Virus record (IMG/VR): IMGVR_UViG_3300035698_008566
Coordinates: 1 to 26,647 of that record
Reading direction: 5' to 3' (one strand)
From: a virus
DNA length: 26,647 nucleotides
Below are positions 1 through 26,647 of the stretch, one piece after another. The notes under the pieces were generated by a model, which was not told where the DNA came from, searched no databases, and was given only the letters and a program-made list of their open reading frames with translations. Within the stretch, counting starts at the first letter, position 1. Each line of letters starts with the position of its first letter. Made by a program: the position numbers and the translations under genes.

Positions 1-131
1 CCTGGGTGCGTAGCCATATTCTCATCTTCCCACGCCAGAAGTTTTTTTCTTGTGGTCTCACACTCTGCCAATAACTCGGTCGCGGCCTCAACAAGTGCCG
101 TATTGGCCTTGACGTTCTCCAGTTCGCTCAT
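1..131 (-). CDS. Unknown protein, N-terminal 43 residues (runs off the left edge)
   Basis: The reading frame starts at ATG 131 on the minus strand and stays open to the edge of the window. The visible part begins MSELENVKANTALVEAAT and continues as an acidic, Lys/Glu/Leu-rich helix, possibly a coiled coil. Its start overlaps the stop of the small membrane-protein gene upstream by ATGA, so the two are probably translationally coupled and belong to the leftward early operon. No domain can be recognised from 43 residues. Confidence 0.6.
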   Translation of the reverse strand, partial: MSELENVKANTALVEAATELLAECETTRKKLLAWEDENMATHP

Positions 132-247
132 GCCGTCACCCACAACGCCAATCCAAACAGCGCCAGGAACAGCGCGGCGAATATCAGCGCGGCGAGTAGT
201 GCGGCTACGATAGCGGCAAGGTTGCGCGGGCTGGATGGGTGGATCAT
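128..247 (-). CDS. Small single-span membrane protein (39 aa)
   Basis: Both ends are ATGA overlaps: the start at 247 overlaps the stop of the RecT-like gene, and the stop overlaps the start of the next gene. The product begins MIHPSSPRNLAA, followed by one hydrophobic helix of about 26 residues made of Ala, Leu, Ile and Phe (residues 11-36), and ends WVTA. The short N-terminus with an Arg and a long apolar span would suit an inner-membrane protein. It could be a lysis or superinfection accessory protein, but nothing specific supports either. The double coupling is the main reason for believing it is real. Confidence 0.6.
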   Translation of the reverse strand: MIHPSSPRNLAAIVAALLAALIFAALFLALFGLALWVTA

Positions 248-1077
248 GTCCTGTTCGCCTCCGCGTGGTCAATGGCGACCTGTAGCGCCTCGGCATAGGC
301 GGCCGGGTCGTTGACGGGCCAGTTCCAGTCATCGCCCAGGTGGGAGCGGATCGCGTTCAGCAGGTGGGGCGTGGCCTGGTAGTAGCCATTGGTCGCGTCG
401 TTGGCGGCCTTGAGCAGCTCGTTGGGTTTGGTGGGGGCGTCGAGTTCCATTGTGGCCTGGGCGGGCGCGGTGTCCGGCTCACCTGCCTTGACGACGGGTT
501 CTACCCACTCGGGCCTGGCGGTGGTTGGCGCATTGGCGGGCGTCACGTTGATGATCTCATGCTCGTTGTCGGCGTCCAGTTCCTCGGGCGTGTACACGGT
601 CACACCAGAAAACACGTCAGGGCAGTACCAGCGGGCACCGTTGGAAATGGCGCGATTGAATAGCATGTTGCGGGGGTACTGTTGCCAGACAGGCTTCTTG
701 GTCAGATTGGCGGCCTTGGCATCCTCCATCGTGAATATGCTGTGCCCAATGTCCTGCCCGTTTTGGTAGAACACGATCTCGCAGCGTTCGGCGGTGTTCT
801 CGAGAATACGGTAGTCATAGGCGGGATGGCCCTTGACCTTGGCGGCGATGATATTGCCACCAATGATGGGCTTGCCCTGCACCACATGAATGCCGGTCAT
901 AGACGCGAACGGTCCCACGTCGATCTCGCGGCCCGCCATGATTTTGACAACCGCCTTGGCCGCGTCCTTGGCGTCCGAGAAAAACCCGCTTTTGGCGAAT
1001 ACCTCGGCTACCTGGAATATCTCTTCTATGCTCAGTAAGCGGTTGTTCTCAACAACAGTCAATGCCTGGTTTGTCAT
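244..1077 (-). CDS. Putative RecT/Bet-like single-strand annealing protein
   Basis: The 277-residue protein starts at ATG 1077 behind an AGGAGAG ribosome-binding site. Residues 1-170 resemble the core of phage annealing proteins: a helical N-terminus (SIEEIFQVAEVFAKSGFF), the stretch KIMAGREIDVGPFASMTGIHVV near residues 45-66, and the signature WQQYPRNMLFNRAI (131-144) followed by PDVFSGV and YTPEEL (153-167). A Pro/Ala/Glu-rich linker (about 170-215) leads to a C-terminal segment of unknown role. Such proteins anneal single-stranded DNA during phage recombination and replication. No exonuclease partner is visible in the window; it may lie to the left. The assignment rests on remembered motifs. 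It could instead belong to another annealing-protein family. Confidence 0.6.
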   Translation of the reverse strand: MTNQALTVVENNRLLSIEEIFQVAEVFAKSGFFSDAKDAAKAVVKIMAGREIDVGPFASMTGIHVVQGKPIIGGNIIAAKVKGHPAYDYRILENTAERCEIVFYQNGQDIGHSIFTMEDAKAANLTKKPVWQQYPRNMLFNRAISNGARWYCPDVFSGVTVYTPEELDADNEHEIINVTPANAPTTARPEWVEPVVKAGEPDTAPAQATMELDAPTKPNELLKAANDATNGYYQATPHLLNAIRSHLGDDWNWPVNDPAAYAEALQVAIDHAEANRT

Positions 1078-1091
1078 TCTCTCACTCTCCT

Positions 1092-1421
1092 TTACAGTAG
1101 ACCGCGAGATGCGGCCAGTCGTGTATCCAGCTCATCCTCATAATCCCGCTGCACCTGTGCGTCTTCGGTAATCGTGATCGCGTCAAGTGTGATGGTTGTC
1201 GGTTTGCAGGTGGCAGGCGGCGTAATGGCGATTTGCCATCCATCACCGTCAACTGGAGGAAGGATGGGTACGGGTTCGCTGGCGGCTAGTTGTGGCTTGC
1301 ACCGCTCCTCGATTTCGTCAAAGATGAGGTCTATCAACAGACCGACCTCAACAACATGGTTGTCATTGTCGAGGATGTCAAACGCCAATAGCTTGCGCGC
1401 CTTTTCCCGGTTGTCGCTCAT
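1092..1421 (-). CDS. Hypothetical protein (109 aa)
   Basis: I place the start at ATG 1421 (MSDNREKARK) because it forms an ATGA overlap with the stop of the upstream zinc-ribbon gene and has GAGAGG upstream. An ATG 21 bases earlier lacks this support. Residues 1-45 are predicted helical and acidic (FDILDNDNHVVEVGLLIDLIFDEIEERC). The second half is beta-like (WQIAITPPATCKPTTITLDAITIT). No family is recognised. It lies in the early operon immediately upstream of the RecT-like gene. Confidence 0.6.
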   Translation of the reverse strand: MSDNREKARKLLAFDILDNDNHVVEVGLLIDLIFDEIEERCKPQLAASEPVPILPPVDGDGWQIAITPPATCKPTTITLDAITITEDAQVQRDYEDELDTRLAASRGLL

Positions 1422-1693
1422 ATCGCCACCTCTCGCCCACACCGCACGTCATCGCAAACAGCCAGAACGATGCGGCTGTCGTTGTTGCGCTCGATGTAGC
1501 TGTGACAAGGCCCGCCGCATACCGGGCAGGGCATCGCCTCTGCTGCGGCCTCGTCAATCTGCCTGGCCGTCGGGTGTGAGTATGTCGCCAGCTTGTCATC
1601 CATCGTTCGGATGAGCTGCGCCCGCGTTTCGGGTGCCATGCCCGGCCCGGTGCTTCCATGGATGGTTGTCATTGGCGCGGTGGTTTGGGTCAT
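1418..1693 (-). CDS. Small zinc-ribbon-like protein
   Basis: The 91-residue product starts at ATG 1693, in an ATGA overlap with the previous gene and with GGGAGG upstream. An N-terminal helical region (PETRAQLIRTMDDKLATYS) is followed by a likely metal site, CPVCGGPC near residues 55-62, and a second half-site CDDVRC near residues 80-85. This spacing is typical of small zinc ribbons that bind nucleic acid or protein. No specific function can be given. Confidence 0.6.
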   Translation of the reverse strand: MTQTTAPMTTIHGSTGPGMAPETRAQLIRTMDDKLATYSHPTARQIDEAAAEAMPCPVCGGPCHSYIERNNDSRIVLAVCDDVRCGREVAI

Positions 1694-2058
1694 CGGTCGT
1701 CCTCCCGTGGGTCAATGCCCATCATCGCCAGGCCGAGAGCACCTACCGCATCGCGTCCCCGTTGCGCTTGCTCGATTCCGCTAATCAGGTCGCTGGCTCG
1801 TTCGCGCCGTTCGCTTTCATCGCCCATGTTGCGGGGCTGTTCGCACAGATAGGGGCATCGTTTCGAGCAGGTGTCGTCAGCGCAGGGGTCAGACCAGGAT
1901 TTTGCATCGCGTATTCCCATCGTGTAGTACCGGTGGTTGTAGCGACATTCGCCAGGCTGCGCGGTGCAGATTTTCCCATCAGTGCGGGTTCCTGCGTTGC
2001 TCGGGCCAGCAGCGATACCGTAGAATAGGCTCATCATAGTTGCCAATCCGTCATTCAT
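1690..2058 (-). CDS. Cys-rich hypothetical protein (122 aa)
   Basis: It starts at ATG 2058 behind an AGGAG site. Six cysteines (ICTAQPGEC, DPCADDTCSKRCPYLC) lie in the middle third, between about residues 30 and 72, in pairs that could bind zinc or an iron-sulfur cluster. A charged helix (DESERRERASDLISGIEQAQ) and an Ala/Gly/Met-rich end follow. The family is unknown. The stop overlaps the next start by ATGA, consistent with coupled translation in the early operon. Confidence 0.55.
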   Translation of the reverse strand: MNDGLATMMSLFYGIAAGPSNAGTRTDGKICTAQPGECRYNHRYYTMGIRDAKSWSDPCADDTCSKRCPYLCEQPRNMGDESERRERASDLISGIEQAQRGRDAVGALGLAMMGIDPREDDR

Positions 2059-2066
2059 CGGTCACC

Positions 2067-2219
2067 CTACTCCTTGTCGCTCATGTGCTCATTCCACAGG
2101 TCGATCAGTTCGCCCGACAACTCTTTCAGCCGATGTTGCCGCCCGACCCGTTGGGGCCCGTGTAGCAGTAGGTGAATCTTGGTGATGGTGCCTGCGAGTT
2201 GGCTTTCAGTTTGGGTCAT
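2067..2219 (-). CDS. Small hypothetical protein (50 aa)
   Basis: The frame runs from ATG 2219 to TAG at 2067-2069. The start overlaps the stop of the upstream gene by ATGA. The product begins MTQTESQLAGTITKIHLLL, continues with a basic patch (HGPQRVGRQHRLKEL) and ends in an acidic helix (GELIDLWNEHMSDKE). It fills an otherwise empty interval between two coupled genes, which is the main support for calling it. No function is recognised. Confidence 0.5.
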   Translation of the reverse strand: MTQTESQLAGTITKIHLLLHGPQRVGRQHRLKELSGELIDLWNEHMSDKE

Positions 2220-2419
2220 GCCGGCTCCTTCTTTCCCGTTGGAAACTGGGCGGCGTGTTCCCTGGCGATGAGCGCAGCCACGGTAGCCGACTCATCTTGG
2301 CCGTATAGGTGGCACAGGTCGGTCAGCTGGTGGTGTGTGGCGTAGTCGATGCGCAGGCGCATGGCAGCGGCGGCGGGGCGGGCGGGATCGCATTTGCATG
2401 TGTAGCCATTTGGTAGCAT
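2216..2419 (-). CDS. Possible ribbon-helix-helix protein (67 aa)
   Basis: It starts at ATG 2419 with AAGGAGG six bases upstream, sharing one base with the TAA of the pentapeptide gene. After a CKC motif near the start comes a segment with the pattern of a ribbon-helix-helix fold: a short strand (MRLRIDYA) followed by two helices (THHQLTDLCHLYGQ and ESATVAALIAREHAAQF). Such proteins usually bind DNA as dimers. The match is by pattern only and the N-terminal Cys residues are atypical. Confidence 0.5.
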   Translation of the reverse strand: MLPNGYTCKCDPARPAAAAMRLRIDYATHHQLTDLCHLYGQDESATVAALIAREHAAQFPTGKKEPA

Positions 2420-2970
2420 TAGTCACCCTCCTTCTGATGTGGCGTGGTGAACCCGGCAGGCCAGGCAGTGGTGATGTCCCAGTTGGCCCCGTACAGGTTG
2501 GCGTCGGACAGGTCAGCCCCGCACAGGTTGGCCCTGCGCAGGTTGGCGTCGGACAGGTTGGCCCCGAACAGGTCAGCCCTGCGCAGGTCGGCCCCGCACA
2601 GGTTGGCCTTGCTCAGGTCGGCCCCGCACAGGTTGGCCCCGCACAGGTTGGCCCCGAACAGGTTGGCCTTGCTCAGGTCGGCCCCGCACAGGTTGGCCCC
2701 GAACAGGTCAGCCCCGCACAGGTCGGCCCCGCACAGGTTGGCGTCGGACAGGTTGGCCCTGATTCGGGCCGGCAGGATGCCCTCTGCGATGGCCCAGCCC
2801 ACTTCCGCTTTGAGCCAGGATCCGAGGATTTGCTGCCACAGTGCGTTGGCTTCCTTGTTGGTTCCCCACAGGGGACTGATATCCAACCCGTCGGGGTAGT
2901 CGGTGGCGAAGTGGTCAACCTCCGACTCGCACGCGTTGAACCTTGCCAATACCTCAGTTGTGATTTTCAT
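2419..2970 (-). CDS. Pentapeptide-repeat protein
   Basis: The 183-residue protein starts at ATG 2970 with GGAAGG upstream. Residues 1-70 form a helical N-terminal domain containing three tryptophans. Residues 71-164 are about 19 uninterrupted pentapeptides of the form A(D/N)LXX, such as [10 protein letters not shown] and FGANL, followed by a short tail. Pentapeptide proteins fold as right-handed quadrilateral beta-helices. Some mimic DNA and bind gyrase, as Qnr and MfpA do, but many have unknown roles, and the charge here is not strongly acidic. Many repeats carry Cys at the fourth or fifth position, giving a ladder of cysteines along one face. Confidence 0.85.
2479..2760 (-). repeat. 15-bp tandem repeats encoding the pentapeptide array
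   Basis: About 19 tandem 15-base units on the minus strand encode A(D/N)LXX pentapeptides. Several units are nearly identical at the DNA level; on the plus strand the unit reads roughly CAGGTTGGCCCCGCA. This suggests recent expansion by slippage or recombination. Confidence 0.85.
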
Positions 2971-3023
2971 TTCTTACCTTCCACTCTCCCATTATCTATT
3001 CCTCGTTGGCGATCATCATCATA

Positions 3024-3419
3024 TCATTCACTCACCTTCGTGCTCACGATGTAGTCCACCCAGTTGACCACCCGGTCTGGCGTGAACCTCCAGCTATTGT
3101 CAGGGAGCAGGAGGAAGTAACCCTGCTCCCCTCCCGGCTCAATGCCCTTATAGTCCGGGTAGTTGGGGCGCTGAGTGCCGGGGCTGTCTGGAAAGCTGCT
3201 GCTTGCCCATGCCTCCGCACGGTTCTTGGCGTTGGTCAATGTCTGGACGTCGGCCTCGTATGCGGCCTTGTCCCACGCCCAGAATGTCAGGGGCGGGTAG
3301 GGGAATGTCAGGGGGCCGTCTTCGCGATCATACGCGATGCCGCACGAGGCCCAACTGATGGTTAATTCCTCGTGGGTGGCGGCGAACGCGGTGTATTCTT
3401 CGATTTGCGTGGTAGTCAT
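3024..3419 (-). CDS. Hypothetical protein (131 aa)
   Basis: It starts at ATG 3419, sharing one base with the TAA of the upstream gene (TAATG), with AAAGGA upstream. The protein is acidic and aromatic-rich, with Trp- and Pro-rich stretches (FPYPPLTFWAWDKAAYEADV, PDNSWRFTPDRVVNWVDYIV). It is not a membrane protein and shows no catalytic motif that I recognise. The 53 bases between it and the pentapeptide gene hold only that gene's ribosome-binding site. Confidence 0.6.
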   Translation of the reverse strand: MTTTQIEEYTAFAATHEELTISWASCGIAYDREDGPLTFPYPPLTFWAWDKAAYEADVQTLTNAKNRAEAWASSSFPDSPGTQRPNYPDYKGIEPGGEQGYFLLLPDNSWRFTPDRVVNWVDYIVSTKVSE

Positions 3420-3592
3420 TACTCACCATCCTTTCCGGGGGCAGGGTCGGCGTTGCGCTCCAGGTACTCGGTAACAATGGCGTCTACAAACCTGTATAGG
3501 CTGGTTCCTGCCATTGTTGCCGCCAACTTGGCGCGCTTGTGGGTCTCTGGTCGCACCGGCAATAGCCCGTATGGTCGCTTTGTTTTCTGCAC
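3419..3592 (-). CDS. Ribbon-helix-helix-like small protein, GTG start
   Basis: I favour GTG 3592 over ATG 3616. The GTG has AAGGGGG nine bases upstream, while the ATG lies only six bases past a -10 box and would need a leaderless message. The 57-residue product has a basic N-terminus, a strand (YGLLPVRPE) and two helices (THKRAKLAATMAG, SLYRFVDAIVTEYLER), the layout of CopG/ParD-type ribbon-helix-helix DNA-binding proteins. As the first gene behind its own promoter it could be an autoregulator. That is inference. Confidence 0.6.
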   Translation of the reverse strand: MQKTKRPYGLLPVRPETHKRAKLAATMAGTSLYRFVDAIVTEYLERNADPAPGKDGE

Positions 3593-3622
3593 TGAGTGTA
3601 CCCCCTTTTCTATCATGGCCCC

Positions 3623-3651
3623 ATTATGACATATTTCTAAAGATTTGTCAA
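3623..3651 (-). promoter_or_regulatory. Leftward sigma70-type promoter
   Basis: On the minus strand a -35 TTGACA (3646-3651) is followed after 17 bases by a -10 CATAAT (3623-3628). Transcription would start near 3616 and read the ribbon-helix-helix gene and the genes to its left. It lies in the 200-base gap 3617-3813. Confidence 0.8.
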
Positions 3652-3694
3652 GGGCCAGAAAGCAGATGCAGAGATGCGCTAGAATTTTAATCTA

Positions 3695-3709
3695 GGACCA
3701 AATTGGTCC
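3695..3709. promoter_or_regulatory. 15-bp palindrome, candidate operator or upstream site
   Basis: GGACCAA and TTGGTCC flank a single central base, giving a perfect dyad 44 bases upstream of the -35 box at 3646-3651. A weaker dyad (CTAGA/TCTAG, 3679-3695) lies beside it. The position suits a repressor or activator site for the leftward promoter. The binding protein is unknown; a ribbon-helix-helix protein encoded nearby is possible. Confidence 0.45.
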
Positions 3710-3782
3710 GATTCAAGTATCACATTGACCCCAAAATGATAGTAGCGCGGGCGTTGGTATCATCAACGACCCTATGGTAACA

Positions 3783-3813
3783 AAACTGCCCCGCGTGTGA
3801 GGCGGGGCAGTTT
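3783..3813 (-). terminator. Rho-independent terminator
   Basis: A stem of up to 12 bp (AAACTGCCCCGC with its complement) and a 7-base loop starts right after the stop codon of the gene at 3814. On the minus strand it is followed by a short T run (TTTTG). It would insulate the upstream early genes from the promoter at 3623-3651. The stem is symmetric enough to work weakly on the other strand. Confidence 0.75.
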
Positions 3814-4071
3814 CTATTCGGTTGTCCACTTGACATCGGTGCTGAACTCCTCGCCGTCATTGGCGGCGAGTTGGTCCAGATTCCACACATCACCAATGGT
3901 GGCGAATGTGTAATCGCCATCATGCCCCACTTGCCAGCATGATGAGCAAGACTGAGCCTCTACAACCTCCGCTTTGTTATTCCCCAGGCAACGCAGGATT
4001 GCATAGTTCTGGCAGCCATGGGTATTTGGGGTCGCGCTGACCCCGATCAGGTCTCCTGTTTTTGCATTCAT
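3814..4071 (-). CDS. Hypothetical Cys-containing protein (85 aa)
   Basis: I place the start at ATG 4071 (MNAKTGDLIGV), which has AAGGGA upstream; an ATG 27 bases earlier has no such site. The product contains C and CSSC motifs (HGCQNYAILRCLG, AQSCSSCWQVGHD) that could bind a metal, then an acidic C-terminus (NDGEEFSTDVKWTTE). It is a compact mixed alpha/beta protein of unknown role. It is the last gene of the transcript from the 5492-5520 promoter, since a terminator follows directly. Confidence 0.6.
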   Translation of the reverse strand: MNAKTGDLIGVSATPNTHGCQNYAILRCLGNNKAEVVEAQSCSSCWQVGHDGDYTFATIGDVWNLDQLAANDGEEFSTDVKWTTE

Positions 4072-4238
4072 CGTGTTTTCCCTTCTGCCAGCCCCCACCC
4101 CGACTGGCCTTGTATGGCTACCGCATGTAGCCTCCCCCGTACACTCTCGCAGCGGTGCCCACGGACACTGGCTCTATTTGTTGAGCGCCGATGTCAGGCG
4201 CTACCCGCTTGTGAGGCGGGGCGTTTTCTATTCGGCTG
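4072..4238 (-). other. Inter-cistronic leader with hairpins
   Basis: No gene is seen. On the minus strand the interval contains a hairpin just after the upstream stop codon (4204-4220: CCCGC/GCGGG, loop TTGTGAG on the plus strand) that closely resembles the terminator at 3783-3813 and its TATTCGG flank but lacks a T run. It also holds a second stem AGCGCC/GGCGCT (about 4187-4203) and a third, GGCTAC/GTAGCC (4116-4132). A segment near 4087-4110 resembles the 29-bp leader repeat found at 4917 and 5300. Confidence 0.5.
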
Positions 4239-4679
4239 CTAACCAGCCTCGATGTTCCAAGGCTGGTTAGTCCAGACTTTCTCTACGATGTCCTCAACCC
4301 AGGGCACCTCCTGGCCTGCTGTGTCACCGTCGATTTCTACCCGGTCGTTAAGACCATGGCTGACGGTGATGTCGGCATCGGGGTAGGCGTCCACCAGGAA
4401 GTTCTCCAGGTGCTCGGCAAATGCGGCGGCGCTGGCGGCAGTGTCGTAGCCGTTCGCGTCGGGGTCAGTATCGCCCCACAGACCTGCGTCGGAAAACTTA
4501 ACTTCGATGGCTAACTTGTCCTTGTCCATGTCTTGCGCTCCTGTCATGTTTCGTTCCAGCAGCGCCAATCCTGCCCTGGTCGCTGCGCTGGTGCCCAGCC
4601 CGTAGTCGGCCTTGAGCCGGGCGAGGCGTTCGCGGTCGTCATCGAGTAGATAAATTGTGGTTCTTGTTGTTTCGCTCAT
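4239..4679 (-). CDS. Ribbon-helix-helix N-terminal domain plus unknown acidic domain
   Basis: The 146-residue protein starts at ATG 4679 behind AAAGGA. Residues 5-45 (TTIYLLDDDRERLARLKA, GTSAATRAGLALLERN) match a ribbon-helix-helix fold: a beta strand, helix, turn, helix. Residues 52-146 form an acidic alpha/beta domain (KLAIEVKFSDAG, AFAEHLENFLVDAYPDADITV) of unknown role. An in-frame ATG at residue 51 (MDKDKL) has AGGAG eight bases upstream, so a separate 96-residue product made from an internal start is plausible. It is probably a DNA-binding early regulator, by fold only. Confidence 0.65.
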   Translation of the reverse strand: MSETTRTTIYLLDDDRERLARLKADYGLGTSAATRAGLALLERNMTGAQDMDKDKLAIEVKFSDAGLWGDTDPDANGYDTAASAAAFAEHLENFLVDAYPDADITVSHGLNDRVEIDGDTAGQEVPWVEDIVEKVWTNQPWNIEAG

Positions 4680-4705
4680 AGTTTCCTTTCGCCGGGGCGA
4701 TTTGG

Positions 4706-4894
4706 TTAGCTGTTGAGCACGTTGTCATGGAAGTCGGCCCATTCCAGGCGGCGGTCCTGCTCTGCCCGGTCCCTGGCGGCTTCCTCGGCAACGGTGTCGC
4801 TGCACTCTTGGCAGAAAACACCCAGTGCCTTGCCGTGACTGCACTCGAACATCTTGGCGAATGTGGCGTCCAGTGTTGATTTTTTCTCAGACAT
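4706..4894 (-). CDS. Small Cys/His-containing protein (62 aa)
   Basis: It starts at ATG 4894 with AAGGAGAG seven bases upstream. A half-site FECSHGKALGVFCQEC (Cys, His, Cys, Cys) could hold one zinc ion. It is followed by a charged helix (EEAARDRAEQDRRLEWADFHD). The size and pattern suit a small phage regulator or host-interaction factor. No family is recognised. A 29-bp repeat lies 23 bases upstream of the start codon. Confidence 0.6.
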   Translation of the reverse strand: MSEKKSTLDATFAKMFECSHGKALGVFCQECSDTVAEEAARDRAEQDRRLEWADFHDNVLNS

Positions 4895-4916
4895 GATTCT
4901 CTCCTTTGTCTTTTGT

Positions 4917-4945
4917 GTTTGCCCTCCAGCCCGGCCACGATTGGC
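4917..4945 (-). repeat. 29-bp direct repeat, copy in the leader of the 4706-4894 gene
   Basis: This segment is identical over 29 bases to 5300-5328. Both copies lie 20-25 bases upstream of a start codon on the minus strand and include a small GCCA/TGGC stem. The sequence further upstream is also loosely similar between the two leaders. Confidence 0.85.
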
Positions 4946-4976
4946 GCGCTGGCGGTTTCGGCTCTAATGTCCGCAT

Positions 4977-5040
4977 CCGAGGGAGTTGCACTCTCGGCGT
5001 CGCCAATCTCTGGCTGCGGGCATCAGGGCCGAAGCCCTGA
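4977..5040 (-). other. Two hairpins in the inter-cistronic leader, one with a TTCG tetraloop
   Basis: At 5023-5040 a 7-bp stem (TCAGGGC/GCCCTGA on the minus strand) closes a TTCG loop in the very stable C(UUCG)G context. No T run follows, so it is a weak terminator candidate at best and may act as an RNA processing or stability element. A second stem (CCGA..GAGT with ACTC..TCGG) occupies 4977-4997. No gene is seen in 4895-5057. Confidence 0.5.
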
Positions 5041-5057
5041 GTCGTGCTATTCGATTG

Positions 5058-5279
5058 TTAGCGTCCAAGTTGCTGTTTGAGGTTTCGCATATCTGTGCCC
5101 CACATCAGGCCTAGCATTTCTCGGAACGAGGCTTTCATGGTATAGCGGCCATTTCCGCTCAACATGCGGTATTCAATTCGACCGTCATCCAGAATGACCG
5201 CTTCTGCCTGCTTCTGTATGGCGACCTCTGACCTTTGCAGGGCCTTGTTTATCAGGTTGGCCTTTTCTATCTTTGTCAT
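5058..5279 (-). CDS. Hypothetical protein (73 aa), first gene of the leftward operon
   Basis: I place the start at ATG 5279 (MTKIEKANLINKALQ) because GGGGGAGAG lies upstream; a GTG start 42 bases earlier falls inside the repeated leader. The N-terminus is helical. The middle is beta-like (AEAVILDDGRIEYRMLSGNGRYTM) and the end basic (GTDMRNLKQQLGR). No family is recognised. As the first gene behind the strong promoter at 5492-5520, after a leader of about 200 bases, it is probably expressed early. Confidence 0.6.
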   Translation of the reverse strand: MTKIEKANLINKALQRSEVAIQKQAEAVILDDGRIEYRMLSGNGRYTMKASFREMLGLMWGTDMRNLKQQLGR

Positions 5280-5299
5280 TTTCCACTCTCCCCCTTTTC

Positions 5300-5328
5300 G
5301 TTTGCCCTCCAGCCCGGCCACGATTGGC
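5300..5328 (-). repeat. 29-bp direct repeat, copy in the leader of the 5058-5279 gene
   Basis: Second copy of the repeat at 4917-4945, in the same position relative to the downstream start codon. The interval 5280-5485 contains no gene and forms a roughly 200-base untranslated leader of the leftward transcript, GC-rich and able to fold. Confidence 0.85.
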
Positions 5329-5491
5329 CCCCGACTCGGGTCTTGACTCCTCGGGTGTAATCCGCTGGTTTCTGCTATTAGCCTCTGGCGTCTGGTTCTG
5401 GGGGGCGGCTGCGCTCGTCGCTTGCCGGGTCCGTCTATTTGGTTCGTTCTGCCTTGGCTCTTTTGTTTTTAATGTCCCTCAATCTGGTTAT

Positions 5492-5520
5492 ATTATACCA
5501 TACAATGTATGCTTTGTCAA
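5492..5520 (-). promoter_or_regulatory. Main leftward promoter, perfect sigma70 consensus with embedded operator candidate
   Basis: On the minus strand TTGACA (5515-5520) is followed after exactly 17 bases by TATAAT (5492-5497). The spacer holds a perfect 13-bp palindrome, CATACA and TGTATG around one base (5499-5511), ideally placed for a repressor that blocks RNA polymerase. Transcription would start near 5485. Confidence 0.9.
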
Positions 5521-5647
5521 GGGGTTTAGGTTAAAGATAGATTAAATTTATGTTAAAATTTACGCCTGGGGGATAGATTGAACCGTTACCAATCCTACGC
5601 CATCCCCACGCTTGCCCCACGCTGCCCTGTTTCGTGCTTTGTGGGAC

Positions 5648-5676
5648 TTGACAGGGATTAGAAACGGGTGTATAAT
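5648..5676 (+). promoter_or_regulatory. Main rightward promoter, perfect sigma70 consensus
   Basis: TTGACA (5648-5653), a 17-base spacer and TATAAT (5671-5676) drive the rightward genes. The predicted start near 5683 leaves a leader of about ten bases that begins at the AGGAG ribosome-binding site of the 5693 gene. It diverges from the promoter at 5492-5520. The A/T-rich bases between them (5521-5647) contain no gene. Confidence 0.9.
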
Positions 5677-5692
5677 CCAACTAGGAGTATCT

Positions 5693-5929
5693 ATGCCACC
5701 AATTGACAGGGTCCCAATGCTGCCGCAGGGAACCATACCCCAGCGCGCCGACCCTCGCTATCACAACAGTGAGCGGTGGCATTCTGTCTGGACTGGAAAC
5801 ATCGGTATCGCCCGCCCTCCCAAACGGCGCGATCAAATCGGACGCGCTGAATGGATGGTACAGATGTTCGGGGATGACTGGGAAACAAACGGGCGCGTTG
5901 CCCGGTGTCGTACATTGGGGGTAGTATGA
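5693..5929 (+). CDS. Hypothetical basic protein (78 aa)
   Basis: The start is ATG 5693, directly behind AGGAG and the rightward promoter; an upstream ATG in the same frame lies before the promoter and cannot be used by this transcript. The product (MPPIDRVPMLPQG) is Pro- and Arg-rich, with ARPPKRRDQIGRAEWMVQMFGDDW in its second half. No family is recognised. Its stop overlaps the holin-like start by ATGA. Confidence 0.6.
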   Translation: MPPIDRVPMLPQGTIPQRADPRYHNSERWHSVWTGNIGIARPPKRRDQIGRAEWMVQMFGDDWETNGRVARCRTLGVV

Positions 5930-6201
5930 GCGGAGAATATGCAGTCGCGGGTGTGTCACTAATCCTGCTGGTGGTCGGCATTGTCGAGGCCGCCAAGCGG
6001 TTTGGAGTAGAGGGAGACGCCAGCTTTGCGCTGGCCCTGGCTCTGGGCGTGGTGTTTGGTGGTCTGTACGCAGCGTTTAACCTCAAGCTGATTCCATCGC
6101 CAATATCAGACTGGATCGAGGTGGTCGTATTTAGCCTGTCGTTCGCATTGGCAGCCACGGGTCTGTACGACCTGGGCAAGCAGTTTCGAGTAGACGGGTA
6201 G
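5926..6201 (+). CDS. Putative holin-like membrane protein
   Basis: The 91-residue protein starts at ATG 5926 (MSGEYAVAGVS) with GGGGG upstream and an ATGA overlap. It has three hydrophobic segments, at about residues 5-21, 32-52 and 68-88, separated by short charged turns (EAAKRFGVEGD, KLIPSPISDW). Size and topology fit phage holins, which form membrane lesions that release or trigger the lysin. No endolysin gene is visible in the window, so the role is inferred from topology and from the XhlA-like gene two places downstream. Confidence 0.55.
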   Translation: MSGEYAVAGVSLILLVVGIVEAAKRFGVEGDASFALALALGVVFGGLYAAFNLKLIPSPISDWIEVVVFSLSFALAATGLYDLGKQFRVDG

Positions 6202-6206
6202 AACCT

Positions 6207-6231
6207 GGCGGCGCGTGGGCGCCGCCTTTTT
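6207..6231 (+). terminator. Rho-independent terminator
   Basis: An 8-bp perfect stem (GGCGGCGC/GCGCCGCC) with a GTGG loop is followed by five T residues, directly after the holin-like gene. It sits close to a strong promoter, so it probably sets partial readthrough into the rest of the rightward genes. Confidence 0.85.
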
Positions 6232-6248
6232 GTGTTGGGGGTGAGTGC

Positions 6249-6455
6249 ATGAAAAAGCGTGAGCTAGAACGGCGCGTCGCTAAACTAGAGCGAGAAGTCG
6301 AAGAGTTGAGGTTAGTGCGGGACTATTGGCCGGTCTATCCTTGCCCCCCCCACCCATCGTATCCGTATCCGCAACAACCAGCGTGGAGAATACACTGGGG
6401 CGATACCACCTGGTCGCCGACCGACTATACAGCAACTTCTTCTGGCGGCGCGTAG
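6249..6455 (+). CDS. Coiled-coil plus Pro/Tyr-rich protein (68 aa)
   Basis: It starts at ATG 6249 with a G-rich ribosome-binding site (TTGGGGG). Residues 1-23 (MKKRELERRVAKLEREVEEL) form a heptad coiled coil. The rest is rich in Pro, Tyr and Trp (YPCPPHPSYPYPQQPAWR), so it is probably disordered or extended. It lies between two membrane-protein genes of the putative lysis group. The function is unknown. Confidence 0.55.
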   Translation: MKKRELERRVAKLEREVEELRLVRDYWPVYPCPPHPSYPYPQQPAWRIHWGDTTWSPTDYTATSSGGA

Positions 6456-6470
6456 ACACCGTCGCCTTTT
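6444..6470 (+). terminator. Weaker terminator-like hairpin
   Basis: A 7-bp stem (GGCGGCG/CGTCGCC, one G-T pair) with a 9-base loop is followed by TTTT. The stop codon of the coiled-coil gene lies in the loop. The arrangement of stem, T run and GTGTTGGGG copies the one at 6207-6245. Confidence 0.6.
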
Positions 6471-6483
6471 GTGTTGGGGGATC

Positions 6484-6702
6484 ATGACAGACGAAACGGG
6501 AAACGGCAGGCTGTTAGCGCGGGTGGATGAAAGGACGAAAAGCATCGAAGACAAGCTGGATTTATATTGCGGTGAGTTCAACAAAAAAGCGGACGATCAC
6601 GAGGCCAGGTTGCGCAGCCTGGAGGGCGATAAATGGTTGCGTAACGGGCTGGCTGCCGTTATTGGTGGCGTCGGCGGGTTTATTGCAGGGCTGACAAACT
6701 GA
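6484..6702 (+). CDS. XhlA-like lysis accessory protein
   Basis: The 72-residue protein starts at ATG 6484 (MTDETGNGRLLARVDERTK), just behind GGGGG; an ATG 15 bases upstream lacks such a site. Residues 10-50 are a coiled coil (VDERTKSIEDKLDLYC, DDHEARLRSLEGDKW), and the last 20 residues are one transmembrane span with glycines (GLAAVIGGVGGFIAGL). This is the layout of XhlA/hemolysin-type proteins that assist holins. It suggests a lysis function with the gene at 5926. Confidence 0.55.
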   Translation: MTDETGNGRLLARVDERTKSIEDKLDLYCGEFNKKADDHEARLRSLEGDKWLRNGLAAVIGGVGGFIAGLTN

Positions 6703-6784
6703 CCGATGACTGATTTGCCATCGGTAGAGGCGGGCATGTGGCCAGCGCACGGGCGGGGGCGCTGCGCGTAGTTCGCACATTACT

Positions 6785-7645
6785 ATGCTAAGACGAACCA
6801 AGAGACAGCAGCCGGTTCTGGTCGTGCATTTTGGCGACATGCACATAGGCGGGAGTACGGCCCTGTGCCCACCCGAGGTCCGACTTGATGACGGGGGAAC
6901 GCACACCCCCTCGGCACTGGGCCTGTGGTATTGGGAGTGCTGGCAGCGATTCTGGCAGGACACCGCCGAACTCAAGAAAAAGCACAGGGCCCGGTGCGTT
7001 GGCATTTGCGGCGGGGATGAGCGGGACGGCGATCACCACGGAACCACGCAGCTCTGGGCCGCCAACGAGAATGACCAGACACGAGCGGTGTACCAGGTGT
7101 TGGACATTGCCAAGCCGGTCATTGACGAATGGGTATTCATTCGCGGGACACCTGCACACGACGGGCCAGCCTCGGCAGCAACCGAACAATACGCCGAACA
7201 CATGGCGGGGAATGGGTGCCAGGTACGGCAAAACGGGGACTTGTTCTCGTGGTGGATCTGGACGGGCGAGCTGGGCGGTGTCCGATTTGAGGTAGCCCAC
7301 GCGCCAGGTACAAAATCCTGGGTGCCACACACGCGGGGAATCGCTGCAGCCCGCCACGCCTCTTACACCTGGCACGAGTACATGGAAAGCGGGATCGAGC
7401 CGCCCGACGTGGTTGTTCGGCACCACATCCATTATCAGGCCGGACCGGGCTGTCACTGTGACACATGCTGCTATTTTATCCCGGCATGGCAGGCGGCAAC
7501 GAATTGGGTCAAAAGCGGGGGCATCAAGTCGGCCACAGTCTCGGCATTTCGACCGGGGGGATTGCGCATTTTGTGCGACAACGGAGCGTATCAACATTTC
7601 TGGAAACTGTATCAGCCACCGTCGAGGGTCGCGTGGGCGAAGTAG
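6785..7645 (+). CDS. Calcineurin-like metallophosphoesterase
   Basis: The 286-residue protein shows the ordered metal-binding motifs of the family: DMH (residues 18-20), GGDERDGDHHG (76-86, for GDxxD), RGTPAH (120-125, replacing the usual GNHD/E), AHAP (171-174) and HHIH (213-216, for GHxH). Such enzymes hydrolyse phosphomono- or diesters using two metal ions, acting on nucleotides, nucleic acid ends or proteins. A CHCDTCC cluster (223-229) may bind zinc. The upstream ribosome-binding site is weak, and a stem (CAGCGC/GCGCTG) precedes the start. The substrate is unknown. Confidence 0.75.
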   Translation: MLRRTKRQQPVLVVHFGDMHIGGSTALCPPEVRLDDGGTHTPSALGLWYWECWQRFWQDTAELKKKHRARCVGICGGDERDGDHHGTTQLWAANENDQTRAVYQVLDIAKPVIDEWVFIRGTPAHDGPASAATEQYAEHMAGNGCQVRQNGDLFSWWIWTGELGGVRFEVAHAPGTKSWVPHTRGIAAARHASYTWHEYMESGIEPPDVVVRHHIHYQAGPGCHCDTCCYFIPAWQAATNWVKSGGIKSATVSAFRPGGLRILCDNGAYQHFWKLYQPPSRVAWAK

Positions 7646-7899
7646 AAACAGTGGGCGAGTTGACGGACGCGGATTTGCGCCAGTCGATTCTAGCCGAGTT
7701 GGTAGAGCTGGCTGGGGTTCGAATGCGGCAACCGTGTGATTTTACCATTGCCGACTTCTCGGAGGCGTCGGGCCTGAGTGACCAGACAGCACGGCGCAGG
7801 CTGGCGACGTTGAAGGGCCAGGGCATCATTGACAGCGCGCATACTATTGAGAATGGCCGGCAGGTGCGCGTTTATTGGAAGGTTGACGATGCCTGTTGA
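7633..7899 (+). CDS. Winged helix-turn-helix protein
   Basis: I propose GTG 7633 as the start, preceded by GAGGG and overlapping the end of the metallophosphoesterase gene. An open frame extends back to 7465, but that part is the shadow of the other gene. The 88-residue product has a helical N-terminus (TDADLRQSILAELVELAG), a helix-turn-helix (FSEASGLSDQTARRRLATLKGQGII) and a wing (NGRQVRVYWKV). It probably binds DNA as a transcription factor. Its target is not visible. Confidence 0.65.
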   Translation: MGEVETVGELTDADLRQSILAELVELAGVRMRQPCDFTIADFSEASGLSDQTARRRLATLKGQGIIDSAHTIENGRQVRVYWKVDDAC

Positions 7900-8041
7900 A
7901 AACATCAAATTTGAGGACTGGATGGCTGGGCAGAAATGGGGCTTCTGGTATTATTGGTACAGCATTACATGGTACTGGCCCTGGCGGGTGCGGTACTGGC
8001 TGATGGACAGGCTGGGCAATAATGCCCACACTTCTGAGTAG
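7889..8041 (+). CDS. Trp/Tyr-rich small protein (50 aa)
   Basis: It starts at ATG 7889, with GGAAGG upstream, overlapping the previous gene by 11 bases. Its middle (KWGFWYYWYSITWYWPWRVRYW) is extraordinarily aromatic: eight Trp and five Tyr occur within about 25 residues. It could insert at a membrane interface or bind carbohydrate. No family is recognised. Good start signals and coupling support it as a real gene. Confidence 0.5.
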   Translation: MPVENIKFEDWMAGQKWGFWYYWYSITWYWPWRVRYWLMDRLGNNAHTSE

Positions 8042-8198
8042 GTGTAGACGTTTTGTAACACACGATGACTAGAGCCAGAAAGGGGCGAGCGATGGAAGAG
8101 GGATGGAATGTGCCACTATAGCAGAGCCTGGGTGGTTGGGCGAATTGGTTGCCACGTTGCCTAAGCAAGTCGAACTCATCCAACGGAAGTTTTGACGT

Positions 8199-8272
8199 GG
8201 TGGCCGGAGCCAGATGGACGCGGCAGCAGACTGTGAATCTGTGTATCGCGGGTTCGAATCCCGCCGGCGGCC
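8199..8272 (+). tRNA. tRNA-His (GTG)
   Basis: The anticodon stem GCAGA/TCTGT encloses the loop CTGTGAA with anticodon GTG (8233-8235). The T arm GCGGG-TTCGAAT-CCCGC lies at 8248-8264. The acceptor stem (8200-8206 with 8265-8271) has one G-G mismatch and one G-T pair. The histidine identity pair, an extra G at -1 (8199) opposite C73 (8272), is present, which strongly supports the assignment. Position 8 is G rather than T, the D stem is short and no CCA is encoded, so some decay is possible. Confidence 0.75.
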
Positions 8273-8318
8273 CTAGTAGGTGTGCTCTGTCCTTACGAGA
8301 GGGATGCTCTATCCATCC

Positions 8319-8389
8319 GACCGCATGGTGTAATGGTAGCAAACTAGACTGTCGATCTGGAGGCGCGGGTTCGATTCCCGCTGTGGTCG
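8319..8389 (+). tRNA. tRNA-Asp (GTC)
   Basis: The acceptor stem GACCGCA pairs with TGTGGTC (one G-T), and the discriminator is G, as in tRNA-Asp. The anticodon stem CTAGA/TCTGG encloses CTGTCGA with anticodon GTC (8351-8353). The T arm GCGGG-TTCGATT-CCCGC lies at 8365-8381. No CCA is encoded. This gene looks intact and sits 46 bases after tRNA-His. Confidence 0.88.
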
Positions 8390-8392
8390 CTG

Positions 8393-8636
8393 TGTCTGAT
8401 CCGGTAACATCGCCGGGGTAGGGTGCCTTGGGGTCGGTGATGACGGCCCCTATTACAACCTGACAGCGTGTAGAAGTCGCAATGCGTCTTCTGGAAGGCC
8501 AATAGTCGGGAGCCGGTGGGGGTGGGCGAGCCGGCACGCGCTGTCCAGTCTCCTTCGGGAGAACTCTCTCCTTTCTAAGCCCGGCTCGGGGGGCGCCTCG
8601 GGCCGGGTGAAAGGGGGAGGGGAAAGGTGGAGGAGG
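8393..8636 (+). other. Hairpin-rich untranslated region after the tRNAs
   Basis: No gene is seen. Stems occur at about 8401-8416, 8430-8450, 8472-8492 (AGAAG/CTTCT with an inner CGC/GCG) and 8579-8609 (CCCGGC/GCCGGG). At 8549-8571 the segment GGAGA (8558-8562) can pair either with TCTCC before it, closing a TTCG tetraloop, or with TCTCC after it, closing ACTC. These two stems exclude one another. The region ends in a purine-rich ribosome-binding site for the 8637 gene. The rest of the 8042-8636 interval, apart from the two tRNAs, shows only tRNA-like fragments. Confidence 0.5.
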
Positions 8637-8840
8637 ATGAATCCAGACGAGAGATGTCCTGAGTGCTCGGGCGAGGTGGTAGCGGTCATAACCCATGTGC
8701 GATTGCCGTGTCATGCATCGCCATTCGCAGCGATGAAGATTGCCTGTTGTTGCGATTGTGGCTGGATGACGGTCAAGGATTGGGATCGGGCGCCAATTGC
8801 CAGCGCCCTTGCATATCCGGTTGAGGGTATATGTGAATGA
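8637..8840 (+). CDS. Small zinc-ribbon protein coupled to the ParB-DpdA gene
   Basis: It starts at ATG 8637 (MNPDERCPECSGEVVAV) behind a strong purine-rich site (GGTGGAGGAGG). The 67 residues contain CPEC (7-10) and CCCDCGW (about 36-42), a typical four-cysteine zinc ribbon. The stop overlaps the start of the ParB-DpdA fusion gene by ATGA, so the two proteins are probably made together and may interact. Whether it serves base exchange or is merely adjacent is unknown. Confidence 0.65.
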   Translation: MNPDERCPECSGEVVAVITHVRLPCHASPFAAMKIACCCDCGWMTVKDWDRAPIASALAYPVEGICE

Positions 8841-10027
8841 CCAACCCGCTGACCTGGACGACCGAACGGCGCAAGCTGTCCGACTTGGTGCCGTGGCCTC
8901 GCAACCCGCGCCAAATCCGCAAAGACGAGGCAGCCCGCCTATCTGAATCACTGGACACGTTCGGCCAGGTGGATACCATCGCCATCGGGCCAAATTCAGA
9001 AGTCTACAATGGCCATCAGCGCGTTAACGTCTGGGCCGCTGAACATGGCGACGATTTCGAGGTAGAGGTCAGGGTGGCCAGCCGGGAGTTGAGCGAGAAG
9101 GAGCGGGAAAAGCTGACGGTGTTCCTGCATCGTGGGGCGGCTGGTGATTGGGATTTTGACATTCTGGCCAACGAGTTTGAGCTTGACGAGCTGTTGGAGT
9201 GGGGATTTGAGGAATCGGACTTTCAACTTGATTGGGGAGAGGACGATAATAGAGATTTGCTTGGCGTGCCAAAAGATGCTAAACCAAACCCTCGCAACTT
9301 GCCAATTGATGTGATTTACACGCTCCAGATGGCCGATTGCACTTGCTGTCTGGCAGTCCAGGCTGGCTGGAAGTATGGAATACAGAGCGCACAATACCGC
9401 CTGTGTCCGTATGTGGGTCAATTGAGTGGGCGTCACAAGGTTGAGTTTATTGATAATGATTACTTCCATTATGACCATGCAATACACCTTGCGGCAGTCC
9501 GTGACATCAGACCGGAATATACCACGGCACTCGATGTGATGACTAAAGAGCAGTGTGCCCAAGAGGGTACTTCTTGGCAATCACTGGAAAAAACTCTCGA
9601 CGAGGCCAGGGAACTAGCGGAATACGCCGAAAATGTGATTGTCATTCCAAAGTACGATTGTCTAGATCGGATACCCGCAGAGTTCATATTGGGCTATTCA
9701 GTGCCCACCTCGCACGGTGGTACTCCGCTGCCAGTTGAGGCATTCAAGGGTCGGCGCATTCATCTACTAGGAGGGAGTTGGAAGGCGCAGCTTGCTCACA
9801 TGGCGGCACTGAGTGACGATGTAGTAAGCCTGGACAATAACCAGGTTCAAAAAATCGCCCGCGAGTTCGGTAGTTATGTCACGCCAGAAGGCGAGACTCA
9901 ACAAATGCAAGGTGTTGGTTATGGTTATCTGACCAATGTGCGCTATGCGGCCCTCGCAATGTCGTTCGGCGCAATTGGTTCGAAAGTGAACGAGCTGTAC
10001 GCCGGTTCCGCAACACCCGGCGAATAA
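8837..10027 (+). CDS. ParB-like domain fused to a DpdA-like (TGT-family) base-exchange domain
   Basis: In the 396-residue protein, residues about 11-130 form a ParB/Srx-type domain (KLSDLVPWPRNPRQIRKDE, then YNGHQRVNVWAA at 57-68), as often fused to phage DNA methylases. Residues about 155-390 resemble phage DpdA proteins, homologues of tRNA-guanine transglycosylase that exchange guanine in DNA for a 7-deazaguanine. Key stretches are EFIDNDYFHYDHA (203-215), ALDVMTKEQC (231-240), VIVIPKYDC (267-275), GYSVPTSHGGTPLP (286-299), HLLGGSWKAQ (309-318) and VVSLDNNQ (329-336). Conserved Asp residues include D206, D208, D233 and D333. The start is coupled by ATGA. The following transporter and riboswitch independently support a deazaguanine role. 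The match is from memory of the families and was not computed. Confidence 0.75.
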   Translation: MTNPLTWTTERRKLSDLVPWPRNPRQIRKDEAARLSESLDTFGQVDTIAIGPNSEVYNGHQRVNVWAAEHGDDFEVEVRVASRELSEKEREKLTVFLHRGAAGDWDFDILANEFELDELLEWGFEESDFQLDWGEDDNRDLLGVPKDAKPNPRNLPIDVIYTLQMADCTCCLAVQAGWKYGIQSAQYRLCPYVGQLSGRHKVEFIDNDYFHYDHAIHLAAVRDIRPEYTTALDVMTKEQCAQEGTSWQSLEKTLDEARELAEYAENVIVIPKYDCLDRIPAEFILGYSVPTSHGGTPLPVEAFKGRRIHLLGGSWKAQLAHMAALSDDVVSLDNNQVQKIAREFGSYVTPEGETQQMQGVGYGYLTNVRYAALAMSFGAIGSKVNELYAGSATPGE

Positions 10028-10035
10028 CAAAAGCG

Positions 10036-10072
10036 GGGCGGTCGCAGTCAACCCGCCCAACAAAACAGGAGG
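10036..10072 (+). promoter_or_regulatory. preQ1-I riboswitch controlling the YhhQ-like gene
   Basis: Stem P1 is GGGCGG (10036-10041) with CCGCCC (10053-10058). The loop begins TCGCAGT (10042-10048) and ends with C10052. It is followed by the A-rich tail AACAAAACA (10059-10067) running into AGGAGG. The loop and tail are essentially those of the well-studied Thermoanaerobacter tengcongensis preQ1-I aptamer. The ligand-contacting residues have counterparts here at U10042, C10052 and A10065. The pseudoknot would pair loop cytosines (10043/10045) with G10068-G10069, part of the Shine-Dalgarno sequence. Ligand binding should therefore hide the ribosome-binding site and switch transporter translation off. 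Confidence 0.92.
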
Positions 10073-10079
10073 TCTTAAC

Positions 10080-10691
10080 ATGGCACGTCTAATCATTGTG
10101 GTGGCGGCCTACATTGCCGCTCAAATGCTGGCTGATATTGGAAGTCTCAAGATTGTGGTTTTTATGGGCTTGTCGATGGATGCCGGGACATTTGTTTACC
10201 CGATCACATTCACGCTCCGCGACATGGTACATAAAACCATTGGGGCAAAGGGTGCGAGGATTCTGATTGTGACGGCAGCGGCCATCAACCTGGCAATGGG
10301 GGCATACTTCTGGTTCATTTCCCAGTTACCAGGAGATCCGATGGTGGGCGCTCAATTTGAATTTGCGGCGGTGTTGTCTCCAGTGTGGCGCATTGTGACG
10401 GCGTCCATAATTGCCGAGGTGGTGGCCGAGCTACTGGACACAGAGGCTTACAGGTTCTGGGTAAGAAGGGTCACAACTCGCTATCAGTGGGCAAGGGTAT
10501 TGGCGTCAAATGCAATCAGTGTTCCCATTGACAGCCTGCTTTTTTGTTGGGTGGCGTTTGGCGGTGTTTTGCCCAGCGCGGTGGTGTGGAGCATTGTACT
10601 GGCCAACATTATCGTAAAGGGCGCTGTAACACTGATTAGTATGCCATTGATCTACTTGATACCTGATAACAGAGTAAAGATTGTTGAATAA
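10080..10691 (+). CDS. yhhQ: YhhQ/QueT-family queuosine-precursor transporter (VUT family)
   Basis: The 203-residue protein starts at ATG 10080 with AGGAGGT upstream, inside a preQ1 riboswitch. It has about six hydrophobic spans, for example 1-20, 23-42, 58-78, 95-115, 140-165 and 170-195. The family-typical segments are VYPITFTLRDMVHK (residues 39-52), AELLDTEAYRFW (about 120-131) and SNAISVPIDSLLF (about 147-159). YhhQ proteins import 7-deazaguanine precursors such as preQ0 and preQ1 through the inner membrane. Placed directly after a DpdA-like gene, it would supply the modified base for phage DNA. It is close to the family's usual length and looks intact. Confidence 0.9.
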   Translation: MARLIIVVAAYIAAQMLADIGSLKIVVFMGLSMDAGTFVYPITFTLRDMVHKTIGAKGARILIVTAAAINLAMGAYFWFISQLPGDPMVGAQFEFAAVLSPVWRIVTASIIAEVVAELLDTEAYRFWVRRVTTRYQWARVLASNAISVPIDSLLFCWVAFGGVLPSAVVWSIVLANIIVKGAVTLISMPLIYLIPDNRVKIVE

Positions 10692-10708
10692 CCCAAATGG
10701 ATGGAATA

Positions 10709-10864
10709 ATGGCAATATTGAGGCGATTATTTGGCGGCAAGCGCTCGGGCAAGGACAAGGACGGATCGAAGATTGACCATCGCACCAAAAAGTGCGATGA
10801 GCGGCGAAAGATCAAAGTGGGTAGTCAGCGTGGAGCGTGGTTTGTTAGAGATCGCAACGCATGA
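10709..10864 (+). CDS. Small basic hypothetical protein (51 aa)
   Basis: The frame runs from ATG 10709 to TGA at 10862-10864. It starts MAILRRLFGGKRSGKDKDG and is strongly basic throughout (DHRTKKCDERRKIKVGSQR). The ribosome-binding site (GGATGGA) is modest. It occupies the gap between the transporter and the small terminase gene. No family is recognised. A 24-residue Asn/Gly-rich frame (10861-10935) overlaps its stop by ATGA and could be a further tiny coupled gene, but nothing else supports that one. Confidence 0.45.
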   Translation: MAILRRLFGGKRSGKDKDGSKIDHRTKKCDERRKIKVGSQRGAWFVRDRNA

Positions 10865-10912
10865 CCCAAAACGGCAACGGCACAAATGGCAATGGCATAC
10901 TTGGAAGCATAA

Positions 10913-11461
10913 ATGGGAACCAGGCGACGATCTAATGGAGAGCTGGCAAGGGACAGGCGGCGAATCTCTGACCTGTATCTTAAGGGCTGGATTCAGGCAG
11001 ACATCGGCGTCGAGGTCGGGCTGCACCAGTCCACCGTCAGCCGTGACATCAAGTGGTTGCAAGATGAGTGGATTGCATCGGCCCTTGTCGATTTCAACGA
11101 GGCTAGAGCCCGCGAACTGGCCCGCATTGACACCCTGGAACGTGAATACTGGGACGCCTGGCAGCGGAGCAAAGAGGACGCCGAGGTTGTTACCACCAAG
11201 GGCAAGGGCACCAAGGAGACGGCGGCATCAGTTGAAAAAACGGTACAGCGCAGGGGGCGGGTGGGGGATGCGTCTTTTTTGCGTGGCGTTGAATGGTGCA
11301 TCACCCGTCGCTGCAAGCTGATGGGGCTGGACGAACCGTCCAGATTTGAGGTAGACTGGCGAGAGGAAGCGAAAGAGGCAGGACTTGATCCCGCAGAAGT
11401 GTTTGAGCAATACGTCGCAGCGGCGGCTATGGCGCTCGACCAATCAGCTGACACAGAATGA
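10913..11461 (+). CDS. Terminase small subunit-like protein
   Basis: The 182-residue protein starts at ATG 10913 with GGAAG six bases upstream. Residues about 18-50 contain a helix-turn-helix (LYLKGWIQADIGVEVGLHQS followed by TVSRDIKWLQDEW), then a long charged helix (NEARARELARIDTLEREYWDAW) and a C-terminal region (LRGVEWCITRRCKLMGLDE). This plan is common in phage small terminase subunits, which recognise the packaging site and regulate the large subunit. Its position directly upstream of the large subunit supports the call. Confidence 0.75.
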   Translation: MGTRRRSNGELARDRRRISDLYLKGWIQADIGVEVGLHQSTVSRDIKWLQDEWIASALVDFNEARARELARIDTLEREYWDAWQRSKEDAEVVTTKGKGTKETAASVEKTVQRRGRVGDASFLRGVEWCITRRCKLMGLDEPSRFEVDWREEAKEAGLDPAEVFEQYVAAAAMALDQSADTE

Positions 11462-12902
11462 CCTGGAGGCTGAGTCATGGCAGGCAGCCAAGGACCAACT
11501 AGCCGCACCGTCTGACAAATATGCACTTTTCAAACAGAAGTACCGCAACGACCCAGCCGGCTTTGTCATTGATTGCATCTCATTCCGTGGTGATGGGCCT
11601 ACCCCGTACCAGGTAGAAATGATGGCATTGCTACCCGAAAAGAAGCGGGTTAGCGCCAGGGGGCCACACGGCCTCGGCAAGACAGCGATGGCCGCATGGA
11701 CCATTCTTTGGTTCAGCTTGACCAGGGACGGTGACGATGATTGGAAGATTCCCACGACGGCATCAGCCTGGCGGCAACTGACCAAGTACCTGTGGCCAGA
11801 GGTACGCAAGTGGGCGCGGCGCCTTCGGTGGGACATGGTGGGCCGGGAGCAATTCAGCGAACGATTGGAGCTGCTGACCCTGAGCTTGAAACTGGAAACG
11901 GGCGAAGCGTTTGCCCTGGCGTCGAATGATGTGTCAGCCATCGAGGGGGCACACGCCACGAGCCTGCTCTACATTTTCGACGAGGGCAAGGCGATCCCGC
12001 CCGACATCTGGGACGGGGCAGAGGGCGCGTTCGCATCACCAGAAACAGGCGAGGCGATGGCCCTGGCAATCTCAACGCCAGGCGAACCGGTGGGCCGGTT
12101 CTACGAGATCCACGCCAGGAAGAAGGGGTTGGAAGATTGGCACGTCCGGCACGTTTCGCTGCAGGAGGCTGTTGACGCTGGGCGCATCGGTCAGGACTGG
12201 GCCGAACAGCGGCGCCTACAGTGGGGTGAGAAGTCAGCCGTCTACCAGAACCGCGTTATGGGCGAGTTTGCCACGAGTGAGGAAGACGGGGTGATCCCGC
12301 TGGCCTGGGTAGAGGCGGCAAATCAGCGATGGCTAGAATGGCGGGACAGTGGCGAAGAGCCAGAAGGGGAACTGACATCCGTTGGGGTGGATGTGGCCGG
12401 GACCGGGGCTGATAAAACAGTATGCGCCTTGCGGTATGGAGACATTATTACAGAGCTACGCCGCACCAGCAAGGAAGACACCATGCAGACAGCGGGCCGG
12501 GTACTAGGTATCCTGACCCTCGGCGGCAAGGCAATTGTGGACGTGATCGGTATTGGCGCGGGCGTGGTGGATAGGTTGCGAGAACAGGGGCAAAAGGTAG
12601 ACGCTTTCGGCGCTGGCGAACGTACCGACAAGCGCGACCGTTCTGGTGAGTTGGGATTCGCAGACAAACGCTCTGCGGCTTGGTGGAATATGCGCGACCT
12701 GCTGGAAACAGATCCGATAGCATTGCCACCGGATGACACGCTGACCGGCGACTTGATAGCACCACATTGGACGGTGCAAAGCGGGGGAAAGATCAAGGTC
12801 GAGAAAAAGAAGGACATAAAAAAAAGAATAGGAAGGAGTACGGACGACGCTGACGCTGTGATTCAGGCGTTTTGGGATGAAGGCAACTGGTGGATTTTCT
12901 AA
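11385..12902 (+). CDS. Terminase large subunit
   Basis: This is the DNA-packaging motor and nuclease. The ATPase shows Walker A (RGPHGLGKT, residues 92-100), Walker B with catalytic Glu (LLYIFDE, 194-200) and a coupling segment (AISTPG, 229-234). The RNase H-like nuclease has acidic residues at GVDVAGTGADKT (D336), IVDVIGIG (D386) and STDDADAV (D488/D490). No ATG occurs in frame before residue 79, so initiation must use a rare start. TTG 11385, with AGAGG upstream, overlaps the small subunit by 77 bases, and TTG 11403 is an alternative. The 505-residue length is normal. Confidence 0.92.
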   Translation: MIPQKCLSNTSQRRLWRSTNQLTQNDLEAESWQAAKDQLAAPSDKYALFKQKYRNDPAGFVIDCISFRGDGPTPYQVEMMALLPEKKRVSARGPHGLGKTAMAAWTILWFSLTRDGDDDWKIPTTASAWRQLTKYLWPEVRKWARRLRWDMVGREQFSERLELLTLSLKLETGEAFALASNDVSAIEGAHATSLLYIFDEGKAIPPDIWDGAEGAFASPETGEAMALAISTPGEPVGRFYEIHARKKGLEDWHVRHVSLQEAVDAGRIGQDWAEQRRLQWGEKSAVYQNRVMGEFATSEEDGVIPLAWVEAANQRWLEWRDSGEEPEGELTSVGVDVAGTGADKTVCALRYGDIITELRRTSKEDTMQTAGRVLGILTLGGKAIVDVIGIGAGVVDRLREQGQKVDAFGAGERTDKRDRSGELGFADKRSAAWWNMRDLLETDPIALPPDDTLTGDLIAPHWTVQSGGKIKVEKKKDIKKRIGRSTDDADAVIQAFWDEGNWWIF

Positions 12903-14354
12903 ATGGCAATGACCCAACCAACACAGTACCTATTCGACGGCCAGAAAGCGGTCCCTATCGCGTCGCTGCCTGATTCTGCCTTTACCTGGTACACGCCGCA
13001 TACCACCGAGGAGGACCAGGACGTCCGGACCTATTCGGTGACCGTGCCGTGGCTGAAGCGTGGCGTCAAACTACGCGCCCAGGCCGTCGCATCGTTGCCA
13101 TTCGCGCTGGTCAGTGCTGGCGGGGATGATTATGACACGTCGAAAGACTGGCAGAACAAGGTCGGTTTCCTACCCAACCCGTCTGACCTACTGGAGCGCA
13201 TCGAGAAATCCTTGACGCTGCTGGGCCGGGCCTACCTGTTCAGGTCTCACAACCGGTCTAAAGCGTTGGCCCTGCGATACCTGTCTCCATTGACAGTCGA
13301 GCCAGTATGGGCCAAGGGCGAGGCGGGCGTGACCACCGGGCTGGCAGGGTTCACGCGCAACGTCGGCGGGCATCAGGAATACCACCCGCCCGAGGACATC
13401 ATTCATTTTTGGATGTCGGACACGTTCGTTGAGGCTGGGGCGGGCGACGACTTCCCTGCAGCCGCCGCGTTGATGGCCGCCGGGGTGTTGTACAATGTGG
13501 ACCAGTTCGCGGCCGCGTTTTTTGAACGGGGCGCGATCAAGGTCACGTTGTTGACGGTCAAGGGGAATCCCGGTGACACTGACAAGGAAACGATCAAAAG
13601 TTGGTGGCGGCGCGTATTCAGTGGCAAAAGCAATGCGTGGAAGACCGACATTGTACAAGCTGACACAATAGAACCCGTGGTCGTTGGCGAGGGCATCGAG
13701 GAATTGACCAACTCGGAGCTGGTCAAGAACAAACGCGAGGACATCGCTACGGCGCTGGGCGTTCCACAGACGAAACTCTGGTCATCGACAGCGGGTGGCC
13801 TCGGTGGCAGTGGCGTGGTGACACAGGACGACCTGGCATTCTACAAAGAGACCGTCGTGCCCGAGGCAACGTTCATCCAGAGTGTGCTGAATGAGCAGAT
13901 GTTCCAACCGCTGGGCCTGCGCTGGGAGTTCCGGCCGGAGACGCTAGACGTGTTCCAGGCTGATGAGAACATGCGCAGCAAGGCGTTGCTAAACTATACC
14001 CAGGCTGGAATGCCGCTTGAGATAGCGGGTCCGACGCTGGGCATTGAATTGCCAGAGGGTGTGACGTGGGAACAGATCGCCAGGGAGAAAGAGGACCGGC
14101 GACTGGAAGCATCGGAGCAATTCCAGTCGTCAGGACCGCCACAGAGTCGACCACCGGGGCAGGATGACAAAGCGCAGCGGGCGTTACTGGACGACCTGCG
14201 AAAGTGGGGCCGGAAGGCCACGAAAGCCGGCGGCGTCGTGCCGTTTGACAGCGACCATATTCCGGCAGCGCTGATGCAGTCCATCAATGCCAGCATCGAA
14301 TTGAACGGTGTTGGCGTAGCATTCGAGTTCCTAAAAAAAAAGCGGACACGCTGA
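12903..14354 (+). CDS. Portal protein (HK97-like)
   Basis: The 483-residue protein forms the dodecameric vertex ring through which DNA is packaged. Typical portal segments are VPWLKRGVKLRAQAVASLPF (residues 49-68), GRAYLFRSHN, IIHFWMSD and, towards the middle, VKNKREDIATALGVPQTKLW. The start directly follows the terminase stop (TAAATG), with a weak ribosome-binding site, so translation is probably coupled. The C-terminal 70 residues are charged and probably flexible (EDRRLEASEQFQSSGPPQ). The gene ends in FLKKKRTR encoded over a run of nine A bases, the likely site of a -1 frameshift into the MuF-like frame. Confidence 0.9.
   Translation: MAMTQPTQYLFDGQKAVPIASLPDSAFTWYTPHTTEEDQDVRTYSVTVPWLKRGVKLRAQAVASLPFALVSAGGDDYDTSKDWQNKVGFLPNPSDLLERIEKSLTLLGRAYLFRSHNRSKALALRYLSPLTVEPVWAKGEAGVTTGLAGFTRNVGGHQEYHPPEDIIHFWMSDTFVEAGAGDDFPAAAALMAAGVLYNVDQFAAAFFERGAIKVTLLTVKGNPGDTDKETIKSWWRRVFSGKSNAWKTDIVQADTIEPVVVGEGIEELTNSELVKNKREDIATALGVPQTKLWSSTAGGLGGSGVVTQDDLAFYKETVVPEATFIQSVLNEQMFQPLGLRWEFRPETLDVFQADENMRSKALLNYTQAGMPLEIAGPTLGIELPEGVTWEQIAREKEDRRLEASEQFQSSGPPQSRPPGQDDKAQRALLDDLRKWGRKATKAGGVVPFDSDHIPAALMQSINASIELNGVGVAFEFLKKKRTR
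14333..14342 (+). other. A9 slippery site, predicted -1 frameshift from portal to MuF-like frame
   Basis: Nine A residues followed by G give CTA AAA AAA AAG in the portal frame, containing the classic slippery heptamer A-AAA-AAG, as in dnaX. A -1 shift reads GCG GAC ACG and then stays open for 728 bases. The -1 frame is open from 14249 and contains no ATG, GTG or TTG before 14480, so conventional initiation of the downstream protein is not supported. Confidence 0.7.
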
Positions 14355-15070
14355 CGGCTGCGCGTAGGCGCATTCAGGGGCGAGTTGAACCGATACTCGC
14401 ACGTTACAAAGAGAAAATCGCAACAGCTATCAGGCAGGGTACGGCAACCGAGGCGCAACTGTCCAAGCTATTCGACGAATTGCGGGCGGTGTTGGGGCCA
14501 GAGCTGGTCAGCATCACGGCCCAACAGCTTACATTTCTGTCAGAAGTCGGTATCCCGTTTGACATTGCACTGGTGAACGCCGAGGCCGTCGAATGGGCCA
14601 CCGGTTACGGGTACGACTTGGTGACGGGCCTGACCAACACAACGCGCACGCTGGTCAGCCGAGCCACCGCGGCATTCATGGAAACGCCAGGTATGACACG
14701 CGCCGACCTGGTAGGGATGCTGGAGCCAGCGTTCGGGTCGGTGCGGGCCGAGATGATAGCCGTCACAGAGGTGACACGAGCCGCCAGCCAGTCAACGAAC
14801 ATCCATCAACGGCTACTGGCGCACCAGGGCATCCAGATGAGGCGGGTGTGGCAAACCCGGCACGACTCGCTGGTGTGCGAGATTTGCGGACCGCTGAATG
14901 GGCAACCGGAGGACGTGTGGCACATACAGTTCCCGTCAGGGCCGCCAGCACATCCGAGGTGCAGATGTGGGCTGGCATTGACAGCTCGGGAGCTGGAGGA
15001 TATTCAGGCTGAGGCTGATAGGTTGGCAGGAGAACGGGCGCGGTACATGGCGGGACTGGTGCAACCATGA
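14342..15070 (+). CDS. MuF/SPP1 gp7-like head protein, probably made as a portal fusion
   Basis: The C-terminal domain matches phage Mu F-type minor head proteins: TEVTRAASQSTNIHQRL, then MRRVWQTRHDSLVCEICGPL and finally PPAHPRCRCGLAL, with the usual Cys pairs and the terminal CRC. The N-terminal helices (LTAARRRIQGRVEPILARY) begin right after the A9 run of the portal gene. This segment has no standard start codon, and the first one (TTG 14480) would remove 46 residues of it. I therefore give the point where a -1 frameshift enters the frame. Portal-MuF fusions exist in other phages. A miscounted homopolymer would give the same picture. Confidence 0.8.
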   Translation, partial: ADTLTAARRRIQGRVEPILARYKEKIATAIRQGTATEAQLSKLFDELRAVLGPELVSITAQQLTFLSEVGIPFDIALVNAEAVEWATGYGYDLVTGLTNTTRTLVSRATAAFMETPGMTRADLVGMLEPAFGSVRAEMIAVTEVTRAASQSTNIHQRLLAHQGIQMRRVWQTRHDSLVCEICGPLNGQPEDVWHIQFPSGPPAHPRCRCGLALTARELEDIQAEADRLAGERARYMAGLVQP

Positions 15071-15576
15071 CCCAAGTCACAATCAAAATCACAGGTTCAC
15101 GCGAACTACTCCGCGCCCTGGATGGCAACCTGAAAATGGCAATGCGGCGGGCGGCCTATGGCGTAGCAGGGGAGGCCAGGGGCCACATCAGCCAGTACCC
15201 GGCGATGAGTGAGGCGAACCAGCCCAGGACGTTCAGGAGTGTTTTCGGCATCGCATCTCGCAAGGCGCAAAATAGCTGGTACGAACGAGGATTCGGTCAG
15301 AAATGGGCCAGGAAGGACGGCGGGGTCGGTGGCTACAAATCGAGCGAGAGGATGGATGCACAGTGGGGCATCGCGGCAACGCAGTGGGGCGCGTTGGTTG
15401 GCAACAAAGCCACTTACTCGCCAGTGGTCCACCACCACGCGGAACAGGCGGGATTCCATAAACGGCGCGGCTGGCGAACGGACAAGGAAACTATGGAATA
15501 CCTGAACAGGTCTGGATTGATAGACAAGCACGTCAAGATGGCGGTCGGTAAGGTTTTGGGAAGAGGTGGGAAGTGA
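15067..15576 (+). CDS. Putative HK97 gp10-like / virion morphogenesis protein
   Basis: The 169-residue protein starts at ATG 15067 in an ATGA overlap with the MuF-like gene. It has an N-terminal strand (VTIKITGSRELLRAL), a basic helix (MRRAAYGVAGEARGHI) and a segment GNKATYSPVVHHHAEQAGFHKRRGW that resembles the 'G..YA..VE.G' region of small neck or morphogenesis proteins. In the family this protein joins head and tail. Here it sits before the capsid gene, which is somewhat unusual. The assignment is tentative. Confidence 0.45.
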   Translation: MTQVTIKITGSRELLRALDGNLKMAMRRAAYGVAGEARGHISQYPAMSEANQPRTFRSVFGIASRKAQNSWYERGFGQKWARKDGGVGGYKSSERMDAQWGIAATQWGALVGNKATYSPVVHHHAEQAGFHKRRGWRTDKETMEYLNRSGLIDKHVKMAVGKVLGRGGK

Positions 15577-15854
15577 GCGAGCAGGAACTGGTCACACTCT
15601 CAACAGAGATACTGGAGCTACGCGAGGCCGTCAATGAACTGCGCGGCGAGGTGCGGGCGCTGGCGAAACAGCTTGAGGGTATTGGGGGCTGTTGCCCTGT
15701 ATCGCTGCCATGGTGCGGCGAGCCTCCCAGCCTGGCGGTTCAGGTTGACCCGTCAACGGACACGACTGCCGACAGTGATATGAGCTACGACGAGGCCGTG
15801 GATCATATCATGGCCGAACACGCAGAGGCATGGGAAATGCTGGCAGATTTGTGA
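15573..15854 (+). CDS. Coiled-coil hypothetical protein (93 aa), GTG start
   Basis: It begins at GTG 15573 with GAGGTGGGAA upstream and overlaps the preceding stop (GTGA). Residues 1-37 form a clear coiled coil (EILELREAVNELRGEV). Then comes a CC..WCGEPP stretch, a Ser/Thr/Asp linker and an acidic helix (SYDEAVDHIMAEHAEAWEML). No family is recognised. It could be a small scaffold or assembly factor, but this is only positional. Confidence 0.55.
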   Translation: MSEQELVTLSTEILELREAVNELRGEVRALAKQLEGIGGCCPVSLPWCGEPPSLAVQVDPSTDTTADSDMSYDEAVDHIMAEHAEAWEMLADL

Positions 15855-15890
15855 TTGCGCGAATTGGGGCCAAGTGCCCCGGAAAGGTGA

Positions 15891-16298
15891 ATGATGGAAG
15901 GGTACAGAGAAGTAGAGCTGAAAAAGATGAAGCGGACGGCACTGGTGTATGTGGAGGAAGGCATACTGGCCAGTCTGGCTGATGAGTGTGCGCTGGCCGC
16001 GAAAACAGCGTCGTCTACACACACGTCTTTCATTCGTGACGAGCTTGTGCTTCGCGTGGTGCAAGAAATTTGGGGCCGCGAGTTGAGCCGGGTAGATGTC
16101 GAATGGCCGGCCGATTGGTGGCAGGCAGTCAAAGAGCGATGGCTGCCGGCGTGGGCAAAAGGGCGTTGGCCCGTGAAAATGCGGGGGGCGTGCTTGGTAG
16201 CCAGGGAGCTGTACCCCAAAATGGCGATGCCCGATATGGGGCCGCTGTTGAGGTTGGACAAGCGGGGGTATTTGGTTGAGCCAGAGGATGAGTTCTAG
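15891..16298 (+). CDS. Hypothetical protein (135 aa)
   Basis: It starts at ATG 15891 or ATG 15894, with GGAAAGG upstream. The preceding gap contains a GGGGC/GCCCC hairpin (about 15867-15881). The product is helical, with KRTALVYVEEGILASLADEC at the start and the Trp-rich stretch VEWPADWWQAVKERWLPAWAKGRWPVK in the middle. The tail is acidic (VEPEDEF). No family is recognised. It opens a run of six small genes between the head-assembly and capsid genes. Confidence 0.6.
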   Translation: MMEGYREVELKKMKRTALVYVEEGILASLADECALAAKTASSTHTSFIRDELVLRVVQEIWGRELSRVDVEWPADWWQAVKERWLPAWAKGRWPVKMRGACLVARELYPKMAMPDMGPLLRLDKRGYLVEPEDEF

Positions 16299-16317
16299 TA
16301 ACTCAGAAAGGGGGATG

Positions 16318-16584
16318 ATGGCGAGAATCCAGCGTGTTGGAATCAGCCTGAAATTGTGGCAGCAAATGGCAACCGTGGGCTATGAAACGCCAGAGGGTGG
16401 ATTCCGCTGCATCGAGGGGCTGCCAGAGGGGGCCGAGTATGCCGGCATTGACGTTGGTGATGATGTGATATTTCTGAACTTCTGCCACGATTCATTTCCT
16501 GATGTGGGGCCGGGCGGCAATCACCGACCAGAGCTGCGCGTCGTATTTTGTACACCGGCCCGACCAGAGGATGAGCCTGCATGA
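16318..16584 (+). CDS. Hypothetical protein (88 aa)
   Basis: Two adjacent ATG codons follow AAAGGGGG. I prefer ATG 16318 (MARIQRVGISLKLW) because it leaves normal spacing of about six bases. The product begins with a short basic segment and becomes acidic and beta-like (AEYAGIDVGDDVIFLNF). No motif is recognised. The end overlaps the next gene by ATGA. Confidence 0.55.
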   Translation: MARIQRVGISLKLWQQMATVGYETPEGGFRCIEGLPEGAEYAGIDVGDDVIFLNFCHDSFPDVGPGGNHRPELRVVFCTPARPEDEPA

Positions 16585-16799
16585 CCAAACCCGTCGTCTA
16601 CCGTTGCACACACGCCGATTGCAACCTGCCATTTCTAAAATTGCAGGACGGGCGGGTCATCGTTGTCAGCCGGCACCGTGGCGAGAAGCACTACAACTCG
16701 GTGTCGCTGTTGGACCTACTGGCCGATTCGTGCGAACCGGGAGCGCTGGAGAAACTATTGCCGCTGATTTATGAGATGCGGGGGAACGAAGGAGAATAG
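16581..16799 (+). CDS. Small hypothetical protein (72 aa)
   Basis: The start is ATG 16581 in an ATGA overlap. The N-terminal segment YRCTHADCNLPFLKL holds a Cys-His-Cys group that could bind a metal only with partners elsewhere. The sequence DGRVIVVSRHRGEKHYN suggests a small beta-hairpin domain, followed by a helical acidic end (ALEKLLPLIYEM). The function is unknown. Confidence 0.55.
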   Translation: MTKPVVYRCTHADCNLPFLKLQDGRVIVVSRHRGEKHYNSVSLLDLLADSCEPGALEKLLPLIYEMRGNEGE

Positions 16800-16825
16800 T
16801 ACGCCGAAAGGGAAAGGTGCGTCAA

Positions 16826-17080
16826 ATGTTGAAAGATGTTGAGTATTCCTGTAAGTTATGTCGGGCGCTGTTGGATGACAAAACCGTCGTGAGGGCTGTC
16901 CCGCCAGAGGGCGCGGTCTGTATGTTGTGCGGGGGGCCAGCATTTTCGGTGCATTTTGCTGGGTCATTTCCCACGGTGCAGGGTGGTCGGTTTGCGGTCA
17001 GTAATGAGCACCTACAGGCATTCGTTCTTGGTCTAGTGGAGCTTATGTTGAGCAGTACGCCGGGAGGTGCGTCGGAATGA
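16826..17080 (+). CDS. Zinc-ribbon-like hypothetical protein (84 aa)
   Basis: I choose ATG 16826 (MLKDVEYSCKLCRALL), eight bases after GGAAAGG, over a GTG nine bases earlier that overlaps that site. Two Cys pairs, CKLC and CMLCGG, about 25 residues apart, suggest one zinc site. A hydrophobic C-terminal helix follows (LQAFVLGLVELMLSS). It is coupled by ATGA to the next gene. The function is unknown. Confidence 0.55.
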   Translation: MLKDVEYSCKLCRALLDDKTVVRAVPPEGAVCMLCGGPAFSVHFAGSFPTVQGGRFAVSNEHLQAFVLGLVELMLSSTPGGASE

Positions 17081-17307
17081 GTGCGCGACGCATATTTAAT
17101 AGATATAGATGCGCGAACAGAGTTCTGGTAGACATACGAATGCTGCCAGATTACGTTACCATGAAAGAAGTTGATCTGAGGGATGATCGGATTGTTCGCA
17201 TCGTGTTCAGGGAGCCAGGCGAAATACAGGCACTTCTGGAACTGTCTCAGGGTGCATTTGGCGATAGATACCTAGCGTCACTTGAGCTCAAAGATGTGAA
17301 CAGCTAA
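17077..17307 (+). CDS. Hypothetical protein (76 aa)
   Basis: The start is ATG 17077 in an ATGA overlap. The product has a basic N-terminus (SARRIFNRYRCANRVLVDIR) and a regular beta/alpha pattern (VDLRDDRIVRIVFREPGEIQALLEL). It contains no catalytic motif that I recognise. A short hairpin (17308-17323) follows the stop codon directly. Confidence 0.5.
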   Translation: MSARRIFNRYRCANRVLVDIRMLPDYVTMKEVDLRDDRIVRIVFREPGEIQALLELSQGAFGDRYLASLELKDVNS

Positions 17308-17323
17308 CAGGCCCAATAGCCTG
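17308..17323 (+). repeat. Short hairpin repeat, copy 1
   Basis: CAGGC and GCCTG enclose CCAATA immediately after a stop codon and just before the ribosome-binding site GGAAAGGT. The same hairpin, with one loop change, recurs at 17544-17559. Confidence 0.6.
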
Positions 17324-17337
17324 GAAAGGTAGGGGGG

Positions 17338-17538
17338 ATGATTCAGCTTGAAATCTATTGCCCGGAGTGCGACGGGACAAATCTCAAGAGCGAGTGTTTG
17401 ACATCAGTAAGGAGGCAGCGCATGTCGATGAGTGAGTATGTCAGTTATGGCTGCTCGGTTTCGACAGTAGATCCCAGGCGTGAAATATGGCAGATTAAGT
17501 GCCGGGATTGCGGTTATAGCCTAGAATACTACAAATGA
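17338..17538 (+). CDS. Zinc-ribbon protein (66 aa)
   Basis: It starts at ATG 17338 after a G-rich site (AGGGGGG). CPEC (residues 8-11) and CRDCGY (about 57-62) form a four-cysteine zinc ribbon around a central segment with additional Cys residues (SECLTSVRRQRM). Similar ribbons occur in small nucleic-acid-binding phage proteins. The exact role is unknown. It is the last gene before the terminator preceding the capsid gene. Confidence 0.6.
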   Translation: MIQLEIYCPECDGTNLKSECLTSVRRQRMSMSEYVSYGCSVSTVDPRREIWQIKCRDCGYSLEYYK

Positions 17539-17543
17539 ACTAG

Positions 17544-17559
17544 CAGGCCCAACAGCCTG
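17544..17559 (+). repeat. Short hairpin repeat, copy 2
   Basis: CAGGC/GCCTG around CCAACA, matching 17308-17323 except for one loop base. Both copies lie directly after the stop codons of neighbouring small genes. Confidence 0.6.
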
Positions 17560-17612
17560 ACAACCGAATAACCAGTGCGTCGAGTACGCCCGTTTTTGTG
17601 CGCCATTTTGAG

Positions 17613-17632
17613 CGCCCGAGAACGGGCGTTTT
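17613..17632 (+). terminator. Rho-independent terminator before the capsid gene
   Basis: A 6-bp stem (CGCCCG/CGGGCG) with an AGAA loop is followed by TTTT. A further ACGCCCG copy at about 17586 could pair with the same 3' arm, which would weaken the terminator. No promoter that I recognise lies between it and the capsid gene, so it must be leaky or antiterminated. Confidence 0.75.
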
Positions 17633-17651
17633 GTGTTTTCTGGAGGGTTGA

Positions 17652-19943
17652 ATGAGCGATGAACGGAACATAATCGAATGCGAGGCGGGCAAGTCGGTCA
17701 ACCTTGACGAACTGCCAGAGCGGGTGCGCGGTGCGTGGAACACACAACATTCCCGACCTGTCGATATGCCATCGACAGGAGAGGGGTACGTGCGCGAGGT
17801 ATTTGACGACAAAGTTGTCGTTAGTATGGATGACAACGAGTTGTATTCCTATCCCTACACCGAGGATGAGGAAGGCAACATCACATTTGGCGAGCCTACC
17901 AGGGTTGAAATCGAGTACACGCCCGCTAAAGGCAACGCGCTAAAGGCCCTACGCCGCACCGACGACGAACTGGTGGTCGGCAACTACATCGTGCTATTCG
18001 GCGGGCGTGACCTGGAGGGCACTCTGAGCAACAAAGTCAATGCCGACGGGTCCAAGGGTGAGTTTTTCACCAACGCGACTGAGTTTGACAGCGCCTACAC
18101 CAAATCGGGCGCGCTGTATGTGGACTGGTCACACGGGCAAGACCCGGACCAGTTCGAGAAGGACGAATCAGCCAGGGCGCCAGGTCGTGACGATGTGCTG
18201 GGCGTGGTGGACTGGAAAACGGCACAGGTAGACGACAAGGGTGTCTGGGTCGAGCGCATCCTGTCCCGGCGCAACGCCTACATGCAATATCTGGAATCGC
18301 TGATTGATGACGGGCTGGTCGGCAACAGCTCGGAGGCCGTGAATACAGAGGTAGAAATCAAGGCCAATGGCGAAATTGCCAGGTGGCCACTGAAACGGGA
18401 CGCGCTGACGGTCACACCGATGGAACCCAGGATGCTAACCGAGAACCACCTGGCGGCCATCAAGGCGCTATCGGCAGAGTTCCCAACCGTGAAATCGTTG
18501 GCAGAAACAGCGGCCAGCCTAGAGGTGCAACCACAGGATGTCGGGGAGGCATCGGTCAGCACGACGGCGGCAACCGTGAACGTCAACATCAACATACCTG
18601 GCGGCGCTACGGCAGAAGTTCAAGCCGATGAGACCGCCAACGACATGCCTACTGAAAAGGCAACAACAATGGAGGACAACATGAGTGAGAATGAGAATGT
18701 CCAAGGCGAGGTTCTTGAAACCTCCGCCGTGGACGTGAACGCCATCGTGGCAGCGGCTGTCGATCAGGCATCGAAGGCTGCCGTTGACGCGACTAATGCG
18801 ATTTGGAAAGACAGGCTGGACAACGAGCCGCCCACCAACAAGGCCGGCATACTGACCGGTGTCAGCGATGAGGCAGATCGCGCCCGGGCTGGCAACCCGT
18901 TCAAGTCAACCGGTGACTTTTTGCAGTCCGTGGCGCGGGCCGAGATTCAGCCCAACGCCATCGACAAGCGACTGCTGCCACTCCAGACCAAGGCGCCGTC
19001 CGGCTTGAACGAGGGCGTACCCTCGGCTGGCGGGTTCCTGGTGCAGTCGGACCATGCGGAAGGGCTGCTCAAGCGCACCTATGACACCGGCGAGCTGTTG
19101 CAGCGCGTCAAACGGTATCAGATCAGCGCCAACGCCAACCGCATGACGGTCAATGCCGAGGATGAGACCTCCCGCGCTGACGGTTCCCGGCGTGGCGGCA
19201 TCCGCAGCTACTGGACCGGTGAGGCTGCGGAGAAAACCAGTTCCCAGCCTAAGTTTCGCCAGATGGAGCTCTCGCTCCATAAGCTGACTTCGCTGTGCTA
19301 TGCGACCGATGAACAGCTACAGGATGCGACGGCGCTCCAGAGTTGGATCATGGATGCCTACCCCGAAGAGACCGTGTTCAAGCTGGAAGACGCCATCATC
19401 AATGGCACCGGCGGCGGGATGCCCCTGGGCTTGCTTTCCGCTGGCGCTCTGGTTTCAGTCGCCAAAGAGCCGGGTCAGTCAGCCACCACGCTGGTAGCTG
19501 AGAACGTGATCAACATGTGGTCGCGGATGTGGGGGCGTTCGCGCAAGAACGCGGTGTGGCTCTACAACCAGGACGTTGAACCGCAGCTCTACCAGATGGA
19601 GCTGCCTGTCGGCACCGGTGGTCAGTTGGTGTTTATGCCCTCCGGCGGTCTCTCTGACAGCCCGTACAACGTGCTTTTCAACAGGCCGATGATTCCGACC
19701 GAGTACAACGCCACGTTGGGCGCGCTGGGAGACATCATGCTGGTCGATCTGGACCAGGTACTCGCCATCGAAAAAGGCGGCGTCGAAGCGGCCTCCAGCA
19801 TCCACGTTCGTTTCGTCTACGACGAGACCTGCTTCCGGTTCGTGTACCGCTACGACGCGCAACCCTCGTGGGGAAGCGCACTGACTCCGTTCAAGGGCAC
19901 CAACACACTGAGCCCCTACGTCGCCCTTGCGGCCCGGTCATAG
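17652..19943 (+). CDS. Prohead protease - major capsid protein fusion
   Basis: The 763-residue polyprotein starts at ATG 17652 with GGAGG upstream. Residues about 45-90 (EVFDDKVVVSMDDNELYSYP) resemble the front part of phage prohead proteases. Residues 95-260 look like the serine protease, with a candidate catalytic His in YVDWSHG (H161) and Ser in VGNSSEAV (S226/S227). Residues about 262-440 are a charged, helical linker like an HK97 delta/scaffold domain. Residues about 440-763 are the HK97-fold capsid protein (PSAGGFLVQSDHA, PTEYNATLGALGDIMLVDL). After assembly the protease would cut itself and the scaffold away. An internal start at 18681 is likely. Confidence 0.88.
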   Translation: MSDERNIIECEAGKSVNLDELPERVRGAWNTQHSRPVDMPSTGEGYVREVFDDKVVVSMDDNELYSYPYTEDEEGNITFGEPTRVEIEYTPAKGNALKALRRTDDELVVGNYIVLFGGRDLEGTLSNKVNADGSKGEFFTNATEFDSAYTKSGALYVDWSHGQDPDQFEKDESARAPGRDDVLGVVDWKTAQVDDKGVWVERILSRRNAYMQYLESLIDDGLVGNSSEAVNTEVEIKANGEIARWPLKRDALTVTPMEPRMLTENHLAAIKALSAEFPTVKSLAETAASLEVQPQDVGEASVSTTAATVNVNINIPGGATAEVQADETANDMPTEKATTMEDNMSENENVQGEVLETSAVDVNAIVAAAVDQASKAAVDATNAIWKDRLDNEPPTNKAGILTGVSDEADRARAGNPFKSTGDFLQSVARAEIQPNAIDKRLLPLQTKAPSGLNEGVPSAGGFLVQSDHAEGLLKRTYDTGELLQRVKRYQISANANRMTVNAEDETSRADGSRRGGIRSYWTGEAAEKTSSQPKFRQMELSLHKLTSLCYATDEQLQDATALQSWIMDAYPEETVFKLEDAIINGTGGGMPLGLLSAGALVSVAKEPGQSATTLVAENVINMWSRMWGRSRKNAVWLYNQDVEPQLYQMELPVGTGGQLVFMPSGGLSDSPYNVLFNRPMIPTEYNATLGALGDIMLVDLDQVLAIEKGGVEAASSIHVRFVYDETCFRFVYRYDAQPSWGSALTPFKGTNTLSPYVALAARS
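18671..18683 (+). promoter_or_regulatory. Internal ribosome-binding site and in-frame start for free capsid protein
   Basis: GGAGG (18671-18675), five bases before ATG 18681 (residue 344 of the fusion, MSENENVQGE), is an ideal start signal. It lies inside the linker and in frame, so a 420-residue capsid precursor could be made in excess over the protease fusion. Confidence 0.6.
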
Positions 19944-19957
19944 GAGGAAATAACACT

Positions 19958-20464
19958 ATGAATATCTGCGAAAATGGTAACATCGTTTCCATGCTGTACC
20001 CGTCTGACCTTCAAACGGCGGTCGCTGACGACTACATCAGTATGGAGAATTACAACCACCTGACCATCGTCTTTTTCAAAGGCGTGACCACGGCGGCAGA
20101 TGACCCTACCCTGACGTTGGTGCAGGCCAAAACGGCAGCGGGTGGCAGCGTCAAAGACCTGTTGATCGTAGACAAATACTACAAAAAGCAGGGGACGCTA
20201 CTCTCGACCAACTCAGACGGCGGGCAGTTCACCCTGACGACCCAGACGGCATCCAACACCATCGTCGGTGACGCCGACTCAGCAGAGGAGCAGGCGTTGT
20301 GGGTCATCGAAATCGAGGCGTCTGAACTGGACTGTGACGGCGGGTTCTACTTTGTCCAGGCGTCCATTGGCGACACTGGCAGTAATGCTCACTATGGCTG
20401 CATCCTGGGCATTCTCACCGAGCCGCGCTACGGGCAGGAATCCACGCCCTCACCGCTGGCCTAG
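19958..20464 (+). CDS. Putative virion protein (168 aa), possible head decoration protein
   Basis: The start is ATG 19958 (MNICENGNIVSMLYPSDLQ) with a strong AGGAGG upstream; the longer frame begins inside the capsid gene. The product is beta-rich and acidic (NHLTIVFFKGVTTAADDPTL, QALWVIEIEASELDCDGGFYF). Its position directly after the capsid gene, its strong ribosome-binding site and its composition suit a decoration or head-completion protein. No specific family is recognised. Confidence 0.6.
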   Translation: MNICENGNIVSMLYPSDLQTAVADDYISMENYNHLTIVFFKGVTTAADDPTLTLVQAKTAAGGSVKDLLIVDKYYKKQGTLLSTNSDGGQFTLTTQTASNTIVGDADSAEEQALWVIEIEASELDCDGGFYFVQASIGDTGSNAHYGCILGILTEPRYGQESTPSPLA

Positions 20465-20471
20465 CATCTAT

Positions 20472-20503
20472 GCGGGGTGGGGGCTGATCCGCCCCTGCCC
20501 CGC
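20472..20503 (+). other. Very stable 13-bp hairpin between virion genes
   Basis: GCGGGGTGGGGGC (20472-20484) pairs throughout with GCCCCTGCCCCGC (20491-20503), allowing two G-T pairs, around a TGATCC loop. No T run follows, so it is more likely an RNA processing, stability or attenuation element than a plain terminator. Confidence 0.6.
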
Positions 20504-20552
20504 CAATAGCGCAACAAGGGTTCAAATCCCGAAAAGCGCAAGGAGAAAACCA

Positions 20553-21512
20553 ATGAGCATCATAGGAAAAGCACGCTCGGCCCTGTTCAGTCGGGGTCAA
20601 CCGGGTGGGCCGGTCGTCATCGACATGGCGAATGTCCACCCCGGCAACGTCTGGTTTGTGGACAGCGGGCAGACTACAACCGGCGGGGATACGGTCGGGC
20701 ATGGTAGAAGCCCTGATGCGCCCTGCATCACCCTGGACTACGCCATCGGCTTGGCGACGGCCTCCAACGGGGATGTGATTTATGTCATGCCCGGCCACAA
20801 CGAGGCGTTGACAGCTGGCACGTCCTGTGTCATTGACAAAATCGGCCTGTCCATCATCGGTCTAGGCCGGGGCATGAACCGCCCGATCTTCGACTATGAC
20901 GCCACGGGGGGCACCATCGAGCTAGACGCAGCCAGTTGCTGGCTGTCCAACGTCGTGCTGCGAGCCAGCATTGACGACATCGTAGTCGCCATCAATGTGG
21001 ACGCGGATGACTGCGAAATCGATAACTGCTATTTCACCTTCGAGGCCACCGGTGATGAGTTCATCACCTGCATCGATCTGGATGCCTTTGACCGCTGTAA
21101 CATCCACGACTGCAACTTTAGCACCGAGGAAGGTGCGGATGCGGCAACCGCGGCTATTCGGCTGGATGACGCCAACGACTGCACCATCAAAGACAACACA
21201 TTCCGTGGCACCTGGACCAGCTCGACCATCGTTAACGAGGGCGCGCTGTGTGCGCGGCTGCTGATCAAAGACAACATCATCTACAACTCGGACACGTCGG
21301 TCTATAACGGCATCGACTTTGGGGCCCTGTCCAGTACCGGCATCGTGGCGGGCAACACCGTCACTACGATGTACGGGCAGGCGGGTGGGCTGGCGAAGTT
21401 GATTCGCACGGGTGACATGACCTGGCACCGCAACACGTTCGCCAACACCGTGAGTGAGTTGGGTGTGGGCGCACTGGGTACAACGCTGGTGCCGGCGGTA
21501 TCAAGCACCTAG
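20553..21512 (+). CDS. Right-handed parallel beta-helix virion protein
   Basis: The start is ATG 20553 (MSIIGKARSALFSRGQ) with AAGGAG upstream; the longer frame upstream is a shadow of the previous gene. The 319 residues show irregular repeats of about 22-25 residues typical of pectate-lyase-like helices: CWLSNVVLRASIDDIVVAIN, CEIDNCYFTFEATGD, CNIHDCNFSTEEGAD, CTIKDNTFRGTW. Such proteins include tailspike depolymerases and surface-exposed virion proteins. No catalytic site is evident. It lies just upstream of a glycosyltransferase, suggesting a surface structure or its sugar target. Confidence 0.7.
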   Translation: MSIIGKARSALFSRGQPGGPVVIDMANVHPGNVWFVDSGQTTTGGDTVGHGRSPDAPCITLDYAIGLATASNGDVIYVMPGHNEALTAGTSCVIDKIGLSIIGLGRGMNRPIFDYDATGGTIELDAASCWLSNVVLRASIDDIVVAINVDADDCEIDNCYFTFEATGDEFITCIDLDAFDRCNIHDCNFSTEEGADAATAAIRLDDANDCTIKDNTFRGTWTSSTIVNEGALCARLLIKDNIIYNSDTSVYNGIDFGALSSTGIVAGNTVTTMYGQAGGLAKLIRTGDMTWHRNTFANTVSELGVGALGTTLVPAVSST

Positions 21513-21527
21513 CAGAAAGGCGGCGGG

Positions 21528-22277
21528 ATGAAACTCGCACTTGTGACACCCTGGTCCAGTCCGTTCATCTGGACCAAGTTCACCCAGAACCTGGCGGGAA
21601 TGCTGACGAACTTTCAGCGACCCGGTTGGGAAATAGAGTTTTTCATGGGGCGCGGGGTAGACCCGGCAGCCCGGCATGTAGATATGTGCCTTCAGGGGCT
21701 CGAGTGCGGAGCGGATCTGATTTGCATCATCGGTGCAGATCAGATCCACCCGCTCGACATGCTAGACCGGCTACTGGACCGTTGGGAGGAATACGATGGC
21801 GTATGGTCCGCGCTGGTCCCATTCCGGGGCTATGTGTCCTGGCAGCACATGAGGCCATTCCAGCCAATGGGCTGGCGGTTGGTGTGCGATGGGGTAGAGG
21901 AAATCGGCAGCCTGCAGGACAGGCCCGACCAATGGGAACCTGTCAACCCGGCTGATGGCGACGTGCAGCGGGTAGACGTGATCGGATCCGGTGTGCTGCT
22001 GTTTCACCGTGACCACCTGTTGGCACTCAAGAAACCGTGGTGGTACTACGTGGTAGACCCTGAAACAATGCAGCGGGTAGCCGACATGGACACCAAAATG
22101 GTCTGGCGGTTGCGGGCAGAAGCAGGTGCGCAGGTGTGGGTAGACACAACCATTAAGGTCAAACACCTGCACACGTTCGAGATAGATGAATCATTCCAAC
22201 ACCGTTTCGATGACTGGATGGAGCCGGGTGCGACGGGCGATGAAACGTGCAGGCACCAATTACAGGAGGCACCATGA
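21528..22277 (+). CDS. GT-A-type glycosyltransferase
   Basis: The 249-residue protein starts at ATG 21528 with AAAGG upstream. It shows a nucleotide-sugar-binding plan: an opening strand (MKLALVTPWSS), a metal-binding D-x-D equivalent LICIIGADQIHP (residues 64-75), the acceptor-site segment VIGSGVLLFHRDHLL (151-165) and a late histidine motif (TTIKVKHLH, 207-215). Family 2-like enzymes transfer sugars from nucleotide donors. In this setting it may glycosylate a virion protein. The true donor and acceptor are unknown. The stop overlaps the next start by ATGA. Confidence 0.7.
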   Translation: MKLALVTPWSSPFIWTKFTQNLAGMLTNFQRPGWEIEFFMGRGVDPAARHVDMCLQGLECGADLICIIGADQIHPLDMLDRLLDRWEEYDGVWSALVPFRGYVSWQHMRPFQPMGWRLVCDGVEEIGSLQDRPDQWEPVNPADGDVQRVDVIGSGVLLFHRDHLLALKKPWWYYVVDPETMQRVADMDTKMVWRLRAEAGAQVWVDTTIKVKHLHTFEIDESFQHRFDDWMEPGATGDETCRHQLQEAP

Positions 22278-22420
22278 AACGAACCACAATCACAAGACGC
22301 GGGGGAGGTCGGGGGCTGCGACGGGCGGCGGGACTGCCCTGTCCGGCAGGCGGGCCAATTCGACGCAATCGGCGGCTGAACGCGGGCCAGTTTTCAGTAC
22401 GGCGCGGATTGCGCCGATAG
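22274..22420 (+). CDS. Arg-rich small basic protein (48 aa)
   Basis: The frame runs from ATG 22274, with AGGAGG upstream and an ATGA overlap with the glycosyltransferase, to TAG at 22418-22420. Of 48 residues, 14 are Arg and one is Lys, with no Asp or Glu (MKRTTITRRGGGRGLRRAAG, ending SVRRGLRR). It looks protamine-like: such a peptide could bind DNA, RNA or a negatively charged glycan. Excellent start signals support translation. No family is recognised. The overlapping longer frame from 22186 is judged a shadow. Confidence 0.6.
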   Translation: MKRTTITRRGGGRGLRRAAGLPCPAGGPIRRNRRLNAGQFSVRRGLRR

Positions 22421-22432
22421 GGAGCGACAACC

Positions 22433-22888
22433 ATGACAAGACGAAACTACGGCGGGCAACTGTTCGCCATGCAGAGGATAGCGAGCGTGGTCAGTTCAAC
22501 CCCGCTCACCAGCGGGACGCTATTCACCTATACCGGCACGGTGCGAATCGACGCCATTGTAGGCCGGGTGACAACGGAGGTCCAAGCACAGGCGACGACC
22601 GTCAAGCTGAGTGTTACGGCTGACTCATTGGCCAGCTATGACATTTGCGCCACGGTGGACGCAAACGCCTTTGACATTGGCTCTATCCTGAGCATCACCG
22701 GGACGGCTGCCAACGCGATGGCTGGCACTGATGCCCAAGGCGCAATGGCGCCAGGTCAAGCCAACCCGGTGTTTATGACCTGTGTCACCAGTGGCGTCGT
22801 GACGGTGACATTTGGCGCAGCCTCATTGGGTGCGATTGACTGGGAAATCCTATGGACGCCAATGTCTGAGGATGCAACTCTGGTTTAG
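22433..22888 (+). CDS. Putative beta-rich virion protein (151 aa)
   Basis: It starts at ATG 22433 with GGGAG upstream. The sequence alternates Thr/Ser/Val/Ala strands (TVRIDAIVGRVTTEVQAQ, TVKLSVTADSLASYDICATV, GVVTVTFGAASLGAIDWEIL), as in jelly-roll or immunoglobulin-like phage structural proteins. It has no signal peptide or catalytic residue. Its position among virion genes and its small size suggest a decoration or fibre component. The assignment is by composition only. Confidence 0.55.
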   Translation: MTRRNYGGQLFAMQRIASVVSSTPLTSGTLFTYTGTVRIDAIVGRVTTEVQAQATTVKLSVTADSLASYDICATVDANAFDIGSILSITGTAANAMAGTDAQGAMAPGQANPVFMTCVTSGVVTVTFGAASLGAIDWEILWTPMSEDATLV

Positions 22889-22918
22889 TGTGCCCGAGTG
22901 GCACAGAAAGGCGATGGC

Positions 22919-24538
22919 ATGAAAACCGTAATCGTGCTCGGTATGCACCGTTCAGGTACAAGCCTGGTAGCCTCGATGCTTCAGCGCATGGGCGTAGACA
23001 TGGGTGTCGAAATGGTCAATAGCAGCCCATCCAATCCGCAAGGACACTGGGAAGATATGGATTTCGTGAGGATGAACAACGAAATCCTGGCCGGGGCCGG
23101 GGGCACCTGGGACAACCCGCCGGTTGAGGTAGACGCCAATGTGCTACGCCCCGAACTGGTCTACCTGGTGAACGCCAAGAATCACCCGGAGGCCGTAGGG
23201 GGCGAACCGCGAGAAGACGACCTATGGGGATTCAAAGACCCGCGCACCTGCTTGACCGCTGGCTGCTATCATGGTTGGCTGGAGAAGCCGCATTACATCA
23301 TCGTGGACCGGGACAAGGACGCGGTGGTCGCCAGCCTGGAATGGCGCGAGGGCAAGGCGGGGGACAGGTGGTCTGAGTTGTACGACTTGTACGCCACGGC
23401 GCGGAAAGAGTTTGTTGACCAGGTGAACGCACCGAAGTTTTGGCTTCGATACGAAGACCTGGTGCGGGAGCCATTTGGCAACGCACTGGCACTAGCCGAC
23501 TTCCTGGGCCTGGACTCCGACGCTGCCACTGCCGCCGCATCAGCCGTCAAGCCGCGCAGCATGGACATACCAGACACCTACATCGTGAACCTGTCCAGCC
23601 AAAAGGTGGACGCTCCGGACACCAAGACACGCATCGTCAACGCTGGCGACTGGCCACAGGGCTGGAAAACAGTTCATGGCCCGGTGCATGGGGTGATAGT
23701 GGATGATACCAGCGATCCTGATGAGGTGCAAGGCTGGATACCAAAGGTGAGGCCGGGTGGGTTTGTGCATGGTAGGCGCAGCCTAGAGGACTTGCACGAC
23801 TGGCGCGAATCGACATGGCGCATCACCGACGTGTGGCGAACATTCACCCGCAAGCCATATCTAAAACGCGGCGACTCATTCGGCACCATCGGCATCGGTG
23901 TACCGTATTTCAAAGCCAGCTACCAGTTCTGGCGCTGGTGGTCGTGGATGCTACTGAAAGGACTGGAACCGGGGGACCAATTCCTGAACGACGAATCGGT
24001 CATCGCACCGCTGCCCATCCCGGTGGTTCACAACCGGCTGATAGCCAAATTCCTTGAGACCGATCGCGACACGCTTTGCCTGGTAGAAGATGACCACGTT
24101 GGCGATCCACAGGTCATCCGGCAGATGCGAGAGAAGCCGGAGAACCGGGACTTTGACATCATTTGCGCCAACTATGTCAACCGGCGAATGGTGCCAGCAG
24201 TGACAGGCTATGGCATCGGGGGGCGCAACTATGCCGGCGAGGTCATGTGCAAGCTCGATTTTAACAACGTGCAGCGCACCGGGACGCAAGAGGTAGACGG
24301 CGCAGCCATGGGCCTGGTCCTGATTCGCCGCTGGGTGTTGGACGCCATGCTCGATAGCGGCAATCCTGAGACCTGTTTCTGGTGCCAGTGGCACGGCACC
24401 AACAGCCAGGACATCCAGTTTTACGACTGGGCCAGGCGGGTAGGGGCGCGGGTAGGAGTGGATCGGGACGCCAACATTGGACACATGGCGCAAACGATAC
24501 GAACGGTGGACGATTTCTGGAAAATGCGCGGGGCGTAG
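22919..24538 (+). CDS. Sulfotransferase - glycosyltransferase fusion
   Basis: I place the start at ATG 22919 (MKTVIVLGMHRSGTS) with AAAGG eight bases upstream, rather than GTG 22898. Residues 1-215 form a PAPS-dependent sulfotransferase: phosphosulfate loop GMHRSGTS (8-15), GFKDPRTC (104-111) and the 3'-phosphate segment YIIVDRDKDAVVASL (126-140). Residues about 240-310 (VIVDDTSDPDEVQGWIPKVRPGGFV) recall a fragment of a methyltransferase-like fold. Residues 320-539 resemble a glycosyltransferase, with a D-x-D-like VEDDHVGD (389-396) and VDGAAMGLVLIRRW (459-472). It probably adds and sulfates sugars on a virion or cell-surface acceptor; the order and target are inferred. Confidence 0.75.
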   Translation: MKTVIVLGMHRSGTSLVASMLQRMGVDMGVEMVNSSPSNPQGHWEDMDFVRMNNEILAGAGGTWDNPPVEVDANVLRPELVYLVNAKNHPEAVGGEPREDDLWGFKDPRTCLTAGCYHGWLEKPHYIIVDRDKDAVVASLEWREGKAGDRWSELYDLYATARKEFVDQVNAPKFWLRYEDLVREPFGNALALADFLGLDSDAATAAASAVKPRSMDIPDTYIVNLSSQKVDAPDTKTRIVNAGDWPQGWKTVHGPVHGVIVDDTSDPDEVQGWIPKVRPGGFVHGRRSLEDLHDWRESTWRITDVWRTFTRKPYLKRGDSFGTIGIGVPYFKASYQFWRWWSWMLLKGLEPGDQFLNDESVIAPLPIPVVHNRLIAKFLETDRDTLCLVEDDHVGDPQVIRQMREKPENRDFDIICANYVNRRMVPAVTGYGIGGRNYAGEVMCKLDFNNVQRTGTQEVDGAAMGLVLIRRWVLDAMLDSGNPETCFWCQWHGTNSQDIQFYDWARRVGARVGVDRDANIGHMAQTIRTVDDFWKMRGA

Positions 24539-24565
24539 AGACACGACCGCGACAAGGGGGAAACT

Positions 24566-25294
24566 GTGTCAACACTGACCAAGACAGTCAACAACGCTCT
24601 CGTGTTTTACGACAGCGTGTATGCACACCGCTGGTACGACGCCATCGGGCCCAGCGTGGCAAAGTACGATCAGCAGTTCTTGACCCTGCCATCCGACGAC
24701 AGCACCGGTGACGCAACAGAATGGGAGCTGACCATCACCGAGGCGGGGGCAGACACCACACACGTTGTCACCGACGCCGCTGGCGGGGCCCTGCTCATCA
24801 CTTGCGCGGGCAACGAGGACGACGGCATTTCCATGCAGCTCGGGGCCGCCGCTGGTGAAAACGTGTATCTGAACGGCAACTACCCGCTGTACATGCGGCT
24901 GAAATTCGCCATCAATGACGTAGACCAGACCGACATCCTGTTCGGCGTCTGTGTCACGGACACGGACTGTCTGGGCGCTGTCACCGACGGGTTGTATTTC
25001 CGGTCGGTGGACGAATCGGCTGTACTCAGTTGCGTAGCCGAGAAAAACAGCGTCGAAAGCGTTCTGGGCGCGCAGACAATGGTAGACGGCACGACCTACA
25101 CCGCCGAGGTTCTGTACGACGGGGCCACGGCCTATGCCTACATCGACGGCAGCCTGTTGGGGTCCATCGCCTACGCATCGCCCACTTTTCCCAACGATGA
25201 GCTGATGCGCCTGACTCTGGAGTTCCTGAGCGGTGAGGCCGTCGCCAACACGCTGACCGTGTACGAGATGGCTATGGTTCACCTGAGGGGGTAG
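24566..25294 (+). CDS. Tandem virion protein, copy A (242 aa)
   Basis: It starts at GTG 24566 behind AGGGGGAAA. It begins STLTKTVNNALVFYDSVYAH and contains HRWYDAIGPSVAKYDQQFLT, then beta-rich segments with ISMQLGAAAGENVYLNG and a closing EMAMVHLRG. It is a full-length relative of the next gene. The strand pattern suits a concanavalin/LamG-like jelly roll, often found in capsid-attached or fibre proteins, but the family is not recognised. Confidence 0.6.
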   Translation: MSTLTKTVNNALVFYDSVYAHRWYDAIGPSVAKYDQQFLTLPSDDSTGDATEWELTITEAGADTTHVVTDAAGGALLITCAGNEDDGISMQLGAAAGENVYLNGNYPLYMRLKFAINDVDQTDILFGVCVTDTDCLGAVTDGLYFRSVDESAVLSCVAEKNSVESVLGAQTMVDGTTYTAEVLYDGATAYAYIDGSLLGSIAYASPTFPNDELMRLTLEFLSGEAVANTLTVYEMAMVHLRG

Positions 25295-25297
25295 GCG

Positions 25298-26029
25298 ATG
25301 TCAACACTGACCAAGATCGTGAATAATGCGCTGGTCTACTATGACAGCACCCACACCCATCGTTGGTACGATGCGTTCGGGCCGGGGGTGACGAAATACC
25401 TGCAACAGTTTCTCACCATCGACAGCGACAACACGACCGGCGATCCAACCGAGTGGGAAGTCACCGTCGTAGAAGCCGGGGCGCTCGTTTCGACGGCGGT
25501 TGTCACCGACGTTGCCGGCGGGGCGCTGCTCATCACCACGGCAGGCGATGAGAATGACGGCTGGTCCATGCAGTTGGGGGCGGCGGCTGGCGAGAGCGTG
25601 TACCTGGATGGCGATTATCAGACCTACCTATGCGCTACGTTTCAGGTATCTGATGCTACCGACTCGGACATTCTAATCGGTCTGACTGTCACCGACACCA
25701 CCGCACTGGGCGGCGTGACCGATGGCGCGTATTTCCGTAGCGTGGACGGGTCCACCGACCTGTGCTTTGTCACGGAGAACACCAACTCGGAGGGCACAAC
25801 CACCGTCGCCACACTGGTAGCCGCTACCGACGTGACAGTTGAATTTCTGTTCAACGGGACGCAGGTCACGCCATACGCTGACGGTGTAGCCTATGCTGCC
25901 ACGGCCTCGAGCGCAACGACATTCCCGTTTGACCAGGAACTGAGGCTGACCGTTGAGTTCCTGAACGGCGCGGCAGGGGCTGAAACCTGCACGCTCAAGG
26001 AATTGAAACTGATCCATCTACGAGGATAG
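25298..26029 (+). CDS. Tandem virion protein, copy B (243 aa)
   Basis: It starts at ATG 25298, three bases after the stop of copy A, with GAGGGGG upstream. It shares nearly the whole layout with copy A: MSTLTKIVNNALVYYDS, HRWYDAFGPGVTKY, MQLGAAAGESVYLDG, VTDGAYFRSVD and LKLIHLRG. The central strands are much more diverged. Gene duplication followed by divergence is the simplest explanation. Both copies probably occupy related places in the virion. Confidence 0.6.
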   Translation: MSTLTKIVNNALVYYDSTHTHRWYDAFGPGVTKYLQQFLTIDSDNTTGDPTEWEVTVVEAGALVSTAVVTDVAGGALLITTAGDENDGWSMQLGAAAGESVYLDGDYQTYLCATFQVSDATDSDILIGLTVTDTTALGGVTDGAYFRSVDGSTDLCFVTENTNSEGTTTVATLVAATDVTVEFLFNGTQVTPYADGVAYAATASSATTFPFDQELRLTVEFLNGAAGAETCTLKELKLIHLRG

Positions 26030-26037
26030 GAGGCGCA

Positions 26038-26379
26038 ATGAGCGCGAGTTCTTACACGGCAGAAGGTACCGGCTCGGGGGCTATCGCCACGAGCTTGACC
26101 GTGCCAGTGGGCCAGACCTACAAGCTGTTGCATGTGACGTTGAATCTGAACGTGGCCGCCACAACCAGTGAGTATTTTACCATCACGTGGAACAAAGAGG
26201 CCGGGTTGGCCTATGACGTGCGGCTTTATACCAACGACCTGGCGACCACGGGCACGACCGATCTGGTGTGGTATCCAGAAAAAGAGACCAAGCTAAAGGG
26301 TGGCGACGCTGTTGATGTGGCCTGGTTCAACACCGAGAGCCGGACCTATGGCGTAGAAATCACAGCGGAGAGAGCCTAA
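26038..26379 (+). CDS. Putative small virion protein (113 aa)
   Basis: It starts at ATG 26038 with AGGAGG upstream. The product is beta-rich (SYTAEGTGSGAIATSLTVPV, YKLLHVTLNLNVAATTSEYF, DAVDVAWFNTESRTYGVEI), like small jelly-roll decoration proteins found in runs in phage structural regions. No catalytic motif is visible. The stop shares one base with the next start (TAATG). Confidence 0.55.
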   Translation: MSASSYTAEGTGSGAIATSLTVPVGQTYKLLHVTLNLNVAATTSEYFTITWNKEAGLAYDVRLYTNDLATTGTTDLVWYPEKETKLKGGDAVDVAWFNTESRTYGVEITAERA

Positions 26380-26647
26380 TGGCACAAATCCTAAATGGTA
26401 TCCACAGAAGCATCGAGGCGGGCAGCTACGCGGTGGATGTTGGCGTGTTTCGCCACGCTTCCAGCACCTATGATTTCAGCGTTTCGGGTGGGGCACAGAA
26501 AGCCTACACGGTATTCAGCGTGTCTGGCGACATTGTACTCTGCATCGTGGGCCTGTGTCAAACGCTGATGGACTCGGGCGGCGCGGCCACTATTGAGCTG
26601 GGCATCACCGGCAACACGGCGGCGCTGATCGCACAGACCACGGCCAC
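26379..26647 (+). CDS. Putative virion protein, N-terminal 89 residues (runs off the right edge)
   Basis: It starts at ATG 26379, overlapping the previous TAA by one base. The visible part begins MAQILNGIHRSIEAGSYAV and continues with VFSVSGDIVLCIVGLCQTL and IELGITGNTAALIAQTTA, a pattern common in small beta-rich phage structural proteins. The C-terminus lies outside the window. Confidence 0.6.
   Translation, partial: MAQILNGIHRSIEAGSYAVDVGVFRHASSTYDFSVSGGAQKAYTVFSVSGDIVLCIVGLCQTLMDSGGAATIELGITGNTAALIAQTTA

Follow-up and report, generated by a model that had tools for sequence, protein, structure and literature searches.

A translational preQ1-I riboswitch of type II is very probably present in front of a queuosine-precursor transporter gene of a tailed phage, where binding of preQ1 would shut transporter synthesis and the transporter would feed DNA exchange by a neighbouring ParB-DUF6610 protein. 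The aptamer itself was confirmed as real, beyond chance, while preQ1 as its ligand and the OFF logic are predicted by homology and DNA is the putative sink. The window (the whole stretch of DNA analysed, 26,647 bases, IMG/VR virus record IMGVR_UViG_3300035698_008566) contains terminase, portal and capsid genes, which supported a metagenomic tailed phage as the source of the contig, in agreement with the phage origin claimed in the initial annotation.

The whole aptamer fits inside the 52-base intergenic gap between the ParB-DUF6610 gene and the transporter gene (Table 1). Every letter of the elements described earlier, namely a 6-bp stem, a loop, an A-rich tail and AGGAGG placed 7 bases before the ATG, agreed with the sequence, and the claimed overlap with the ribosome-binding site was evident, with AGGAGG forming the 3' end of the aptamer. 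The loop U, the specificity C and the A-rich L3 of the preQ1-I class were all present and are kept across phages. The type II definition (PMC11625349) was satisfied by AAC before CCGCCC and by a loop that opens with UC and not with UU. Judged by sequence, U10042 and C10052 are the predicted equivalents of the ligand-reading U and the specificity C of the T. tengcongensis (Tte) aptamer, and A10065 would be the expected ligand contact; these base assignments, which the initial annotation had proposed, were supported, the first U and the last C being kept in the phage aptamers. The tail AACAAAACA (10059–10067) lies directly 3' of P1. For the P2 pseudoknot with the Shine-Dalgarno sequence, the letters permit G10047–C10066 and C10045–G10068, too few canonical pairs for covariation, and these two are the putative P2 pairs. 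The spacing from C10066 to the first Shine-Dalgarno G is one base shorter than in Tte, so that the geometry of P2 may differ from that of Tte.

Table 1. Features of the riboswitch locus in the window and aptamer-bearing gene arrangements across phages
Feature	Position or contigs	Strand	Basis or remark
ParB-like N-terminal domain fused to DUF6610	8837–10027	+	PF20314, E 2.9e-37; ParB-like PHROGs
Aptamer helix P1, 5' strand GGGCGG	10036–10041	+	Pairs with 10053–10058; phage-model match; covaries across phages
Aptamer loop TCGCAGTCAAC	10042–10052	+	U10042 first, C10052 last
Helix P1, 3' strand CCGCCC	10053–10058	+	AC immediately 5', the type II signature (definition in PMC11625349)
A-rich L3 and 3' side of P2 AACAAAACAGG	10059–10069	+	Aligned to the phage model and to the Tte aptamer
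Shine-Dalgarno AGGAGG	10067–10072	+	7 bases 5' of ATG 10080; 5' part within aptamer P2
YhhQ-type queuosine-precursor transporter, 203 aa	10080–10691	+	Pfam Vut_1 (PF02592), NCBIfam TIGR00697
Arrangement 1: ParB-DUF6610 then YhhQ	window, L003, L120, L134/L023, L104		
Arrangement 1, variant: two DUF6610 genes then YhhQ-QueF	L111, L114		
Arrangement 2: ParB-DUF6610 then QueT	L096, L098		
Arrangement 3: ParB then YhhQ-QueF-QueC-QueD-QueE-FolE	L004, L129, L130, L133		Shorter forms L131, L137, L138
Arrangement 4: QueF then YhhQ-QueC	L166		

In the Rfam covariance search proposed in the initial annotation, RF00522 (PreQ1) aligned end to end over the full model span at 10032–10074, with an E-value of 5.9e-5 for the family alone in the window (0.25 against all Rfam families), but the 25.5 bits obtained lay under the gathering score of 39 bits, a curation cut-off. 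Scores under the gathering score were also seen in all 62 virus records, relatives reaching up to 34.7 bits, and the aptamer is filed here as a close homologue of RF00522 under the cut-off. Five aptamers of other phages (L134, L166, L169, L096, and L098) were used for a phage covariance model, with the window excluded; this leave-out model matched the window at 10036–10072 with 34.7 bits (E 1.1e-7), which was the sole match up to E 10 and, together with the full-span Rfam alignment, bore out the claimed preQ1-I class. The minimum free energy gave z 0.03 against shuffles, the hairpin being too short for a stability test to inform. A chance hairpin plus an A-rich leader ahead of the ribosome-binding site would account for an Rfam score under gathering and for a minimum free energy on a par with that of shuffles; such a coincidence is extremely improbable and already contradicted by the comparative data, given the E-value of the leave-out model, the conservation and the covariation. 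No terminator-like site was found in 7900–11500, and a transcriptional (terminator) mode was rejected on this basis.

Viral contigs were searched with the transporter and with ParB-DUF6610, which yielded about 80 loci, and the aptamer before the transporter recurred in about 15 divergent phage contigs. When RF00522 was run over 62 whole virus records, 15 matches were obtained at E <= 0.01, and 14 of them stop immediately 5' of the start of YhhQ or QueT; the fifteenth (G039) was rejected as a different, unrelated hairpin that does not precede a transporter. A hand-written descriptor applied over 704 kb revealed one distinct match away from transporters, and scanning viral contigs with a DNA pattern of the aptamer core returned mostly coding noise and one useful contig (L023). 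The 15 hand-parsed phage aptamers contain 10 different P1 stems, and 74 of the 75 inner P1 cells were paired, compared to a shuffle mean of 49.3, and none of 20,000 shuffles was as high. The first-loop U and the last-loop C were present in all 15, a count that is not fully independent, as the hand parse was partly guided by the positions of these two bases. In a MAFFT alignment of all aptamers, P1 was out of register because the loop lengths differ; the aptamers were therefore aligned by hand and also with the model. The model-based alignment, which contains two weak, probably false matches, revealed compensatory change at five of the six P1 pairs and a P1 covariation score of 0.789, against 0.228 when shuffled and <=0.126 when slid. 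On these alignments, the P1 helix is kept by covariation across phages. Some phage aptamers have type I-like features, as in L174, which shows UU and UC, and the phage set is therefore not of one uniform type. No aptamer was visible in some phages that share the gene pair of the window (e.g., L097, L121, and L122), and no preQ1 match was found at the YhhQ/QueT loci of HCTV-16, phiLM21, RHph_N3_2, and phiFN37. The annotated phage collection, searched at the nucleotide level, returned no relative.

The transporter scored above the curated cut-offs of both Pfam Vut_1 (E 1.6e-35, 123.1 bits; cut-off 27.2) and the NCBIfam queuosine precursor transporter family TIGR00697 (92.6 bits; cut-off 50.95), in accordance with the function claimed for it. 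Across phages, the aptamer occurs in four arrangements. The QueT of aptamer-bearing phages (PF06177, E 2.8e-26) belongs to a family unrelated to YhhQ. An apparent transporter swap could be observed in L096 and L098, where QueT stands in the place of YhhQ behind a like aptamer and the same upstream gene. The DUF6610 tree was mostly unresolved, while a supported pair (99/90) joined the QueT phage L096 with the YhhQ phage L003, which suggests from sequence that the transporter was swapped beside a retained aptamer. Tandem DUF6610-like genes, two in each of L111 and L114, precede the aptamer and YhhQ and may point to a duplicated or heteromeric enzyme. The RF00522 and phage-model searches revealed no aptamer at DUF6610 loci with QueF-QueC(-QueE)-FolE and no nearby transporter (L101, L102, L105, and L109). 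A 32-kb sister contig is 99.99% identical to the window, and no further queuosine-pathway genes, QueF included, were found in either; the phage therefore appears to rely on precursor that is imported or made by the host.

The 80 nearest cellular YhhQ genes were 58–73% identical, many of them from Chloroflexota/Anaerolineae, and Chloroflexota might be guessed as hosts for the phage. The aptamer was found before one of these 80 genes (L198), which lies in a Chloroflexota bin; its gene order of ParB-DUF6610, aptamer, YhhQ, and terminase identifies it as a phage fragment. A search of 48 of these cellular genomes with RF00522, under stricter filters from which weak sites may escape, returned L198 and one weak match (G073). 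The latter was rejected, as it does not precede a transporter and by eye falls within tmRNA-like sequence. Since the nearest cellular YhhQ genes apart from L198 are without the aptamer, the element is tied to the phage module and not to the transporter of the hosts. These results make it quite improbable that the aptamer is a passenger, carried in by a transporter gene of bacterial origin and without regulatory function in the phage. Although bacteria are known to have preQ1-I riboswitches ahead of yhhQ/queT (PMC11625349) and the aptamer was lost or never present in some phage relatives, compensatory changes maintain P1 across divergent phages, the aptamer is retained before two unrelated transporter families, and its single occurrence among the nearest cellular genes is in a phage fragment.

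The AlphaFold2 model of ParB-DUF6610 was confident (pLDDT 87) and consisted of two domains. Fold comparison matched residues 2–123 to ParB-N (Z 14.2) and residues 148–394 to tRNA-guanine transglycosylase (TGT; Z 13.7, 232 aligned, rmsd 4.0). TGTs fill most of the list of fold matches, with other TIM barrels being near-equal (PdxJ, Z 13.5), and a PDB sequence-profile search with DUF6610 returned only ParB relatives at significant E-values, so the TGT likeness comes from the fold comparison. D206 and D333 were invariant across 23 DUF6610 homologues and may be equivalent to the catalytic Asp. On the basis of the model, ParB-DUF6610 is a plausible candidate for a DNA-guanine transglycosylase, i.e., a DNA base-exchange enzyme. 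DUF6610 homologues also sit within queuosine-pathway clusters of other viruses, and HCTV-5 gp68 (L182:7692–8807) is one such homologue within a halovirus QueF-QueC-QueD-QueE-FolE cluster. A DUF6610 homologue is also present in the haloarchaeal virus HVTV-1 as gp69 (NC_020158 33806–34765), the DNA of which carries dPreQ1 and in which DpdA had gone unrecognised (PMC6884629); gp69 may therefore be the insertion enzyme lacking there. ParB-DUF6610 could be a candidate insertion enzyme that earlier went unrecognised in dPreQ1-containing haloarchaeal viruses. A full-length homologue is encoded at 7–1248 of Mycobacterium phage Knocker (MZ150786.2), where its annotation reads ParB-like nuclease; identity is about 33%, and Knocker is an isolated phage and a tractable system for this enzyme.

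ParB-type domains have been reported as often fused with DNA methyltransferases (PMC12783734). Considering the ParB fusion and the homologue in HVTV-1 with its dPreQ1 DNA, DNA would therefore be the likelier target of the DUF6610 enzyme than tRNA. The switch and the transporter could instead serve tRNA queuosine, with DUF6610 acting on RNA, in keeping with a TGT fold that is the fold of a tRNA enzyme, a tRNA-Asp(GTC) gene at 8319–8390 and a tRNA-His(GTG)-like sequence at 8200–8272 (Rfam only, 41.8 bits; anticodon read by eye). tRNA-Asp(GTC) and tRNA-His(GTG) are among the four queuosine-modified tRNAs, and both of these sequences lie close to the queuosine-precursor transporter gene. This RNA-directed role is rather unlikely, because no tRNA gene was present in any of the remaining aptamer loci of the scan, the enzyme carries a fused ParB-like domain of a type reported as often joined to DNA methyltransferases (PMC12783734), and a DUF6610 homologue occurs in HVTV-1, which has dPreQ1 in its DNA and no recognised DpdA (PMC6884629).

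In the proposed mechanism with DNA as the sink, AGGAGG would be exposed without preQ1 and the transporter would be translated. Upon binding, C10052 would pair with preQ1 and P2 would form with the 5' part of the Shine-Dalgarno sequence, whereby transporter synthesis would drop. The transporter would bring in 7-deazaguanine precursors (preQ0/preQ1), and ParB-DUF6610 would most likely swap the imported 7-deazaguanine for guanine in phage DNA. With the switch placed on the transporter and DNA as the sink, import would run while preQ1 drains and halt at a full pool. Such feedback, with import off when preQ1 is high, is suggested by the known type II mode of T. tengcongensis, in which P2 sequesters two bases of the Shine-Dalgarno sequence and repression is only about 2-fold (PMC11625349); control in the phage could therefore be weak. 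Bacterial yhhQ and queT are under preQ1 riboswitch control (PMC11625349). The aptamer is very unlikely to read preQ0 or a phage 7-deazaguanine derivative in place of preQ1. YhhQ does move preQ0 (PMC6884629) and QueF was not found in the window or the sister contig; however, the conserved specificity C and the type II features fit preQ1-I, several relatives carry QueF, the producer of preQ1, and relatives also carry QueT, a transporter that has been described as moving preQ1 only (PMC11625349).

Phages with the aptamer probably meter their own supply of the unusual base. A wider role, for which the chances appear even, would be control of the precursor supply for the synthesis of hypermodified genomes: the switch would sense preQ1 depletion by the phage's own ParB-DUF6610 DNA transglycosylase and, solely as long as the pool is being drained by replicating DNA, open import (in sister phages, also the preQ1 pathway), as a phage-specific module absent from the hosts' own transporters. 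If true, a conserved viral preQ1 switch would mean that phages meter the supply of unusual-base precursors with RNA alone, and a DNA modification that probably counters restriction would gain a regulator open to testing.

Alignment of the window aptamer to the Tte aptamer sequence revealed a AACAAAACA-type tail common to both, whereas the window has a GC-rich P1 of 6 bp, a loop longer by one base and ACAGG instead of ACAAGG. Like the translational type II switch of Tte, the window aptamer has a single U opening the loop and AC before the P1 3' strand (features in PMC11625349), with the Shine-Dalgarno sequence in P2 and a transporter gene downstream; unlike it, the window aptamer is viral and adjoins a ParB-DUF6610 gene. 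The type III preQ1-I switch of E. coli controls the yhhQ transporter by hiding the Shine-Dalgarno sequence (PMC11625349), as is predicted here, but it has a UU motif and a pyrimidine-rich loop where the window has type II features, and it is not viral. Riboswitches have been called rare in phages (PMC9004378), and no phage preQ1 riboswitch was found in the open full-text literature, the scope of the search. The word "phage" is absent from the account of preQ1 riboswitches in PMC11625349, and the paper on phage Seurat mentions preQ1 and reports no riboswitch. The glutamine riboswitch of OM43 phage Melnitz and its relatives is likewise a metabolite riboswitch class on a phage (PMC9004378) but differs in class, ligand and regulated gene. 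The viruses with 7-deazaguanine DNA modification, namely the DpdA phages 9g, Dp-1, and CAjan as well as HVTV-1, similarly carry queuosine-pathway genes, sometimes with YhhQ/QueT (PMC6884629), and the Dp-1 genome contains QueT and a DUF165 gene without a preQ1 riboswitch match. In contrast to these viruses, for which no riboswitch is reported (PMC6884629), the enzyme here is a ParB-DUF6610 fusion. The RNA is an ordinary member of preQ1-I type II, and what appears undescribed in the open literature is its location and what the riboswitch serves.
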